Positions 1 to 63,432 of a stretch of DNA of 63,432 bases are shown piece by piece; position 1 is the stretch's first letter, and each line of letters begins with the position of its first letter. Source of the stretch: Candidatus Poseidonia sp. (GTDB taxonomy: Archaea > Thermoplasmatota > Poseidoniia > Poseidoniales > Poseidoniaceae); the NCBI GenBank assembly GCA_030829545.1, contig JAURAI010000004.1, positions 1-63,432 on the forward strand, read 5' to 3'. The notes under the pieces are model-generated. The model worked only from the letters and a program-made list of their open reading frames with translations. It was not told the origin of the DNA and searched no databases. The position numbers and the translations under genes were made by a program.

Positions 1-501
1 TCACTCAGCAGGAACGCCGTTGGTGGTGTCGATGGTCTTACCTTCACGGGTGTCCGTGATGGTAACATCGATGGTGCAGTCGCCGCCACAGACATTTGTG
101 CCAGTTTCTATGATGGTCACACCGTCACCGACGGACCAGACTTGGTCGTCAGTTGTTCCAAACTCGACGAGGCCGCAAACGCCGCCAGATCCGCCAGGGT
201 TGTCACATGTTACGGGTGCTGCGCCGTCAACGGAAAGCTTCACACTGATTGAAGCCCAGTTGATGTCGCCACCTTGGTCCATTGTCACCATGATGAGGTT
301 GTCATCAGTTCCAGCACCTGGGGTACCTTGAGCGTCCTTTCCGCTGAATGCGTAAAGGGCAAGGTTTCCATCGGTGTTGCCTTCTGCAAGGGAGCTAGCC
401 CACACGTACAGCACACCAGCCAGAACCACGGTAATGGCCACCATCAAGATGGTAGCGATAACGGGGCTGACAGCCTCTTCATTTCGGTTTTCGTTTTTCA
501 T
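1..501 (-). CDS. archaeal type IV pilin (Pilin_N family)
   Basis: Surface pilin subunit of 166 residues. After a short charged leader (MKNENRNEE) comes the class III signal motif AVSPVIATILMVAITVV, a hydrophobic helix of about 20 residues that in this family is cut just before it by an archaeal prepilin peptidase and then packs in the filament core. The rest is a Gly/Asp/Thr-rich extracellular domain with four cysteines that could form disulfides. An upstream in-frame ATG exists at 537, but ATG 499-501 sits 8 nt behind GGAGG, so it is preferred. The stop codon is at bases 1-3, so the gene is complete. Sequence outside the N-terminus is too variable to assign to adhesion or motility. Confidence 0.85.
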   Translation of the reverse strand: MKNENRNEEAVSPVIATILMVAITVVLAGVLYVWASSLAEGNTDGNLALYAFSGKDAQGTPGAGTDDNLIMVTMDQGGDINWASISVKLSVDGAAPVTCDNPGGSGGVCGLVEFGTTDDQVWSVGDGVTIIETGTNVCGGDCTIDVTITDTREGKTIDTTNGVPAE

Positions 502-552
502 ATTTTTGTCCTCCATTTCCCCCTTAGGGGTAGCCATGCTATGAACATCCCC

Positions 553-560
553 ATATTAAA
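553..560 (-). promoter_or_regulatory. TATA box of the pilin gene
   Basis: On the minus strand TTTAATAT lies about 55 nt before the chosen ATG. A start 25 nt downstream would leave a leader of about 30 nt containing GGAGG, so this promoter gives a leadered message, unlike many genes in the window. Confidence 0.45.
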
Positions 561-675
561 CGGTACTGACCAATGTCCTCAACCATAGGAGCAAAAACGC
601 CTAAATTCGGCTTTTTTGGGAATGTTACTTTTTCATAAATCGCGCGCCGAGCGAGTAGAGCATACGGTTTGTAAG

Positions 676-690
676 TCGCGAATTTCGCGA
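676..690. repeat. 15-bp inverted repeat TCGCGAATTTCGCGA
   Basis: Perfect 7-bp arms around one central T. It is in non-coding DNA and could be a regulator binding site for the small ORF at 751 or the pilin gene. The function is unknown. Confidence 0.4.
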
Positions 691-750
691 AAATAACGCG
701 CTTTTGAAATCCAGCCTTTCGGCCGATGTTAGAAAAGTTAGGTGAACAGG

Positions 751-879
751 GTGAGAGAAATCAAGAGGGGATGGGATGCACTCAACGAGAACTACAACAG
801 CCCTGTTCGTTATGGGGTAGGCATGACAAGTTTATATTCGTTTTTACGGGAAAAAAACGGCCATTTCATTCAACGGTAA
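751..879 (+). CDS. small hypothetical protein, 42 aa
   Basis: A GTG-initiated frame behind GGTGA (741-745, spacing 5) encodes 42 residues starting MREIKRGWDALNENYNSP and ending GHFIQR. The composition is protein-like, with Trp, Tyr and Phe and a Lys/Arg-rich C-terminus. Its last 14 bases overlap the 3' end of the convergent MetAP gene, a pattern common in this window. No family was recognised. The ribosome binding site and composition argue for a gene. Its shortness and lack of homology keep confidence low. Confidence 0.35.
   Translation: MREIKRGWDALNENYNSPVRYGVGMTSLYSFLREKNGHFIQR
851..857 (-). terminator. poly-T terminator behind the MetAP gene
   Basis: On the minus strand seven T residues follow the MetAP stop by about 9 nt, matching the oligo-T termination signal of archaeal RNA polymerase. 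No stable hairpin precedes it. Confidence 0.45.
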
Positions 880-1879
880 GAATTTCTGGCCCGCCAGATG
901 TCACGTGTACAGTATGTTCGAATTGCGCAATGTTGCCACCATCACGGCAGCGCAGCACATGGTATGTCTCAAGGAATCGAATGCTGATCAACTTCTTGAT
1001 GAGCGCGTTCCACTTGCTTTGCAAACTCGCCTCATCTGCATCTGGGAAGGGTTTCTTGAGCATGGGGAAGGCCCAGCGCTCGGCAAAAGGAAGCGTGGAG
1101 TAGCGTTCCTCAAGATTGCGTGCCATCTGAGCCCCAAGGGGTTTGAGTTGGTTTTTAGCACGGGCTTTTCGGCTGGTCGTCAATCCTGTTACGCGATAGA
1201 TATTGGATGAATGCGAGGGCCCAATATTTTCGATAAGCCCCGATGAGCCCGTTGTATTGAACGGTTCAATGGCGTAGACGCCGCCTTCTTCGACAACTCC
1301 TTTGAATCCTTGATTTTCTTTTCCGCACGCATAGGAGGGGACTGAAACGCCAGCGTGTAATTCCCAGGGTTTGAGTTGGTGTCCACAGAGGTTACGAATG
1401 GGTTGGAAGCCTGCGTCCAATGAAGGTTGAGCGGCCGCCTGACCCACTTTGTACCACGGTGTCCCTGGATGAAGCATTTCGACGGCTGCGTCACGTGCCT
1501 CTTTGGCCGCTTTGATTTGTTCAGTATGTTGATTGCCATTACCGATTTCAAGTGTGAGTGCATTGTCCCCGATGTGTCCTTTGATGTGTACGCCGAAATC
1601 AATTTTCACAAGGTCTCCTTTCTCCAGAACGGAGTTACCGTCCCAGCCCTCGACACCTTCTACCAAATGGTTGGTTGTGAAGTGTGCGGCAAGGTCATTC
1701 ACGGCAATGGTCCCCGGAAAGGCAGGTTTTCCACCGTGTCGATGAATGAAGCGTTCTGCGGACTCGATGATTTCATGGAAGGTTTTACCCGGCTGGAGTT
1801 CGAGCTTCATCGCTTCAAGGGCACGGCGAGCAACATGGCCAGCATCTCGCCAGTATTTCAGTTGGGATTCTTCAACCAT
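866..1879 (-). CDS. map: methionine aminopeptidase, type II (archaeal)
   Basis: Removes the initiator methionine from nascent proteins. All five metal ligands of the family are visible: D94 (KIDFG), D105 (HIGDNA), H167 (CGHQL), E205 (AIEPF) and E321 (QFEHT). The insert between the GH motif and the last Glu is typical of type II/archaeal enzymes. At 337 residues it is slightly longer than usual (about 295-300), mostly from a longer C-terminal half. It overlaps the upstream tsaC gene by 22 bp and is the last gene of a minus-strand operon running from 3816. The pairing with tsaC suggests a translation-related unit. Confidence 0.93.
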   Translation of the reverse strand: MVEESQLKYWRDAGHVARRALEAMKLELQPGKTFHEIIESAERFIHRHGGKPAFPGTIAVNDLAAHFTTNHLVEGVEGWDGNSVLEKGDLVKIDFGVHIKGHIGDNALTLEIGNGNQHTEQIKAAKEARDAAVEMLHPGTPWYKVGQAAAQPSLDAGFQPIRNLCGHQLKPWELHAGVSVPSYACGKENQGFKGVVEEGGVYAIEPFNTTGSSGLIENIGPSHSSNIYRVTGLTTSRKARAKNQLKPLGAQMARNLEERYSTLPFAERWAFPMLKKPFPDADEASLQSKWNALIKKLISIRFLETYHVLRCRDGGNIAQFEHTVHVTSGGPEILTVE

Positions 1880-2451
1880 TCAGCCACGTCATGTGTAGGT
1901 ATGATGCCCTCTCTCATAATGCTTACCTCCCAACCAGCACCGGATGACTGTACATTGAGAATGGTGCTACCTCGCCCTCCGGGGCAACCACCGGGAAGAA
2001 TAGCATGGTCGGGTAAACCAAGTTCTTGACCTGCAATTCGGGCGTCATCGGCGGGTGTTTCGCCAGATTCATTGGCGCTTGTCGCAGTGATTGGGCCGAC
2101 AGATTCGACCAAGAGTCGGGCGATTGGATGAGCCAAACATCGCACGGCAACCCGTTCGCCCCCCAATCTTGGGTCAAGCGCCTGATGCGCAGGGAGAATG
2201 AAGGTAAAGGCGCCCCGTGGAAAGGCATCTTCAATGCGACGTACAAGATCTGGAACCTGTACCAGTTCGCTGGCCTGATCGAGTGATAAAACACCGAGGC
2301 TCACCGGTTTATCGGATGAGCGTTGTTTCAATGTGAAGAGTGCGTTGAGGCCTTTCGTCGTTGGCAGACACGCCAATCCGGGAAGTGTTGAGGTAGGATA
2401 CGCAACAACACCGTGATTGAACACGTGTTCAAGCGTTGCTTCAGAAATCAT
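1858..2451 (-). CDS. tsaC: Sua5/YciO/YrdC-family threonylcarbamoyl-AMP synthase
   Basis: Makes threonylcarbamoyl-AMP from threonine, bicarbonate and ATP, the first step of the universal t6A37 tRNA modification. KEOPS then transfers the group to tRNA, and a Pcc1 subunit is encoded at 40440. The 197 residues form a single YrdC domain: N-terminal VAYPTSTLPGLAC, the basic KPVSLGV segment, ATSANESGETP and a C-terminal STILNV strand. It lacks the extra Sua5 C-terminal domain, so it is the short TsaC form. It starts 9 bp after the 90-residue gene upstream and overlaps map downstream. Confidence 0.9.
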   Translation of the reverse strand: MISEATLEHVFNHGVVAYPTSTLPGLACLPTTKGLNALFTLKQRSSDKPVSLGVLSLDQASELVQVPDLVRRIEDAFPRGAFTFILPAHQALDPRLGGERVAVRCLAHPIARLLVESVGPITATSANESGETPADDARIAGQELGLPDHAILPGGCPGGRGSTILNVQSSGAGWEVSIMREGIIPTHDVAEWLKNPN

Positions 2452-2460
2452 GGGTCGCCC

Positions 2461-2733
2461 TCAGGAATGAGCCCAGACGGTGACGTGCTGTTTGGCGACA
2501 CGTTGTGCAAGGGCCTTATCTTCAGTTTTGACCATCAATTTACCACTTGGGTAGAGCGTCAGGTCGCACGGCCCGGTAAAGGTCCAACACAATCGTGAAC
2601 GAATACCAACCTCATAGCCTTCAGCCTCAATACAGGTTCCGACACGTTCGAGATCGATTGAGGTAATATTGTCAGGAACAATCTGATAGGAGCTTTGGTT
2701 CCCGCAAAGTTCCATTGCGAAGCCGTCACTCAT
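2461..2733 (-). CDS. small conserved-looking protein, possible single TBP-like repeat
   Basis: 90 residues, no signal peptide or membrane segment. The C-terminal half reads LTLYPSGKLMVKTEDKALA, resembling the strand-turn-strand-helix of one TATA-binding-protein repeat (LxFxSGKxVxTGAKS followed by an Ala-rich helix). TBP itself has two such repeats of about 90 residues, so this would be one half. The phenylalanines that kink DNA are not clearly present, so RNA or protein binding is as likely. It sits in an operon, 9 bp from both the PSGP-repeat gene and tsaC. The fold assignment is inference from the motif only. Confidence 0.6.
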   Translation of the reverse strand: MSDGFAMELCGNQSSYQIVPDNITSIDLERVGTCIEAEGYEVGIRSRLCWTFTGPCDLTLYPSGKLMVKTEDKALAQRVAKQHVTVWAHS

Positions 2734-2742
2734 GATACGGCC

Positions 2743-3816
2743 TCACAAATCATCAGGTCGGCCTGGTGGGCCGGACGGAGGCCCGCTCGGAGGACCAGAG
2801 GATGGGCCGGACGGAGGCCCGCTCGGAGGACCAGAGGGTGGGCCGGACGGGGGGCCACTTGGAGGACCGCTTGGTGGGCCGGACGGAGGGCCACTTGGAG
2901 GACCGCTTGGAGGACCGCTTGGTGGCCCAGAGGGTGGACTCGATGGGGGACCGGACGGTGGACCCGATGGAGGCCCGCTCGGAGGACTGCTTGGAGGACC
3001 CGATGGCGGGCCAGAGGGTGGACCGGACGGAGGGCTGGATGGGAGCGGCGGTGGTGTTGCCGAGGTCTCAGGTTCTAGCGCTGGCGGGGCTTCAAGAGGT
3101 GCAGGTGGTGCCTCAAGTGGAGGACTTGGAGCAGGCGTTTCATCCACGGGTGGCGGGGTGATAGGGGTTGACAAGAGCGGGTCCAAGGCCGGTGTTGGTT
3201 CAACGGGCGCAGAAAGTGGTGTTTGAGCAACAGGTGATTCCTTCTTTTCCCATGGAGGCGTTCGTGGTGCATCGGTATCTTCCTTGATTGAAACAGAGTC
3301 ACCTTTGAGCACCTTGGTTCCACCACCCTCCATATTTTCACCGACATAAGAGGTCATAATGATGGAGTCGGGGTTGATGATGCCTCGTTCCTCTACTTGT
3401 CCGAAATCATCGAGATGGTTGTCAAAAGCACCGCTGAAAAGACTGGTTCCAATCGCGTTGCCAAGTTTTCGGCCCTGTTCTGCCTGGAATTCAAAATCTG
3501 CTTCGTAAGGGCCGAGGTTCATCGATTGACCGCCACCGGAGAACTCGAAGGACCATGTTCCTGTTTCCATTCGAGCCTCGAATTTGAATTGACGGGTGAG
3601 GCCTGGTCCAATTGAAGAAATGCCTTCGGTCGCTTCGAAACGTTGGCCCTTGTCTGTAACGATGGCGGCGTCAAGGCCGCCGACCGGAATTGAGGATTCG
3701 TTGACCAATTCAACAACGACCAAAATGACGTCTTCATCATCATCGTCAATTTCCATTGTGACGGCTTGCAGATGAGCATGGAGGGAGCCGGAGCGGGCGC
3801 TGTGGTCGTCACTCAT
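2743..3816 (-). CDS. acidic protein with long PPSG tandem-repeat tail
   Basis: 357 residues, first gene of the minus-strand operon ending with map. Residues 1-130 look folded (beta-rich, with VILVVVELVNESSIPVGG and a GxWSFEFSGGG turn), resembling a small beta-sandwich. About residues 130-200 are polar, 200-255 Pro/Ala/Glu-rich, and the last hundred are almost pure PPSG tetrapeptides with a few SSPP variants. No signal peptide or membrane helix is seen, so the protein is probably cytoplasmic with an extended proline-rich arm. Function unknown. The repeat makes the length of this gene prone to change. Confidence 0.75.
   Translation of the reverse strand: MSDDHSARSGSLHAHLQAVTMEIDDDDEDVILVVVELVNESSIPVGGLDAAIVTDKGQRFEATEGISSIGPGLTRQFKFEARMETGTWSFEFSGGGQSMNLGPYEADFEFQAEQGRKLGNAIGTSLFSGAFDNHLDDFGQVEERGIINPDSIIMTSYVGENMEGGGTKVLKGDSVSIKEDTDAPRTPPWEKKESPVAQTPLSAPVEPTPALDPLLSTPITPPPVDETPAPSPPLEAPPAPLEAPPALEPETSATPPPLPSSPPSGPPSGPPSGPPSSPPSGPPSGPPSGPPSSPPSGPPSGPPSGPPSGPPSGPPSGPPSGPPSGPPSGPPSGPPSGPSSGPPSGPPSGPPGRPDDL
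2764..3045 (-). repeat. 12-bp minisatellite encoding PPSG units
   Basis: Tandem array of roughly 12-bp units, on the plus strand variants of GGAGGACCGCTT and GGTGGGCCGGAC, each encoding one PPSG unit. The units differ mainly at third positions, showing that the amino acid repeat rather than the DNA repeat is conserved. Occasional 9-bp interruptions give SSPP. Confidence 0.8.
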
Positions 3817-3880
3817 GTCCTTTCACCAGTGAGGACTGAGAGGTGGCTATACTTCAAAGCCTTGCTGAAAATGAATGAAT

Positions 3881-4486
3881 TCAGCGTAAGCGGAGACGCG
3901 TTTCAGATGGCAAGGACCAGTCCACAGCGGCTACAGTATGGTGATTGACATCAACGGTTGTCCGATACTCGGAATCAACAGATTGTGCGTTGTAAGCGTC
4001 ACGAAGGCCAAACCAGAGGGCTCCAAGAACTGGGATCAAGTAAATCAATTTGGCAAAGGCCCGCGGGCCCCAATGATGTTGTTCGAGCATGGTACCGTTA
4101 TCGTGAACGATGGCGATTCGCAGGCCACGTTGGGCGAGTGAACGACCCATCGTCTGTCCTGTATACTTGAAGTAAAGATAGAACGCAGCCCCAAATAAGA
4201 GCCAATTGAGAATAAAAAAGGCAACATAGCGAGGACCTTCAAGGACAAGACTGTAACTGAACAAGGTCGGTAAAAACTGTCCCCGTGTGAACAATTGCAA
4301 TACAAGACAGAGCAAAATGACATCCAGCATGAAGGCTGTGACTCGCTTCCATGATGGTGCAATGAGCATGCCTTCGGGGGCAGAACCGAGGATGTTTTGA
4401 GCGAGTGTTCCCCCTTTGACAATGGTCACTGGGCTTTCGGTCATGGCTTGAGGTAGGGCTTCTCCTTTGTCAAACTGCGTGTTCAC
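3881..4486 (-). CDS. RDD-family membrane protein
   Basis: 201 residues. The RDD domain spans roughly residues 42-175. It opens with PSWKRVTAFMLDVILL (the family's Arg and Asp of the first helix), has a second hydrophobic block near 85-110, then GQTMGRSLAQRGLRIAI (the GxTxGK-like motif) and a third segment LIYLIPVLGALWFGL. RDD proteins are poorly characterised membrane proteins, some linked to ion transport. It lies 9 bp downstream of the helicase gene's stop on the same strand, so it is probably co-transcribed. Confidence 0.8.
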   Translation of the reverse strand: MNTQFDKGEALPQAMTESPVTIVKGGTLAQNILGSAPEGMLIAPSWKRVTAFMLDVILLCLVLQLFTRGQFLPTLFSYSLVLEGPRYVAFFILNWLLFGAAFYLYFKYTGQTMGRSLAQRGLRIAIVHDNGTMLEQHHWGPRAFAKLIYLIPVLGALWFGLRDAYNAQSVDSEYRTTVDVNHHTVAAVDWSLPSETRLRLR

Positions 4487-4494
4487 TCACAAGG

Positions 4495-6507
4495 TCACTG
4501 ATTGGTCATGTGCCAGGCAAAGAGCCCCCGTTCTTCGGCCCAGTCAAGGTAAGCTCGCCAGTTCGGGTCGTGGCGCAGTGTGGTGGGGTGTCCGAGGACA
4601 ATCAGCCCTCGCTTGGCCCGGGTGATGGCAACGTTGAGGCGTCGATAATCCGACAAAAATCCTACTTCACCCGCGTCGTTGGCGCGAACGGTTGAGAACA
4701 CGATGACGTCTTTCTCCCTGCCCTGATAGCCGTCAACACTCTTGATCTCCAACCCACCATAAGGCTGGCCGGCCTCTCGACCGCCTGCTTCATCAAAGAG
4801 CTGGCTTAGAAGACGAACCTGTCCGTTGTAGGGAGCCACCACACCAATGCCGTCGGCTGTAATATCGCCCATGGCCAAGAGGGCATCAACAATACCCAGA
4901 ACCTTTGCTGCTTCATCACGATTGGAACGGCTTTTGCCTTCTTCGTCGACTTCCTCCGCTCCAGCCACAGGAATGAATGCCATCGGATGGTCCCAATCCG
5001 GCCACAGGAAACCAGCAGGTGGAGGGCGTTGATCTGGCGTACATCCATCCTCGAGGCGATTCTCATAGAACCGCGCGCTTGGAAATTCCCGAAGCACAGG
5101 ATGCATACGATACTGAGTGGTGAGCATCATGGAATCAAGACCGCATGCAATGAGGCGCTCAAATAGAGACCGATTGAGGCCACCGGATTCCGCCTTTCGG
5201 CTGATGACTGTTGGCGGAAGTTGTTGATGGTCACCAACCAAAATCAACTGGCGGCATCCTTTGACAATTGGGACAAGTGAACTCGGTTCGCTGGCTTGTG
5301 TTGCTTCATCCATGAGAACGATTGGGAATTTCCTCGATTCAAGCAGACGATGCCCGCATCCAATGGTCGTGGCACAAATGACCTCGGCTTCATTGAGAAC
5401 TGTTGCTGTCATGGTATCTTCCATCCTGCGGATTTCCTTTTGATTGATGCTGATATCCCTGTGCATCATTCCTTTCTCTTTTCCTCTGAGTGACGGAAGG
5501 GCTTTGCGGAGTTCTCGTTGTTCATCCTGCAGGAAGGCCAGTTCCTCCTGCATCGGGTGGTGCTCCAACACGGCGTCCAATGTCGCTTCCCTGAGTGCTT
5601 CGCGGACCTTGACGGGCCGACCGATTCGTAGGACTTTGACGCCCAATTCAAGCAAGCCCTCAAGCAAATTGTCAACCGCGACATTGGATTCTGCAGTTGC
5701 AAGAAGAGGACCGCTTCCCCGCTGGGCCAAAATACTCAACAAATGAACGGCGGTGTAGGTTTTTCCCGTACCCGGTGGACCCTGAATCAAGGTAAGGCGT
5801 TGGTCAAGACCCGCATGAATGGCAGCCTGTTGAGATGCGTTGAGGTGGTCAATCTTTGGCGGAGGGCCACGAAGGGTTCGACGGCCTCGTATGTCTGGAG
5901 GAAGAGCAGCGCTTTCGTTGACATCAAGGACGTTGGCCAAAATTAATTCTCGCAGAACAGTTCCGCCCTCACCCTCTGTCGAATGAAAGGTCGTCAGTGC
6001 CTCATGCATGCGATCGTGAGCCACGCGGTTGGCGCCCCTGTCCAGCCGCCAGCCCCCTTTCTTGACGTCCTGCGGGCGTTCACCGACCACGACTCGAATT
6101 CTAGTCGGGCCACGGTCGAGAACCACTCCCTCCACGACTTTCTCCCCCCACGGACGGGAGCGAGAAATAAGGACGATGTCACCGGGTGTAAACCGATGGT
6201 TGGGCATCCGCCCGCCTGCTTGACGTTCAAACACGATGATGTCGTCACCGAAAAAGCGCCCCTGGGGTCGCGCACTCAGGTCAAACAGAGCCACACCGGC
6301 AAGGATGAGGCGTTGCTTTGTCCACGTCTTCCATCGTTCTTCGACCAATTGAGTTTCGTCGTCCAGTTCCTGCTTGATCAATTCAGTAAACCGTGTGAAG
6401 TGGTCTTGACTGCGGCGCCAACGATCGGGCATGGGTTCATCCTTCGCCATGGGTGGCTCGGGCGATGAAGCGCTGCTCATCCGCTTGACAGAGCCCTTGC
6501 GCGCCAT
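4495..6507 (-). CDS. UPF1/IGHMBP2-type superfamily 1B helicase
   Basis: ATP-dependent nucleic acid helicase or translocase of the DNA2/NAM7/UPF1 group. Motifs in order: Walker A GPPGTGKT (about residue 242), Ia ATAESNVAVDNL, II MDEATQ (DEAA/DEAD equivalent), III GDHQQLPP, IV TQYRMHP, V SVDGYQGREKD and VI LNVAITRAKRGL. An N-terminal beta-barrel-like region (about residues 85-160) resembles the 1B domain of IGHMBP2-type enzymes. The open frame extends to 6657, but its first 50 residues lack helicase-like sequence and reach past the GTG of the divergent gene at 6623, so ATG 6507 (MARKGSVKR) is preferred. RNA or DNA specificity cannot be told. Confidence 0.9.
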   Translation of the reverse strand: MARKGSVKRMSSASSPEPPMAKDEPMPDRWRRSQDHFTRFTELIKQELDDETQLVEERWKTWTKQRLILAGVALFDLSARPQGRFFGDDIIVFERQAGGRMPNHRFTPGDIVLISRSRPWGEKVVEGVVLDRGPTRIRVVVGERPQDVKKGGWRLDRGANRVAHDRMHEALTTFHSTEGEGGTVLRELILANVLDVNESAALPPDIRGRRTLRGPPPKIDHLNASQQAAIHAGLDQRLTLIQGPPGTGKTYTAVHLLSILAQRGSGPLLATAESNVAVDNLLEGLLELGVKVLRIGRPVKVREALREATLDAVLEHHPMQEELAFLQDEQRELRKALPSLRGKEKGMMHRDISINQKEIRRMEDTMTATVLNEAEVICATTIGCGHRLLESRKFPIVLMDEATQASEPSSLVPIVKGCRQLILVGDHQQLPPTVISRKAESGGLNRSLFERLIACGLDSMMLTTQYRMHPVLREFPSARFYENRLEDGCTPDQRPPPAGFLWPDWDHPMAFIPVAGAEEVDEEGKSRSNRDEAAKVLGIVDALLAMGDITADGIGVVAPYNGQVRLLSQLFDEAGGREAGQPYGGLEIKSVDGYQGREKDVIVFSTVRANDAGEVGFLSDYRRLNVAITRAKRGLIVLGHPTTLRHDPNWRAYLDWAEERGLFAWHMTNQ

Positions 6508-6622
6508 GCACGAACCAAAGCGGTTCGCCTCATCATCATATGGATGAAGAATGAAGTATAACGAAAGCGGGAAACCCTCATTCTTAAACACACATTCAAC
6601 GGCCGAAGAAATGGGTGGGTAG

Positions 6623-7783
6623 GTGTTCAGTCGCAAGAAGAAGGACAAGGACACCATCGGTGAGACTTGCCCCTATTGTGAATTCCTCAACGAACTCGGT
6701 TCTGAAACCTGCGCTCAATGTTATTATTCATTGAACAAATCTGCAAGGGAACAGCCCATGGCTGAACCGACGACTTCGGGAGATGAAATCATGAGTCTTC
6801 TGATGGGTGAAAATGAAGATGTTGAGGATGAAAAGCCTGTTGTGGAGGCTGTCCTTTCACTTGACGATGTCACCGTTGAGGTGGACCAATACGCACTTGC
6901 TGAAACACCCCAAGACGGCGATGAGGCACCTCCTGAATCCTTCGAATTCATCAGCAGTTCAGGGCCAACCTTGTCCCAAACCGTTGCCTCCACTCACGAG
7001 GAGGAAGAACATCACCTCACTCCCGATGACATGCCAAGTACGCCTGTGAAATTTGAGATCGATTCGGTAGACCCGCTCGATGAAGTCGCTGAGCCAGTTC
7101 ATACGGGGAAAGGAGGTCTTTTCTCACCCAGCATCGCCACGCCAACAGACGACGATTTGTTGGGGAGTGTTGGTCCGAACCCCGCCGATGCAACGCCTGA
7201 CCTACCTGATTTGCCCGATGAGGTCGTCGCCACTCCGTCTCTTGCTCAGGCCACAGCAGCTGAAACTCAAGTACCAACACCCGACCTCCCCGATACAGTC
7301 GTTGAAGCAGCCTCTCCTGCACCGGATGCTACCCCACAAACTCCCGCTCCTCAGGCGGCCGTCGCCGCTGTCGCTACACCGCTGTTACCCGACCTTCCAG
7401 AGGATGATACAGTCGCAGAACCTGTTGCCGAGGCCACCACTGCTCCGACCGAGGTCGCTCATGAGGATTCAGCGACACCACCTCATGACCCAAATCGTAT
7501 CTGGCCTTGGCCCAAAGCCGATGCTTGGGGCAACACCAAAATTTACCAAGAGGTTGTGAATGCTATGGAATTCATCAAACAAGGACAGATGGAATCGGCG
7601 GCCGCAACGCTCGATACACTTGGTCCACATCTTGACCTCAATCTTGACATGCTGCTTCATATCTCTGTGCTTATGCAACATCTTGGCCGCCACGACCACG
7701 TCAAGTGGACGTTGGACATGGCTGCCTATGTGTACCCTACCGACCCACACGTTCAACAAGCACGAGCCCAACTTCTTGCATAG
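6623..7783 (+). CDS. zinc-ribbon protein with acidic linker and TPR-like tail
   Basis: 386 residues from a GTG start. Residues 16-33 form a zinc ribbon (CPYC...CAQC). Then follows a long, low-complexity Pro/Asp/Glu/Thr-rich region (about 45-285) with repeated PDLPD motifs. The last 95 residues (from NRIWPWPKADAWGNTKIYQ) form helical pairs like tetratricopeptide repeats (ESAAATLDTLGP, LLHISVLMQHLGR). The layout suggests a scaffold with metal-binding and protein-binding ends joined by a flexible linker. Family unknown. The acetyltransferase gene follows after 8 bp, so it is probably the first gene of a three-gene unit to 9158. Confidence 0.8.
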   Translation: MFSRKKKDKDTIGETCPYCEFLNELGSETCAQCYYSLNKSAREQPMAEPTTSGDEIMSLLMGENEDVEDEKPVVEAVLSLDDVTVEVDQYALAETPQDGDEAPPESFEFISSSGPTLSQTVASTHEEEEHHLTPDDMPSTPVKFEIDSVDPLDEVAEPVHTGKGGLFSPSIATPTDDDLLGSVGPNPADATPDLPDLPDEVVATPSLAQATAAETQVPTPDLPDTVVEAASPAPDATPQTPAPQAAVAAVATPLLPDLPEDDTVAEPVAEATTAPTEVAHEDSATPPHDPNRIWPWPKADAWGNTKIYQEVVNAMEFIKQGQMESAAATLDTLGPHLDLNLDMLLHISVLMQHLGRHDHVKWTLDMAAYVYPTDPHVQQARAQLLA

Positions 7784-7791
7784 GTGAGACC

Positions 7792-8361
7792 ATGTTCGTG
7801 ACGCCCGATTTAGAGGTTGACGAATACCTTGTTCTTCGCCCTGCATCAAAGGGCGTGTTGCCTGAGATGCTCGAAGCATATCACGAGGATTCACAGGCCG
7901 CCCAAACCGCCTTGCCGTGGCTGAATCCTTCGGATGACATTCGCCGACAATTGCGTGACATGCTGTACGACATCGAATCCCAACACGGGACAGACCGTCT
8001 CCATTTTTGGTCCATTCATGACCAAAATACCGGCCGATTCGTTGGCCTGGTCGGTTTGGGTGATGAGTTGCAAGCCCCTCAATCAACCTACAACCTCGGC
8101 TATTGGGTGCGTAAGGGCCATCGGCGTAACGGCATTGCCTCACGCTGCGTGGATACCGTATTTTCTTGGCTCACCCAACGACCTGAATTCACCACGGTAG
8201 AAATTGCCGTTCACCCTCACAATGATGCAGGTTTAGCGACGGCTGCAGCAGTCTGCGAGCGATGGAACGGTGAACGATTGCCTGAATTCATCGGCATTGA
8301 ATTCAACGAGCGAACCGTCCCTCACCACCTCCATCTTGTTGATGTGAGGCGAAGGGAATGA
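7792..8361 (+). CDS. GNAT-family N-acetyltransferase (RimJ/RimL type)
   Basis: Transfers acetyl from acetyl-CoA to an amine, in this subgroup often the N-terminus of a ribosomal protein. 189 residues. Visible features are the N-terminal LVLRPASKG strand, WSIHDQNTGRFVGLVGL (beta-strand pair), and the acetyl-CoA pyrophosphate-binding loop VRKGHRRNGIASRCVDTVF (the R/QxxGxG/A motif), followed by VEIAVHPHNDAG. The start at ATG 7792 is set by GGTGAG just before it. The longer open frame merely reads into the previous gene. The end overlaps the deacetylase start by ATGA. The substrate is unknown. Confidence 0.85.
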   Translation: MFVTPDLEVDEYLVLRPASKGVLPEMLEAYHEDSQAAQTALPWLNPSDDIRRQLRDMLYDIESQHGTDRLHFWSIHDQNTGRFVGLVGLGDELQAPQSTYNLGYWVRKGHRRNGIASRCVDTVFSWLTQRPEFTTVEIAVHPHNDAGLATAAAVCERWNGERLPEFIGIEFNERTVPHHLHLVDVRRRE

Positions 8362-9158
8362 GCGCTCAAACATGGCTGACAGTCGACAGCGATGACCTGC
8401 GTCATCTGCCCGTGTATCAAGGCCACCCGACGCGCAGTAAGCAGCAGTACGAAGGAGAACATGGAATCCTGTCGTTGCGTTTTCGGCAAGGTTGGAGCGG
8501 ATTTCTCGCATGGATGGAAAGCCATGATGCCTGCGTCACGATCTTCGTGATTTCTGATTTACTCGAGCAGGATGATTTCTCTTCCTTGCTCCGTGATGCT
8601 CTGAACCACTTTGGTACACGTCTGACCGTTGGCTGTCACGGCCACACCCATCGTTCCTGGTCAGCGTGGGGTGAAGACAAAGCTGGCTTTGCGGCCATGT
8701 TGAGTCGTTCTACCGCGTTGCTCAAGGAGCATGCAGGTGAATCGTTCCGACCCTATTTCCGAGCACCAAGCGGCTACGTGGCGCCTTGGATGGCTGAGGT
8801 TCTGGCGAGTGAGGGGTACAAAGTAGACTCGTCGGTCAATCCGTCCTGGCTGGTTCGGAAAAAGGCCGCAGGACACAGATGGAACGAGGTTGCACAAGCA
8901 ATGAAGACCAACGGTTTGGTTGAACGCCCGTGGCTGACTGCGTGGTCTCTGCCCGTCAACGGACCTGCTCTGTTCAGATTCCCTCTTTCACTTCTGGCTC
9001 GCCGCACTTGGAAAGGTACTGGCCCAGCCTTTACAGAATCTGAATTACACTACGTAGAAGATGAAAAAAGAGTGCATGCAACCGTTTATTGTCATATTCT
9101 TGACTTCGCTCGGAATAAAGGAGAATGGATTCCTCCCCTCAATCTTCATCGGGCATAG
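8358..9158 (+). CDS. polysaccharide deacetylase-like (NodB homology) protein
   Basis: 266 residues with NodB catalytic motifs: VDSDD (D10-D13, motif 1), HGHTH (H94-H98, motif 2, metal-binding histidines) and RAPSG (R135-G139, motif 3). Members remove N- or O-acetyl groups from glycans. No signal peptide is present, so it would act in the cytoplasm, perhaps on a lipid- or nucleotide-linked sugar. It overlaps the acetyltransferase by 4 bp (ATGA), implying translational coupling. The later GlmM-like and nucleotidyltransferase genes are possible sources of amino-sugar substrate, but that link is inference. Confidence 0.85.
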   Translation: MSAQTWLTVDSDDLRHLPVYQGHPTRSKQQYEGEHGILSLRFRQGWSGFLAWMESHDACVTIFVISDLLEQDDFSSLLRDALNHFGTRLTVGCHGHTHRSWSAWGEDKAGFAAMLSRSTALLKEHAGESFRPYFRAPSGYVAPWMAEVLASEGYKVDSSVNPSWLVRKKAAGHRWNEVAQAMKTNGLVERPWLTAWSLPVNGPALFRFPLSLLARRTWKGTGPAFTESELHYVEDEKRVHATVYCHILDFARNKGEWIPPLNLHRA

Positions 9159-9189
9159 ACCCAAGTAGAGCATCCAACCTCAATGGCCC

Positions 9190-9549
9190 ATGGCCATTAT
9201 CAATCTTGCAGACAAGTTTTCGATGTTTTCTGACCACTGGTCTCCGAAAGTAATTGCTGAAATGAATGATTATCAGTTCAAATTGGTCAAGATCGAAGGT
9301 GAATTTGTATGGCATCAACACGAAGATACTGACGAAGTTTTCATCGTGATGAACGGGACAATGCACATCGAATTTGACGACCACACGCTGACCCTCGAAG
9401 CAGGCGAAATGGTGGTCGTATCCAAGGGTGTTCGTCACAAACCGTATGCAGAGGATGAATGCTGCGTGATGCTGGTTGAACCGAGAGGCGTCGTGAATAC
9501 GGGTGAAGCAGAAGGTGAACTGACTGCAGAAAACGACGTATGGATCTGA
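9190..9549 (+). CDS. small cupin-domain protein
   Basis: 119 residues forming one conserved beta-barrel of the RmlC-like cupin fold. Motif 1 is FVWHQHEDTDEVFIVMNG (two His and one Glu as metal ligands) and motif 2 is GEMVVVSKGVRHKP (fourth ligand His). Such single-domain cupins are close to mannose-6-phosphate isomerase-like or sugar-binding proteins, but the substrate is not predictable. Start ATG 9190 has no clear Shine-Dalgarno. It follows the deacetylase gene by 31 bp and is convergent with the Smr gene, 2 bp apart. Confidence 0.88.
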   Translation: MAIINLADKFSMFSDHWSPKVIAEMNDYQFKLVKIEGEFVWHQHEDTDEVFIVMNGTMHIEFDDHTLTLEAGEMVVVSKGVRHKPYAEDECCVMLVEPRGVVNTGEAEGELTAENDVWI

Positions 9550-9551
9550 AG

Positions 9552-9938
9552 TTAGTCACCACGGGTGCTCGGGTCGAAATAGGTCGCACCCTCTCCTTTC
9601 GAATAGAGTACTCCATTGACTTCTTTTGCGTCAAGAGATTGTTGAAGAGGCCCTGCTCTGATAAAGTCTCGAATAGCAGTTCCTTTGTTAAATCCATGAA
9701 TGAATAAAACAGTTCGCGATTCTTTTGAAGCCTTCATCGATTCGGATTTGATACGCTCTTTTGCTTCATGCAACCCAAGATTGTGCAGATCGACTTCACA
9801 ACAATCTCGGCTTGGACTAAAGCCACATGCTTGAGCAGACTCGATGTCCAAAGTTGAGTGATGCTTGCGCGAAGATGCGGAGCGAGGTTTACTGTTCCCG
9901 TAGAGGTGACGATTGAGGCGACTTGCCTTCTTCGACAT
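9552..9938 (-). CDS. Smr-domain protein
   Basis: 128 residues. A basic N-terminal 30 residues is followed by a Smr (MutS2 C-terminal-like) domain with DLHNLGLHEAKERI (D50-L-H52) and VLFIHGFNKGTAIRDFI (H81-G, the HGxG-like motif). Smr domains are RNA- or DNA-binding and often endonucleolytic; stand-alone members act in RNA cleavage and ribosome rescue. The second motif here is HGFNKG instead of HGxGxG, still with basic and glycine residues. It is alone on its strand between the cupin and TPR genes. Confidence 0.82.
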   Translation of the reverse strand: MSKKASRLNRHLYGNSKPRSASSRKHHSTLDIESAQACGFSPSRDCCEVDLHNLGLHEAKERIKSESMKASKESRTVLFIHGFNKGTAIRDFIRAGPLQQSLDAKEVNGVLYSKGEGATYFDPSTRGD

Positions 9939-9996
9939 GGAAAATTCGTTGCTTTGAGGCTATTTAGCCCTTTAGCGAGGGTCAATTGCCCCTGCA

Positions 9997-11754
9997 TCAG
10001 TCGCAGCAGCTCTTCTCAACAGGGTCTTGCGCACAGAAGCAGGTCTTGGCCGGCTTGATGGTTGCACGAGCACTGCGCTCATCGTAGAGAGCCGAAACAG
10101 CAGCGAGTTCTACAGGAGCATCGCCACGAGCTTCGAGACAGAGTTTGAGCCCGAGCAGGCCCCACATGTTGTCCTTCCAAAGGTCAATATCGGCGCGGTA
10201 CACTTCCTCTGCTTCCTCGATGTGGCCTTGCTCAAAGAGCAACGCACCCAAAATGTGTCGGACAGGTTGCATCTGGCCCCAAGGCTCGTTGTAAGCGAGG
10301 TTGAGGGAGAGGTCAACGCCACGTCGCAACTCATCAAAGGCGGCGGTGAAGTCGTGGTCTTCGCCGGCTGCCTTAGCAAGGAATTGGCGGCGGTATTCGA
10401 TTTCAGCCTCCAGAATGGCGGCGTTCACATTCAGAATGGACGGGCCTTCAGCAGGATCTTGGTACATCAGATTGTTGTGCATCACTCGGCCGGCCAAGGC
10501 AGGGTTGCCAAGGGCTTCTTTGAACAACACCTGTTCGGCTTCGGCCTCGGGCACCATGCCCTTGGAGGCGTAGGCGACACCACGAGCGTAATGCTGAGTG
10601 GCGATGGTGGCAGGGAAGACATCCTTGTCGGAATACATCGGTTCAGCGAGAATCTCGTCCCACTTCCCGAAGCGAATCATGACGTGCCAAGGCATTGTGA
10701 CATAAGATTCGAGGAAAATCGCACCCATCGGGATGACCCCAGCGAGCATGAATTGGACACCGTGGTCGGCATCCCCTGCTGGCAGGGTATCGACAGCCTT
10801 TCGAGCGTATTTGAGGGCCGTCTCGTATTGACCGTCAAACATGGCACACCACACGATGAAATGGTGGTTGTGCATGCGATAGAACTTGTAAAATTGTGAT
10901 TCGTTTCCAGTCAGTTCCACGTAGCGGTCGTCGGCTTCAACCGCCGCAATGTTGCACTCGATGGCTTCCTTCCACTGTCCGACCCAAGCGTCAATGTGCG
11001 AGGGCATGTGGACGAGGTGGCCAAGCCCGGGCATGGCAGTACGGAGTACATCTGCTGCTGGAAGCGCCTTTTCCGGGAAGGGAGAGAGTTCGAGGGCGTG
11101 GCAGTAAAGATGGCAAAGGGCAGGGTGAACTTTGGCCTCATCGCTGCTGTCAAAGGCATCCTCCATGATCTTCACGAGCAGGAGCGTGTTGTCGTCCGCA
11201 GGGGTGATCTCGCCTGTGGTCGTGTTCTTGTCCCAGAGTTGCCAAGCCTTGAGGTTCATCAGCGCCTCAACATAGATGGTGGCGACGTCCAAGTTGCCTG
11301 CGTACTTCTCGTAGAGGGGCGCCATGGCTTCGGCGAACGCCACGTTCAAGGCCGGGTCGTTGCCCATGTTGAGCACGGTGGGGTCGGCGGCGTCTCGGGC
11401 TTCGGCTGAATGTCGAGTCGATAGCGCACGAATGAGGTCTTGCTCAAGTTCGGTGCAGTGGTCCATCACTTTCAGTGCTTGTTGAATGGGGTCGTGGCCG
11501 GAGCCAAGTCCGGGCGACCAGTTGTAACTGGAGGATACACAGTAGGCGATTCCCCACCAAGCCATTGCAAAATTTGGTTCGATTTCAGTGCATTGAACAA
11601 AACAGGCAATTGCTTGCTCGTGGTTGTAATTGAGCATGTGTCCGAATCCTTCAACATACATTCTCCTTGCATCATCGCTTTCACATGTTACTTGAGTTGC
11701 AAAGAAGTAATTTTTCTCATTTCCAAAGTCGTAATCAGAAGGGGCAAGTGACAT
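9997..11754 (-). CDS. TPR-repeat protein with cysteine-rich C-terminus
   Basis: 585 residues, built of helical tetratricopeptide-like repeats (YNHEQAIACFVQCTEIEPNF, QYETALKYARKAVDTLP, EQGHIEEAEEVYRADI). Conserved-looking HMPSHI and HNHHFIVW segments occur in a bacterial and eukaryotic family of uncharacterised TPR proteins. The C-terminal tail holds a CFC triad and a final CC pair, an unusual cluster that could bind a metal. The start at ATG 11754 (MSLAPSDYDFG) lies 25 nt behind a TATA box, so the transcript is leaderless. The 17 extra codons upstream would cross that box. The function is unknown. Confidence 0.85.
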   Translation of the reverse strand: MSLAPSDYDFGNEKNYFFATQVTCESDDARRMYVEGFGHMLNYNHEQAIACFVQCTEIEPNFAMAWWGIAYCVSSSYNWSPGLGSGHDPIQQALKVMDHCTELEQDLIRALSTRHSAEARDAADPTVLNMGNDPALNVAFAEAMAPLYEKYAGNLDVATIYVEALMNLKAWQLWDKNTTTGEITPADDNTLLLVKIMEDAFDSSDEAKVHPALCHLYCHALELSPFPEKALPAADVLRTAMPGLGHLVHMPSHIDAWVGQWKEAIECNIAAVEADDRYVELTGNESQFYKFYRMHNHHFIVWCAMFDGQYETALKYARKAVDTLPAGDADHGVQFMLAGVIPMGAIFLESYVTMPWHVMIRFGKWDEILAEPMYSDKDVFPATIATQHYARGVAYASKGMVPEAEAEQVLFKEALGNPALAGRVMHNNLMYQDPAEGPSILNVNAAILEAEIEYRRQFLAKAAGEDHDFTAAFDELRRGVDLSLNLAYNEPWGQMQPVRHILGALLFEQGHIEEAEEVYRADIDLWKDNMWGLLGLKLCLEARGDAPVELAAVSALYDERSARATIKPAKTCFCAQDPVEKSCCD

Positions 11755-11775
11755 AGTTGGCCGTTTTCGGGTGTA

Positions 11776-11784
11776 AATATAATC
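11776..11784 (-). promoter_or_regulatory. TATA box, leaderless TPR gene
   Basis: Minus-strand ATTATATTT is centred about 25 nt before ATG 11754, the classic distance from box A to the transcription start, so initiation at or next to the start codon is expected. Confidence 0.55.
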
Positions 11785-11916
11785 CCTTGCATTGGATTCT
11801 ATCAATACTCTATTGTTTTAGGGCAGAAAACCTACCGTATCTTACCGGATTCTGGAAATTGGTGGTTTTTTGATTCAGAGGGAGGTTCGCCGCAGATGGG
11901 CGAAACTGTTCAAAAT

Positions 11917-14586
11917 TCACAGGTCAGTAATATCAAACCGCTCGCTGGAAACTCCGAAATCATTCTGTGCATTCTCGTACACTTCAGGTTCAACCTTGCC
12001 CTCACGAACCAAGGATGAAAGAGAAGCCAACGCAACTGCTGCCCCATCAATTTCAAAGAATCTACGCAATGATTCCCGGGTATCTGAGCGGCCAAAACCA
12101 TCGGTGCCCAAGACGGTGAAATGTCCGCTGACCCATTGACGGATCATATCTGGAACCGCTGCCATGTTGTCAGAGACCGCTATTGTAGGGAGATCTTCGC
12201 TGAGCAAGGTTTGCACCCATGGCTCTCGTACAGGTTGAGTTGGATTGAGTCGATTGTAGCGGTCGCAGGCTAAACCTTCTCGGCGTAGTTCCCCATAGGA
12301 AGTTGCGGAGTAAATCTCACAACGTACGCCATACTTTTCGAGTTTCTCAACCGCATCAAGGACTTGGACCATGATGGGCCCCGAACCAATAAGGCGGACC
12401 ACGGGTCCATCGCCCTTTGGAGCACCACGAAGCAAGTACATGCCCTTGATAATACCGTCATCAACGCCTTTTGGCTTGGGCGGCATCGGGTAGTTTTCGT
12501 TGTATACAGCAATATAATGAATGACATCTTTGTTGTCCTGGTACATTTCATCTACACCGTAGCGGATGATGGCGGCCAATTCGTAGGCAAAGGCGGGATC
12601 CCATGCACGAACTGCTGGATTGGTATGAGCCATCAACAGAGAGTGCCCGTCTTGATGCTGCAGGCCTTCCCCGTTGAGGGTCGTCCTTCCCGAGGTAGCC
12701 CCCATGAGGAATCCACGAGCGCGCTGGTCGGCTGCTGACCAAATCAAATCGGCCACGCGTTGGAATCCGAACATGGAATAGAAGGTGTAGAAGGGGATGG
12801 TGGGGTAAAGGTGAGTGGAATAAGAGGTTGCAGAGGCAATGAATGTGGAGGTCGCTCCGGCCTCATTTATTCCCTCTTCAAAGAGTTGACCTTTCTGCGA
12901 TTCTTTGTACTTCATCAGCACTTTGTGGTCCACAGGCTTGTAGAGTTGGCCTTCTGGATGGTAGATTCCAAATTCTGCGAAGAGTGGGTCCATTCCGAAG
13001 GTTCGGGCTTCATCTGGAATGATCGGAACGACGCGCTTACCGAAGGCTTTGTCCTTCATGAGTGCACGCAAAATTCGCACAAAGGCCATCGTCGTTGAGA
13101 CTTCCATTGCCCCTTTGGTTCCTTGATCAAATTCCGCATAGGCTGCTCTATCAGGAAGTTCGATACTCTCGGTTGGCGTCACACGCTTGGGCATGGAGCC
13201 ACCAAGTTCCTGGCGTCGTTGTGCGGCATATGCAACCAGTTCGGGAACATCTTCGGGACGGACATAGGGGTAGTCTTCAAGATCCTTATCACTGAATGAA
13301 AGGCCGATGTCATCGCGCATGTACTGCATCGTTTCGAGGTCTGCCTTTTTCTTTTGATGCGTCGTATTTCGTCCTGCAAAGGCAGGTCCGAGACCATAGC
13401 CTTTGATGGTCCTGATGATCACGACGGTTGGCTCGCCTTTGTGGGCGGTAGCCTGTGCATAAGCAGCATGGAGCTTGCGGAAATCATGGCCTCCCACGTC
13501 AGCGCAGAGGTCTTCAAGCGCAGCGTCGTCAAGATGTGAAACCAACGTTGTAAGTCCCGGACTGTTGAATAATTCTTTGCGAATCGTTGCGCCATCGGAG
13601 GTCATGATGCGTTGTTCGTCGCCGTCAACAAGCCCGTTAAGACGGGCTGCGAGCAAGCCTTGTTCGTCTCCTGCGAACAAATCATCCCAGGAACTGCCCC
13701 AGAGCACTTTGATGACGTTCCAGCCAGAGCCACGAAAACGTCCTTCGAGTTCTTGGACGATTTTTGAATTGCCGCGGACCGGGCCGTCGAGACGCTGCAA
13801 GTTACAATTCATCGTCATCACAATGTTATCCAGCCCTTCACGGCCAGCGAGAGAGAGTTGGGAGAGTGATTCGGGTTCATCCGATTCTCCATCGCCCATT
13901 GTGTACCAGACACGCGAGGCGCTCGTTGTGATGAGTTCGCGGTCCTCGAGATAGCGGTTAAAGCGCGCCTGGTGGATGGCCGTCATGGCACCTAAGCCCA
14001 TGCTCACGGTTGGAAATTCCCAAAATTCAGGCATCAAACGCGGATGTGGGTATGAAGACAGACCTTTTCCTTCGACTTCTTGGCGAAAGTGTTCCATATC
14101 CTCGTTCGTGAGGCGGCCTTCGAGCCAAGCCCGAGCGTAAATCCCTGGCGAGGCATGCCCCTGCCAGTACAAATGGTCGCCAGCACCATCTCCGTCCTTG
14201 CCGCGGAAGAAATGATTGAAGCCAATTTCCCAAGCGTGTGATGCCGATGCATAGGTCGAGATATGCCCGCCAATGCCATCGAAATATTTGTTCGCCCTCG
14301 TGACCATCATCATGGCATTCCATCGAATGACGCCGTGGAGGCGTTCCTCAAGGTCAAAATTCCCCGGGTAGGCGCCTTGATCTTCAGGATGAATGCTGTT
14401 CAAGTAGGGCGTGTTCACAACGTCAATGTCAACACCCGCCTGCTTGGCTGCGTCGAGGGTGGCATGCAGAAGGCGTTTGGCTTCCTCCGAGCCGAGACGT
14501 TGCTCAACCGCTCGAATGGAGTCCTGCCATTCTTGGGTTGAAACAGGATCTGGGTCCGGTTGAGTTGAACGACCCGAGAAGCCCAT
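11917..14586 (-). CDS. aceE: pyruvate dehydrogenase E1, homodimeric bacterial type
   Basis: Decarboxylates pyruvate with thiamine diphosphate and passes the acetyl group to a lipoylated E2. At 889 residues it matches the 887 of Escherichia coli AceE and is not the alpha/beta E1 or ferredoxin oxidoreductase usual in archaea. The TPP/Mg motif GDGESDEPES...NCNLQRLDGPVRGN is intact, as are HLYWQGHASPGIYAR and the C-terminal SDNMAAVPD...GTDGFGRSDTR. No E2 or E3 gene lies in the window; a GcvH is found at 55.9 kb. It is monocistronic. The enzyme implies oxygen-tolerant central metabolism and probably a bacterial origin. Confidence 0.93.
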   Translation of the reverse strand: MGFSGRSTQPDPDPVSTQEWQDSIRAVEQRLGSEEAKRLLHATLDAAKQAGVDIDVVNTPYLNSIHPEDQGAYPGNFDLEERLHGVIRWNAMMMVTRANKYFDGIGGHISTYASASHAWEIGFNHFFRGKDGDGAGDHLYWQGHASPGIYARAWLEGRLTNEDMEHFRQEVEGKGLSSYPHPRLMPEFWEFPTVSMGLGAMTAIHQARFNRYLEDRELITTSASRVWYTMGDGESDEPESLSQLSLAGREGLDNIVMTMNCNLQRLDGPVRGNSKIVQELEGRFRGSGWNVIKVLWGSSWDDLFAGDEQGLLAARLNGLVDGDEQRIMTSDGATIRKELFNSPGLTTLVSHLDDAALEDLCADVGGHDFRKLHAAYAQATAHKGEPTVVIIRTIKGYGLGPAFAGRNTTHQKKKADLETMQYMRDDIGLSFSDKDLEDYPYVRPEDVPELVAYAAQRRQELGGSMPKRVTPTESIELPDRAAYAEFDQGTKGAMEVSTTMAFVRILRALMKDKAFGKRVVPIIPDEARTFGMDPLFAEFGIYHPEGQLYKPVDHKVLMKYKESQKGQLFEEGINEAGATSTFIASATSYSTHLYPTIPFYTFYSMFGFQRVADLIWSAADQRARGFLMGATSGRTTLNGEGLQHQDGHSLLMAHTNPAVRAWDPAFAYELAAIIRYGVDEMYQDNKDVIHYIAVYNENYPMPPKPKGVDDGIIKGMYLLRGAPKGDGPVVRLIGSGPIMVQVLDAVEKLEKYGVRCEIYSATSYGELRREGLACDRYNRLNPTQPVREPWVQTLLSEDLPTIAVSDNMAAVPDMIRQWVSGHFTVLGTDGFGRSDTRESLRRFFEIDGAAVALASLSSLVREGKVEPEVYENAQNDFGVSSERFDITDL

Positions 14587-14750
14587 GCCATGTCCCCCTT
14601 GCTAATGGGTCAATGGTGAGGGTTTTCAATCCCTCGCTTCCAACAAACCCGTTTTGGATGAGAGAATAATGCCGTAATTCCCCCGACGGGTCAGCGACGG
14701 CGGCGTCAAAAAGCGCCTTCTGTGGCTCAATTCATCGTTTGACGGGGTAA

Positions 14751-14760
14751 TCAATAAAAG
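14751..14760 (+). promoter_or_regulatory. TATA-like box of the Hc1-like gene
   Basis: TCAATAAAAG is centred 27-28 nt before ATG 14783, fitting leaderless transcription of the small histone-like gene. Confidence 0.4.
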
Positions 14761-14782
14761 CCGACCTTCTCAGCCGCCCTTT

Positions 14783-14962
14783 ATGTCCGTTGAGGCTATG
14801 GTACAGAAGATGATTGATGAATTGAACGAAGCCCTTGCAGATGCTGTGAAGCATGACAAGGGTAACTCTGCCGCTGGCACCCGTGTCCGCAAGGCAATGC
14901 AAGCAGCAAAGGCTGCTGCACAGGACGTTCGCAAGAAGGTCCAAGACGACAAGAACAACTGA
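14783..14962 (+). CDS. Hc1-like (histone H1-like) small basic protein, 59 aa
   Basis: The frame from ATG 14783 to TGA 14960-14962 encodes 59 residues, MSVEAMVQKM to QDDKNN. The middle, GNSAAGTRVRKAMQAAKAAA followed by QDVRKKVQ, matches the pattern of Hc1 histone H1-like proteins (GNKAAAxRVRKxxxxLEKxxKxxRK): a Lys/Arg/Ala-rich amphipathic helical hairpin that compacts DNA. The N-terminal VQKMIDELNEALADAVK is a typical first helix. A TATA-like box lies 27 nt upstream. It is transcribed divergently from aceE. Hc1 proteins are known mostly from bacteria. It is under 60 codons and easily missed. DNA binding is inferred. Confidence 0.75.
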   Translation: MSVEAMVQKMIDELNEALADAVKHDKGNSAAGTRVRKAMQAAKAAAQDVRKKVQDDKNN

Positions 14963-15046
14963 GTTGGCCTTCAGGCCAAGGTCGAACGACCATGCTTGCT
15001 CCTTCGTGTGGATACGTTGAATTGATGCCTTGATTGAGAGGCGAAC

Positions 15047-16096
15047 ATGCAACCCCCACTCAGTGGAGTCAAAGTCCTTGATCTTTCTCGAATTCTTGCA
15101 GGACCTCATGCCGCGCAAACGCTGGCTGATTTAGGGGCTGAAGTTACCAAGGTTGAGGCTCCTTGGGGAGATGATACCCGATCGTGGGGACCTCCCTTTC
15201 AGACAGGTTTTGGCAAGCATCAGGTTGCCTCCTACTTTCTCTCAGCCAACCGTGGCAAGGTCATCATCTCGGCAAATATCAAGGAAGAAGCGGCTCGCAT
15301 CCAAGCGCTGATGGCTCAAGCTGATGTCATCATTGAAAATTTCAAACCTGGGACGTTTGAGCGGTACCTTGGAAAAGCGCCGAAGAACGCAATTATTTGC
15401 AGTATTTCGGGCTACGGGCAAAACGGCCCCCGACGGGACGAGCCCGCTTTTGACCTCACCATGCAAGCGAGAAGTGGGATCATGTCCATCACTGGGGAGA
15501 AGGATGGCCCCCCCGCAAAGGTGGGTGTTGCCTGGATTGACGTGATGACGGGCATGAATGCTGTCAGTGCTATTCTTGCCGCCCTCTTGGTTCGAGAACG
15601 AACCGGAAAGGGTTCGCACATTGACATTTCACTGTGGGATACGGCCATTGCCGCACTGGTCAATCAGGGCCACAATGCCTTGACCGGAATGGTGCCACAA
15701 CGCATGGGGAGTGCCCATCCCAACCTGGTACCCTACCGTGTTTTCGAGGCCGAGGATGGATGGTTTGCCATTGGAGTAGGAACGAAGCGCCAATGGCTCG
15801 TGCTCGTCGAAGCGCTTGGCTTAGAAGCGCCGAATTCTTGGAGTGACAACAGCGTGCGAATTGCTGAACGAGACAAGGTTGAGGCGCTTGTGCAATCTGC
15901 CGTCAAACAACACGCTCGCACCGATTTAGAAGCGATGCTGAGTGGAATTCCATGTGCGCCCGTCAACACTGTGAACGAAGCGTTACAAGATAAACAATCA
16001 GAGGCGAGAGGCGTTCTTGATGAATACAAGGGCGTGACGACACTGGCCAGTCCGTTGCGGTTCATTCAACCGTCAAAGGAAAACAGTGATGTTTGA
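15047..16096 (+). CDS. CaiB/BaiF-type (family III) CoA transferase
   Basis: 349 residues. Family III CoA transferases move CoA between carboxylic acids through an aspartyl-CoA thioester. The N-terminal motif LSGVKVLDLSRILAGPHAAQ (with its variant Rossmann turn), ADVIIENFKPGTFERYLG and the catalytic aspartate in PAFDLTMQARSG are present, as is GKGSHIDISLWD. It is shorter than the usual 380-440 residues at the C-terminus. The ribosome binding site GAGGCGA precedes ATG 15047. It converges on FEN1 with a 31-bp overlap. The substrates (formyl, succinyl, carnitine or other acyl-CoA) cannot be told. Confidence 0.9.
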   Translation: MQPPLSGVKVLDLSRILAGPHAAQTLADLGAEVTKVEAPWGDDTRSWGPPFQTGFGKHQVASYFLSANRGKVIISANIKEEAARIQALMAQADVIIENFKPGTFERYLGKAPKNAIICSISGYGQNGPRRDEPAFDLTMQARSGIMSITGEKDGPPAKVGVAWIDVMTGMNAVSAILAALLVRERTGKGSHIDISLWDTAIAALVNQGHNALTGMVPQRMGSAHPNLVPYRVFEAEDGWFAIGVGTKRQWLVLVEALGLEAPNSWSDNSVRIAERDKVEALVQSAVKQHARTDLEAMLSGIPCAPVNTVNEALQDKQSEARGVLDEYKGVTTLASPLRFIQPSKENSDV

Positions 16097-17100
16097 CCGC
16101 CTTCGCGAATCAAGCCTGCTTCCTTTAATTTCTCAAAGGCCTGATCCATTCGACGTTGGCTGAACTGTCGCTCGACTTGGAGGAATTGTATCAGTCCCTT
16201 GCGGTCGACCGTTCCCTGCTGCAAGGCCTCATCAGGCACATCAACTGCTGGATGGTCAAGGAAAATCTCCCGAATTTCATCCAGTCGTTGAGGTACTTCC
16301 TTTCCTTTGGCTTCGCATACCGCTTCAATTGTGATGTATTCTCGAATGAGTTTCAGGCCCGTTTTTGGCCCAATGCCTTTGATGCCGGGGTGGTAATCAG
16401 TGCCGATCATAATGGCCAGGTCAACTAGTTGTTCACGGGAGAGATCGTTTTCCTTCAGCATTTGGTCTAGGTCAATAGATTGGGCGTGAACCACGCGTCC
16501 GTATCGCTTGGTACCGTCATCCATGAGATTGCGAACCAATACTGGAGAGCCGTAGAGCAAGGCGTCCCAGTCTTGTGTGGCCACAACGTCGAGCTGCCCT
16601 TTGGCCGCCATCACGGCGGCTTGTGCTTCCCCTTCTGCTGCGGCAGTTACCCAAGGGACGCCCAAAAGGTCGAAGAGGCGTTGCGTTTCCTCGACCATTT
16701 GAGGGGAATAATGCATAATCCGTGCTGCCATTTTGTGTGCCAAAGCGAAATCACCTGCTGCCAAGGCTTCCTTGTGGATCGCTTCTGCTTCTTCACGGCG
16801 CGCCCGCCGCGCCGCCATTTCATCGGCTTTGAGATCTGGAGACTGTCCGTCAAAGACGTACACTGGCTTGATACCCATACTCAGCAAGGTGGTGGTGCGA
16901 TGAAGAAAACCCATCAGGTGTGAAACGGGGTTGCCATCGTTGTCGCGCAGCGGCATACCGTCTCCTTGTGGAGAACGGTCCCGCATCGTCGTGAGGAATT
17001 GGAAGGCAGTGAGGAAGGCGTCGATTCCGACCCGTTGTCCCGTGAGGGCTTTGAGAGTGGTCTGTTGGGCAGGTGCAATGTCTTTGAGATTACAGCCCAT
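16066..17100 (-). CDS. fen: flap endonuclease FEN1
   Basis: Structure-specific 5' nuclease that removes flaps during Okazaki fragment maturation and base excision repair. 344 residues, as usual in archaea. The N domain starts MGCNLKDIAP. Metal ligands appear in VGIDAF, VYVFDGQSPDLK, AAAEGEAQAA, ATQDWDALLYG and IMIGTDYHPGIKGIGPKTGLK (with the helix-hairpin-helix). The C-terminus QTSLFSFDG is a PCNA-interacting peptide. Its 3' end overlaps the convergent CoA transferase by 31 bp. It is divergent from the tRNA methyltransferase, 76 bp away. Confidence 0.95.
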   Translation of the reverse strand: MGCNLKDIAPAQQTTLKALTGQRVGIDAFLTAFQFLTTMRDRSPQGDGMPLRDNDGNPVSHLMGFLHRTTTLLSMGIKPVYVFDGQSPDLKADEMAARRARREEAEAIHKEALAAGDFALAHKMAARIMHYSPQMVEETQRLFDLLGVPWVTAAAEGEAQAAVMAAKGQLDVVATQDWDALLYGSPVLVRNLMDDGTKRYGRVVHAQSIDLDQMLKENDLSREQLVDLAIMIGTDYHPGIKGIGPKTGLKLIREYITIEAVCEAKGKEVPQRLDEIREIFLDHPAVDVPDEALQQGTVDRKGLIQFLQVERQFSQRRMDQAFEKLKEAGLIREGGQTSLFSFDG

Positions 17101-17176
17101 GACAACATCAACAGGTCACCCTATGTAGGCATTCGCCTGCGAGAGCATCAAGAAGGCAAAGCGACAGGCATGCTTC

Positions 17177-18325
17177 ATGGGCGGTGTCTTGGCGTGCTTA
17201 CGCGGCTGGCACCCTGCCTTGGCACTCGCTGAATTGAAGGCGCTGCTTCCCGAAACCACTACGACGGCCACAGCAGTTGACCGATGGTGGTGGCTGGAGG
17301 GTGAACAAGCATCACAACGTCATGATGTTCTTGGGATGAGCAGTGGACTTCAGTGCTTCCTCAAGGATGCCGTCGTGACTTCCACAGACGGCTTGCTTCC
17401 AGCGGATTGGTTGGAAGGCATGCGGACCTCGTTGCTCGCTCACCCGGTGTCGGGTTCAGTCGCCGTACGAGCTTGGAAACAAGGCGGTAAAATTCCCTCG
17501 TGGAGTCTTTCCTCTCTTGCTGGAGAATTAGGTGGGCTGCTCAACGACATGGGTTGTACCATTGACCTCGATACGCCTGACCATGTACTCGCCCTCATCG
17601 GTGACGGCCCGAGTGCTTCACTCGCCTGCGGATGGATGGAGGGTGACGGGCAGGCGGCCTTCTCAAGCGGGCAGCGACGCGCTGGGGAACGCCCGTTTTT
17701 CAAACCCGTCAGCCTTGATCCTCGCCTCGCTCGCCTTGCCGTGAATCTCGCCTCGGGTCCAGCAAACCGAGGCCCTGTCGTGGACCCGATGACGGGTACT
17801 GGAGGCTTCTTGATCGAAGCGTCGCTGAGCGGGCGTGCCTGTATGGGCCTCGACATCCATTCTGAAATGGTGGTGGGGGCAACGATGAATTTGGCATGGG
17901 CCCACGATGACGACGTCCCTTCAGAAAGTTCTGTCAAACGAGGAGATGCCACACGCCTCGAAGATGTGCTTCCAGATGCATGGCTCGGCAAGGTGGCTGG
18001 TTTTGTTCTCGACCCACCTTACGGCAGAAATTCTCACGGAAGCATGGATTCAGACCAATTGCTTGAGGCTGCGATGACCAGCGCTCATGCGGTCGCTTGC
18101 CGAGATGCTGGTTTTGTTCTCATTCTTCCGATGCATCCGATAATGCCTCATCCGATGGCACCTCTGCCGCTGGACTCAGACATCAACTTGCTCAACGGGG
18201 AATGGAAGGAACTCTTGACGATGGTTGAGCGATGTGGATGGAAACCAGTGAGCGTTCATGCTGAACGCGTGCATCGCAGTCTCAGTCGCTTGATCCTTCA
18301 CGCAAAATACGCTCCTCGAGATTGA
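17177..18325 (+). CDS. Trm-G10/Trm11-type tRNA guanosine N2-methyltransferase
   Basis: SAM-dependent enzyme that methylates the amino group of a guanosine such as G10 of tRNA. 382 residues. The N-terminal part (LRGWHPALALAELKALLPE) resembles the THUMP-containing half of archaeal Trm-G10. The catalytic half has FFKPVSLDPRLARLAVNLA, SAM motif I DPMTGTGGFLIEA (from D203) and the target-base motif LDPPYG (D279-G283). The start at 17177 gives the standard N-terminal strand. The 3' end overlaps the convergent YkgJ-type gene by 44 bp. Trm11 and Trm-G10 cannot be separated here. Confidence 0.87.
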   Translation: MGGVLACLRGWHPALALAELKALLPETTTTATAVDRWWWLEGEQASQRHDVLGMSSGLQCFLKDAVVTSTDGLLPADWLEGMRTSLLAHPVSGSVAVRAWKQGGKIPSWSLSSLAGELGGLLNDMGCTIDLDTPDHVLALIGDGPSASLACGWMEGDGQAAFSSGQRRAGERPFFKPVSLDPRLARLAVNLASGPANRGPVVDPMTGTGGFLIEASLSGRACMGLDIHSEMVVGATMNLAWAHDDDVPSESSVKRGDATRLEDVLPDAWLGKVAGFVLDPPYGRNSHGSMDSDQLLEAAMTSAHAVACRDAGFVLILPMHPIMPHPMAPLPLDSDINLLNGEWKELLTMVERCGWKPVSVHAERVHRSLSRLILHAKYAPRD

Positions 18326-18695
18326 GAAGGGTGAACGCCATATCTTCGGGGGGGTCAGGAAATTGGCTGCGATGAGGGCAGCCTTGGTCCAAGACTGCCT
18401 CATCCTTCGTATCAAGGACATAGGGATAGGTCTGGCATCCTTTTGGCCGGATCTCGTAGACCGAACACAGTCCCTCTGCTTGAGCATCGGCTGAATCTGT
18501 CAGCAGAAAAACGCAGGCACGTGTATCTGCATTGTTGAGCAATGTCAAAACGCCGTCGTTATCAACCGCAAAATCATCCTGCGCCATGCCGGTACGACGT
18601 TGCAAACGAGCGGATTCAGCCTGTGTAATGGGCATCGTCGTCTCGCGACAACACGCAGAACATCCCGTTGGGATGCAAGGGAGTTGACGCGCCAT
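18282..18695 (-). CDS. YkgJ-family CxxCxxCC metal-binding protein
   Basis: 137 residues of the YkgJ family (putative zinc- or iron-sulfur-binding). The cysteine cluster C7...C12-xx-CC (PCIPTGCSACC) at the N-terminus and the second cluster LCSVYEIRPKGCQTYPY are the family signature. A further Cys (QGCPHRSQ) may complete the site. Members are thought to bind a cluster and possibly modify proteins. The 3' end lies inside the last 44 bp of the tRNA methyltransferase gene on the other strand. The tRNA-Arg gene begins 56 bp upstream on the opposite strand. Confidence 0.85.
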   Translation of the reverse strand: MARQLPCIPTGCSACCRETTMPITQAESARLQRRTGMAQDDFAVDNDGVLTLLNNADTRACVFLLTDSADAQAEGLCSVYEIRPKGCQTYPYVLDTKDEAVLDQGCPHRSQFPDPPEDMAFTLLNLEERILREGSSD

Positions 18696-18751
18696 GACTG
18701 AGCCAAGTCACCCGCCTTCTTCAAGAAGGGGGGGCTTCTCGGGGGGAATAC

Positions 18752-18825
18752 GGGCGATTAGGGTAGTCTGGATATCCTTCCGGCCTTCGGAGCCGGAGAC
18801 GGGGGTTCGAATCCTCCATCGCCCG
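18752..18825 (+). tRNA. tRNA-Arg (anticodon TCG)
   Basis: A 74-nt cloverleaf. Acceptor stem GGGCGAT/ATCGCCC with discriminator G is followed by an encoded CCA at 18826-18828. The D arm is GGGT/ATCC with a GG-containing loop. The anticodon stem CCGGC/GCCGG carries the loop CTTCGGA, anticodon TCG, reading CGN arginine codons. The variable loop is short (AGAC) and the T arm is GGGGG-TTCGAAT-CCTCC. There is one extra base between the D and anticodon stems. No intron is seen. Confidence 0.9.
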
Positions 18826-18836
18826 CCATATGCGCA

Positions 18837-19382
18837 TCACGCGCCGCTCGCCAGACTCATCAGGAATTCTACCTGCCTCGGGTTGATGGCATGAGGACTC
18901 CGTTCTTCGCGAACCTTAGCGATAGCATCGGGCATGTCCATACCTCGCAACCACATGTAGAGGGATGCGAAGGTCCCTGCACGGCTTAAACCGCCCATGC
19001 AGTGAACCACAACCTTCTCTCCTTCAGGGATTGAAGCAATGATGTTGTACAATACTGGACGTGCCTGCTGCATCCATGCATCGGTCGGAGCCCATGTATC
19101 TGGGAGCGGTAAGTGGTCCCACTGCATGCCTCGCTTCTGCAGTTCTTCCGGCAGAGCCGTGACGCGCAATACATACATGTCTTCTTCTGTGATGAGGCTG
19201 ATCAGTCGCGACACACCCATATCTATCAGGGCTTGAAGGTCGACATCGAGTTGACGATCCCAACTACCTGTTGATGCCACAGGTTGATATTTACCCGGGC
19301 ACAAAGTGATGCCCAAGGCTCCCTTGTCACCCTCAAGCTTGACCCACGAGACGTAAAGCGGGTGAGTGGTGCTGTTGCGCAC
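18837..19382 (-). CDS. dual-specificity/CDKN3-like protein phosphatase
   Basis: 181 residues from a GTG start. Has the cysteine-phosphatase P-loop HCMGGLSRAG (C128, R134), the family signature HCxxGxxR(S/T), and a probable general acid D95 in PLPDTWAP. The N-terminal Gly-rich strand (GALGITLCPGKY) and LDVDLQALIDMGVSRLISL match CDKN3-like or tyrosine/dual-specificity phosphatases. It likely dephosphorylates proteins or a small phosphorylated metabolite. The start codon directly follows the stop of the 108-residue gene, so the two are translationally coupled, with the 135-residue gene upstream of both. Confidence 0.85.
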   Translation of the reverse strand: MRNSTTHPLYVSWVKLEGDKGALGITLCPGKYQPVASTGSWDRQLDVDLQALIDMGVSRLISLITEEDMYVLRVTALPEELQKRGMQWDHLPLPDTWAPTDAWMQQARPVLYNIIASIPEGEKVVVHCMGGLSRAGTFASLYMWLRGMDMPDAIAKVREERSPHAINPRQVEFLMSLASGA

Positions 19383-19709
19383 TCAAACACCTCCGTTGCG
19401 GTAGCGGTTACCATAGGCCCACATGGTGCGCCAAACATCAAGGCATGCATCGTGATACTCCTCGTCGACCACGCTGTTTTTGAAATTGTCATACTCCATG
19501 TTGTTCACATAGTGCTCCATTGCACGCGCCACAACCGTTCGATGGACGATGGTGCGGTAAGGGTAATCCGCATTTAGCAAGTGGTTGATGCCAATTTCTG
19601 GAAAGAGAGCTTCGATGTGACTGGGGTGGCGTGCACGAACGAGCAGAAACTCTGGAAGGTCGCGGTGGGCTACGATGGAGAGGAAACCTCCGGAGATGTA
19701 CAGCCACAT
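19383..19709 (-). CDS. conserved hypothetical protein, 108 aa
   Basis: MWLYISGGFLSIVAHRD, LLVRARHPSHIEALFPE and the C-terminal EYHDACLDVWRTMWAYG match my memory of a widespread uncharacterised family in bacteria (about 100-120 residues, beginning MWLFTxxGFYSVVxHRD). The pattern of Trp, His and Arg suggests a small alpha/beta ligand-binding fold, but no function is established. The TGAATG junction couples it to the upstream 135-residue gene, and the next start (GTG) directly follows its stop. Confidence 0.75.
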   Translation of the reverse strand: MWLYISGGFLSIVAHRDLPEFLLVRARHPSHIEALFPEIGINHLLNADYPYRTIVHRTVVARAMEHYVNNMEYDNFKNSVVDEEYHDACLDVWRTMWAYGNRYRNGGV

Positions 19710-20117
19710 TCAGGCCACCTCCATGCCATATGGTTGTGTAGGCGCCTCAGTTTTCTCTTGGGGCGTCGCTTCGTTTTGTGGTTCAAACGCTTGACGTACC
19801 AATGTCCACTCGTCGACAACGAGTTCAAAACCCGCCAACACGTAAGCCTCTCGCAAAATGGCGAGATAGCGATAGGCCCTTTCCTCATCGATGACGAGCA
19901 AGACGCGGGCCGTTGTGTGGCTAAGTGGTTGGACTAACACACCCCCTGCTCTGAAACCTTCGTGGTCTGGAAAACCAAGACAGGGCTCATCGTGGAGAAT
20001 TGTTTTGAGCCAGTTCTGAGTCTCATTAGAGCTCGCTAACGCCTTGTTTGCCAACGATAGTTCGGGTAGGTCTAGGTTTTTTCCGCCGTGGTTTTTTACT
20101 GCTGTTTTTCCTTTCAT
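19710..20117 (-). CDS. hypothetical protein, first gene of the phosphatase operon
   Basis: 135 residues, no recognised domain. A Lys/Asn-rich start is followed by an alpha/beta-looking core (GGVLVQPLSHTTARVLLVID, AYRYLAILREAYVLAGFEL) and a Glu/Pro-rich tail that suggests flexible attachment. The ribosome binding site GAGGA lies 6 nt before the ATG. Its stop overlaps the next start as TGAATG. Co-expression with a phosphatase could make it a substrate adaptor, but that is speculation. Confidence 0.65.
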   Translation of the reverse strand: MKGKTAVKNHGGKNLDLPELSLANKALASSNETQNWLKTILHDEPCLGFPDHEGFRAGGVLVQPLSHTTARVLLVIDEERAYRYLAILREAYVLAGFELVVDEWTLVRQAFEPQNEATPQEKTEAPTQPYGMEVA

Positions 20118-20250
20118 AATTCTTCCTCATTTTGCCCTTTGGAGCTACTTATGTATACAATGATTCTAGCATATAAAAACAATTAATTTTAATCGCCTCA
20201 TTGCGTTGTATCGCCTTTTTTTCAGAATAATATTATATCGGTTTTGAAGT

Positions 20251-20259
20251 GTTTATAAG
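20251..20259 (+). promoter_or_regulatory. TATA box of the 184-aa gene
   Basis: GTTTATAAG is centred 27 nt before ATG 20282 in a very A+T-rich divergent region (20118-20281), so a leaderless transcript is expected. The 9-mer TTATATCGG at 20233-20241, just upstream, recurs in the THEP1 promoter at 54312. Confidence 0.55.
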
Positions 20260-20281
20260 GAGCGGAAAACCACCATAATAT

Positions 20282-20836
20282 ATGCGCCCTCAATCAGCTC
20301 ATGAACGACCCTCACTTGATGACCTTCGAAGTACTCGATTCATCGTCCGGACAAAGGGGGTACACATCACTCATACGCGTCGTTGGGAGAACACAAAAAT
20401 TCTCAAACAACATACACTTCGCCCTACCATAAAATTTCTAGAATTTCTCGATGGGAAATCAGGGCCAAAAGGGCGGCGTAGCAATCGACACATCGGGGCT
20501 ACACCAGATGATTCTGTATTACTTCCTGGGGCGCCACCGAGTAACTATCCCCATCAATTGCGAAGTCATATGGCAAATCTTTTTGCCATGAGTGATAAAC
20601 AAATTCAAATTCTCTTGGAAAACAATCTCGATTACAAACCTGGTAAAAAAGGCCAAGTTGGTATCGTTATGCCGAATTTAGATCACGCCATCACTGAACT
20701 CTACCGAAGAATGATTGTGCGTAACCCCATGTTACGCCATCATGTTGCCTTCAAACGTCAATGGGCGCCTGCGATTTGCCGGCTGATTGAACTTCATGCC
20801 TCCATACGTTTTGCCAAACCATTTGACCTCAATTGA
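20282..20836 (+). CDS. hypothetical basic protein, 184 aa
   Basis: No family recognised. The protein is rich in Arg, His and Lys with a net positive charge and no membrane segment. The C-terminal half is helical (DHAITELYRRMIVRNPMLRH, WAPAICRLIELHASIRFAKP), and KPGKKGQVGIVMPNLDHA could be a turn between domains. Charge and lack of a catalytic motif suggest nucleic-acid binding. It is leaderless (TATA 20251-20259) and precedes a winged-helix-like gene by 66 bp. Confidence 0.65.
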   Translation: MRPQSAHERPSLDDLRSTRFIVRTKGVHITHTRRWENTKILKQHTLRPTIKFLEFLDGKSGPKGRRSNRHIGATPDDSVLLPGAPPSNYPHQLRSHMANLFAMSDKQIQILLENNLDYKPGKKGQVGIVMPNLDHAITELYRRMIVRNPMLRHHVAFKRQWAPAICRLIELHASIRFAKPFDLN

Positions 20837-20902
20837 CGGGACCCCGGGGTCATCCCAAGAGCGGTTTAAGTTACCAGAAATCAAGATTATCATGAGAACA
20901 AC

Positions 20903-21154
20903 ATGCAAGGAAAAGGATCACAGAAAAAGGCCCGATTGGAACGATTGAAGAACGAGATCTTCGAATACGTATCTCAAACACCTGGAGCATCAGCAGCTGA
21001 TATTGTGGCCTTTTTGTCGAATGAACGTAAAATGCGAAATCACGGTTTAACCACACGTAAAGTCGGTTTATTCATCCCCCGTCATCTCAAAGAAACCATC
21101 GGATTCAGATTGGACACTTCCACTGGGAAGCGAATCTACCACTGCACGGCTTGA
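20903..21154 (+). CDS. small winged-helix-like DNA-binding protein
   Basis: 83 residues. After a basic start (MQGKGSQKKARLERLKNEIF) comes a helix-turn-helix pattern with a beta wing: IFEYVSQTPGASAADIVAFL, a basic stretch, TTRKVGLFIPRHLKETIGF, and RLDTSTGKRIYHC as the wing. This fits a winged-helix domain of a small archaeal transcription factor or ribosome-associated protein. The family could not be named. It sits between two unrelated genes on the same strand. Confidence 0.65.
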   Translation: MQGKGSQKKARLERLKNEIFEYVSQTPGASAADIVAFLSNERKMRNHGLTTRKVGLFIPRHLKETIGFRLDTSTGKRIYHCTA

Positions 21155-21195
21155 AGCAACACCACATTCATGCTTGAGTGGCGCTTCGCCCAACC

Positions 21196-21873
21196 ATGGA
21201 CTGGCCTGAAGCCACCACCTCTGCGGCGCTCTTCCCATCCTTTACGGGCACGGAAGATGGGGCAGTACCCCACTTTACAGATGGCCAACCTGCTTGGATG
21301 CTGCTCGACCCCAACAGCAACGATGGTTTGAAAGCCCAAATGAATGCCCTTGAGGGAGAAATCGAAATCGAAGAAGATGGTTTCTTCACCGCAGGAAAGG
21401 GCATCATCATCCATGCAAGCGCTACCGTCGAGGCTGGCGCCTATCTCATTGGGCCATGTTATATCGGGCCACGGGCCGTTGTTCGCAGTGGCGCCTATGT
21501 ACGTGAGTATTCGTGGATCTGTGCGGACGCAGTGGTCGGCCATGCTACAGAAGTCAAGCATTCAATCCTCCTTCCTCAAGCCAAAGCACCTCATTTCAAC
21601 TACGTTGGAGATTCCATACTCGGAGCGAATGTCAATTTAGGTGCTGGGACAAAATTGAGCAATCTGCGAAACGATGGAGGAGAAGTGCACCTTCGCATCA
21701 ACGGCCAACGCATGGGAAGCGGATTGCGTAAATTTGGAGCAATTCTTGGAGAAGGTTGCGCCTTGGGGTGCAACAGCGTCACCAATCCTGGCGTCGTTCT
21801 TGGATGCAAGAATGTCGTTTGGCCCAACGTGACGGTCACTGGAGTTCACGGGCCAAATGAGGAACATCGCTGA
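21196..21873 (+). CDS. left-handed beta-helix protein, GlmU C-domain-like
   Basis: Hexapeptide-repeat protein resembling the acetyltransferase half of GlmU or sugar-1-phosphate nucleotidyltransferases without the nucleotidyl domain. Seen are GKGIIIHASATVEAGAYLIG, YIGPRAVVRSGAYVREYSWI, then the GlmU-like VKHSILLPQAKAPHFNYVGD and SILGANVNLGAGTKLSNL. It may acetylate glucosamine-1-phosphate or a related sugar phosphate. ATG 21196 is given; a GTG at 21178 would add six residues. It overlaps the phosphosugar mutase frame, so the two genes form a pair in amino-sugar activation. The matching nucleotidyltransferase would be separate (48.5 or 56.8 kb). Confidence 0.8.
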   Translation: MDWPEATTSAALFPSFTGTEDGAVPHFTDGQPAWMLLDPNSNDGLKAQMNALEGEIEIEEDGFFTAGKGIIIHASATVEAGAYLIGPCYIGPRAVVRSGAYVREYSWICADAVVGHATEVKHSILLPQAKAPHFNYVGDSILGANVNLGAGTKLSNLRNDGGEVHLRINGQRMGSGLRKFGAILGEGCALGCNSVTNPGVVLGCKNVVWPNVTVTGVHGPNEEHR

Positions 21874-21883
21874 GGTGAGGTTG

Positions 21884-23512
21884 GTGTCAACGTCATTCTT
21901 CGGAACCGATGGCATACGGGGCCAAACCTCCTTGGATGAGGTTGATGAAGAAGAAGCGATTCATCGAATCCTCAATGAGCGTACGCTCACGCCTGCTTTC
22001 ATGCGCATCCTCGGCGAAGCGCTTTCTCATGCATCAGGCTCTCAACCGGGATCATCGGCACGCGTTGTGGTCGGTTGGGATGCACGCCCACACAACGAAG
22101 CACTGGTCGCAGCTTTGACGCTCGGGCTTCGTTTAACCGGCAGCGAAGTCATCCATATTGGCCAGTGCGCCACACCAAGTCTTCACGCTGCCGTATTGGG
22201 CTTTGATGCGCAGATGGGGTGCATGATCACCGCAAGCCACAACCCAGTCAGTGACTCGGGCATCAAGGTCTTCGATGCAGGAGGCTACAAGTCCACTCGG
22301 GCTTTTGAGCAAGAGGTCAGTCGTACGCTCTTGGCGCTCAGTCAAGAAGACCGAGAAGTTGACCATGTTGACCGCGAAATGCTTGCCTCACCTGATGAAG
22401 AATACGATGGATGGGCCGTTCAGGCCCACCAAGATTGGTTGGCTCAACGATGGACGTTGTTTGAGCATCACTTTGGAGGTTTTGAGAAATCCCTCACTCA
22501 AGGACGCTTCGCACAACCCTTCATTCTGGACTGCGCTGGCGGCTTCCCTGCTTCTTGGTTGGCTCAATTCCTCACCGCTCGCGGCATCGTTTGCACTGAG
22601 GTGAGTGGTTCTGCACCTGCACTCAACGATGGTTGTGGTGCAGGCGATTTCTCACCAACGGGGACATGGACTCGTGAAGAAGCGGCAACTGCTCATCACG
22701 CACTCTTGAATGCACTTCCTGAAGGTCGCCCTGGTCAATGGGTCGGTGCTGCGCTCGATGGGGACGGAGACCGATGTTTATTGATTGAAGCCACGGAAAC
22801 TGGATACCGCGTCGTCGACGGCGATGGTTTTGCTGCTCGCCTGATGGAAGCCGGCCGTAATAGCGGGCCGTGGACTTTTGCTGCAAGCATTGAGTCCGAC
22901 GTGGCTCTGTCTGGATACGTTCAATCCATGCACGCTGAGAATTCGGTCCTCGAAACAGCAGTTGGAGACCGATGGTTGTCCTTCGCGCTAAGAGAACGAG
23001 AGGGAAGTTGTTTTGATTCGCAAGCCATGCCTACGGTTCTCGGTATCGAAGATTCAGGTCACGTCGTCATGCCTGCTCCACATATCAGCGGCAGAGGAGG
23101 ATGGAGTCTCGTTGGCGACGGAGCAGCGACGCTTTGCGCCGTCCTCTTGGCCGCAGACCGCACGAGTTCCCATCGCTTTGAACGCGGGTGGAAGCAACGC
23201 GTGTCCATTCAAGAGAGCCATCGTGAGCGATGGAACCGTGATGCTGATCTCTTCAAGAACCTCAGTACGAACCTTTGCGAGCGGCTTGCTTCGCTTGGTT
23301 TTGAGGCGGCAGAACGTCGTATTGACGGCGAAGACAACCTCCTTTTGATTCACGGTTCGTCCGACGAAGGAGTCGTTTCATTCGGTGTTCGAAACAGCGG
23401 CACCCAAGCAAAAACAAGTCTCTCTCTCCGCCTCTCCCCGGGAATTGAACCTGCACCGTTCGCAGGTTTGCTGGATGAAACAAAGGCTGTTTTGGCCTCG
23501 GCCTTGCAGTGA
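21884..23512 (+). CDS. phosphohexomutase (phosphoglucosamine/phosphomannomutase family)
   Basis: Interconverts hexose 6- and 1-phosphates. Family motifs: FFGTDGIRG at the N-terminus, TASHNP with the phosphoserine (about residue 118) and DGDGDR (about 292-297, Mg ligands), plus VRNSGTQAKTSL as the phosphate-binding C-terminal loop (family RxSGTEPK). The open frame reaches back to 21857, but GTG 21884 stands 5 nt behind GAGGTGA, so it is preferred. About 542 residues is longer than the usual 450, with extra sequence in the second and third domains. With the beta-helix gene just upstream, phosphoglucosamine mutase (GlmM) is the best guess. Confidence 0.85.
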   Translation: MSTSFFGTDGIRGQTSLDEVDEEEAIHRILNERTLTPAFMRILGEALSHASGSQPGSSARVVVGWDARPHNEALVAALTLGLRLTGSEVIHIGQCATPSLHAAVLGFDAQMGCMITASHNPVSDSGIKVFDAGGYKSTRAFEQEVSRTLLALSQEDREVDHVDREMLASPDEEYDGWAVQAHQDWLAQRWTLFEHHFGGFEKSLTQGRFAQPFILDCAGGFPASWLAQFLTARGIVCTEVSGSAPALNDGCGAGDFSPTGTWTREEAATAHHALLNALPEGRPGQWVGAALDGDGDRCLLIEATETGYRVVDGDGFAARLMEAGRNSGPWTFAASIESDVALSGYVQSMHAENSVLETAVGDRWLSFALREREGSCFDSQAMPTVLGIEDSGHVVMPAPHISGRGGWSLVGDGAATLCAVLLAADRTSSHRFERGWKQRVSIQESHRERWNRDADLFKNLSTNLCERLASLGFEAAERRIDGEDNLLLIHGSSDEGVVSFGVRNSGTQAKTSLSLRLSPGIEPAPFAGLLDETKAVLASALQ

Positions 23513-23514
23513 TC

Positions 23515-26500
23515 TCACTGTGCCGCCATGTCGGCTTCGTTCGCTTGGGAAAGCGCCGTCACCGCGAAAAGAAGGGCTGCTGAGGCAATCAGCATCACCA
23601 AAGCGTAGAGGGTGGAAGTTCCAGCAATAACCGCCGCAGCTGCGAACATCCAAGCGACCAGCAAATCCACTGCACCTATGACACGCCAGGATTTTCGCAA
23701 TGTGATGATACCACACAGCCAGGCTGTCGTTGATGCAATCAAACCTGCAAGGGTCAACCAAACCAAGGATTGTGATAACAAGGCAGCAGGATAGAGCAAG
23801 ATGTGGATGGCCCACAGGGCTGAAGAAAGCCACAGGCCTTGGTCGCGAAGAACAACGACGCCCGCCCAAAGTACCGATGCGAGCCCCACCAAACCAGCCG
23901 TGAGCGTTGGCGTAAGTTCAAGTCCCGCAGGCTCAAACACCCACGGTGTAAAGGATTGAAGCATGAACGGGATGGCGATTACTGCCGTTAGCATGACGGC
24001 AGGTTGAGACCAGGCCAAGGCTCTGCGTATGCCAAAGAGAATCGCAAGGCCACCTGCGGGGCCCAAGGTGAGAACAGAGGCTCCAACGACCCAAGCACTG
24101 CGACCTGCGGCTGTTCGGTGGTCGGGCAAGTCCCTGCGCAAGCGTTCGCCCTCAACCCAATCGAAAGCGACGACCATGGCTAAGAGAAGAAGTTCAATGA
24201 CAAAAATGGGGGTCGTCCACTGAAGAGTTTCTCCAGCGAAGGGGTCAGTCATGAACGGAATTGGAACTTCGCCACCAACCAATAACGTCGCTAGACGGTC
24301 AAGAACCAGAAGGGCAAGCACTGCTTCAAGAGCACTCGGAATACGCAAACCAAGGTCATGACGTCCCATGAGCCCCATTCCTGCCAACAAGAGCAGGGTT
24401 CCAATCATGACGAGCTGATGGGTTGCATCATCGCCGTCGAGAACGCCCGTCGTCATACGTCCAGCGAGATGCACTGCAACAATTCCAATCATGGCGACTG
24501 CAATGGGCATTTCAACTCCCGCAAGGTCGGGAAGCCGAAGCCCGATACTGTTGGCGCGCAGACGTGCAAGGCCGACGAGGACAATCGAAAAAGCAGCACT
24601 GAAACCGAGGGCCATCAAGGCAAAGGTGGTGGCGTAGGCGATCCAGCAAGAGATGAGAAAAGTGACGCCTAGAAAGAGCATCAAAAGAACCGGCTGATAG
24701 TGGATATCTCCGACGAGGAGATCGTTGGAATCGCCCGCTGAACGCCTCGACCGCTTGCGTTGTTTTTCCGCAAGGTCAAGCAATTGCACATCAAGTTGCT
24801 TGAGTTCAACCGTCGTTTCCCCATCGGTGGTCGTCGCTGACGAAAGAAGGGCTTGCATACGGCCACGTTTTTCGGCGTACGAGGCTTCTCGCTCCTCGCG
24901 TTTGGCCAGCGCCTTGAGTCCTGCACGGACCTCACCTTGGAAGGCAAGGTAGGAACCGGTGCCGACGAAGAGAGCCAGTGCTGAAAGAAGGACGACTTCT
25001 GATTCAAACTGCTGCCCTGCCAAGGCCATGCTGATGAGAACACCCAATGCAGCCACGGTTGGGGGCAAAAGTACCTCGACGTGCGTCAGTCGTTGAAGGT
25101 ACATGAGCAAGGAAAGAGTTCCCATTGCCGTAAGGGCAAAAAGATTGGTTGTTCCAGTCATCCATTCACTGTGGCCCACAAGGGTTGTTGTACGGGCAGG
25201 GCTGAGGGAAACGATGAGGAAAAAGGTGGTGACAACCGCCAAATGAAGCGTGAGGAGACGCCCTGGTAGGGCCTGATGGAGTTCCATTTCACGTTCGTCA
25301 GCCCCGTTGGCCAACCTGCGTTTTGATGCGAGCAAGAGGACGAAACTCGCCGCAGTCAAGGCCGACGCCCAAATCGCTTCACCACCAAATCGCCACGCCA
25401 TCGCCATCGCCGTGACCGACCAAACGATCAACAGGGTACGAGGCTGTCCATCATGGCGTTCCTGCCAAACCATGCCAGCATGGGCGAGGAGAAGCATGGA
25501 CATACCGAGGTACAATCCCGTTGAGGTCAAGCCACCTGGACGAGTGACTGCGAGGAATACCACGCAAGCCATGATGAAACTCAAATTCCATAGATTGAAC
25601 AATTTCGAATCTCGCAGGCGGGCACTGATTTCAGAAAATCCAGAAAGTCGGCCTGCGAGGTTGAGATTCGCCTCGCCCATGCTCGAATTGACAGCGACCT
25701 GTTGGACCATCAGCAAACAAAGCCAAACGCCCATATCCGACTCGTTGAGAACGATGGGCAGCAGATCTGCGCTGACGATTCTACTTTCGAAATCCGTGGC
25801 GAAAATGAGCAGCCATGCATAAGGTGCGAGAACTGCAACGCCCGCCATACTTGGTGATTGTCGCCACACTGCAAGCCCAGCAATACCAATCCACACCGCT
25901 CCTTGGGTGACCAATAACAGGCGGGCACCTTCGCCACCATCGTCTGCAGGAATAAGCAATGTCAGGAGAATAACGGTGGCAAGCGAACCCATCCAAAGTA
26001 CGTGGTCAGAGACCTCGGTTTGGTGCTGAAGTAAGACGGTTAGACAGAGGACTGCAGCGATGCTAGCAAAGATGGAATAATCACCCAAACCCCACGGCCA
26101 TTCAAGGGCAAGGGTACCGGTATCAAGCAGGGCGAGCGCTGCAAGCATGAAGGGTAGAGGGGCAAGCACAATGGGCATCAATTGAGTCCATGAAACGCCG
26201 CGGACGACCAGATATGAGGCGGTAAAGGCCAAGGTCAGTAAGAGCAGTTGGGCGAGGGCGTATCCCGTTTCTGCCCGATGAGCCCCGATGGCCATCAAAG
26301 CTCCAACCATGCCCAAGGATACCGAAACAGCCCAAAGCCCTGGCTTGCCAAGACCGATGGCCTGCACCGCTTGACTTAACCAATTCTCGTGATGAACAAA
26401 ATAAGCGGCCATGCCTGCGTTGGCAGCCGTGACTGTCGAGAGAAGGAAGAAGAGAGTCAAGTCATTTTCAATGGGCAAGAGCGTGAGTGATAGAATGGTC

Positions 26501-27402
26501 CAATCGTTCGACAGCGCGTGAATTCCCACCCATAAATAGGAAATGGAAATCCCGAGACTGGCGAGGTTTCCCGAAGCACGCACCCAAGCCAATCCATGCA
26601 TGAGAGTCATGGCGACCACAATAAAAACCGCAATGCCGGTTTCTCCAAAAACAGCACCCGCTGAACTTCCAACGGCAAATAATACCAAGGCAGCCTGCGC
26701 CGCTATGGCGTCCTCATCATGCCGGAAAGCGAGACCGACGTTGAGCGCCACCAAGGCGAGCAGAAACATGCCCAATGTTTCGTTAGGGCTAAACGGACTG
26801 GAGTCAAGCCAGCCCCAGCTCCATGCGTCCAAAGCAAGACCGTAGAGTAATTTCATCGAGATAATAATCCATGTTATGCCAAGGAGTTGCATCGACGATT
26901 GGCGAATCCATCGTTCACCGAGGTAAAGACCGACCAGTGCCATGCTGAGCAAACCAATCGCACTGATGACGGGGGAAAGGACGGTGCCGACCAAGGCCCC
27001 AATGGCCGTCCAAACAACCACCATGGCGACCATCAATCCGCGCCCTAGTTGCTGTTCGCCATGGACTGCAAGATTGGTGACCGAATCCGATACCTCGGAA
27101 GATTCCTCGGTGTCCTTCATGGAAAATAATTCACCCATGTCGCCAACGGCATCGTCTCGTGATTTCTCGGCCTCTTTCTTCACAGGCGTTTTCGCTTGGG
27201 TGTCTGGCTGTTCAACCATGAATGCCCCAAGGTCGAGGCCTCCTCCCCGATTGAACTCCTTCTCACGAAGAACATCTTCGCTCTTTTGGGATGGGGCTGA
27301 CGCTGTGCCCTCCCGCTCCATGGGGGGCTGCTTTGTTCGTTTGCCCTTGAAGTTGCCCGATGGTTGAGGGGCTGAATGGTGCATTCTGGGACTCTCAAGC
27401 AT
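23515..27402 (-). CDS. giant polytopic membrane protein, 1295 aa
   Basis: Roughly the first 125 residues are polar and disordered. Then come more than thirty hydrophobic helices, broken once by a charged cytoplasmic stretch at about 830-910 (ALAKREEREASYAEKRGRMQ, VELKQLDVQLLDLAEKQRKR). Short polar loops and many Gly, Ser and Trp are typical of DUF2339-like or very large archaeal membrane proteins, but no transporter motif is recognised. It is monocistronic, 2 bp from the convergent mutase gene. Possible roles are glycan or lipid export or an envelope scaffold. The function is unknown. Confidence 0.8.
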   Translation of the reverse strand: MLESPRMHHSAPQPSGNFKGKRTKQPPMEREGTASAPSQKSEDVLREKEFNRGGGLDLGAFMVEQPDTQAKTPVKKEAEKSRDDAVGDMGELFSMKDTEESSEVSDSVTNLAVHGEQQLGRGLMVAMVVVWTAIGALVGTVLSPVISAIGLLSMALVGLYLGERWIRQSSMQLLGITWIIISMKLLYGLALDAWSWGWLDSSPFSPNETLGMFLLALVALNVGLAFRHDEDAIAAQAALVLFAVGSSAGAVFGETGIAVFIVVAMTLMHGLAWVRASGNLASLGISISYLWVGIHALSNDWTILSLTLLPIENDLTLFFLLSTVTAANAGMAAYFVHHENWLSQAVQAIGLGKPGLWAVSVSLGMVGALMAIGAHRAETGYALAQLLLLTLAFTASYLVVRGVSWTQLMPIVLAPLPFMLAALALLDTGTLALEWPWGLGDYSIFASIAAVLCLTVLLQHQTEVSDHVLWMGSLATVILLTLLIPADDGGEGARLLLVTQGAVWIGIAGLAVWRQSPSMAGVAVLAPYAWLLIFATDFESRIVSADLLPIVLNESDMGVWLCLLMVQQVAVNSSMGEANLNLAGRLSGFSEISARLRDSKLFNLWNLSFIMACVVFLAVTRPGGLTSTGLYLGMSMLLLAHAGMVWQERHDGQPRTLLIVWSVTAMAMAWRFGGEAIWASALTAASFVLLLASKRRLANGADEREMELHQALPGRLLTLHLAVVTTFFLIVSLSPARTTTLVGHSEWMTGTTNLFALTAMGTLSLLMYLQRLTHVEVLLPPTVAALGVLISMALAGQQFESEVVLLSALALFVGTGSYLAFQGEVRAGLKALAKREEREASYAEKRGRMQALLSSATTTDGETTVELKQLDVQLLDLAEKQRKRSRRSAGDSNDLLVGDIHYQPVLLMLFLGVTFLISCWIAYATTFALMALGFSAAFSIVLVGLARLRANSIGLRLPDLAGVEMPIAVAMIGIVAVHLAGRMTTGVLDGDDATHQLVMIGTLLLLAGMGLMGRHDLGLRIPSALEAVLALLVLDRLATLLVGGEVPIPFMTDPFAGETLQWTTPIFVIELLLLAMVVAFDWVEGERLRRDLPDHRTAAGRSAWVVGASVLTLGPAGGLAILFGIRRALAWSQPAVMLTAVIAIPFMLQSFTPWVFEPAGLELTPTLTAGLVGLASVLWAGVVVLRDQGLWLSSALWAIHILLYPAALLSQSLVWLTLAGLIASTTAWLCGIITLRKSWRVIGAVDLLVAWMFAAAAVIAGTSTLYALVMLIASAALLFAVTALSQANEADMAAQ

Positions 27403-27516
27403 TCACCGTAGGCGGTAGGTGATAGACCTGCGAGGTGCAAAATACTGAGGTTGATTCTCGTGTTGGTCGTCGTTCCAAGCCAAAAGGGACAAAGAGGGGC
27501 GGCGGAAACGCTCGAC

Positions 27517-29118
27517 ATGGGCGGCGTCCACGGCACCCCTTCAGGGGACCTCGCAAAACACGGAATTTCACCTTCTGGTGACGTTTACTGGAATCTTTCT
27601 GCAAAGGAATTGATCGACCTTGCCGTCGCTCGAGGAGAAGGCGTTCTCAGCGCCCATGGAGCATTGGTGACCGAAACTGGAGAGCGAACCGGTCGCTCAC
27701 CCAATGACAAATTCATCGTCGATGAGCCAAGCATTTCTGAAGACGTCAATTGGGGCGATGTCAACGTTTCCACCGACCTAGCGACCTTTGAGCGAATGCG
27801 TGCTCAAGTTGTTGATTACCTTTCCAACCAAGATTCATTGTTCGTTCAGGACCTTTACTGCGGAGCTGACTTCTCTGAAGCCTTGCCAATTCGTGTCATC
27901 AATCACAACGCCTGGCACAACACCTTTGCGCGAAACATGTTCATTCGTCCCGAGACCGCCCAACTCGAAAAGCACGCTCCTGAGTTCACCGTCCTTCACG
28001 CTCCTCACTTTGAGGCGGACGCTGAGAAAGACGGTTTGAATTCCCAATGCTTCGTCATCGTCAATTATGCTGCCAAAGAAGTCATCATCGGCGGCACCCG
28101 CTATGCTGGTGAAATCAAGAAATCCATTTTCTCAGTCATGAACCTGATTTTGCCCAAAAAAGGCATCCTGCCCATGCACTGTTCTGCGAACACCACCGGG
28201 GAAAATACTGCCATTTTCTTCGGCCTTTCAGGCACGGGCAAAACGACGCTTTCTGCCGACCCCAAGCGGGCCCTGATTGGGGACGATGAACACGGATGGG
28301 GAGCGAACGGTGTATTCAATTTTGAAGGTGGGTGTTATGCTAAACTCATCGACCTCTCGCAAGAAGATGAGCCAGCAATTTTTGGAACGACACGCAAGCA
28401 CGGAACGGTCCTCGAGAACATTGTCTTGGACGACGAGGGCGTGCCCGACTTTACCGACACCAGCAAGACGCAGAATACACGAGGATCCTACCCCATTGAG
28501 TTCATTGACAACCGCACCATGGACTCCAAAGGTGGCCATCCACAAAATGTCATCTTCCTGACCTGTGATGCCTTCGGCGTTCTCCCACCAATCTCTCGCC
28601 TCACGCCCTCACAGGCTGCTTACCACTTCATTTCAGGCTACACCGCCAAGGTTGCGGGAACTGAAATTGGTGTCAAGGAGCCCCAAGCGACCTTCTCGGC
28701 ATGCTTCGGAGAACCGTTCATGCCCATGCATCCGGGCGTTTACGCCGACCTCCTTTCAGCCAAAATGGATGAACACGGTTCAACCGCTTGGCTCATCAAT
28801 ACGGGTTGGTCAGGTGGCGCTTACGGCGAGGGCAACCGAATGAAGATCAAGTACACCCGAGCCATGCTCAATGCGGCCCTCGACGGGGATCTGAACGATG
28901 TGGAATTCATCACCGATGCTCGCTTTGGTTTCGAAGTACCAACCGAATGCCCTGGTGTTCCCTCCGATGTCTTGCAGCCTCGCACCACGTGGAACGATGG
29001 TTCAGCCTACGACGCAACGGCAGACAAGTTGGCCACGATGTTCAATGAGAATTTCAAGCGTTATGAAGAAGGGGTCTCTGCAGAAGTCAATGCCTCTGCG
29101 CCAGTACCCATCGCTTGA
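27517..29118 (+). CDS. pckA: phosphoenolpyruvate carboxykinase (ATP)
   Basis: Converts oxaloacetate and ATP to PEP, CO2 and ADP in gluconeogenesis. 533 residues from ATG 27517. The earlier in-frame start at 27451 has no support. Kinase-1 motif GLSGTGKTT lies at about residues 236-244. Others are SPNDKFIVDEP, MHCSANTT, the Mg site LIGDDEHGW (kinase 2) and NTGWSGGAYGEG. The length and motifs match the bacterial ATP enzyme and not the GTP enzyme common in several archaea. It stands divergent from the giant membrane protein gene, 114 bp away. Confidence 0.95.
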   Translation: MGGVHGTPSGDLAKHGISPSGDVYWNLSAKELIDLAVARGEGVLSAHGALVTETGERTGRSPNDKFIVDEPSISEDVNWGDVNVSTDLATFERMRAQVVDYLSNQDSLFVQDLYCGADFSEALPIRVINHNAWHNTFARNMFIRPETAQLEKHAPEFTVLHAPHFEADAEKDGLNSQCFVIVNYAAKEVIIGGTRYAGEIKKSIFSVMNLILPKKGILPMHCSANTTGENTAIFFGLSGTGKTTLSADPKRALIGDDEHGWGANGVFNFEGGCYAKLIDLSQEDEPAIFGTTRKHGTVLENIVLDDEGVPDFTDTSKTQNTRGSYPIEFIDNRTMDSKGGHPQNVIFLTCDAFGVLPPISRLTPSQAAYHFISGYTAKVAGTEIGVKEPQATFSACFGEPFMPMHPGVYADLLSAKMDEHGSTAWLINTGWSGGAYGEGNRMKIKYTRAMLNAALDGDLNDVEFITDARFGFEVPTECPGVPSDVLQPRTTWNDGSAYDATADKLATMFNENFKRYEEGVSAEVNASAPVPIA

Positions 29119-29184
29119 GTTGTCAATCGACCGTGCTTTTTGTGAGGCCGCGTCATTTATTGCTTGACATGCTGACCGCCTCGC

Positions 29185-30117
29185 ATGAGCAAGCCCCTTC
29201 ATGTCGTAACTGGGGCCTTTGGCTATTCTGGCCGATGGATTGCTCACCATCTGCTCAAGCAGGATGTTCACGTCCGAACGCTGACCAATGCGGTAGGGCG
29301 AGACGATCCTTTTGACGGAAAGGTTGAGGTCCACGGCCTCGATTTTTCGGACATGGACCGACTTGTAGCATCGGTTCAGGGAGCGGAAGTTCTGTACAAT
29401 ACGTACTGGGTGAGGTACAACAAACGGCAAAAGAACTTCGCCCATGACGCTGCGGTGGAGAACACCCGTATCTTGTTTGAAGCAGCACGCCTCGCAGGGG
29501 TGAAGCGCATCGTTCACTTCTCGGTTGCCAATCCCACCAAAGCTCCAAATTGGACCTATTTTGAAGGGAAAGTTCAGGTTGAGAAGATGCTGGAAGCGTC
29601 CGGGCATTCTTACTCCATCTTGAGGCCAACCGTACTCTTCGGTGGTGGCCGCAATGTCCTCATCAACAACATCGCTTGGATGCTACGTCGATTTCCAATA
29701 TTTGGCGTGTTTGGATTTGGCAACTACCCCATTCAACCCGTTCATGTCGAAGACGTCGCGGAAGTCGCCATTGCACAGGGCAAGGTGGCCGAGAATACCG
29801 TTGTCGACGTTACTGGGCCCGAAACCTTTCGCTACAAGGAGTACATTGGTCTGATGTCGAAGTCGATGGGCTTGCGTCGGATGATCTTTCCAATCCCCCC
29901 GATCATGGGATGGATGGTTGGGCGCATGCTGGGCGTGGTTCTCCAAGATGATGTTATCACACGCGCTGAAATCAAAGGCCTGCGTCAAGGTTTGATGGCA
30001 TCTGATGCTCCTGCATTAGGTGAGCGAAGGTTCAGTGAATGGATTGCCGAGCACGGTGCATCCTTTGGTAAACGCTACCAAAACGACCTGAAAGAGCGGA
30101 AGTATCGCAAGCCTTGA
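29185..30117 (+). CDS. NAD(P)-dependent SDR, NDUFA9/NmrA-like
   Basis: 310-residue atypical short-chain dehydrogenase. The nucleotide-binding site is VVTGAFGYSGRWIAHHLL (TGxxGxxG). There is no YxxxK catalytic pair in the usual place (YFEGKVQVEKMLEASG is the equivalent region, with Y and K retained as YFEGK). C-terminal PVHVEDVAEVAI and VVDVTGPETFRYKEYI match the NDUFA9/UDP-sugar epimerase-like branch. It may be a quinone or sterol oxidoreductase, or a complex I-associated protein. A TATA-like TCATTTATT lies about 28 nt before ATG 29185. The product is not predictable. Confidence 0.82.
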   Translation: MSKPLHVVTGAFGYSGRWIAHHLLKQDVHVRTLTNAVGRDDPFDGKVEVHGLDFSDMDRLVASVQGAEVLYNTYWVRYNKRQKNFAHDAAVENTRILFEAARLAGVKRIVHFSVANPTKAPNWTYFEGKVQVEKMLEASGHSYSILRPTVLFGGGRNVLINNIAWMLRRFPIFGVFGFGNYPIQPVHVEDVAEVAIAQGKVAENTVVDVTGPETFRYKEYIGLMSKSMGLRRMIFPIPPIMGWMVGRMLGVVLQDDVITRAEIKGLRQGLMASDAPALGERRFSEWIAEHGASFGKRYQNDLKERKYRKP

Positions 30118-30168
30118 ATTGCGTCATGAGGCATCGAGAACAAGAGTTCTCGAACCGCAGGAATTTGT

Positions 30169-30621
30169 TCAAATCGGAAGCGTATCTGGTTGGGCGCGCG
30201 TGCCGAAGCGTTGGACGCTGCCATCGCTATCGATGAGGAATTTTTCAAAATTCCAACGAATATCTCCCGAACGACCGCTCTCTGTTTCAGATTGGTTAAG
30301 GGCTGCAAATAGAGGCACTTGTGAGTCCCCGTTGACATCAACCTTTGCCATGAGAGGGAATGTTACGTTGTATTTGCTGGACGTGAATTCACAGATTTCA
30401 TCGTGTGTTCCCGGCTCTTGGGCTCCAAATTGATTGCAGGGGAAGCCAACCACTGTGAGGTCATCATGTGCTTCATGAAGTGCTTGAAGGGCGGCATATT
30501 GAGGCGTAGCGCCGCAAGCACTCGCCACGTTGACCACCAACCAACGACTTCCGCCCAGTTGACGAAGTGTCGTCTGCTCTCCACTCATAGTAAGAAATTC
30601 AACATCAAGAATATCAGTCAT
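30169..30621 (-). CDS. glutathione peroxidase-family thiol peroxidase
   Basis: 150 residues. The peroxidatic residue is cysteine C36 in VNVASACGATPQY, where vertebrate enzymes carry selenocysteine. The rest of the catalytic tetrad is visible as Q64 (FPCNQFG) and W123-N124 (RWNFEKFLI). It reduces hydroperoxides, probably with thioredoxin as in other Cys-type members. It is divergent from the cyclophilin gene and convergent with the SDR gene. A further redox protein, glutaredoxin, is at 51 kb. Confidence 0.93.
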   Translation of the reverse strand: MTDILDVEFLTMSGEQTTLRQLGGSRWLVVNVASACGATPQYAALQALHEAHDDLTVVGFPCNQFGAQEPGTHDEICEFTSSKYNVTFPLMAKVDVNGDSQVPLFAALNQSETESGRSGDIRWNFEKFLIDSDGSVQRFGTRAQPDTLPI

Positions 30622-30708
30622 ATCTCGCTGTCGTGGCCTCTCGTTATCAAGATGTGCATGGTGTCAGGCAAAGCAAATCCTCTTGAAGTGCCTCTATGTG
30701 GTCAGTCC

Positions 30709-31191
30709 ATGCAAGTCCTCATGGAAACCAGCGCAGGAAACATCACCATCGACCTCTTTCACGGCAGTGCCCCTGATACAGTGGCTAATTTTGTCAAACT
30801 CGTGAACATGGGGCACTACGATGGATTGCACTTTCACCGTGTGATTGAAGACTTCATGATTCAAGGTGGATGCCCTCACTCAAAGGACCCTCAATCACGA
30901 CGTGCTGGTACCGGTGGCCCAGGATGGCAAATTCCTTGTGAGCCCTCCGCTCTTGCACTCAAGCACGACAAGCCTGGAGTTCTATCCATGGCCAATGCCG
31001 GCCGCAACACTGGTGGCTCGCAATTTTTCTTGACCACCGTTGCTACACCGTGGCTCAACGGAAACCACGCTGTATTTGGTGCGGTCAGTGAAGGCATGGA
31101 CGTCGTCAAAGCCATCGAAGGTTGCAAGAAAATGCCCGGTGACCGCCCGTCAGAGCCACAACAAATCATTCGCTGCACCGTCATCGAGTGA
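30709..31191 (+). CDS. cyclophilin-type peptidyl-prolyl cis-trans isomerase
   Basis: 160 residues from ATG 30709 (MQVLMETSAGNITIDLFHG). Isomerises Xaa-Pro bonds during protein folding. Active-site elements: FHRVIEDFMIQGGCP (the FHR arginine), MANAGRNTGGSQFFLT (GSQFF) and LNGNHAVFGAVSEGMDVV (with His where many have the catalytic-site Trp/His). A longer frame reaches to 30403 but runs through the divergent GPx gene and is rejected. It is followed after 9 bp by the isoaspartyl peptidase gene with its own GAGGTGGA site. Confidence 0.93.
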   Translation: MQVLMETSAGNITIDLFHGSAPDTVANFVKLVNMGHYDGLHFHRVIEDFMIQGGCPHSKDPQSRRAGTGGPGWQIPCEPSALALKHDKPGVLSMANAGRNTGGSQFFLTTVATPWLNGNHAVFGAVSEGMDVVKAIEGCKKMPGDRPSEPQQIIRCTVIE

Positions 31192-31200
31192 GGTGGACAG

Positions 31201-32139
31201 ATGGTCGTTCTCGCCGTGCACGGAGGTGCAGGTGGTGACGGCCCATGGCGTGGTATGACCGACGCAGACCCACAACGATTGGACTGCATGCGTCTGCTTT
31301 TGTCGGACATCGGTCAGCGACTGGACAGTGGAGAATTGACTGCCTTGGAAGCCGTGACGCAAGCGGTCGAAGCCATGGAAGACGAGGCCTTGTTCAATGC
31401 TGGACGTGGTTCTGTTCTCGATGCTTCAGGGGCCATCACGATGGATGCGAGCATCATGCGAGGTAAGGATCAGGCAGCTGGTGCCGTGGTCGGTGTCAAG
31501 ACAGCTCGCCACCCTATCCGAATCGCTTACCACCTTCTTGAGGGGGGTTGGCCAGTCATGCTCAACGGCGAAGCCGCTGATGCCTACGGCAGAACGAAGG
31601 GCCTTCAGACGGTTGAACCAACATGGTTGATGACCGAATTGAGGCAGGCCCAATGGGCAAAATGGAAAGCAAACAAATCTGCGCCTGGGTCAACGGATGA
31701 AGACGATGAAGCCGTCCTGGACCATGATGGAATGGGTACGGTCGGGGCTGTGGCCTTGGACAGAGGTGGAACCCTTGCTGCGGCGACTTCAACGGGAGGG
31801 ATGACGGGAAAACCAGACGGTCGAATCGGTGACACGCCCATCATTGGAGCGGGGACGTGGGCTGACCGAAACGTCGCCGTATCCTGTACTGGTGTCGGTG
31901 AGGCCTTCATTCGGACCTGTGCTGCTCGGAGTTTAGCAGCCTATCATGGTACAGAATCCTTGGTTGCGTCAGGTCAACGAGTCTTGGACGAGGTTGCTCC
32001 CTATGGAGGGCGTGGTGGCCTCATCGCTGTCAATGCCGCTGGCGAGGTCATCGTTCCCTTTCAGACCATGTTGATGTATCGCGGCACCTATGTGAACGGC
32101 GAAATCAAAGTAGGCATTGGTCCGCAAACCTACGATTGA
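31201..32139 (+). CDS. isoaspartyl peptidase/L-asparaginase (plant-type, Ntn hydrolase)
   Basis: 312 residues. Self-cleaves to expose Thr180 as nucleophile at HDGMG-TVGAVALD. Cleaves isoaspartyl dipeptides formed from damaged asparagine, and L-asparagine. Other signatures are LAVHGGAG at the N-terminus, ALFNAGRGSVLDASGAITMD and STGGMTGKPDGRIGDTPIIGAG (the oxyanion and substrate loop with GRIGD). The length and the ~179/133 split match the family. It probably shares a transcript with the cyclophilin. Confidence 0.94.
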   Translation: MVVLAVHGGAGGDGPWRGMTDADPQRLDCMRLLLSDIGQRLDSGELTALEAVTQAVEAMEDEALFNAGRGSVLDASGAITMDASIMRGKDQAAGAVVGVKTARHPIRIAYHLLEGGWPVMLNGEAADAYGRTKGLQTVEPTWLMTELRQAQWAKWKANKSAPGSTDEDDEAVLDHDGMGTVGAVALDRGGTLAAATSTGGMTGKPDGRIGDTPIIGAGTWADRNVAVSCTGVGEAFIRTCAARSLAAYHGTESLVASGQRVLDEVAPYGGRGGLIAVNAAGEVIVPFQTMLMYRGTYVNGEIKVGIGPQTYD

Positions 32140-32156
32140 TTATCGTCCGTAAGTTC

Positions 32157-33359
32157 ATGACCCGTGGGCATTGCGTACCTCTCATGCCCGTGGATGCCGA
32201 TGAAGCATTACGCCGGGCAACCTTGATTCGTAGCGACCCTTCACTCGCTGGCGTAACCCGCAAGAACATCGCAACTGGCGACGATGAAGTCGAGTGGTCC
32301 TACTTCACCCCGGATGGAAGCGCCGTTGACGAGCCGGACCTCATACAACGATGGAATTCACTTGGCTTACCGCCGGCCTGGTCCGAGGTTTGGATTTGCC
32401 CCAACCCCCGAGGTCACATCCAAGCTACAGGTCGGGACGTGAAGGGGCGTTTGCAATATCGATATCACAGTGATTGGACGGAAGTTACCACTGAAATGAA
32501 GTACGATGATGTCGTTTATTTCGCGTCCCAGCTCCCTCGCCTTCGAAGGCAAATTGAAAGGGATATTGAGGGGAAAAAACTGACGCTTGAAACGGTCTCT
32601 GCACTGGTGGTCAAATTGATTGACCTCTACAACATTCGTGTGGGGAGTGACGAGTACGCTAAAGCCAACGAATCCTATGGATTGACCACGCTTAAATCAA
32701 TGCACGTTAAGCACATCAAAGGCGAACAGGCGGAAGGACGACACGATGTCGTGTTTACATTCACTGGAAAATCTGGAAAGGATTGGGAAATTAAAATTGA
32801 GGATGATCATTTGGTTGACCTCATCTTGCGTACCAACCGCCTGGGTGCAAAAGATGCAGACCTCTTCATGTATATTTCAGAAGCCGGGAATGAAGTCGAC
32901 CTCAAGGCAGAGCACATCAATCAATACATCCGAGCGACCAGTGGTGAAGGCTTTACTGCGAAGAATTTCAGAACCTGGGGCGCTACCTCCCGTTGTGCAG
33001 AGCGATTGGCGTTTTTGTCCTCAAAGCGAACTGCAGCCGAGATGGAAAAATGGTTGAAATCCATTCCTTCGGTGGAATCCATGGACAAATTGTGGTCTGA
33101 AGGCGACTGGGAAGTGCCCACCACTGACGCCGGGTGCAACAAGGCCATGCTCGCCGTCATCGATACCGTGGCCACCGATTTGGGCAACACCCGAACCGTC
33201 TGCCGTTCCTCCTACATCCACCCGTGGTTCCTCGACGCATGGAGCCAAGGACGATTGGGTGAAGCATGGGCTGAGTTCGCTGACATGCGAGCCATGGGGA
33301 ACATGACGGCGGGCGAGAGCACCACTCTGCGCATTCTCAAATCGGTCATCAACGCTTGA
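32157..33359 (+). CDS. DNA topoisomerase IB, bacterial/poxvirus type
   Basis: Relaxes supercoils through a 3'-phosphotyrosine intermediate. About 400 residues. Catalytic segments: IRVGSDEYAKANESYGLTTLK (first Arg), the KSGK loop of the catalytic Lys, GFTAKNFRTWGATSRC (Arg and following residues) and VCRSSYIHPWFLDAW with nucleophile Tyr (about residue 353). The compact size fits COG3569-like enzymes and not the much larger eukaryotic/thaumarchaeal TopIB. The frame is open from 32136; ATG 32157 or 32184 could be the start. Its first codons lie at the end of the previous gene. Such a gene is unusual in Euryarchaeota. Confidence 0.9.
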   Translation: MTRGHCVPLMPVDADEALRRATLIRSDPSLAGVTRKNIATGDDEVEWSYFTPDGSAVDEPDLIQRWNSLGLPPAWSEVWICPNPRGHIQATGRDVKGRLQYRYHSDWTEVTTEMKYDDVVYFASQLPRLRRQIERDIEGKKLTLETVSALVVKLIDLYNIRVGSDEYAKANESYGLTTLKSMHVKHIKGEQAEGRHDVVFTFTGKSGKDWEIKIEDDHLVDLILRTNRLGAKDADLFMYISEAGNEVDLKAEHINQYIRATSGEGFTAKNFRTWGATSRCAERLAFLSSKRTAAEMEKWLKSIPSVESMDKLWSEGDWEVPTTDAGCNKAMLAVIDTVATDLGNTRTVCRSSYIHPWFLDAWSQGRLGEAWAEFADMRAMGNMTAGESTTLRILKSVINA

Positions 33360-33597
33360 TTTCGAAGGTGAGGTGTGGCTGCTGCTCGTTCGAGGGTGGC
33401 ATTTCTTTGGTTGGAGTATAAAACCACAAGACCACCGCCTCGATAAAGAGTACGATAGACGCGATGAACATGAAAACGTCAATCACTGTATGAATGAGGG
33501 GTTCGATTTCACCTACAGTTGCTGGATTGGGTTCGTACGCCATTGAAAACAACCCTATGCTCAGCAAGACGCACGCAACAGCAAGGATTTTTTTCAA
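33349..33597 (-). CDS. small membrane protein, two TM segments
   Basis: 82 residues from TTG 33597, which directly follows the stop of a 30-residue ORF (TGATTG), so reinitiation is likely. Segment one is LAVACVLLSIGLFSMAY and segment two is VFMFIASIVLFIEAVVLWFY, with a polar tail. An internal ATG at codon 19 would remove the first segment. The last 11 bp overlap the topoisomerase gene on the other strand. Function unknown. Confidence 0.55.
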   Translation of the reverse strand: MKKILAVACVLLSIGLFSMAYEPNPATVGEIEPLIHTVIDVFMFIASIVLFIEAVVLWFYTPTKEMPPSNEQQPHLTFEIKR

Positions 33598-33690
33598 TCA
33601 CGGTGGTGCAAAGGTGTGAAATGTTTCGTGGAGTATTGGGATAAGAGCAGTTGAAAATAACGACAGCACTCCAAGTACGATATCGATCAT
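33598..33690 (-). CDS. 30-aa hydrophobic peptide
   Basis: ATG 33690 opens a 30-codon frame for one membrane helix (MIDIVLGVLSLFSTALIPIL) with a His/Pro-rich tail. It ends one base before the TTG start of the two-TM protein. An AT-rich TAGAATTAAG element lies about 27 nt upstream of the ATG, fitting leaderless expression. The coupling and the membrane character of both products favour a real small gene. Confidence 0.4.
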   Translation of the reverse strand: MIDIVLGVLSLFSTALIPILHETFHTFAPP

Positions 33691-33780
33691 GGTGTCCCGA
33701 CCCCTTCTGCTTAATTCTATTTTTTCCCGTAATATGGGGCTGAGGGATTCATCGATGAACTCAAGAGTCAGTCTCAGGCA

Positions 33781-33790
33781 TATTTATTAA
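33781..33790 (+). promoter_or_regulatory. TATA box of the RHH-fumarase gene
   Basis: TATTTATTAA is centred 28 nt before ATG 33813, so transcription should start at the start codon of the N-terminal ribbon-helix-helix segment. That supports the fused reading frame. A downstream fumarase-only start has no such box. Confidence 0.6.
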
Positions 33791-33812
33791 ACGCCTTCCC
33801 CGAGTTGAAATC

Positions 33813-35408
33813 ATGGCTAAACACCGTGCCGGCGACCGCCGAATTATGAGCATCAGTATTCCCGAAAGCCTCGCCAAAAAACTGGACCGAAAGGTCGGCA
33901 AAGGCCGTGAAGACGGCCGCTCTGCTACCATCGCCCGCTTGATTCAGCAAGGACTTGAAAGCCAAGCCTCAACCATCCCCACTCCTCCATCACAGTCCCT
34001 GCGAGCCGAAGCGCCAGATGGCGAGGTTCGCATCGAGTCAGACACGATGGGCGAACTCAAGGTACCTGCTGACCGCTATTACGGATGCCAGACCGCTCGG
34101 TCGCTGCTGAATTTTGACATCGGCCACGACACGATGCCCACGGGAGTTATCCGAGCCTTTGGCGTATTGAAACAAGCGGCTGCAAAAACCAATGTCGCCC
34201 TCAAGCAGTTGGACCCAGAGGTCGGAGACCTCATCATTGCTGCTGCTCAAGAAGTGAGTGATGGGCACCTCAACGATCACTTCCCGCTTCGCGTTTGGCA
34301 AACTGGAAGTGGTACGCAATCCAACATGAACACCAACGAGGTCATCGCTAACCGAGCCATCGAAATCGCTGGAGGAGAACTGGGCTCCAAGTCCCCTGTC
34401 CATCCCAACGACCACGTCAACCGAGCACAGTCCTCTAACGACACCTTTCCCACGGCCATGCACATTGCGGCCGCTGAAGCCTTCACGCACAGATTGCTGC
34501 CGAGTGTGCGGGCATTGCGTCAGGCACTTGCTTCCAAAAGCGAGGACTGGAAGAATGTCGTAAAGATCGGTCGTACGCACCTCATGGACGCCGTACCACT
34601 CACGCTCGGTCAAGAAGCATCAGGGTGGGTTGCACAATTGGACGCTGATCTTCGGCGCCTTGATTTCGCACTCGATGACCTGTTTGAATTGGCTCTGGGC
34701 GGTACTGCGGTTGGAACGGGACTGAACGCTCATCCCCTCTTTGCCCAAATGGTGGCTGACGAGATTGCCAACATTACCGGCCTGACTTTTTGTTCAGCGG
34801 AGAATAAATTTGCACAATTAGCGGCACATGATGCCGTTGTTGCCGCATCAGGCGCCTTGAACACCCTTGCAGTGTCCTTGATGAAAATCGCCAACGACAT
34901 TCGTTGGTTGGGCTCTGGACCACGTTGCGGCTTCGGCGAATTAGCCCTTCCCGCTAACGAGCCTGGGTCTTCGATCATGCCCGGTAAAGTCAACCCCACA
35001 CAAGCCGAAGCGATGACAATGGTCTGCTGCCAGGTCATGGGAAATCATACCGCCATTACCGTTGGCGGCAGTCAGGGGAATTTCGAACTCAACGTGTACA
35101 AGCCGATGATGATCCACAACCTCTTGCATTCCGTCGACCTCCTTACCGATGCCTGCAGAACCTTCCGTACACGCTGCGTGGAAGGTTTGGAAGCCGTGGA
35201 AAGCAACATTCAATCCCATCTCGAGAACTCCTTGATGCTGGTGACGGCACTCAACAACCACATTGGCTACGACAAAGCGGCCAAGATTGCAAAGAATGCA
35301 CATGAGAAGGGAACAACCCTTCGTGAATCTGCATTGGAATTGGACTTTTTGACCAACGAAGAATTTGACGCTTGGGTTCGCCCTGAAGACATGACGGGCA
35401 CTTCGTAA
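33813..35408 (+). CDS. fumC: class II fumarase with N-terminal ribbon-helix-helix domain
   Basis: 531 residues. Residues 9-49 match a CopG/NikR-type RHH DNA-binding domain: strand [10 protein letters not shown], helix [12 protein letters not shown] and helix [18 protein letters not shown] Ser/Pro linker (about 50-68) joins it to a complete class II fumarase from about residue 70, with [65 protein letters not shown] and the signature [11 protein letters not shown] (about 385-395). The family normally has about 465 residues without this extension. The TATA box 28 nt before the ATG supports the long start. It catalyses fumarate/malate interconversion. The added domain could make it DNA-binding. 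Confidence 0.93.
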
Positions 35409-35410
35409 GG

Positions 35411-36343
35411 TCACTCTGTTCTAGGCTGATAGCCCGCAGGCGGGCCAAAGCGTGTGGAGAGTCCCACGAAGGTTGCAATGAGGGCGAAGGCCACAAAGGG
35501 ATAGGATTCACGTGCTTCTGAGATACCAAAGCCGAGTAGAAATGCGACGGAACAAATGAGCATCAGCGCAACGAGATAGATAGGCCCCTCTTTGGGACGG
35601 GGGTCAATGAAATCGTAGAGATAATATCCGCCTCCAAATCGCGCCCACGCTTCTGCGAAGATGAGGTACACGGCTCCATAGGTCAATCCAAGCATCATCA
35701 TTGGCAACCGAATGGAGAGTGTGCCAAATACCAGCTCAAACGAGAGGAAAATCAATGCCCAATTGTGCATGACTTGTTCGTGGGGTAAAAACATGTGAGA
35801 GATGTCCTCTCCTTCCTTCATTTGCGCAGGGAGAATCACGTAGCGAACGATGATTGAAGTCAACGCTGCGCTGCTGTAAGCGGTCGCGAAGAGAGCGGTC
35901 CCAAGATGCTGGAAGAGATTTGATGGCTCGCCCACAAGGACATACCAAAGCGAGCCTATGCCGTTCCAAAGCATGGCAAGGCCGAACATAAGCATCGTCC
36001 ATGAACTAAAAGGGACCAGCCGTTCAAAACCTGTTGATTGATGCATTCGGATTTCACGATCTGCCCTGAATAAGGGCGACATCATCCCTGGTGTTGGATT
36101 TCGAACCATCCATACGACAGCACTGTGAATGACAAGATAGGCACAGCCAAAACGAAAGAGCATCAATGCGATGGTGGAAAGCGTCCCCTCTCCATACATT
36201 TGGGCAGCATCAAAGGAACCGCCATCGTGAAAGAAAACATAGGATGCTACTGACACAACGAGAATCAATACCGTCAAGCTGTAGGAAAGCACCGACGGTC
36301 GCTGGACGGTTCTGCCTTCTTCCGAGCCTGTATCATAATTCAA
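35411..36343 (-). CDS. polytopic membrane protein, possibly FAR-17a/AIG1-like
   Basis: 310 residues, about eight hydrophobic helices, no signal peptide. The segment VMHNWALIFLSFELVFG followed by YLIFAEAWARFGGGYYLYDF resembles the AIG1/FAR-17a family, where a His in the membrane acts with a Thr to hydrolyse fatty-acid esters of hydroxy fatty acids. RLVPFSSWTMLMFG is a candidate for the Thr-bearing helix. This is a motif-level resemblance only. The first codon at 36343 is TTG and the true start could be a little downstream. It ends 2 bp after the fumarase stop on the other strand. Confidence 0.65.
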   Translation of the reverse strand: MNYDTGSEEGRTVQRPSVLSYSLTVLILVVSVASYVFFHDGGSFDAAQMYGEGTLSTIALMLFRFGCAYLVIHSAVVWMVRNPTPGMMSPLFRADREIRMHQSTGFERLVPFSSWTMLMFGLAMLWNGIGSLWYVLVGEPSNLFQHLGTALFATAYSSAALTSIIVRYVILPAQMKEGEDISHMFLPHEQVMHNWALIFLSFELVFGTLSIRLPMMMLGLTYGAVYLIFAEAWARFGGGYYLYDFIDPRPKEGPIYLVALMLICSVAFLLGFGISEARESYPFVAFALIATFVGLSTRFGPPAGYQPRTE

Positions 36344-36396
36344 TGCGCGACGCTGAGCATCAAGGTTCTAACGGCGCGTTTAGCCCGCTCACTCGC

Positions 36397-37473
36397 TTAT
36401 TGACGCAAGGCCCGGAGCTTCGCTTGAAGAGCGGACTTCCGCTCGTCAATGGGTTCCTCGTGTTGTGGCTCATCCTGGTCCAATCGCCGCATGAATAATT
36501 CTCGGTCCCATACCAACACATCGCCGTTTTCACAACCGATTACACAGCGGTTTGGTGTTCCTTCGATGCAACGAATACGGTCGAAATGGCCCGTTGCTAC
36601 AAGGGCGCCCGTATCGGAGGAGAAAACGGAGAGTGCCCCGCTTAGCCCCTGGGTTCGAGCAACCCACAAATGCGTGCTGTCGTTGTTCTCAAATGCCTCG
36701 CAATGAGCAGAAATCGCCTCGCCTTTTGATTCCCAAAGAAGACCTCCTTGTGCTGTTCGCACCGTGAGATGCCCCTCGTCGGTCGATGCCGCATAACCCG
36801 TTGGCAGGCAGGTCAGGGCTTCTACACTCCCGGATTCTGTTGCGAGAACATCGCCCGACTGCATGACGACAGAACCGTCGGTCTGACCGAACAGAAGGTG
36901 TTCGCGCCCCGACACCCCGCACGTAATGGGGAAAGAGGTGGGTGGCTTTGTGTGTGAAAAGGGCGGGGTGTTGCTAATATCAAGCCAGCCGCAACGAGGG
37001 CGGCCCAACCCAGCGAGGAGATGTCCATCAGACTCAACCAAGGTCCACGGGCGTTCATCCATTCGTTCCACCCATTGCTGCTCACCTTGGGCGGAGAACA
37101 ACCAAATCGCAGACTCGATGAAATCGTTATGCTCGATATCGTAGACCGACGAGACCGCAATGATCTGCCCGTTCCACCAGTGAACGTCGTCAGCGCTCCC
37201 TTCGAGCGCCACGGACCACAACTCCTTGCCAGAATCAAGCGAGAGAGCAACCAGATGCAATCCGCTGGTTATGACCACAAGGTCGCCGTTGATGGCCAAG
37301 GCGCTGATTCGGTCATTGGTTTGAGTCGACCACAAGGTAGTGCCTTCTTCGTCCCAACGGATGAGTCGCCCATCCCAGCCACCAGCGAAAACATCGCCGT
37401 TCTCCATCAAGTGTACGAGGGACACGCTTTCGCCCAAAGAGCGTTGCATCCACATCGCGCCCTTGAGGTCCAT
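36397..37473 (-). CDS. PQQ/WD40-like beta-propeller protein
   Basis: 358 residues from ATG 37473. Repeating blades are seen: HLMENGDVFAGGWDGRLIRW, INGDLVVITSGLHLVALSLD with SGKELWS, GQIIAVSSVYDIE, LLFGQTDGSVVMQSGD, AASTDEGHLTVRT and NRCVIGCENGDVLVWDREL. The GDxxxxGxxDGxLxxW pattern is that of PQQ-like/WD40 quinoprotein-type propellers acting as cytoplasmic or membrane-associated scaffolds. There is no signal peptide. The open frame reaches 37551, but a TATA-like CTTATG about 26 nt upstream and the divergent carbonic anhydrase gene favour the shorter form. Partner unknown. Confidence 0.8.
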   Translation of the reverse strand: MDLKGAMWMQRSLGESVSLVHLMENGDVFAGGWDGRLIRWDEEGTTLWSTQTNDRISALAINGDLVVITSGLHLVALSLDSGKELWSVALEGSADDVHWWNGQIIAVSSVYDIEHNDFIESAIWLFSAQGEQQWVERMDERPWTLVESDGHLLAGLGRPRCGWLDISNTPPFSHTKPPTSFPITCGVSGREHLLFGQTDGSVVMQSGDVLATESGSVEALTCLPTGYAASTDEGHLTVRTAQGGLLWESKGEAISAHCEAFENNDSTHLWVARTQGLSGALSVFSSDTGALVATGHFDRIRCIEGTPNRCVIGCENGDVLVWDRELFMRRLDQDEPQHEEPIDERKSALQAKLRALRQ

Positions 37474-37580
37474 GGCCGCAGGTCGATGTTCTCCAACATA
37501 AGGAGGTCGCTTCTTTGATTCGTTCAACGAGGTTCTTGCGCACATCACCAAGGGACGAGCAAGAACAAAATGCTACCTTG

Positions 37581-38099
37581 ATGCGTTGGAACATGAGCCA
37601 CATGTCGTCATTCACCGATTCCCTTGATGCTTCCAATGCAGCCTATGTTGAGGCGTTCTCGGCCAATGGTGTACCGGGTCGGGCCGGAACACACCTCTTG
37701 CTCCTCACCTGCATGGATTCACGGATTGTACCCCATGCCATCTTTGGCCTCAAAGAGGGGGACATGAAGGTAGTGAGAAATGCAGGAGGGCAGATGAACA
37801 GCGAAGTGGAGCGGGATATCGTGCTAGCCAGTCACATCCTTGACTGCCATAACATCGTCATCATGCCTCACACAAAATGTGCGATGGCGAGTTTGAGTCT
37901 ACCTGAAGTACGAATACGATTGAATGAACGAAGTGGAATGGACTTTTCCTCATTTGAGCCCCGTATGATCGGGGATTGGGAAGAAACATTACGAGCAGAT
38001 GTTGCCCGTCTCAAGGCCAACAAGTTGCTCAACGAAGGCGCAGTGGTCCGCGGTGCACGTTATGATGTCGATACCGGCATGGTCCATTGGGTCTGTTGA
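37581..38099 (+). CDS. beta-class carbonic anhydrase-like protein
   Basis: 172 residues. Zinc site of the beta class: C44-x-D46-x-R48 (TCMDSRI) with H97 and C100 (MPHTKCAM), and VRNAGGQ. Catalyses CO2 hydration, supplying bicarbonate for carboxylases. At about 170 residues it is the short type resembling archaeal Cab (Methanothermobacter). ATG 37581 is given; ATGs at 37593 and 37602 are equally possible. It is divergent from the propeller gene. Confidence 0.88.
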   Translation: MRWNMSHMSSFTDSLDASNAAYVEAFSANGVPGRAGTHLLLLTCMDSRIVPHAIFGLKEGDMKVVRNAGGQMNSEVERDIVLASHILDCHNIVIMPHTKCAMASLSLPEVRIRLNERSGMDFSSFEPRMIGDWEETLRADVARLKANKLLNEGAVVRGARYDVDTGMVHWVC

Positions 38100-38102
38100 C
38101 CG

Positions 38103-38990
38103 TCAATCGGTTAACGGTATACGCCGCCTTGGAACGGCAAAGGTGAGCACGAAAGCGAGCAGCCCAAAGATGCATGCTGAGTAATAATGACCCATCGTGA
38201 ACATCGACAGAACAGATGAGGTTCGAAGCAGGGTAATGGACCCGTTTTTCAATGTCCAAACTGCGAACCCGGCTGCGATGAGGGCCAGGCCCATGAAACC
38301 AAATCCAACCAAGACATAGGTTGTCGCTGCACTGGGATCCATGAGAGGATGGTCCATTTGGCTGGGCGTCATGTCAATCGTACGGATTTCGCAATCAGCA
38401 GTATCGTTTGAATCACAAGGTTGAGCAGCAAATTCGGCAGGAGATGGGAGGGTGAAATCCAGTATCGTAAATCCAATCGGTTCAATCAGAGCGGGAGGCG
38501 AAAGCAATACTCGGTTGGAAAAGACATCCCGATGGTCGTCTCGTTCGGCGATGATGTCAACTCGGATGAGGCCAGGATTCAATCGTTGAAATTCGAAGGT
38601 ACCGTCGTCTTTGGTCAGATTCTCCGTTGAAAGCCACATGTTTGAGGTCGTATTCAACCATGAAATGTACACCGTAACATTGGCGAGGCTTGCTCCTTGG
38701 TGGTCGAAGACCGTCCCCCTGAAGGTCGCAGTTTCTTCTGGAGCAGTTTGGGCTAAACGGTACACGAATTCATCGGGGCGGACCAATCCGTCATCCGGTG
38801 AAGCGTAGTCCAATCCGTTGAGAAAACCGAGCATGCTGACAAACAAAAGGAAGATGGCGATGGCGCGGCCAATCGGGTGAAGTTTGGGATCTTCTATGGT
38901 CAGCACTGCGCCTGAAGAGGCAAAGAGGAGGGGGGTTTCTTCAACCACCTCTTCGAGGTAGTCACCCGATTCTGATACGGCCTCCGCCAT
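38103..38990 (-). CDS. membrane-anchored protein with carboxypeptidase-regulatory-like domain
   Basis: 295 residues. One TM segment near 43-60 (IAIFLLFVSMLGFLNGL), an external beta-sandwich domain (about 85-165) with TFRGTVFDHQGASLANVTVY and GTFEFQRLNPGLIRV, and three C-terminal helices (VLVGFGFMGLALIAAGFAVW, LLRTSSVLSMFTMGHYYSAC, IFGLLAFVLTFAVP). The sandwich matches CarboxypepD_reg/CnaB-like domains that are protein-interaction modules on cell surfaces. Function unknown. Convergent with the carbonic anhydrase, 3 bp apart. Confidence 0.78.
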   Translation of the reverse strand: MAEAVSESGDYLEEVVEETPLLFASSGAVLTIEDPKLHPIGRAIAIFLLFVSMLGFLNGLDYASPDDGLVRPDEFVYRLAQTAPEETATFRGTVFDHQGASLANVTVYISWLNTTSNMWLSTENLTKDDGTFEFQRLNPGLIRVDIIAERDDHRDVFSNRVLLSPPALIEPIGFTILDFTLPSPAEFAAQPCDSNDTADCEIRTIDMTPSQMDHPLMDPSAATTYVLVGFGFMGLALIAAGFAVWTLKNGSITLLRTSSVLSMFTMGHYYSACIFGLLAFVLTFAVPRRRIPLTD

Positions 38991-39011
38991 GGAACTGAGT
39001 AAAAGGCCAAC

Positions 39012-40415
39012 CTACTTGATGTCAATGCGTTGCTTCCAACGGGATTTGAGCTTCTCAGCAGCGACTTTGGTCATCCAAGCGCGCATCGTTGCGCCCTCGC
39101 CTGAGCCGCGTTCATCATCTTCGACCATGGCATTGTCGTAGACGTCTGAAGCGATGCGTTCCAGTGCTTCGTCATCGGCCTGCAGAGCAGGCGTGATGGT
39201 AACCGTTCGTGGCCGTTCAAAGAGGTGGGTTCGAATGGCAAATTTGAGTTCGTCCATGCCTCGCCCGTCCATACTTGACACGCCGAGCGGGGTTGGATAG
39301 CCAAAGGATTCTACTGCTTCTTGTGCTGCCTTGATGTGCTGTTCGTCAAGGAGGTCAAGTTTGGTTAACACGACCATGAGGTCCGGCGTTTCCTCAATGG
39401 CCGTAGCCTCATTTTCTTGCCGTTCCAAGATTTCACGGCGTGTGGTTTCCAACTTGCGCTCCAATTCTTCAATGGAGTCCGAGGCATCAACCAAAATCAC
39501 CCTTAAATCAGCATCTAATGCCTCAGCAATAGTTGCTTTAAATGCCGCTAGTGTAGCATTTGGTATGTTATCAATAAATCCGATGGTATCCGCAAGCAAT
39601 ACGCGCGGACTGTCTTCCATTCGCCCCACTGTGGTCTCAAGGGTGGAAAATAATTGATCCTCAACAAGGACTTCTTTGCCCGATAAATGGCGAAAGAGTG
39701 AAGATTTTCCTGCATTTGTATACCCAATAAAGCCTACCGTCAATGCGCCACTGCGGACTCGTTGACGGCGGTGTTCACGTTGAGCATTGGCCTGTTTTCT
39801 CTGTCGCCGGCGAAGATTGGTCAATTCCCTCGCGATGTTCGAAAGCACGTTTTGAAGCGCCGTCACACCTCCACCTCCGTATCCAGCACGTTCACCCGTT
39901 GTTTGGCGTGCGGCGAGTTCCCTGAGGATGGTCCGGTCCGATTGCAATTGTGCTATCCGAACTTGCGTTCTGGCTTCGACAGAGGATGCATGAGACGTGA
40001 AAAGAGCGAGGAGAAGGCGTACGCGGTCCCACAATTCCAGCCCGAGAAGTTCGCCGACACCCACAAGTTGGCGAGGTGTAGCATTGGTGTGCATAATCAC
40101 GAGGTCGACCTTTGCCCATGGATGTGGCTCTGCAGCGTTTTGTCGCTCTTCTGCGATGTCTTCCAAACGACCTTTTCCAAAGTAGGTGCGTGGGTCTATG
40201 CGCCCGTTTTGAGAAAGAACTTCAACGATTTGAATGCCCATCGTTGCAACCAGGGCTTTCAATTCAGAGGTGTCATCATCACCCCGAACAAGAAGAAGGG
40301 CTCGTCTGCCCTGATGGTTGGTTCGGGCTTCGCCTACGACAACCCCGCCACTGCCGGCGACAACAAAGGGGTCCTCGGGCGGCTTTGCCATAGTTTGGCC
40401 AAAGGTTAGCCTCAT
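39012..40415 (-). CDS. hflX: HflX-type ribosome-associated GTPase
   Basis: 467 residues. N-terminal HflX domain (about 20-210) with SQNGRIDPRTYFGKGRLEDI, LVIMHTNATPRQLVGVGELL and EARTQVRIAQLQ. G domain: G1 GYTNAGKSS (about 231), G2 TTV after LFSTLETTVGRM, G3 DTIGF, G4 TKLD and a G5 region (PLGVSSMDGRG). HflX binds the large ribosomal subunit and splits stalled ribosomes. ATG 40415 stands 8 nt behind GAGGTG, so it is preferred over ATG 40391 and the unsupported longer frame. It is divergent from pcc1. Confidence 0.93.
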   Translation of the reverse strand: MRLTFGQTMAKPPEDPFVVAGSGGVVVGEARTNHQGRRALLLVRGDDDTSELKALVATMGIQIVEVLSQNGRIDPRTYFGKGRLEDIAEERQNAAEPHPWAKVDLVIMHTNATPRQLVGVGELLGLELWDRVRLLLALFTSHASSVEARTQVRIAQLQSDRTILRELAARQTTGERAGYGGGGVTALQNVLSNIARELTNLRRRQRKQANAQREHRRQRVRSGALTVGFIGYTNAGKSSLFRHLSGKEVLVEDQLFSTLETTVGRMEDSPRVLLADTIGFIDNIPNATLAAFKATIAEALDADLRVILVDASDSIEELERKLETTRREILERQENEATAIEETPDLMVVLTKLDLLDEQHIKAAQEAVESFGYPTPLGVSSMDGRGMDELKFAIRTHLFERPRTVTITPALQADDEALERIASDVYDNAMVEDDERGSGEGATMRAWMTKVAAEKLKSRWKQRIDIK

Positions 40416-40439
40416 ATCAGCCCACCTCAAGACATCATC

Positions 40440-40664
40440 ATGGCGGAAGAGCACGCAATGGTCCTTCGCTGGTCGGGCCCTGCCTCTCAGGCAGCTGCCT
40501 TTCTCAACGTTGCAACGGAACACGGCGCCACAGTTACCGAAGAAACGAAGGGAGAGGAACTTCACCTGGAGTTTACGATGGCTTCCAGCGACCTCCAAGA
40601 ATTAAGAGACCGTGTAGATGCACTTTTGGTGGCATTTACAACCATTGAGGATTCGCTTTCCTGA
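40440..40664 (+). CDS. pcc1: KEOPS complex subunit Pcc1
   Basis: 74 residues matching the CTAG/Pcc1 family: a beta strand (HAMVLRWSGPASQAAAFLNV), then EELHLEFTMASSDLQELRDR and VDALLVAFTTIEDSLS as the C-terminal helix that dimerises. Pcc1 dimerises and holds Kae1 in KEOPS, which transfers threonylcarbamoyl from TC-AMP (made by the protein encoded at 1858-2451) to A37 of tRNA. It is shorter than the usual 80-90 but complete. The DCC-family gene follows after 9 bp. Confidence 0.82.
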   Translation: MAEEHAMVLRWSGPASQAAAFLNVATEHGATVTEETKGEELHLEFTMASSDLQELRDRVDALLVAFTTIEDSLS

Positions 40665-40673
40665 GGTGATGGT

Positions 40674-41033
40674 TTGGCGCATACAACCCTTCTGATCGAC
40701 GCTCATTGTGTGATGTGTCACGGCCTTGCCAACTTCCTCAACAAACGTATCACTTCAGATACGGTCCTCGAAATCCACGGGATACAATCCGAAGAAGGGC
40801 AGGCACTGATCGCTGATTTCCCTCCACGCCTCCAAGCCATTGATTCCGTCTATGTCATTCGAAACGGCCGCGTCTACGTGCGCTCTGCGGCATCCATCCG
40901 CCTCTTGCTCACCATGAGATGGTATTACGCCATGTGGTTTCCTTTGGCATGGCTCATCCCGCTTCCTCTGCGTGACGCAGGATATTGGTTTGTTTCAAAA
41001 ATTAGACATCGTTTTGGTCGCCGAGAACCTTAG
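40674..41033 (+). CDS. DCC-family thiol-disulfide oxidoreductase (DUF393)
   Basis: 119 residues. The family motif DxxCxxC appears as D9-AHC-VMC-HG (LIDAHCVMCHG), a thioredoxin-like redox pair. The internal FPPRLQAIDSVYVI and LLLTMRWYYAMWFPLAWLIP segments match the family's C-terminal hydrophobic part. It starts at TTG 40674 behind GAGGTGATGG; no in-frame ATG is available. The ExoIII gene is convergent with a 4-bp overlap. The redox partner is unknown. Confidence 0.85.
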   Translation: MAHTTLLIDAHCVMCHGLANFLNKRITSDTVLEIHGIQSEEGQALIADFPPRLQAIDSVYVIRNGRVYVRSAASIRLLLTMRWYYAMWFPLAWLIPLPLRDAGYWFVSKIRHRFGRREP

Positions 41034-41806
41034 AGGTCAAGGTCCAAAATTGCTGGTGCGTGATCGCTCACCTCAAGGCCAGCCTGGCGAATAATGTCAA
41101 CGCTCTTGATGCAGGCAGCTGCGGCAGGATTGCACAACAGATAGTCAATGCGCCAGCCTTTGTCGTCGGCCCGAGCATTGCCACGGTTCGACCACCACGA
41201 GTAGATTTTTTCTCCTTCGCCTTTGAGATGGCGGAAACTGTCAACCCATCCATCGTCCAATAATTCGCTGAACCATGCCCGCTCATGAGGCAGAAACCCG
41301 CTGGTCTTTTTGTTCCCGGTGGGATTCCATATGTCGTCTTCTGTATGGGCAATATTCAGGTCGCCAACAACGACTACTGGATGTTCGGCCTCAATCCAAG
41401 GAGCAAGCCATGCTCGCCAAGCAGCCATCCATCGCTCCTTGAAGGCTTGACGCTCGGGGCTGCCTCCACCGTTGGGCAAGTAGGTGTTCACGCAGAGAAG
41501 AGCGCCGTGTTGAGTGACCAATACCCTCCCTTCGATATCATCGGGATCTTCGCCCCAAGCGAATCCGGGCAGAACCGTCTGGTCACCTTTTGCCAACGTT
41601 GCAACCCCCGCATAGCCTTTCTTTTGCGCAGCATGAAGGTGGACTGCATGACCTTTAGGCCACGACCACCCTTTGGGCAGTTGTTCTTCGAGGACACGCG
41701 TTTCTTGGAGCATCAATACGTCTGCATCCAAGGTTTCAATCCATTCGTCAATGCCTTTTCGAATGGCTGCTCTTAAGCCGTTGACGTTCCATGAAACCAA
41801 ACGCAT
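41030..41806 (-). CDS. xth: exodeoxyribonuclease III/AP endonuclease
   Basis: Repairs abasic sites and blocked 3' ends. 258 residues, the family size. Active-site segments: SWNVNGLRA (N7 region), MLQETRV (Mg-binding Glu), the Tyr and Asn of VNTYLPNGGG, GDLNIAHTEDDIW (D and N), GWRIDYLLC and SDHAPAILDL (final DH pair). It overlaps the DCC gene's end by 4 bp. With FEN1, RNase H and topoisomerase IB it forms a spread set of DNA repair and replication genes. Confidence 0.95.
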   Translation of the reverse strand: MRLVSWNVNGLRAAIRKGIDEWIETLDADVLMLQETRVLEEQLPKGWSWPKGHAVHLHAAQKKGYAGVATLAKGDQTVLPGFAWGEDPDDIEGRVLVTQHGALLCVNTYLPNGGGSPERQAFKERWMAAWRAWLAPWIEAEHPVVVVGDLNIAHTEDDIWNPTGNKKTSGFLPHERAWFSELLDDGWVDSFRHLKGEGEKIYSWWSNRGNARADDKGWRIDYLLCNPAAAACIKSVDIIRQAGLEVSDHAPAILDLDL

Positions 41807-41839
41807 GCTTTGTCGTGATGGGTGACGGTGAATAAGGCT

Positions 41840-42940
41840 TCAAGACAGAGCAGATGAAATGTTCTGCCCTGCTTTGCGGCCCGTTTCTGCTGCTGCGTCG
41901 GAAAGCATGGACTCGCTTTTGACCCATTCGCCTGCGAGTAAAATTCCGTCTTCTTTGAGCGCATCAAAAGGAGGTTTCTCACCTTGGGTCTGAACGGTGA
42001 TGTTACGTTGGCGGCGTTCATGGACAATATGGTGCTGCCATCCCGTGGCGTGCTGGTCAACGAATGCTAACAAGCGCTCCTCACGGGCTTCATGGGATTC
42101 GCCTTCTCGAGCAAAAAGAGCAGCAGAAAGAAGGCTCCCCTGTACGTTGAACCTCGATTGGATGTTGCTTAACTCCAAAAGAATGCCCCCTTCGTTTGCA
42201 TCCATCACGCCATGCTTCGTGCCCATTGGTTTTGAGTCGAGAAGGAGGTCAAGGGTACTTGCTTTCACGGGCTTGATGGTGTCAAGCAAATCGGGCCTCA
42301 CATCGTTGAGGAGTTTACCCGCGGTATTCGCCCCGCATGCGAGGATGATCACGTCGCTTTCGAATGAACGTCCGTCGTCGAGGCTCACTTCGCCTCCTTG
42401 CACGGCCGTGACCGTGCAGTTTGGTTCAATCAAAACCCCTACTTCATCCAAGGCCGCCGCCATCCTACCGACGATACCAGCCCATCCCTCTCCAACCAGT
42501 GACAACTTGGATGACGTCAGTGCTTTCAATCGTGAAGACGATGGTTGGTGATGTCCCATGCTCGCCAAGAGATTCGCTCCCTTTACTGCCTCCGATTGAG
42601 GAAGATGATGTTTGAGTTCTCGGCGCAATTGTGCGGCTTGTTTGACATTGTTTCGAGGGCGGAGTGCCCCAACACCCGTTACATAGAGACGATCGAGGCG
42701 TGGAGATGCAAGGGCCATCTTCAGGCGACTCACCTTTTTGGTGACTTGAGCCAACGGGCCTTTACGGTCAAGCAGATGGGGGCCGTATCCGAAAGGAATG
42801 CCGTCGATGCTTTGGGAGGTACCTCGGCCTCCGAGACGGTCGGTTCGGTCCAATACGACCACGTGATGTCCGGCCGTTGTCGCATACAACGCAGCCGTGA
42901 GGCCTGCGATTCCAGCCCCTACAACCGTGACACGAGCCAT
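41840..42940 (-). CDS. FAD-dependent oxidoreductase (amine oxidase/desaturase-like)
   Basis: 366 residues from ATG 42940 (MARVTVVGAGIAGLTAALYA). FAD-binding GxGxxG motif VVGAGIAGLTAAL, ADP-binding VVLDRTDRLGGRGTS (DRxxxxGGR, typical of phytoene desaturase/amine oxidase), and the C-terminal FAD motif region LLAGEWVKSESMLSDAAAETG. Members include carotenoid desaturases, protoporphyrinogen and amine oxidases. The substrate cannot be told. The frame extends 114 nt upstream, but that part overlaps the divergent NadC gene and has no homology. Confidence 0.85.
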   Translation of the reverse strand: MARVTVVGAGIAGLTAALYATTAGHHVVVLDRTDRLGGRGTSQSIDGIPFGYGPHLLDRKGPLAQVTKKVSRLKMALASPRLDRLYVTGVGALRPRNNVKQAAQLRRELKHHLPQSEAVKGANLLASMGHHQPSSSRLKALTSSKLSLVGEGWAGIVGRMAAALDEVGVLIEPNCTVTAVQGGEVSLDDGRSFESDVIILACGANTAGKLLNDVRPDLLDTIKPVKASTLDLLLDSKPMGTKHGVMDANEGGILLELSNIQSRFNVQGSLLSAALFAREGESHEAREERLLAFVDQHATGWQHHIVHERRQRNITVQTQGEKPPFDALKEDGILLAGEWVKSESMLSDAAAETGRKAGQNISSALS

Positions 42941-43015
42941 GGTGAGGACACAAGGCCTCCCATCAAAAGATGAATGGAGGGGTGATTTCAAGAGGTATCC
43001 CGCATTCCCTTCTCT

Positions 43016-43960
43016 ATGGGCGATGACCCGAAGGTGCCCCACGACCGTGGCCACGAATTGTGGACATTGGAAGACGGAGCAAGTCGAAAATTGATGGCAA
43101 GCATTGACCGGTGGGTCAGTGCAATCGTCGGAGATGATGGCATTGATATGCCTCTTTCAAGCGATTCACCTTCGGTTGAGGCGACCATTCTAACCCGCGC
43201 AGATGGATTGATTGTTGGCTGTGCTGTTGTCGACTACATGATTCAAATTTGGGCCCCCTCGGTTCGAATCACCTGGTTTGCAGGTGATGGAAAACGCGTC
43301 TCTTCAGGCGATGAAATCGCTGTTTTGACCGGTGACCGAGGCAGTGTTTTGACCGTTGAGCGTTGCGTGTTGAATGTTCTTGGTCAACTTTCGGGGATTG
43401 CTACCCACATGAAGCAATGGTCAGCCATCGCTCCGCGACAAATCGCCTGCACGCGTAAAACAATTTGGGGGTTGCTCGACAAATGGGCCGTTCACATGGG
43501 AGGTGGTTTGACGCATCGTCTCACCAAACAAGATGCAATGATGGTGAAGGAAAACGATCTTGCCAGCATGCACGAAGAATTGGATTCTCATGAACAGCGC
43601 TTGGTCGCCTTCCTCAGCGAGGTTGATATGACCCAAACCGGTGCATTCCTCGAAGTCGAAGTTCGCACGGACAAGGAAGCCATGATGGCTGCAATGGCAT
43701 GGTCCCAACGGCGCCAAGCGGGAGAGGTAGACCGTCTGGTCGTTATGCTTGACAATTTTTCACCCGAAGCCTGCAAGGAAGTATGTGACCAAATGGTCGA
43801 ACAAGGCATTCGCGAGCATGTTGTACTCGAAGCAAGTGGAGGTATCACTTTTGACGACCTCAAATCATGGCACGAATGCGGCTTAGATGTAATTTCAACC
43901 AGCTCCGTCAACCGTGGCGTCAAGCCCCTGGACCTGAGCATGCTCATCAAGGGTTTGTGA
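43016..43960 (+). CDS. nadC: nicotinate-nucleotide pyrophosphorylase (QPRTase)
   Basis: Makes nicotinate mononucleotide from quinolinate and PRPP in NAD biosynthesis. 314 residues. Hallmarks are ERCVLNVLGQLSGIATHM, the basic CTRKT, WAVHMGGGLTHRL, the KENDL segment, FLEVEVRT, MLDNFSPE and LEASGGI. It is slightly longer than the usual 280-290 at the N-terminus. It is followed 10 nt later by the phosphopantothenate synthetase gene, so cofactor synthesis genes are co-transcribed here. Confidence 0.94.
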   Translation: MGDDPKVPHDRGHELWTLEDGASRKLMASIDRWVSAIVGDDGIDMPLSSDSPSVEATILTRADGLIVGCAVVDYMIQIWAPSVRITWFAGDGKRVSSGDEIAVLTGDRGSVLTVERCVLNVLGQLSGIATHMKQWSAIAPRQIACTRKTIWGLLDKWAVHMGGGLTHRLTKQDAMMVKENDLASMHEELDSHEQRLVAFLSEVDMTQTGAFLEVEVRTDKEAMMAAMAWSQRRQAGEVDRLVVMLDNFSPEACKEVCDQMVEQGIREHVVLEASGGITFDDLKSWHECGLDVISTSSVNRGVKPLDLSMLIKGL

Positions 43961-43970
43961 GGTGAACACC

Positions 43971-44720
43971 ATGGATGACATCGCGGCCGACCCAAGTCAT
44001 CCACGCTATGCCTCTTTGCTCATGCGACATCGCCTTGAAGTGGCAGCAGAACGAGGGATGCTTGCAGGTAGTGCCATGATCGCTCACGGGCGAGGGGAGG
44101 CTTTTGACTATCTGCTCGGCGAGCGAACTACGGACAGCGCTCGATTGGCATCCCTCCAAGCGCTCGCCTGCTTGCATCATGCCACGCACCCTGTGTTGAG
44201 CGTGAACGGAAACGTAGCGGCTTTAGCCAGCGATGCAATGCTGCGCTTGGCTGCGTTCTTATCCTGCCCGCTTGAAGTCAATATCTTCTACCGTACGCCG
44301 GAACGAATGGAGGCCATCCTGGGCTTTCTCGATGAACGGAGAATCGCTCTCGGCTTGGATGTTGAAGTTCTCGGTCACACACCTGACGCCACCATTCCTG
44401 GTCTGAAAGGGCCGCGGGCCGCTTGCCACAAAGACGGAATTTTAGCGAGCGATGTGATCCTTGTTCCACTTGAAGACGGCGACCGTTGTGAAGCGCTTGT
44501 CAATATGGGAAAAACGGTCGTTGTCATTGACCTCAATCCACTTTCTCGCTCAGCCCAACTCGCTTCGGTGACCATTGTGGATGAATTGTCCCGGGCGCTC
44601 GAGACCATGCTTGAAGCAAGTGAAACGATGAAGGATTTGACGATTGACCCTGATTACAACCATCAAGCTGTGCTGAACGCAGGCCTTCAGGAAATGTTGA
44701 ACGGCCTCAAAGAGGATTAG
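43971..44720 (+). CDS. 4-phosphopantoate-beta-alanine ligase (archaeal PPS)
   Basis: Joins 4-phosphopantoate and beta-alanine with ATP to make 4-phosphopantothenate, the archaeal route to CoA that uses no bacterial PanC or CoaA. 249 residues. Nearly every signature of the family is present: SHPRYASLLMRHRL, MIAHGRGEAFDYLLGE, LSVNGNVAAL, EVNIFYRTPER, DATIPGLKGPRA, LVPLEDGDRCEALVNMGK and VIDLNPLSRSAQLASVTIVD. ATG 43971 is set by GAGGTGA; an in-frame GTG at 43962 lies inside that site. It overlaps the convergent dehydrogenase by 4 bp. Confidence 0.95.
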   Translation: MDDIAADPSHPRYASLLMRHRLEVAAERGMLAGSAMIAHGRGEAFDYLLGERTTDSARLASLQALACLHHATHPVLSVNGNVAALASDAMLRLAAFLSCPLEVNIFYRTPERMEAILGFLDERRIALGLDVEVLGHTPDATIPGLKGPRAACHKDGILASDVILVPLEDGDRCEALVNMGKTVVVIDLNPLSRSAQLASVTIVDELSRALETMLEASETMKDLTIDPDYNHQAVLNAGLQEMLNGLKED

Positions 44721-45898
44721 CGTTCTTTCAATTTGTCACCAAGACGTGTGGCGATTCCGATGCCCACATCAGAGCATGAGGCAGTCCCACCAATATCGTA
44801 GGTGAGGGAGCGCCCATCTTTGAGGTGCTCAGCAACACTTTCATCGATCAAGCGACCAATGGCGATGAGGTCTTCGTCGCCGTTTTTGCGTCCGAGGTAA
44901 TCCATCATCATCTGAATCGAATTGATGGATGCTACTGGGTTGACTTTGTTCAAACCTGCATGCTTTGGTGATGAACCATGAACAGGTTCGAAGAATGCAT
45001 GGTCGTCGCCTACATTGCCTGATGCTGCCATTCCCATTCCACCTTGAAGCACAGCGCCCAAATCGGTAGAAATGTCACCGAACATGTTCGATGTAACAAC
45101 GACGTCGTAGTGTTCTGGTGAACGCGTCATCCACTGCATGAATGCGTCAATATATCCGTAATCGGCTTCTGTTCCTGGGTGATGAGATGCGATCTCTTCG
45201 AAGGTTTTACGGAACAATTGGCAGCCCCGTGTAACGTTGGATTTGTCAATACAAGAAACACGGCGAATGCCGTCTGAGGGGGCACCGTTTCGCGTCTCTG
45301 CGACTTCAAAGCCCATGCGGATGAGGCGCTCGGATCCCGCTTTTGAAATTGGACGGGGGTCGTAGGCAACTTCTCCTTCAAGACCCGGGAAGGTCATGGG
45401 CTCGGGTTCATACTCTGGACGCCCTTGAGCACGGTCAGCACTACGGCGGAGAAGGGCGTGATAGAGGCCCTCCGTGTTTTCACGCAGAATGGTCATGTCG
45501 ACCATGCCTGGCTCCCAAATCTGACGGAAACCACCGTGAATTTTGTGAGGGACGCCCTCATAGAGTTTGATCGGACGGACGTTGGCGTACAGGTCCAATC
45601 CACTGCGGAGCCCGAGGATCACCGAACCGCCGGCCAAATCGCCATTAGGCAACCGTGCGCCGGGATAGCCAATGGCTCCGAGAAAAATTGCATCGGTTTC
45701 ATTTTTACAGAAATCAAACGAGCCTTCAGCCCATTCTTCTCCCGTGGCCATGTAATGCTGACCGCCGCAAGGAATCACGGTTTGTTCAAACCCATGGTTG
45801 GTATGGGCTTGTATCGTGTCGAGAATTCGCTGCGCTTCTAGAGCAACTTCGCGGCCCGTTCCGTCGCCAGGCAATACCGTGATTCTGTGGTCACCCAT
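44717..45898 (-). CDS. isocitrate/isopropylmalate dehydrogenase-family enzyme
   Basis: NAD-dependent decarboxylating 3-hydroxy acid dehydrogenase of 393 residues. Motifs: VLPGDGTGREVALEA, ILGLRSGLDLYANVRPIKLY (substrate-binding Arg pair), MTILRENTEGLYHA, the Mg-binding SNMFGDISTDLGAVLQGGMG and FFEPVHGSSPKHAG. The substrate loop is closest in pattern to 3-isopropylmalate, tartrate/D-malate-type dehydrogenases and less like isocitrate dehydrogenases of 420 residues, so the reaction is uncertain. No leu genes are adjacent. It is convergent with phosphopantothenate synthetase. Confidence 0.9.
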   Translation of the reverse strand: MGDHRITVLPGDGTGREVALEAQRILDTIQAHTNHGFEQTVIPCGGQHYMATGEEWAEGSFDFCKNETDAIFLGAIGYPGARLPNGDLAGGSVILGLRSGLDLYANVRPIKLYEGVPHKIHGGFRQIWEPGMVDMTILRENTEGLYHALLRRSADRAQGRPEYEPEPMTFPGLEGEVAYDPRPISKAGSERLIRMGFEVAETRNGAPSDGIRRVSCIDKSNVTRGCQLFRKTFEEIASHHPGTEADYGYIDAFMQWMTRSPEHYDVVVTSNMFGDISTDLGAVLQGGMGMAASGNVGDDHAFFEPVHGSSPKHAGLNKVNPVASINSIQMMMDYLGRKNGDEDLIAIGRLIDESVAEHLKDGRSLTYDIGGTASCSDVGIGIATRLGDKLKER

Positions 45899-46072
45899 GC
45901 TTCTCGCACAGGCCTCTTCTACATGAACAAAACCCTGCTCATCAAAGAATCAATCCTGCGAAAGAGAGCCTTTATGCTGTAAAATGAAGGCCTTTGATTT
46001 GCTCATTAAATCCCTCAAAAGAGTGGTCTCTGAGGGGGATGTTTCATAGGCTGTCAATAAACAAGGAGAAGC

Positions 46073-46714
46073 ATGGCAGACGAGCATCAAAACGAGCATG
46101 AAAGTCGCTTCAGTCTTGAAGACCTGCCCGCTGAAGTAAGGCAACTCGCTGACACGATGATGGGCGTCAACCCAAACTGGAACATCCAAGATTGGTTGAT
46201 TGAACAGGCCAACATGTCGATGGACCTGCTGGCTGCTGACCTCTTACGAGAGAAGATGAAAATTGAACAACGCCTTCGAAGACTTGACGACCTCGGCCGA
46301 CGCTTGGATGTCAGCGAATCCGAAACGAGTTCTGATGACCCTCATCAGCGTAATTTGTTTGATTGCTTTGACTTGAACGAAGAACATCCGCTTCGTGGCT
46401 TAGGCGAACGTGCTGTTGTGCCGCAAGAAAGCAATGAAACTGAGGAACGCCACCCGTCAAATATTTTCCTAGATTTGCTTCCAAATGACAACTCTGACGA
46501 CCCGCTCTTGGCGATAGCGTGCCAGTCCGTCATCATGGCTGTTGAAAACGAAATGAGCAAGGGCGAGCCTGTGGCCAGCTTGGCATCGATTTTTGAAGCA
46601 ACACGCGAATCAAACATTGAAGACAGTGAAACAGACGAAGCGTTGGACCACTTACTCAGCACCAGCGTCCTGCTTGAAATTGATGATGATTGCTTCATTT
46701 TGCTGCCCTCGTGA
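46073..46714 (+). CDS. acidic hypothetical protein, 213 aa
   Basis: Soluble, strongly acidic, helical. The N-terminal third has PAEVRQLADTMMG and a leucine-rich helix MSMDLLAADLLREKMKIEQR followed by a charged coiled-coil-like stretch. QRNLFDCFDL is reminiscent of, but does not match, a PCNA-interacting peptide. The C-terminus ends in hydrophobic strands (STSVLLEIDDDCFILLP). No family recognised. GGAGAAG precedes the ATG. It heads a run of four plus-strand genes of unknown function to 48450. Confidence 0.65.
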   Translation: MADEHQNEHESRFSLEDLPAEVRQLADTMMGVNPNWNIQDWLIEQANMSMDLLAADLLREKMKIEQRLRRLDDLGRRLDVSESETSSDDPHQRNLFDCFDLNEEHPLRGLGERAVVPQESNETEERHPSNIFLDLLPNDNSDDPLLAIACQSVIMAVENEMSKGEPVASLASIFEATRESNIEDSETDEALDHLLSTSVLLEIDDDCFILLPS

Positions 46715-46745
46715 TGGGGTCCCATAGAAGTCCCGCAGACCTTCT

Positions 46746-46754
46746 TTACATAAC
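46746..46754 (+). promoter_or_regulatory. TATA-like box of the coiled-coil gene
   Basis: TTACATAAC is about 25 nt before ATG 46774, consistent with a leaderless transcript separate from the upstream gene. Confidence 0.4.
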
Positions 46755-46773
46755 GGCGTTGTAATTACTAGAC

Positions 46774-47382
46774 ATGGGAATACTTAGATCCATCCTTTCA
46801 GGAATTATCGCTTGGTTTACCGCAACAGCCCTCTTGTTCCATCCCGAAATGGCACTCGGCATCGCCATCGTGGTCGCTTTCCTCTCGGAATCAGCCCAAC
46901 ACAGTGCGGAATTAACTCAGATGCAACGGCATGGGAGAGAGGTGACTGTCCACCTTCGAGATGCGAACAGCCATATCGAGGAATTAGAACGCGCCCTTAC
47001 TCGGCGGCACATTGAACTGAACAATGCGATTGAGGAAATCCATCGTCGCGATGCTGTTGGGAGTCCAGCCGCAAGAGAGTTGCTCAAGCGTCAAGAAGAG
47101 GCGATGACTGCTGCCTCTAAGGCGCTTGAAGCGCGCCATGAACGCAGTGATGTGGTACTCAACAGCATGGAGCGGATGCTTGATGTCCAAGTCAACCAAA
47201 CCGCCAAAATGCAACAGGCGATGAGTGACCTTCTCCAACACATGGTCCAACAACCACGCGCTAATGTGACCATGACAGACAGTGTTCTTGTGCAAGAGAA
47301 TAATGCTGCCTCGAACCGTGACCGAGAACAATTCAGAGAACTCAATGAATGGTTAAGTCGTCAAGCGGCATCTTCACCATAG
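46774..47382 (+). CDS. membrane-anchored coiled-coil protein
   Basis: 202 residues. An N-terminal membrane region (LRSILSGIIAWFTATALLFH, MALGIAIVVAFL) is followed by about 150 residues of heptad-like coiled coil (TQMQRHGREVTVHLRD, IEELERALTRRHIELNNAIE, KRQEEAMTAASKALEARHER, MERMLDVQVNQTAKMQQAMS) and a short polar tail. The form resembles bacterial or viral scaffold proteins with one anchored end, perhaps in cell division or membrane organisation. The next two genes are also membrane proteins. Confidence 0.65.
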   Translation: MGILRSILSGIIAWFTATALLFHPEMALGIAIVVAFLSESAQHSAELTQMQRHGREVTVHLRDANSHIEELERALTRRHIELNNAIEEIHRRDAVGSPAARELLKRQEEAMTAASKALEARHERSDVVLNSMERMLDVQVNQTAKMQQAMSDLLQHMVQQPRANVTMTDSVLVQENNAASNRDREQFRELNEWLSRQAASSP

Positions 47383-47401
47383 TGAAGCCTTTCCCAGCAT
47401 C

Positions 47402-47719
47402 ATGGCGAGCGTAACGAAGCGAGAGGCTGCTCAACGTGTTCTTGATGCTGAACAGACGGCAGCACTTATCCCAAAACGCATCATCATCGGGGGTGTTGTT
47501 TCCCTTCTATTGGCGGGCGCTATCTTCTACCTCACACGGTGGGAGTTTGGGCTTGCTGCACTGTTAATCTTCGGACTTTTGTTGCAATTTGCCGCTGAAC
47601 GTATGGGAGTCATTATTGATGCAAGTCGAGCCAACGGGCTCAAAGACCTCGGGTGGGATGTTGAAACGGAACTCACCGAAGAGGCCTTGGAAAAAATACG
47701 TCGGATCAGCCAAGGGTAG
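47402..47719 (+). CDS. small membrane protein, two TM segments
   Basis: 105 residues: basic N-terminus, helix IIIGGVVSLLLAGAIFYLT, helix FGLAALLIFGLLLQFAAE, then an acidic helical tail. Family not recognised. The following gene (GTG, 8 bp later) is also a two-TM protein with a cytoplasmic tail, so the two may interact. Confidence 0.65.
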   Translation: MASVTKREAAQRVLDAEQTAALIPKRIIIGGVVSLLLAGAIFYLTRWEFGLAALLIFGLLLQFAAERMGVIIDASRANGLKDLGWDVETELTEEALEKIRRISQG

Positions 47720-47727
47720 GTGAGAGT

Positions 47728-48450
47728 GTGGCCGGGGCCGAGCGCGAGTTAATTCAGCACTTCTTTTCCGCAGAAGATTCTCAACGAAAACGGAATTTGT
47801 TGCTCATATGGACCTTCATGATCCTCGTTGATATTCTCTTAATTGCTGCCTATATTCAAACTCAGGATATTCAGGCAATACTCTCTATGTTATGGCCCGT
47901 ACTCCTTATTGCACTGATCCTCTTGTACTTTGTTCTCGTCGGCTCGCTGAGAAGTCAGCAATCCATGGAAGGACGCTTGAACGCACTCCTTGACACCATG
48001 GAACTCTCATGGGATGATGTGGGTGAATTGGATGTGTCAGAGGAACGACGAAGTCTCATTCTTGATGCATTTGCCAACAAAACCATTTCGGGTGGGCGTT
48101 TCAATTCAGATTACCGTCGAACCCGAGGGACAGACGAAAAAGGACCTGCTTTTGGAGATGACAAGAGCGCTTTTCAGCCCTCTGCAGAACGCCGAGATCC
48201 AGCGACTCACGAACAGGATTATGACGGGTTAGAAGGTCCATTAGGAACGGCCGAATCCCTCGTCGAAGAAGCCAATCAATCCTATGCAGCCCGCGCCCAA
48301 GAGCGATGGGAAGCCTCTGAAAAAGCCGACGTGGATTTGATTGAAGCGGGCATTGACCGCTTAGGAGATTTGGTCAAAACAGACTGGTTCCAAAAAAATG
48401 CCAAGGATGGCGCTGTTAAGGAATTGATGGAACAGGATGAACCCGTGTAA
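47728..48450 (+). CDS. membrane protein, two TM segments and polar tail
   Basis: 240 residues from GTG 47728 behind GGTGAGA. The N-terminal third has helices LLLIWTFMILVDILLIAAYI and AILSMLWPVLLIALILLYFV. The rest is polar, Glu/Asp-rich, with helix-forming segments (RAQERWEASEKADVDLIEAG) and a WFQKNAKDGAVKELME end. No family recognised. It belongs with the two genes before it. Confidence 0.65.
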   Translation: MAGAERELIQHFFSAEDSQRKRNLLLIWTFMILVDILLIAAYIQTQDIQAILSMLWPVLLIALILLYFVLVGSLRSQQSMEGRLNALLDTMELSWDDVGELDVSEERRSLILDAFANKTISGGRFNSDYRRTRGTDEKGPAFGDDKSAFQPSAERRDPATHEQDYDGLEGPLGTAESLVEEANQSYAARAQERWEASEKADVDLIEAGIDRLGDLVKTDWFQKNAKDGAVKELMEQDEPV

Positions 48451-48493
48451 ATATATGGGCAGTTTCAATATTGAACCCCCGCCTGCCAGTATT

Positions 48494-49243
48494 ATGGAAG
48501 TCAAAGCAATCCTCGTAGCAGGAGGGCATGGCTCCCGACTTCACCCTTTTACGGACTATGTTCAGAAAACCATGTTGCCCCTGCATGAACGCCCTGTTAT
48601 CGACTATGCATTGGGTACCTTGCGAAGAGCTGGAATCAAGGACATCACCATCATCTCAAACCAATTTATCGGCCAAATCAGTGGGCATGTCGGCCAGGGG
48701 TTGCCTGGAGAACGAATTCACTACGTGATTGAAGAGAAGCCTATGGGCGTTGCACATGCACTGCGACTCGCCAAGCCCTACAATGAACATACCCGGGTCC
48801 TGGTCTATTTTTCAGATAATATCACGACGCTTGAACTGAAGGAAACCGTCAATGAATTCTCAAGCAGTCACGAACCCCCTGGATGCGTACTTCTGGCGCG
48901 CGAAGAAGAGCACCCTGAATCCTTTGGCGTTGGTGTTCTTGATGAACATCAAACGCTTGTTGATATCGTTGAAAAGCCAGCAGATCCACCCTCAAACCTA
49001 GCCATCGGTGGCATTTACCTTTACGATGAGCGTTTTTGGTCCTTCTTAGACCAAGCCGTAGAACAACACGGCAGCAATTTTTCGATTTCTGATGTCAATC
49101 GCATGTACGTTCAAAACGGCGAAGCAAGACTGATTTCAATCGGGGCTGAAACTTGGATAGATTGCGGTACGCCCGACGCCCTCCTGCAGGCATCGAACAT
49201 GGCAAAAGATGGGAAATTAGATCCCACCCCCTACCGAAACTGA
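48494..49243 (+). CDS. sugar-1-phosphate nucleotidyltransferase (RmlA-like)
   Basis: 249 residues from ATG 48494. Signature ILVAGGHGSRLHPFTDYVQK (GxGxRLxP...K), LPLHERPVIDYAL, VIEEKPMGVAHAL, VYFSDNITT and DIVEKPADPPSN. It makes an NDP-sugar from NTP and a sugar 1-phosphate, of the glucose-1-phosphate thymidylyltransferase type. A TATA-like TTTCAATATTG about 25 nt upstream supports this start, although the frame is open from 48437. It is followed by a UDP-sugar dehydrogenase and a GtrA protein, a small nucleotide-sugar/surface glycan group. Confidence 0.88.
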   Translation: MEVKAILVAGGHGSRLHPFTDYVQKTMLPLHERPVIDYALGTLRRAGIKDITIISNQFIGQISGHVGQGLPGERIHYVIEEKPMGVAHALRLAKPYNEHTRVLVYFSDNITTLELKETVNEFSSSHEPPGCVLLAREEEHPESFGVGVLDEHQTLVDIVEKPADPPSNLAIGGIYLYDERFWSFLDQAVEQHGSNFSISDVNRMYVQNGEARLISIGAETWIDCGTPDALLQASNMAKDGKLDPTPYRN

Positions 49244-49255
49244 GGTGAGCATGGG

Positions 49256-50080
49256 ATGAAGATTGGAATCATTGGAGCAGGTATGGTGGGAGGTGCAATT
49301 GAGCATTGCTTCAAGGACGCTCACGAACTCTTTGTTCATGACCCTGCTCGCGGCACACGCCTCGATGATGTCACGAGTAAGGTCGATGTTGCATACATCG
49401 CCGTCCCTACACCTCCCCATCCCGAATCTGGAGCATGCGACACGAGTATTGTTGAGGCCCTTCTCAATGACCTACCAGAAGGGTTCACTGCGGTGATCAA
49501 AAGCACCGTCGCTCCGGGCACAACGCAGAAGTTTCACGAACAGTATCCTCACTTGAAAATTGCATATTCACCTGAATTTCTCGTCGAGCGACGGCGATTG
49601 GAAGATTTTGCGAATCAAGACATCCTTGTCGTGGGGACCCATCACGAAGACGTTGCCCAACTTGTCTTCCAACAGCATCGAGAAGCGGGTGTTCTTCGAA
49701 CCGAACAGTTGTTTCACGTCACGCCAACGCAAGCTGAATTGGTCAAATATACGAAGAATACCTTCTATGCGATGAAGGTGACCTTTGCAAATCAACTCTA
49801 TGATATCTGTCAGGAACTTGATGAGGACTGGTACACCATTCGCAACATTATCACCGCTGAACAAGCTCAACCCATTGGCCCGTCTCACCTTGACCCTATT
49901 TTTGGCCTAAAGCGTGGTTTCGGTGGCAAATGTTTGCCCAAGGACAGTCTTGCTTTGGGCTCACTTGCTGAAGAACTTGGCGTCAAGTATGATTTTATGG
50001 ACGCCATACAGAATGACAACCAACGGTTACGAGAGATTCTGACTGGGAAACCAAGTGATGTGATCACCAATGACGACTGA
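49256..50080 (+). CDS. UDP-glucose/GDP-mannose 6-dehydrogenase, short form
   Basis: 274 residues, versus about 390-450 for the family. It keeps the N-terminal Rossmann domain ([14 protein letters not shown]), [31 protein letters not shown], the Lys/Asn pair at K167-N168 and the catalytic Cys in FGGKCLPKD (C226, D230), but stops shortly after. The third, C-terminal sugar-binding domain is absent. The stop at 50080 overlaps the GtrA start by 11 bp, so the end is natural. It may oxidise an NDP-sugar as a short variant. Confidence 0.82.
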
Positions 50081-50534
50081 GGCGAACAACGTCGACTGGC
50101 TCAACCAATGGGCTCCTCGTGGAAGTCTGCAGCGATTTGGGCTCGCTGGGGGAGTCAACAGTGGAGTATTCTTTCTCTTGTGGGAACTCCTCATGGTCCT
50201 TAGCACTGAAACCGATATTCGCTATATGTGGGCTTTTGCGTGGGGTTCAAGCGGTGTGATGGCCCACTTTGTTCATCGCCACTTCACCTTTGACGCCCGC
50301 AAATCCGTGCGTTGGACCTTACCAACCGCCGTCCCGGTTTACGCACTCAGTCTCGTCGGATCGAGTATTACCATCGGTATGCTCAGCGAGGCTTTTCCCA
50401 ACAACCTTCGCTGGCTGGGAGTGTTGAATCTCTTGGCATGGGGATTGCTGATTTGGTTAGCAATGCGGTTGTTCGTATTCCAATTCCAAAGCGATTCTAT
50501 ATCGCATGTGTCTCAAGAAGGGCCAATGGGATGA
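50070..50534 (+). CDS. GtrA-family membrane protein
   Basis: 154 residues with four hydrophobic helices ([78 protein letters not shown]). The GtrA fold flips or transfers lipid-linked sugars and belongs to glycan or teichoic-acid-like pathways. It overlaps the dehydrogenase by 11 bp. The two genes and the RmlA-like gene upstream probably make and move one sugar. Confidence 0.85.
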
Positions 50535-50859
50535 TGTCCAAGGCTCGCTGATGGGTTGCTTCAAGGTCAACTGGACATGCTTCTCCAGCGTTTACCGCCT
50601 GCAACCAAGTGCGAGCACAAACACACCATGAATCTCCGGGCTTTAGCCCAGGGAAATTGTATTGTGGCATCGGTGTGATGAGGTCGTTACCTTGCTGCTT
50701 TGCAAAATTGAGGAAGGCTTCGTTCATCACACAACAAACGGTATGTGAGCCACGGTCTTGGTCGTCTGTGTTGCAACAACCGTCTCGAAACCATCCCGTC
50801 ACAGGGTCGGTGGAACAGGTCTGAAGCGGGGTACCAAGGACATTGGTGCTTTCCTTCAT
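50497..50859 (-). CDS. DUF2237-family protein
   Basis: 120 residues from ATG 50859. Matches the DUF2237 family: NVLGTPLQTCSTDPVTGWFR, DGCCN, HTVCCVMNEAFLNFAKQQGN, FPGLKPGDSWCVCARTWLQA and [18 protein letters not shown]. Multiple conserved cysteines suggest metal binding. The function is not established. A TATA-like TTGATATTG about 25 nt upstream supports the start; the frame is open to 50889. Its 3' end overlaps the GtrA gene by 38 bp on the other strand. Confidence 0.88.
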   Translation of the reverse strand: MKESTNVLGTPLQTCSTDPVTGWFRDGCCNTDDQDRGSHTVCCVMNEAFLNFAKQQGNDLITPMPQYNFPGLKPGDSWCVCARTWLQAVNAGEACPVDLEATHQRALDIIPLALLETHAI

Positions 50860-50904
50860 GCTGGCTGATGGTGACCTCGTCAATATCAAGGCTTGTTTGA
50901 GCGA

Positions 50905-51333
50905 TTATCCTCGTTGAAAACGAGACGAGAGACGGCTGAAGAACCCCTTCGTTTCTTTTGCCTCGGTTCGCCCGAGCATGACGTCAAGTTCTCCGGTTTT
51001 TGACGCTTGAAGAAGGTCGTCGTACCCACCGACATGACGCTCACCGATGAAAATTTGAGGGACTGTTTTCGCTCCACCAGTAGCCATAGCAAAGGCTCTG
51101 TGCCCCTTGCCATCTGCTTTCAATCGGCGTTCGGTGTAAGGAAGTTTTTCCCGTTCGAAGAACTGTTTAGCTTGAACACACGCCGAGCACCCCCGATTGG
51201 TCCAAATGAGAATCTCGGGAATCGGCCCTTTATCCACACCTGCCGGCTCTCCGTTGCGGGTTTCAATATTGGGGTCTTGATGGGGCTTCAAGCCGTTGGG
51301 TTCATTGGGAAGAAGCGCGCCTGACTTCCCCAT
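50905..51333 (-). CDS. glutaredoxin-like protein
   Basis: 142 residues as an open frame, but the glutaredoxin fold starts at about residue 40: ILIWTNRGCSACVQAKQFFE with active site C49-S-A-C52, LKADGKGHRAFA, TVPQIFIGERHVGGYDDLLQ. A long, polar N-terminal extension (1-38) precedes it. GTG at codon 33 (51237) would give a normal-sized protein. The ATG at 51331-51333 shares bases with the divergent start at 51332. Thiol-disulfide exchange, possibly with the GPx at 30.2 kb. Confidence 0.85.
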   Translation of the reverse strand: MGKSGALLPNEPNGLKPHQDPNIETRNGEPAGVDKGPIPEILIWTNRGCSACVQAKQFFEREKLPYTERRLKADGKGHRAFAMATGGAKTVPQIFIGERHVGGYDDLLQASKTGELDVMLGRTEAKETKGFFSRLSSRFQRG

Positions 51334-51763
51334 GCTGCCAGATACTGTTCACAAACTGCCCCGTGAAGAGCGCTTTGCCTATGCCCGACTTTTAGCCTAC
51401 ATGGCCCGAATAGACAATGAATTGACCATCGATGAAATGGCGATGTTTGAACAGCGCCTTGGAACTGCCTTGCTCTCACCGGATCAACGCGAACTCATCC
51501 GAGATGCTTTGAGAAATCCACCAACCTTGGAGGACTGCCTCGCAGAACTCTCTGGTGAAGCCGGGCGATTGGCGCTTAGAGACTCTGTCATGATGGCGGC
51601 TGCAGACGGGAATGTTGACGAAGATGAACGTGACGCCCTTGAAGACATTTCAGAACACCTTGGTCTGCGCGAGGATGCGGTTGACCAACTTTTGCAGTGG
51701 ACTGTGAGGGGCTACCAATGGATGAAAGAAGGATACGATATCCTTGACAATCTAGAGGAATGA
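51332..51763 (+). CDS. TerB-like helical protein
   Basis: 143 residues of a TerB-like (tellurite-resistance/DUF533-like) all-helical domain: AYARLLAYMARIDNELTIDE, MFEQRLGTALLSPDQRE, DSVMMAAADGNVDEDERDAL. The DGNVDEDE-type acidic turn is the metal-binding-like motif of this fold. It is followed 4 bp later by a paralogue, so the pair may form a hetero-oligomer. The role in most bacteria is unclear beyond stress resistance. Start ATG 51332 shares bases with the glutaredoxin start. Confidence 0.72.
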   Translation: MLPDTVHKLPREERFAYARLLAYMARIDNELTIDEMAMFEQRLGTALLSPDQRELIRDALRNPPTLEDCLAELSGEAGRLALRDSVMMAAADGNVDEDERDALEDISEHLGLREDAVDQLLQWTVRGYQWMKEGYDILDNLEE

Positions 51764-51766
51764 ACC

Positions 51767-52186
51767 ATGTTCCCCGATGGTTTGGGCCATCGCTCCCCTC
51801 AAGAATTGCTGCGCTATGCTGAGATCTTGGTGAACATCGCTGCGGCAGATGGGGAACTTGTTCGAGAGGAAATCGCTGTGATTGAAGCCATGATGGGGAG
51901 GTGCATGATTCACCCCGCAACTCGGGTCACCATCCGCGCTGGTTTCGAACAGCCAATCGCTCTCGAACAATCTCTTGCTGATTTAGATCAAGAATTAATC
52001 CGTTTCATTTTACGTGATGCAGCCTTGGTCGCTGCCATTGATGGGAGTTACGATAAGAAGGAAATCCGCGCACTCAAAAGCATCGCAAAGGCTGGGGGTG
52101 TCTCGACCAAACAACTTACTGACTTGCTTGATTGGGTGGGTGATGGGTGGAAATGGTACTCTGCCCAACGTGAGATTTTAGGCTGA
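51767..52186 (+). CDS. TerB-like helical protein, paralogue
   Basis: 139 residues, same pattern as the gene before it: YAEILVNIAAADGELVREEI, IAVIEAMMGRCMIHPATR, ILRDAALVAAIDGSYDKKEI, with two xDGxYxxxE acidic turns. The two proteins align along their whole length. The last helices differ and end with VGDGWKWYSAQREILG, mirroring RGYQWMKEGYDILDN of the first. Confidence 0.72.
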   Translation: MFPDGLGHRSPQELLRYAEILVNIAAADGELVREEIAVIEAMMGRCMIHPATRVTIRAGFEQPIALEQSLADLDQELIRFILRDAALVAAIDGSYDKKEIRALKSIAKAGGVSTKQLTDLLDWVGDGWKWYSAQREILG

Positions 52187-52254
52187 AAAACGGCTTCAAA
52201 GGAGCATCGCTCCAAGAGTCACATTCAAAGATAGAAAGCCGTCCCGACGGTTTG

Positions 52255-54258
52255 ATGGGGATGATGCAAAACGGAGTTAGTGGATGGTATGCACGCTTAG
52301 ATCGCTGTCTTTCTGACCGCGAACAACAGATTGACATCTGGCTCCAAACTTGGGAGCAGTCCCTCAAATCATTCCAACCAATCGCGGCACTTCTTCCTGA
52401 AGATTGGCCCACTCTTCCTGCAAATCTCCTTACCGATCCCGGCCACGTGCTGGACCACCTTCTCGCTCGGCACGATGCTGAATCCGATGGCCGCTCTCCT
52501 CGCGGCGCTCACCCCACACCGCCTCGTCTTGCTGACGCCGTCATCGCCTCGGAACTGCGAGAAACCTTGGTGAACCCCAAGAAACCTGTTCAGCAGTCAA
52601 ATTTCCTCATGAGCAACCTTCCTCCAGGCTTCCGCCAACATGTTGAACAGCTCAACCTCCCCAAAGCGAGCCAGGACAATGAAGTCGACGACCAAGCAGA
52701 ACAAGCCGCTGTCGATAAGGGATTGCGAACACTGAGCGGCATTCCGCTCCCCGTCGCCGACACTGCAGCAGGTGGAGGCCTCTTCCACGCTCGCCTTATC
52801 CGCCGACACGCTGATGCCCACGAAGAAGCAGACCCCGAAATGAAAAAGGAAGACACTCGCCGATTGTTTTCCAACATTCAGTTGCTCGACATCAATGAAC
52901 TCGTTGTCGAGAGCACCAAAGTTCGCCTCTTGCTCGAATCCATCCGCCTTGAACTGGTGAGTTTTGGTCCTGAAACGCCAGGGAAGATTTCCCGAAAAGA
53001 GATGGAATCCCTTCTTGACCTTGGTGTCGTACAGGGCGATGCTCTGCAAGGCCAATGGCCTTGGGAACAAGCGCCAAACCTCGTCCTTACCAACCCACCA
53101 TGGTTGCGAATCAAAGACCGATTCCGAGGCATGGATGAGGGAAGTCGCTTGCGTAAGGAACTCGGTGAAACGTTGCGAGGCATCATGGACGGCGATACGC
53201 CGCGATTTTCAACCATGCGAGGAAATGTCAACCTGTATCGCTTGTTCATCGAGCGAAGTTTGCAAATCCTTTCCCCCGGCGGTCGCCTCCGTTTGGTAGC
53301 CCCCGATAGTTTGCTACGAGAACAATCCTCACACCCTCTGCGTGAACTCTTGGTAAAGCAACACGCATGGACCCAAGTTTGGGCTATTGAAGAAGCAAAC
53401 CTCCTCTTCCCAGGTATGACTCAAGGCGTTGTGGTTCTTGGAATCACTGCCAATGGCGAACATGTACCGCTCAATATTCACGGCCCAATCACACGATCTG
53501 ACCTGCGCCGTGACGGCGGTGGTTTATCCAGTCGAGTGCCTGTATTCGAGCTCAAAGAAGACCGTTGGGTTGGATGGGGCCGAGATACTTGGGCAGTTCC
53601 TCGACTCCCAAGAGACCGAGTGGAACGAAAGTACACGCTCGAAGTTCTTGACCGGCTGGCAACCTTGCCTCGTTTGAGCGATGAACAGCACCCCTTGACA
53701 ACGAACAACCGTCAGGTGCGCGTTCGTGTGGGTGAAATCGACCAAACGGCCCATGCAAATTACATCGAAACATGGGTGAAAGGAAAGCGAAGCCGCCCCT
53801 TCATTCGCGGCGTCCATTTCTCCGAAAATGAGGAAGGAAACGTCTTCATCCGCCACCCTGCATTCCGTACCGATATTCCTTCCCGCGCCAGTGAACGCCA
53901 ACTTGCTATGTGGACCGGTGCTCATCAACCTAAATTCGGCCCGCGCCTCGCATGTCAGGCCATTGTTAACGCGCACCAAGAACGACGTCTTCGCTGGGCT
54001 GTGATCCCCGAGGGAAGTGTTCTGGGTAACAGCGTCAACCACATCGAACTCCATCAAGACATCCAAACACGGCTTGTTGAGGAGCATGAAAGTTTCGAAG
54101 AAGGTTTGGCCTGGCTCTGCTCCTTCCTCAACAACCAAGACTTGGATGAGTGGGCTCGGGCTTGGGCAGCCAATAACAACGTCAACAACTACGAATTGGA
54201 GATGCTTCCCGTCGAATTGCCGCTTTCCTTTCCGAATTTCAGCAGTCTCGCCCGTTGA
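52255..54258 (+). CDS. N6-adenine DNA methyltransferase with TaqI-like specificity domain
   Basis: 668 residues. The N-terminal helical region is followed by GAHPTPPRLADAVI (YTP-like), the SAM-binding motif VADTAAGGGLFHARLIRR and the catalytic NPPW (about residue 281) in LVLTNPPWLRIKDRFRG, then GNVNLYRLFIERSLQILSPG. The C-terminal half has the TaqI-like target recognition pattern (LEVLDRLATLPRLSD, NNVNNYELEMLPVELP). No endonuclease domain or gene is adjacent, so it is a solo methyltransferase or half of a system whose partner lies elsewhere. ATG 52255 is chosen. Confidence 0.85.
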   Translation: MGMMQNGVSGWYARLDRCLSDREQQIDIWLQTWEQSLKSFQPIAALLPEDWPTLPANLLTDPGHVLDHLLARHDAESDGRSPRGAHPTPPRLADAVIASELRETLVNPKKPVQQSNFLMSNLPPGFRQHVEQLNLPKASQDNEVDDQAEQAAVDKGLRTLSGIPLPVADTAAGGGLFHARLIRRHADAHEEADPEMKKEDTRRLFSNIQLLDINELVVESTKVRLLLESIRLELVSFGPETPGKISRKEMESLLDLGVVQGDALQGQWPWEQAPNLVLTNPPWLRIKDRFRGMDEGSRLRKELGETLRGIMDGDTPRFSTMRGNVNLYRLFIERSLQILSPGGRLRLVAPDSLLREQSSHPLRELLVKQHAWTQVWAIEEANLLFPGMTQGVVVLGITANGEHVPLNIHGPITRSDLRRDGGGLSSRVPVFELKEDRWVGWGRDTWAVPRLPRDRVERKYTLEVLDRLATLPRLSDEQHPLTTNNRQVRVRVGEIDQTAHANYIETWVKGKRSRPFIRGVHFSENEEGNVFIRHPAFRTDIPSRASERQLAMWTGAHQPKFGPRLACQAIVNAHQERRLRWAVIPEGSVLGNSVNHIELHQDIQTRLVEEHESFEEGLAWLCSFLNNQDLDEWARAWAANNNVNNYELEMLPVELPLSFPNFSSLAR

Positions 54259-54283
54259 ACAGGTAATTTGAGCCGGAATTTTT

Positions 54284-54320
54284 CCGATATGTGGGTTAGT
54301 TTACCGATATTTTATATCGG
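54284..54320 (+). promoter_or_regulatory. palindromic operator/promoter upstream of the THEP1 gene
   Basis: A perfect dyad CCGATAT-TTT-ATATCGG spans 54304-54320, and a third CCGATAT half-site lies 20 bp upstream at 54284-54290. The core TTTTATAT of the dyad resembles a TATA box. Transcription would start about 54340, giving a roughly 20-nt leader with GGAGG (54353-54357) before ATG 54360. An operator over the promoter suggests repression by a dimer. No regulator gene is adjacent. Confidence 0.6.
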
Positions 54321-54359
54321 ACATCTGCATAGATTGAATCGTAGGGCTCTTCGGAGGGC

Positions 54360-54950
54360 ATGGAAAAAATGGGCATTCATCCAAAAATAGGTATTACAGG
54401 CCTCCCCCGAAGTGGTAAATCCGCTGTTATGGAAAAGGTCCTTGACATGTTGTCCGATGAGCGGACGCGTGAAATCACGCTTCGGGGCGGATCTACGGAG
54501 AATCAAATCCTTGGTGGCCTACGTACCGAACCACTCCTCGAAAATGGGGAGCGCATGGGCTACAAGGTCATCGATTTGGTTTCGGGTGAAGAAGGAGTCA
54601 TCGCTCACAAGAGCATCGATTCTCGCCTCAGTGTTCTCGGCTACGGCCTCAACATTGAGGAATTAAACCGGGTGGCAATACCCGCAATTGATTATGCGCA
54701 GCACAACTGTGAGGTTCTCGTCATCGATGAAATTGGTAAATTTTCCGTCGAGTCGGAAGCCTTCGTCAACGCAGTACGCAGTGCTCTCGAGGTTGATATG
54801 CCGACCTTGTTGACCTTGCACAAAAAGAGTCGTCATCCACTCCTTCAAGACATTCGCCGACGGGACGACGGGCGCATTTTGGAAGTAACGCCTGTGAACA
54901 GAGCCTTGTTGCCATACAAAATTCACAAGTTGATGCGTGAAACCTATTGA
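54360..54950 (+). CDS. THEP1-family nucleoside-triphosphatase
   Basis: 196 residues. P-loop GITGLPRSGKSAV (G14-S21), then the family-specific GGLRTEPLLENGERMGYKVI and LVSGEEGVIAH, and Walker B LVIDEIGKFSVES. THEP1/NTPase_1 enzymes hydrolyse NTPs broadly; archaeal members are thought to act on nucleic acids or as nucleotide phosphatases. Start ATG 54360 is 2 nt behind GGAGG; ATG 54369 is possible. It has its own palindromic promoter. The methyltransferase gene ends 101 bp upstream. Confidence 0.88.
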   Translation: MEKMGIHPKIGITGLPRSGKSAVMEKVLDMLSDERTREITLRGGSTENQILGGLRTEPLLENGERMGYKVIDLVSGEEGVIAHKSIDSRLSVLGYGLNIEELNRVAIPAIDYAQHNCEVLVIDEIGKFSVESEAFVNAVRSALEVDMPTLLTLHKKSRHPLLQDIRRRDDGRILEVTPVNRALLPYKIHKLMRETY

Positions 54951-55001
54951 GCCGATTTCTTCCATCGGTTATTTCATCCGTAAAGACAAGGTGGGCTAGC
55001 C

Positions 55002-55349
55002 ATGCACCCTCCGGCAACAGCGATGACTCGCCTCTTATACGGAACCGCTGCCGGACTGACCCTAGGCGTAGGCTTCGCACTTCAAGGCGAGCGGGTGGTA
55101 CTTGCCGAACCTTCGTTGGCTCATGGTTTTTCATTCCTAGCAGTCCTCTGCTTTGCTTCTGGGTGGTTGCTTTCTCGCGGAAAGGGTCCCTTGGCGGGAT
55201 ACTTCTCCAACGAATCGGATGAAGCCATGACCAAACGAGTGAAAGAAGAGGTTGAGGAAGTGCAGCGCTCGGAGGATGTCAATGCAAAATGGGCCCATCT
55301 CGAGGCCAAGGTGTTGAGCTCTGAAGTCAAGCGGGGCGAAGAGGAATGA
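55002..55349 (+). CDS. small membrane protein with coiled-coil tail
   Basis: 115 residues: helices LLYGTAAGLTLGVGFALQGE and FSFLAVLCFASGWLLSRG, then an acidic, lysine- and glutamate-rich tail (KRVKEEVEEVQRSEDVNAKW, EAKVLSSEVKRGEEE). No family recognised. It sits between the THEP1 gene and a zinc-ribbon protein. Confidence 0.65.
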   Translation: MHPPATAMTRLLYGTAAGLTLGVGFALQGERVVLAEPSLAHGFSFLAVLCFASGWLLSRGKGPLAGYFSNESDEAMTKRVKEEVEEVQRSEDVNAKWAHLEAKVLSSEVKRGEEE

Positions 55350-55396
55350 ATCGAATCGCTGATTGATGGCTCAAACTTTGGGCTGTCTCGTTGGGA

Positions 55397-55861
55397 ATGA
55401 TTCTCCTCGCCGGCTCCGAAAATCCAAGCAATGGAATCAATGCTGCTTTCATGTGCAGTTGTGGGATGTTCCTCCTCCTCCCCATTGCCATGCGTACCCA
55501 AACTAAGGCCCCTACACTTCGCGTGCCCTCTGGAAAAGAGTCCGTTTCAGGACCGTCCCCTCACTCAATGGAAGCAAGAATCAACCAAGCACGGCAACTT
55601 GAGAAGGCGAATGAATACGCTGAAGCAGCGAAAGCCTACTACGACCTCGGCATGTTTCCCGAAGCCGCACGTGCAGGGAAATTGCAAATGGAAATCGACC
55701 CGTCTACCACCGTCTACATCGGAAGTGTTGGCGACACCATCATTCAAGATTCGGTTGTCATGAATGATGATGATGGAGGTCATAAATCGCAATGCAAGCG
55801 TTGTGGGCAAGGCGTCCAAACAGATTGGAGTACCTGTCCATTTTGCACCTCGCCTCTTTGA
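55397..55861 (+). CDS. membrane protein with TPR-like helix and C-terminal zinc ribbon
   Basis: 154 residues from ATG 55397. N-terminal hydrophobic segment (AAFMCSCGMFLLLPIAMR), a middle helical pair (QARQLEKANEYAEAAKAYYD, MFPEAARAGKLQMEID) like a single TPR, and a C-terminal ribbon CKRC...CPFC (QCKRCGQGVQTDWSTCPFC). The arrangement resembles the zinc-ribbon/TPR protein at 6623-7783. An earlier TTG start at 55391 is possible. Function unknown. Confidence 0.68.
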   Translation: MILLAGSENPSNGINAAFMCSCGMFLLLPIAMRTQTKAPTLRVPSGKESVSGPSPHSMEARINQARQLEKANEYAEAAKAYYDLGMFPEAARAGKLQMEIDPSTTVYIGSVGDTIIQDSVVMNDDDGGHKSQCKRCGQGVQTDWSTCPFCTSPL

Positions 55862-55917
55862 GAACGAATCGGTGGATTCATGAGCGTCCTGCACCTCCAA
55901 ACTTTTGAGGCGAGGTC

Positions 55918-56301
55918 ATGAGCGAAGTCCCCGATGGATTGTATTACACCAAAGAGCACGAATGGATGCGAGTTGAGGGTGACACTGTCACCATCGGCAT
56001 CACCGATCACGCACAAGAAATGCTCACAGATATCGTCTACATTGAACTGCCACAAGAAGGTGATGTTGTCGACGACATGGGCGAGTTCGCAGTGGTTGAA
56101 TCTGTGAAGTCTGCTTCACCAATATTTGCACCTCTCAGTGGAACGATTACTGGTGTGAACATGGACCTTGAAGACGCCCCTGAACTCATGAATACCTCTC
56201 CCTATGGCGATGGCTGGATCGTCAAAATGACATTGGATAATCCCGATGCTGTATCAGCTTTGATGGATGCAGCAGCTTACAAATCAGAGATTGGCGAGTG
56301 A
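55918..56301 (+). CDS. gcvH: glycine cleavage system H protein
   Basis: 127 residues carrying lipoyl lysine K64 in FAVVESVKSASPIFAPL. Carries the aminomethyl intermediate between P, T and L proteins. Other signatures are KEHEWMRVEGDTVTIGITDH and LEDAPELMNTSPYGDGWIVK. No other gcv gene is in the window, so the partners lie elsewhere. It may also receive lipoyl groups for the pyruvate dehydrogenase system. It overlaps RNase H by 4 bp (GTGA). Confidence 0.94.
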   Translation: MSEVPDGLYYTKEHEWMRVEGDTVTIGITDHAQEMLTDIVYIELPQEGDVVDDMGEFAVVESVKSASPIFAPLSGTITGVNMDLEDAPELMNTSPYGDGWIVKMTLDNPDAVSALMDAAAYKSEIGE

Positions 56302-56846
56302 GCACGTTGGCTCCATCTCCATATTGGAGCCTCTATGTTGACGGGTCCTGCTTAGGAAATCAAAACGTGGATGAAGATACTCCTGCGGCATGGGGGCTGG
56401 TCGTTGTGACCGGGGATTCCGGCCTCGGCAAGGGTTCAGGCGAACTCCAACATGAACAGAGTGGCATGGTCATTACATCACCAACCGAGCCCGGCTTTAT
56501 CGGTGCAGAAGTCGGTTCAAACAATACTGCAGAATTAAGCGGCTTTGCTGCAGCCCTTCGTTGGCTTCTCATTGAAGGAGGCGTTGAACCTGCCGTAATT
56601 CGAGCAGATTCCACCTATGCTGGTAACCTAGCAAGCGGGTTATGGAATGCCAAAGCCAACCGCGCCCTTGTCGCACACGTACAGGAACTTTGGACCGAGG
56701 TAGCCGCCTTACGACCGTTGACATGGTCGCATGTCAAAGCGCATCGTGGGCATCGTTGGAACGAACGTGCAGACCATATCGCTCTGCGATGTGCTCAGGG
56801 TGAATTGCCTGAGCCTCTTTCATTTTGGAAGCCTGGGCAGCGCTAA
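56298..56846 (+). CDS. rnhA: ribonuclease H, type 1
   Basis: Cleaves RNA in RNA-DNA hybrids. 182 residues. All four acidic residues are present: D15 (YVDGSC), E79 (SNNTAEL), D104 (RADSTYA), D159 (ERADH), with H149 in VKAHRGHRWN. It carries an insert of about 25 residues between the first strands, so it is longer than E. coli RNase HI (155). GTG start 56298 overlaps the gcvH stop. Convergent with galU, 4-bp overlap. Confidence 0.93.
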   Translation: MSTLAPSPYWSLYVDGSCLGNQNVDEDTPAAWGLVVVTGDSGLGKGSGELQHEQSGMVITSPTEPGFIGAEVGSNNTAELSGFAAALRWLLIEGGVEPAVIRADSTYAGNLASGLWNAKANRALVAHVQELWTEVAALRPLTWSHVKAHRGHRWNERADHIALRCAQGELPEPLSFWKPGQR

Positions 56847-57706
56847 TCGCTGAGCCGTCGGCTCAGCCAGGCTCGCATTGATGGTGATAAATCCGGTCGA
56901 CGAAGGGCGTGGTCAACCTGTGCCTGCAGCCACAAAAGTGGCGAGCCGGAATCGTACCATTGGGTGTCCTGAAGGACCAACCCGTGAAGCCTTCCTTCAT
57001 TCATCCAATGTTCCTGAAGAGCGATAGTTTGGAGGTCGCCGTGAAGGGCGTAGGAATAGGTTTCCAAGAGTGCCTGAGTTGTTGCCGGAAAAACATAGCG
57101 CCCGCACAAAGCATAGCGGCTGGGCGCCTCTGAAAGAGTTGGTTTCTCGACGATGCTCGAAATGTGAGTACCGTCCAAATCAACGATGCCGTAATTGACG
57201 ACCTCTTCAGCCTCTACTTCCATCAAGGCGACCGTTGGCTCTCCGCTTTTTTGGTAAGCCTCAACCAAGTGCCGGGAAGCATTTGATGCTTGATAGGCAG
57301 TCGTTGGAGCGTGGATGTCCATCAGCAAATTGTCCCCGAGCATGATGAGCATGGGTCCATCGATTGCGTCGAGAGCGGCTTCAATGGCATTGCCTACTCC
57401 TTTGGGCTCAAGTTGGATATGCGTCTGAATTTCCAAGCCTTCACCGATGTTGAAAAGCGTTGCATCGATGTCCTTACGATACGCTGCGAGCGTTGACTGG
57501 TCGGCAAAAAATGCATCCAGGGATTTGATCGGTGAGAGAACGACGTGAAGGCGCTCCATGTTGGCTGCTTTCGCTTCCATAACCAGGTGGGTCAAGAGGG
57601 GGACGTCCACGAGCGGGAGGGTCTCTTTGGGCTGCAGGGCACTTACGGGGAACATACGGGTGCCCAAGCCAGCCGCAACCAGAATGGCGTCACGAACCTG
57701 CTCCAT
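56843..57706 (-). CDS. galU: UTP-glucose-1-phosphate uridylyltransferase-like
   Basis: 287 residues from ATG 57706. Signature VAAGLGTRMFPVSALQPKET (GxGTRxxPxTxxxPK), LVDVPLLTHLVMEA, PKGVGNAIEAA, IMLGDNLL and IVEKPTLSEAPS. Typical GalU has MLPVTKAIPKEMLP and is about 300 residues. Here a Ser replaces the usual Thr/Lys region. It would supply UDP-glucose for the dehydrogenase (49.3 kb) and glycans. The frame extends to 57745 without support. It is divergent from a small membrane protein. Confidence 0.86.
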   Translation of the reverse strand: MEQVRDAILVAAGLGTRMFPVSALQPKETLPLVDVPLLTHLVMEAKAANMERLHVVLSPIKSLDAFFADQSTLAAYRKDIDATLFNIGEGLEIQTHIQLEPKGVGNAIEAALDAIDGPMLIMLGDNLLMDIHAPTTAYQASNASRHLVEAYQKSGEPTVALMEVEAEEVVNYGIVDLDGTHISSIVEKPTLSEAPSRYALCGRYVFPATTQALLETYSYALHGDLQTIALQEHWMNEGRLHGLVLQDTQWYDSGSPLLWLQAQVDHALRRPDLSPSMRAWLSRRLSD

Positions 57707-57757
57707 GGTTGGTCTGAGGAGGCACAGGCTTTCAAGCGTGACCATCTACGGGAGGCT

Positions 57758-58171
57758 ATGGAAGGGAAATCCTCTCCCGTTATGCTCGCTGTGGCGGGCG
57801 CCATCTTGGTGGGTCAGACCTTTACTGGCCTTGCACCAGCGGGGCCATGGGCCTCGGAATCATTTACTCGGGGCGTTTTAGGACTGGCAGGCTTCGTATG
57901 CTTGTACTTGTCTTGGTTTTCGCTGACCTTCGGGAAACTCGGTGTCGCACCAACGGTGAACCTTTGGAAGCATCCAGAAAAATCCTGGCTCAATGTTGTG
58001 TTGTTTGGATTGGGATGCTTGGTAGCGACCCGTCTGATCCTTCTTTTTGATACCGGCAATATCTTTCCAGTACCTTCGGGGTTGATACTTTCGCTCATTG
58101 GGACCTTAGCGGTCATGAACGGTTTGTATGTTTGGGCCATCACAAAGGGCCCACTTCTCGAGGAAGAATGA
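57758..58171 (+). CDS. small polytopic membrane protein
   Basis: 137 residues, four helices (VMLAVAGAILVGQTFTGLAP; TRGVLGLAGFVCLYLSWFSL; LNVVLFGLGCLVATRLILLF; GLILSLIGTLAVMNGLYVWA). GGAGG stands 3 nt before ATG 57758, and the longer frame to 57545 is not used. Family not recognised. Its stop lies 2 bp before the end of the HEAT-like gene on the other strand. Confidence 0.68.
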   Translation: MEGKSSPVMLAVAGAILVGQTFTGLAPAGPWASESFTRGVLGLAGFVCLYLSWFSLTFGKLGVAPTVNLWKHPEKSWLNVVLFGLGCLVATRLILLFDTGNIFPVPSGLILSLIGTLAVMNGLYVWAITKGPLLEEE

Positions 58172-58173
58172 CG

Positions 58174-59640
58174 CTAATCTTCATCCAGTGTGTTGAGGGC
58201 GTCATCCAAATTAGGCAATTCTCTTGGTGCTTCCATGGTGGATTGGTGAACGCTACGAGCCGATGATGTCGGTTGGTCACCATCACCTGCAAGCCATGTC
58301 TTCCAAGCTTCCGCACGACCTGCACGACGGATTTCAAGAGGGTGCCAGAGGGGTTCGAGGTCGGCTTCAAGGTCGTGCAGTGCTTTGACTTGGCGAGCGA
58401 AATGGTCGGAAGCAACTTCTTCCATTCGGAGCAATAATTCACGGAGGCGGGTGCGAACAACCTCGTCTCCGTCTCGCCAAAGTGCGATGAGAATTCCACG
58501 TTCATCGGCAGGGTCGTAATCGATGTACTCGCGAAGATTGGGAACGAGGTTGCGACGGACGATGGGGAGGGGGTGGTCAACCAATTGCTTCAATCGGTCA
58601 GCCCACTGATCTTTGTCGAGGTATTTGACGTCGCCAACCGTAGCGCTCGCTGCCGCGAGAACGCCCTCATCTGGGGAGGCGAGCATGTCATCGAGGAAGG
58701 GGAGAGCATCCCATCCCAAGCGACGGAACAATCGTGTCAGGACATCGGCCATGGCCCGTTGGACCAAGGTCTCTTCCCGACCGTGGAGTCGCTGTGCCAA
58801 TTGATATCCAAAATCACGGTCGGCTTCAATGGATTTTGCCAAACATAGGGTCACTTTGTTGGCGACTTCCCCTTCACTATCGAGGGCTCGGCGCATGAGA
58901 ATTTCTTTGAGCCCAAGTGGGTCAATCAGACCTTTTCGCTCGAGCAACAAGCGTACCCATTCCATGAGGAGGAGGCGCCGGTCAAGAGGACCGTTCTCAA
59001 GACGTTCAAGCAGCCAACGGGCGGCCTCAACACCTTGCTCGTGGGCAATCACAGCCGTCGACATCCGAGGTACAACAGCGTGAGGGTTCCAGTCCATGTG
59101 TTGGGGTCCAGCATCGGGTTGCGTATGCCAAGTACCGGGTCGCTCCGCCAAGGCGATGGATTCTACCAAGTGGTAGCCTTGATGGACAGGCTGACCGTAT
59201 GGAACGGTGGCCAGACCATTCACTAAAGCAATGCTAAGCCACCATCGGTCGGTATTGGGGGCGTGCGGGTCAAAGGCTTGAGCCAACCAGTCGGTAGCAA
59301 TGAGGAAAAGGAGTCGGTGTGCAACTTCATCCATTCGTCGTGAAAGCCACTTCTGGTGAACTTCAAAGGGGTCATCACTGAGATTCATTCTATGAGGGAC
59401 AATGAGGTCTACCACCGTATTGAGGTGGCGGTCAAACATGCCTCGGTCGATGCTGAGAATTCCGAGGCCTTCCTCGAAGAGGGTATGTGGTGACGTAGGG
59501 GCGATTGGGGGGAAGTCAGGGTCGCTCATTGGAGGGGAGGGAAGAGGCCATGCTTCGGTCCCTCGCTCCAGTGCTTCAACCAATCCAGTGGCCACGCGCT
59601 CAAAGGCGGTGTCAGATATTTTGGTTCGGCTTTTGCTCAC
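58174..59640 (-). CDS. HEAT-repeat-like protein
   Basis: 488 residues from GTG 59640, which stands 5 nt behind GGTGA. The open frame goes back to TTG 59670. The protein is mostly helical. The central and C-terminal parts show HEAT-like pairs (LVQRAMADVLTRLFRRLGWD, LPFLDDMLASPDEGVLAAAS, PIVRRNLVPNLREYIDYDPA, DEVVRTRLRELLLRMEEVAS). No catalytic motif. It may be a scaffold. It lies 43 bp after tfb on the same strand. Confidence 0.72.
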   Translation of the reverse strand: MSKSRTKISDTAFERVATGLVEALERGTEAWPLPSPPMSDPDFPPIAPTSPHTLFEEGLGILSIDRGMFDRHLNTVVDLIVPHRMNLSDDPFEVHQKWLSRRMDEVAHRLLFLIATDWLAQAFDPHAPNTDRWWLSIALVNGLATVPYGQPVHQGYHLVESIALAERPGTWHTQPDAGPQHMDWNPHAVVPRMSTAVIAHEQGVEAARWLLERLENGPLDRRLLLMEWVRLLLERKGLIDPLGLKEILMRRALDSEGEVANKVTLCLAKSIEADRDFGYQLAQRLHGREETLVQRAMADVLTRLFRRLGWDALPFLDDMLASPDEGVLAAASATVGDVKYLDKDQWADRLKQLVDHPLPIVRRNLVPNLREYIDYDPADERGILIALWRDGDEVVRTRLRELLLRMEEVASDHFARQVKALHDLEADLEPLWHPLEIRRAGRAEAWKTWLAGDGDQPTSSARSVHQSTMEAPRELPNLDDALNTLDED

Positions 59641-59683
59641 GCTCTTCACCGTACCCGCAGACGCTTGCAATCGAAACGTGTTC

Positions 59684-60616
59684 TCAAATGTCCAACTCGA
59701 TGTTGAGGTTTTGAATCAATTCCTTGTATCGGTTACGAATGGTCACTTCAGTCACGCCTGCGACTTCTGCGACTTCACGTTGTGTACGGCGCTTGCCACA
59801 CAGAACTGATGCAATGTAGATGATGGAGGCGGCGATACCTGTTGGCCCTCGTCCGCTGGTCAATTCCTTCTCTTGTGCGGCCTTGATGAGTTCGTAGGCT
59901 TTCGCTTCAACATCTGCATCCAAACCAAGACCGGAACAGAATCGTGAGATGTAATCTTCTGGACCGGTTGGCATGATCTTCATTTTGAGTTCACGCACCA
60001 TGAATCGGTATGTTCGTCCAATTTCCTTGCGTCCGGTTCGGGAGGCTTGGCCAATTTCATCAAGTGTTCGAGGAACACCGCATTGGCGGCAAGCAGCATA
60101 GAGAGATGCTGCGGCAACACCCTCAATCGAGCGACCACGAATCAAACGCTTGTCAACGGCCTTCTTGTAGTTGACAGCTGCGGCTTCACGGACGGATTTT
60201 GGAAGTTCCAATCGGCTGGCCATACGGTCAAGTTCAGCCAAAGCCATGGCGAGGTTGCGCTCTGTTGCGTTGCTTACACGGCTTCGCTTCTGCCATTTAC
60301 GCATGCGGTAAAACTGAGATCGGTACCTTGAGTTGATGGTTTTTCCAGAATAATCCTTGTTTTGCCAGTCAATATCAGTGGACAACCCTTTGTCGTGAAG
60401 CATCACGGTCATGGGCGCACCGGTACGGGCTCGCTGGTCGCCTTGTTCGGGGGAAAAGACACGCCATTCTGCACCTTGATCGATAACGTTGTCTTCTAAG
60501 ACCAGCCCGCAGTCGTCACAAACGACTTCCCCACGGGTCTCGTCTCTTGATAGAGAGCGACTTCCACAGTCGCTGCATTTCACAATATCTTCCACTTGTT
60601 GGTCATCCATTTTCAT
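59684..60616 (-). CDS. tfb: transcription initiation factor TFB
   Basis: Recruits RNA polymerase to TBP-bound promoters. 310 residues. The zinc ribbon (C14, C17, C33, C36; [19 protein letters not shown]) is followed by the B-reader region ([19 protein letters not shown]) and two cyclin-fold repeats (about 115-210 and 215-305), the second ending with a helix-turn-helix ([19 protein letters not shown]) for the BRE. GGAGAG lies before ATG 60616. TBP itself is not in the window. Confidence 0.97.
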
Positions 60617-60643
60617 CTCTCCTAATCACACAAATATGTGAAT

Positions 60644-60651
60644 CTATTTAA
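60644..60651 (-). promoter_or_regulatory. TATA box of the tfb gene
   Basis: Minus-strand TTAAATAG lies about 32 nt before the tfb ATG. With GGAGAG next to the ATG, the message would have a short leader of about 7 nt. Confidence 0.5.
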
Positions 60652-60794
60652 GGGCTTTTGGAATTCATATTTATACATTTCCGTTTCGTTCATTGAGGAG
60701 GAGTTTTTCCTCTCCCGCATACTTAGCAACAATGTTGCTGACCTTTATTAGAGCCAATAAGGAGCATGAACGGTTGAAATTGTTCGAGAAAATA

Positions 60795-61385
60795 TTATTT
60801 TTTCCTGGAAAGCAACACAAGCGGGAGACCGAAAAGAACGATCAAAATAAGAATCTCAGAAAATTGCGACACGCGATCTGACAATTCTAATTCGCTCCCG
60901 AACGAGGTATAATCTGACACTGCCCAATCGTCTCCATCCGTGGGTTGATGGTCTCCATCAACGACATTACCGGCGATCGTAAACGTTACCTCATTCTCAC
61001 TGAAAGGCGCCGTCCATTCGACAAGCCAAGTCCGCTGATTTGCTCCTGAATGTTCATGCGTCATCTCGCCGTTTTCCGTGACATATGTTGTTGAATCTTT
61101 GGAAGATAATGTTCCGTCTGATGCTTTCAAATTGAATCCTCCTCTGTGACCTTGTTCTGCCTCTTCAGGGCCGCCAGCAAGAACGATGCTGAGTTCATAC
61201 ACTTCTCCAGAATTATACGTGCTTGGGATTCCAATAATCTCAACAGAAGTGTCGCTCCCTGCATTTTCTCCATGGCAGGTACAACCGGTTTCAGAATACC
61301 CCTCCATTCCGTGTGATGAACCAAACACTCCCGATGATGGAAGGAGCAGAAGGCTCGATAGCAATATAATGAGTATAGGCCGCAT
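60795..61385 (-). CDS. exported CxCH protein with C-terminal anchor (choice-of-anchor V-like)
   Basis: 196 residues. Signal peptide MRPILIILLSSLLLLPSSGV, then the cysteine motif ETGCTCHGEN (C35-T-C37-H), a beta-sandwich (GIPSTYNSGEVYELSIVL, WTAPFSENEVTFTIAGNVVD) and a C-terminal helix ILILIVLFGLPLVLL ending in RKK. The order of Cys-His motif, sandwich and C-terminal anchor is like the choice-of-anchor V/Reeler-type exported proteins. The start is uncertain; ATG 61394 and 61409 also fit. It follows the membrane gene in the same operon. It may bind heme or copper at the CTCH site. Confidence 0.68.
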   Translation of the reverse strand: MRPILIILLSSLLLLPSSGVFGSSHGMEGYSETGCTCHGENAGSDTSVEIIGIPSTYNSGEVYELSIVLAGGPEEAEQGHRGGFNLKASDGTLSSKDSTTYVTENGEMTHEHSGANQRTWLVEWTAPFSENEVTFTIAGNVVDGDHQPTDGDDWAVSDYTSFGSELELSDRVSQFSEILILIVLFGLPLVLLSRKK

Positions 61386-61401
61386 CGCAATCATCTCTTC
61401 A

Positions 61402-61926
61402 TCAATCATCCTGGGTGCTGGTACTTCTGCGATGTTGAACCAAGCCAACCATCACGCCAATCTCTGAAATTTTTGCCGTAAGGCCAAGGTAATCTTCCAA
61501 AAGAGAGTGGATATCATGGTTTGAAACAAAATAAGCGATGAACATCACAAGCGATAGTATTCCTAAGGAATAGTGGGCAATTCGTTCTCTCGTATCATTC
61601 ATTTTTACCAGCAGTGGAGATACGAGAATGACCAACACTCCTACTCCTCCAAGAAGCAGGATTCGGTCGGTGATTCCCAACAGAATATGCACCAAGCCAG
61701 AAAGCAAGGCCAAGGAAAATATGCCCGGCTTAAATGCTGATAATTTCTTAGGATTGTTGGAACGAAAAACGAAGAACACAACCAAGGAAATAGAAACTGA
61801 AATCAAGAAAATTTGTATGTTTGTCAGGAGAGGGGAGCTTTCTGCTCCTCCATGCGCAGAGACAATAGGAATGGAGAGAATATACACTACCAGTGTGAAA
61901 AGGTATCCCAACACTCGATTCTTCAT
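61402..61926 (-). CDS. membrane protein with signal peptide, possible metal-binding mature N-terminus
   Basis: 174 residues. A signal peptide-like start (MKNRVLGYLFTLVVYILSIP) would be cut after IVSA, leaving HGGAESS, so the mature protein would begin with histidine, as in CopC-like copper proteins. About five helices follow (ILLGITDRILLLGGVGVLVI and others). It overlaps the stop of the Cys-rich gene (GAATGA). Family not recognised. Confidence 0.68.
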   Translation of the reverse strand: MKNRVLGYLFTLVVYILSIPIVSAHGGAESSPLLTNIQIFLISVSISLVVFFVFRSNNPKKLSAFKPGIFSLALLSGLVHILLGITDRILLLGGVGVLVILVSPLLVKMNDTRERIAHYSLGILSLVMFIAYFVSNHDIHSLLEDYLGLTAKISEIGVMVGLVQHRRSTSTQDD

Positions 61927-62108
61927 TCTGAATCTCCCTTGCATGATTTACAGTCTTGGAGCGCCCAATCTCCATCATCGACAGCGATGCAACCGCAACC
62001 ACATGAACACATCCAACCCACAGGATCCCAGCCGCTTCCACCTTCTGCCCGGGTATAGACGCGCTTCATTTTGCAACCGCAATTGCACACCTCGGCTTTG
62101 ACTCGCAT
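61923..62108 (-). CDS. small cysteine-rich protein, 61 aa
   Basis: First gene of the operon. Nine cysteines in CNCGC (8, 10, 12), MCSCGCGC (34, 36, 38, 40) and CKSC (53, 56), with few hydrophobic residues and no signal peptide, so a soluble metal- or cluster-binding protein like a small metallothionein or zinc ribbon. The ATG is about 27 nt behind a TATA-like element inside a palindrome, so it is leaderless and probably controlled. Its stop overlaps the next start. Confidence 0.72.
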   Translation of the reverse strand: MRVKAEVCNCGCKMKRVYTRAEGGSGWDPVGWMCSCGCGCIAVDDGDWALQDCKSCKGDSE

Positions 62109-62119
62109 GGCGCGTTCAT

Positions 62120-62152
62120 ATTGTAGTCAATAATAAGTTTTGACTACAATAG
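62120..62152 (-). promoter_or_regulatory. 33-bp operator palindrome over the promoter of the Cys-rich operon
   Basis: Perfect 12-bp arms TATTGTAGTCAA (62120-62131) and TTGACTACAATA (62141-62152) around a 9-bp AT-rich spacer. On the minus strand the spacer reads AACTTATTA and lies about 25-30 nt before ATG 62108, where box A should be. A dimeric regulator bound here would block TBP. Half-site GACTACA is reminiscent of CopY/BlaI-type sites. That is only a resemblance. Confidence 0.72.
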
Positions 62153-62332
62153 CCTCAACGAAAACCTCCACCACAGGCACGATCAAGCCCGGGATTCGGC
62201 ATGTCGCCTACCCCTTACAAGATGCTCGAGCGAAGGATAGCGTCTGACAAGACCCACTGCAAGCCCATTGATTTGCCAATACCCGAGCAATGGGTATTCG
62301 GATATACCCTCTGATTTTATCCGAAAGCGATT

Positions 62333-63096
62333 ATGTCGGGGAATAGTTTAACTTCACGAAAAATAAAAAATGGCCATGCGAAAAGATACTTTTTTGTATT
62401 TATGCTTCTTGTTTTGATGCCCTTTCTGGATGTCTTGATGACAAGGAAAGCGATGAGAGTGATACGGGAGAGGGTCAATATTTCAAACCTGAAAATCGAA
62501 ATGAACTCCAAGAGGCAGTGTTCCAGCATACTAGCGATCCAGCTGGCGCGAATTCCACTTATGGGGAAATCAACACTTGGGATACCTCATTCATTACCGA
62601 CATGTCTAGATTATTTCTTTATGAAAGGAGTTTCAATGGAAACATCACAGATTGGGATGTTTCAAGTGTAACTGATATGGGCCAGATGTTTCACAATGCT
62701 GAGAGTTTCAATCAAGATATTTCAGGCTGGGATGTGTCAAGTGTGACGAATATGAGCCAGATGTTTCATGATGCTGAGAGTTTCAATCAAGACATTACGG
62801 GTTGGGATGTTTCAAGTGTAACAAACATGAGCGAGATGCTTGAAAATGTAGTGAGTTTCAATCTAGACATTTCAGGTTGGGATGTTTCAAGTGTCACTGA
62901 TATGAGCGAGATGTTTGAGCAAGCGTATTCTTTCAATCAAAATATATCAGGCTGGGATGTATCAAATGTGACTGATACGATCAAGATGTTTGATGAAGCA
63001 GAGGAGTTATCAGATAGCAATAAATGTGCAATCCATACATCATTCAGTTCAAACAATAACTGGAGCTATGATTGGGAATCGTATTGCAGTGATTGA
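62333..63096 (+). pseudogene. BspA-like (DUF285 repeat) surface lipoprotein, frameshifted
   Basis: Two frames together make one lipoprotein. Frame one (ATG 62333) gives a basic N-terminus and the membrane helix YFFVFMLLVLMP. At 62419-62429 (ATGCCCTTTCTGGATG) it must shift so that the lipobox FSGC and then LDDKESDESDTGEGQYFKPE follow; adding one T to the CCCTTT tract restores the frame. The remainder (stop 63094-63096) has five 25-residue repeats FNQDISGWDVSSVTNMSQMF typical of BspA-like proteins. The shift may be a sequencing error, a true null or phase variation. Its substrate or partner is unknown. Confidence 0.72.
62630..63005 (+). repeat. 75-bp tandem repeat encoding DUF285 units
   Basis: Five consecutive units of 75 bp, each starting near AGTTTCAATCAAGA and coding FNQDISGWDVSSVTNMSxMF plus AxS. 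The DNA between units is also very similar, so copy number could change by recombination. Confidence 0.7.
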
Positions 63097-63239
63097 GCAA
63101 AGGGCCCCCCATTGATGAGACGGGTAAGCAATGGGAATCCCTATGCATTTTATTTTCTAATGGCACCAGCCTTCTCGCGTATTGATGGGTGTACTCGTGA
63201 GCCCATGAGGTTGAATAGTTCGCCCGTTTGGAGGAACAT

Positions 63240-63432
63240 GTGAGCACGGTTTCCTTCGAATCGCTTCACTGGCTACGTCGATTTCTTGACGGGACGCCCG
63301 GTGATGACCAAGTAGGAGGCAGGCCGCGCCAAGTTCCCAAAGTTTGCTGGTCGCGAGTTACCCCTGCCACAGCACCCCATCCCACTCTCCGACTCTGGTC
63401 GGTGGAAATGGGCAGCGAGTTGGGTCTTGAGG
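63240..63432 (+). CDS. selO: SelO (YdiU) protein adenylyltransferase, N-terminal part
   Basis: Partial gene cut by the right edge, 64 residues seen. GTG 63240 stands behind GGAGG (63230-63234). The sequence RPRQVPKVCWSRVTPATAPH then LRLWSVEMGSELGLE fits the N-terminus of SelO pseudokinases (PRQVxxACxSRVxPTPxxxP), which AMPylate proteins in redox stress. The catalytic part lies beyond the window. It is on the plus strand after the lipoprotein. Confidence 0.72.
   Translation, partial: MSTVSFESLHWLRRFLDGTPGDDQVGGRPRQVPKVCWSRVTPATAPHPTLRLWSVEMGSELGLE

Follow-up and report, generated by a model that had tools for sequence, protein, structure and literature searches.

The window analysed here is the whole stretch of 63,432 nt from the Candidatus Poseidonia sp. 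contig, and the locus of interest is a single 531-aa frame on its forward strand (33813-35408), in which a class II fumarase follows an N-terminal extension (Table 1). The earlier note on this DNA had claimed a full-length fumarase sharing one open frame with the extension through a Ser/Pro linker, and both claims were borne out: the frame was free of internal stops in translation, and the linker was located at approximately residues 50-71. In the Pfam search of the whole protein, Lyase_1 was matched at residues 80-410 (E 6e-111) and FumaraseC_C at residues 476-529. The NCBIfam equivalog model fumC_II (TIGR00979) was matched at residues 72-528 with 759.5 bits, above its cut-off of 664.75. The nearest solved chain was 6n1m, a fumarate hydratase class II, which aligned with residues 71-528, and the translation contained an 11-residue match to GSSxMPGKxNP, which we take to be the class II fumarase signature. 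On these matches the frame encodes a complete class II fumarase, with enzymatic activity and a homotetrameric state predicted.

Table 1. Features of the fumarase locus, in window coordinates.
Feature	Position	Strand	Basis
Conserved promoter element ATATTTATTAAACGCC with TATA core TTTATTAA (33783-33790); candidate operator	33780..33795	+	Rarity and conservation
RHH (CopG-type) DNA-binding domain with basic N-terminal arm	33813..33959	+	Residues 1-49 of the fumarase; RHH_1 match, 20 invariant columns, hhalign
Ser/Pro-rich variable linker	33960..34025	+	Residues 50-71; mostly no majority residue (alignments A2, A3)
Class II fumarase catalytic part and stop codon	34026..35408	+	Residues 72-531; fumC_II above cut-off, 6n1m, signature

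The RHH_1 profile was matched by residues 13-49 of the window protein over profile positions 3-38 of 39, which include the strand and both helices. The score within the whole protein was 17.0 bits (E 0.0059), under the gathering score of 20.5, and N-terminal pieces of 86, 53 and 72 aa scored 21.0, 21.5 and 20.5 bits, barely reaching that cut-off, so that the window protein by itself is a marginal match. The RHH assignment is nevertheless firm because the family members match throughout: RHH_1 was found in 24/24 and 58/58 aligned relatives at E values up to 1 (best 7.9e-06), and no family had more matching members among the relatives scanned. A profile built from the 58 sequences aligned with five standalone archaeal proteins, all five of them RHH_1 members, with an hhalign probability of 93.4%. 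AF2 placed helices at residues 18-28 (or 18-27) and 38-50 (or 36-49), with low confidence over the domain; the monomer model was weak (mean pLDDT 63.8), with two helices where expected and no strand. The strand of an RHH unit forms only in the dimer. No PDB match was obtained by Foldseek with the AF2 domain model. The domain call of the earlier note, made from pattern only, is thus upheld by the RHH_1 profile, the family-wide matches and hhalign; of the checks that it had proposed, the profile search agreed with the call, and the structure prediction gave two low-confidence helices and no strand. From these comparisons the fumarase carries a genuine RHH domain on a flexible tether, for which DNA binding is predicted.

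A total of 59 related genomes, including the window genome, were searched for the domain. The domain occurred in 45 of them, in each case within the fumarase frame, and in both families of Ca. Poseidoniales. Ten genomes had a fumarase lacking the domain (G001, G018, G022, G023, G026, G028, G030, G031, G034 and G050), one (G011) had a fumarase fragment too partial to tell fused from unfused, and three (G009, G024 and G038) gave weak matches to other lyases only. A second domain piece of 46 aa, running off the contig end (G029:C16), was found in G029. One genome (G005) holds both a fused (L014) and an unfused (L051) fumarase, and another (G028) two unfused copies (L019 and L052). In a collection of named genomes, where the best 80 of 140 domain-encoding loci were examined, the domain continued in frame into fumarase in 80/80, with an early stop after entry into the fumarase sequence at two loci (L070 and L142). 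The named loci cover Poseidonia, Thalassarchaeum, Thalassarchaeaceae, Poseidoniaceae, Poseidoniales, Marine Group II, 'Euryarchaeota archaeon' and 'uncultured euryarchaeote'. The search for the fusion in relatives was therefore positive, and these 80 loci rule out a fusion unique to the window genome or a misassembly. Across the phylum, 145 genomes were sampled and 69 gave a match; of these, the 34 that lie outside the class all failed to align with residues 1-41. As the fusion is order-wide and was unmatched outside the class, the domain is a trait of one order in these samples.

The TATA box that had been described ahead of the ATG at 33813 was found as TTTATTAA, whose first base lies 30 nt upstream of this codon. 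A spacing of about 30 nt from the TATA box fits a leaderless start, and the transcript therefore probably begins at or next to the ATG. The window holds a single exact copy of TTTATTAA, against a chance expectation of 0.45 (39 of 100 shuffles held at least one); at one copy per 63 kb, it is unlikely to be the general TATA box of this genome. Eighty fused promoters with 120 nt of upstream sequence were compared, comprising the window and 79 of the named loci; L100 was left out because too little sequence preceded its start. In 76 of these, TTTATTAA was present at 7 or 8 of 8 positions, starting 29-33 nt before the start codon, and 70 were exact; in the remaining four, the best core match lay elsewhere, at 35-44 nt. 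When 78 promoters were aligned on the core, its eight columns carried 1.7-2.0 bits, the next eleven 0.5-1.3 bits and most of the flanks less than 0.3 bits. The common extended form is TTTATTAATAACTAATTA.

With two or fewer mismatches allowed, 26 of 63 genomes have TTTATTAATAACTAATTA at the promoter of the fumarase gene (10/14 and 16/49; in G029, at the contig-end copy). This corresponds to 26/46 fused versus 0/17 unfused genomes, with only 6 sites elsewhere in all 63. Nine of the 20 fused genomes lacking TTTATTAATAACTAATTA at this threshold form the window's sub-clade, all nine searched members of which lack it (G000, G003, G004, G006, G008, G012, G013, G020 and G025); the others are G032, G033, G035, G043, G048 (where the site is masked), G054, G057, G159, G171, G177 and G181. 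A site with three mismatches was present at the fumarase in G035, G171, G177 and G181, a threshold at which many chance sites occur in AT-rich genomes, as they did with reversed controls. The sub-clade form ATATTTATTAAAYGCC, with one or fewer mismatches, gave one site per genome in 9/14 genomes, each at the fumarase, and these nine are the window genome and eight close relatives. Both loci of genus g4 retain a core, TTTAATAA at -30, and only the extension is missing.

A compensating dyad in the 18-mer was not supported: the extended element is only a rough dyad, in which compensating changes were absent and another centre scored equally. The perfect 12-bp palindrome TTCATCGATGAA (33748-33759, upstream of the TATA core) was set aside as an operator because no copy was seen by eye in the upstream sequences of the sub-clade. 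Additional TTTATTAAT..-type copies were noted farther upstream of the fumarase in L039 and L153. Three such sites lie near the fumarase in G041 with two or fewer mismatches, in a duplicated and partly masked stretch, and three in G177 at three mismatches.

A FastTree phylogeny of the catalytic part was built from 63 Poseidoniales proteins (45 fused and 18 unfused). The fused or unfused state required 6 changes on this tree; shuffling the labels 300 times gave 15.8 on average and never fewer than 11. The base of the clade was reconstructed as fused. The core TTTATTAA, at 7 of 8 positions or better and no farther than 60 nt from the start, was present in 42/43 fused and 0/18 unfused loci; L003 (too short) and L045 (masked) were left out of this count. 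In five unfused loci (L019-L023) about 50 nt separate the end of a topoisomerase IB match from the catalytic part, a spacing that is 275-297 nt in four fused relatives (L005, L060, L065 and L095). By comparison of these spacings, a single predicted deletion took both promoter and domain in L019-L023, and the fumarase presumably became part of the topoisomerase transcript. No topoisomerase was found in the available flanking stretch of the other 13 unfused loci. The joint loss of core and domain matches what self-regulation predicts, yet adjacency alone could produce it, since promoter and domain are neighbours and one deletion can remove both. An unfused clade of the g16 type (L051, L052, L151, L152 and L155-L159) shares, by eye, roughly GNGAACNGTGAAGAAGTNC in the last 60 nt before the ATG, and this sequence may be a replacement promoter or regulatory element.

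The combination of a built-in RHH domain with a conserved promoter element of its own points to a fumarase that governs its own synthesis. Observed here are the fusion with its age and conservation, an element specific to this gene, and the joint loss of element and domain. Building on these observations, autogenous regulation of the RHH-fused fumarase, similar to that of PutA, is the best reading, with a probability of about 0.6; binding, repression and ligand sensing are presumed in it. The RHH units of the fumarase oligomer would pair into dimers, and these would bind the element, which overlaps the TATA box of the same gene and in most relatives also extends beyond it on the downstream side. 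RHH units sitting there would hinder TBP/TFB or RNA polymerase, so that fumarase would limit its own synthesis. DNA binding, repression as the sign of the effect and any control by fumarate or malate are expectations of this model. The proposal of the earlier note that the enzyme might regulate its own gene has gained indirect support, in that a conserved, gene-specific element is absent where the domain is absent; the binding itself is a prediction. The note's other suggestion, that the enzyme could report the fumarate/malate state to gene expression, is speculative. Counted against autogenous control are the 20/46 fused genomes, including the window's sub-clade with its unchanged predicted-strand residues, that lack the extended element at two or fewer mismatches. 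The roughness of the dyad, the adjacency of promoter and domain, the weak AF2 domain model and the lack of a Foldseek match were weighed on the same side.

Under another explanation, which we regard as unlikely, the RHH domain does bind DNA while the element belongs to another factor, basal or a separate regulator, and the domain acts on other genes or holds fumarase near the chromosome. The core sits at the expected TATA position (29-33 nt ahead of the start codon), and its conservation might therefore be due to TBP/TFB alone; moreover, in the window's sub-clade the predicted-strand residues are unchanged despite the altered element. Against this, the element is not a general promoter sequence, since TTTATTAA occurs once in 63 kb and hardly any further sites of the long form exist in the genomes, and element and domain are absent together in 18/18 unfused loci.

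It is less probable again that the N-terminal unit has lost DNA binding and that its RHH fold serves oligomerisation, stability or contact with a protein partner. Such a role would agree with the dimerising nature of RHH units and with the oligomers that the catalytic part of class II fumarase forms. However, 20 columns are invariant in the 58 sequences (including H4, R5, G7, R9, R10, I11, S13, S15, P17 and E18), and among them are the basic arm (H4, R5, R9 and R10) and, facing outward on the strand, S13 and S15, roles that we assume from RHH-DNA structures. An oligomerisation role alone also leaves the promoter element unexplained.

The linker, in contrast to these invariant columns, has no majority residue over most of its length (alignments A2 and A3). 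Pairwise dN/dS within the genus came to approximately 0.075 over 46 codons of the domain and 0.028 over 300 codons of the enzyme, values that are rough because they come from 87/153 usable pairs with synonymous sites near saturation. These estimates indicate that the domain is under purifying selection, though weaker than that on the enzyme. That the extension is an annotation artefact and translation begins near residue 70, as the fumarase does in 10/59 related genomes, is scarcely credible, given the order-wide conservation of residues 1-49, their dN/dS of 0.075 and a TATA core positioned for the upstream ATG. The fusion in 45/59 genomes and in all 80 examined loci (the best 80 of 140), the 20 invariant columns and the variable linker likewise argue against a start-codon artefact. 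A protein start near residue 70, which the earlier note had named as the outcome that would overturn its claim, is thus contradicted for the window gene, while ten of the 59 relatives are unfused; amino-acid conservation across the order and purifying selection point to a real, translated fusion.

The autogenous reading has a precedent in trifunctional PutA, in which an N-terminal RHH domain makes the enzyme an autogenous repressor of its own genes (PMC5293562); the window protein shares with it an N-terminal RHH domain on a metabolic enzyme. It differs from PutA in having fumarase instead of PRODH/P5CDH, an archaeal promoter whose TATA box coincides with the element, and no flavin or membrane switch. 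The window protein is not itself a PutA, as Pfam gave only Lyase_1, FumaraseC_C and RHH_1, and PRODH and P5CDH were absent. Like FumC, it is over residues 72-531 a full fumC_II member above the equivalog cut-off, with solved homologues. Unlike the solved FumC homologues listed, it carries an RHH domain: among the 45 distinct solved sequences listed (E up to 1e-100), no match starts before query residue 47, and none shows this domain. The domain resembles CopG-type RHH regulators in its RHH_1 match in 58/58 family members and its alignment to standalone archaeal RHH proteins, and differs from them in being part of an enzyme, in a conserved 10-residue arm before the strand and in the lack of a close standalone copy in the 59 genomes. 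The search of these genomes for such copies gave nine weak matches (E 0.003-0.04), five of which (alignment A5) were separate RHH_1 proteins. A conserved family of standalone RHH proteins was observed in f2 genomes (L170-L174); its members are about 120-140 aa long, and their second half is conserved as well. To our knowledge, enzymes with their own DNA-binding domain are rare and PutA is the standard example. No published report of a fumarase-RHH fusion was found in a search that reached few subscription papers. An RHH-bearing enzyme that regulates its own gene was already known; the fumarase, the archaeal host and the TATA-box element are new to us.

A sister family of the same class, f3, which is probably Marine Group III, offered a comparison. 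A fumarase was matched in 18/21 f3 genomes, and all 18 matched loci had a different conserved N-terminus of about 100 residues. This N-terminus was not identified by any Pfam, NCBIfam or PDB profile, and a shallow alignment of it gave no hhalign link to the RHH domain described here or to the standalone RHH proteins, so that homology to RHH was not detected by profiles or hhalign. Its start (YTSIRVTKEV..., followed by two likely helices) resembles strand-helix-helix by eye, and in the 145-genome phylum sample it was confined to the three f3 genomes included. Two TATGCA-N3-TGCATA boxes (0-2 mismatches of 12) were present in the 150 nt upstream in 18/18 f3 loci (L186-L203), with a spacing of 17 bp in 17 loci and 28 in one, and by eye they directly precede a TATA-like sequence. 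In 17 f3 genomes searched, the exact copies listed were all at the fumarase. Eight one-mismatch boxes lay elsewhere, in 7 of the 17 genomes, all of them inside open frames and one at a start codon; because of this position, none looks like a second promoter target. A single one-mismatch site was also present in the window genome, on a contig other than that of the window. At the one f3 locus that was read (L187), no regulator gene lies beside the fumarase; its neighbours resemble what we take, from sequence, to be an inositol-phosphatase-like protein, an aldo-keto reductase and an acyl-CoA-synthetase-like protein.

As read from the sequences, the f3 boxes are the clearest candidate operator in the data. 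The f3 fumarase shares with that of the window its class, a conserved N-terminal extension and a nearly fumarase-specific promoter element, and differs from it in a ~100-aa extension unrecognised as RHH and in having two TATGCA-N3-TGCATA boxes, not the TTTATTAA element. The boxes raise the odds of fumarase self-control in the class, the f3 DNA-binding domain being putative; that the family with the clearest boxes has an N-terminus that no profile identifies as RHH was also counted against autogenous control.

A broader proposal, which we consider rather doubtful, is that fumarase is its own transcription factor throughout the class Poseidoniia. The RHH domain would close the TATA region in one order, and the f3 domain, independently acquired or strongly diverged, would read two boxes 17 bp apart, matching two DNA-binding dimers per tetramer, with fumarate or malate gating the binding in both groups. 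If the proposal is true, an enzyme of the citric acid cycle would sense its own flux across the class. Relatives that are naturally fused or unfused, among them G005 with both forms, offer ready-made controls. A core enzyme of this cycle with its own DNA-binding domain, retained throughout an order of abundant, uncultured archaea of the surface ocean, would tie central carbon flux directly to gene expression.
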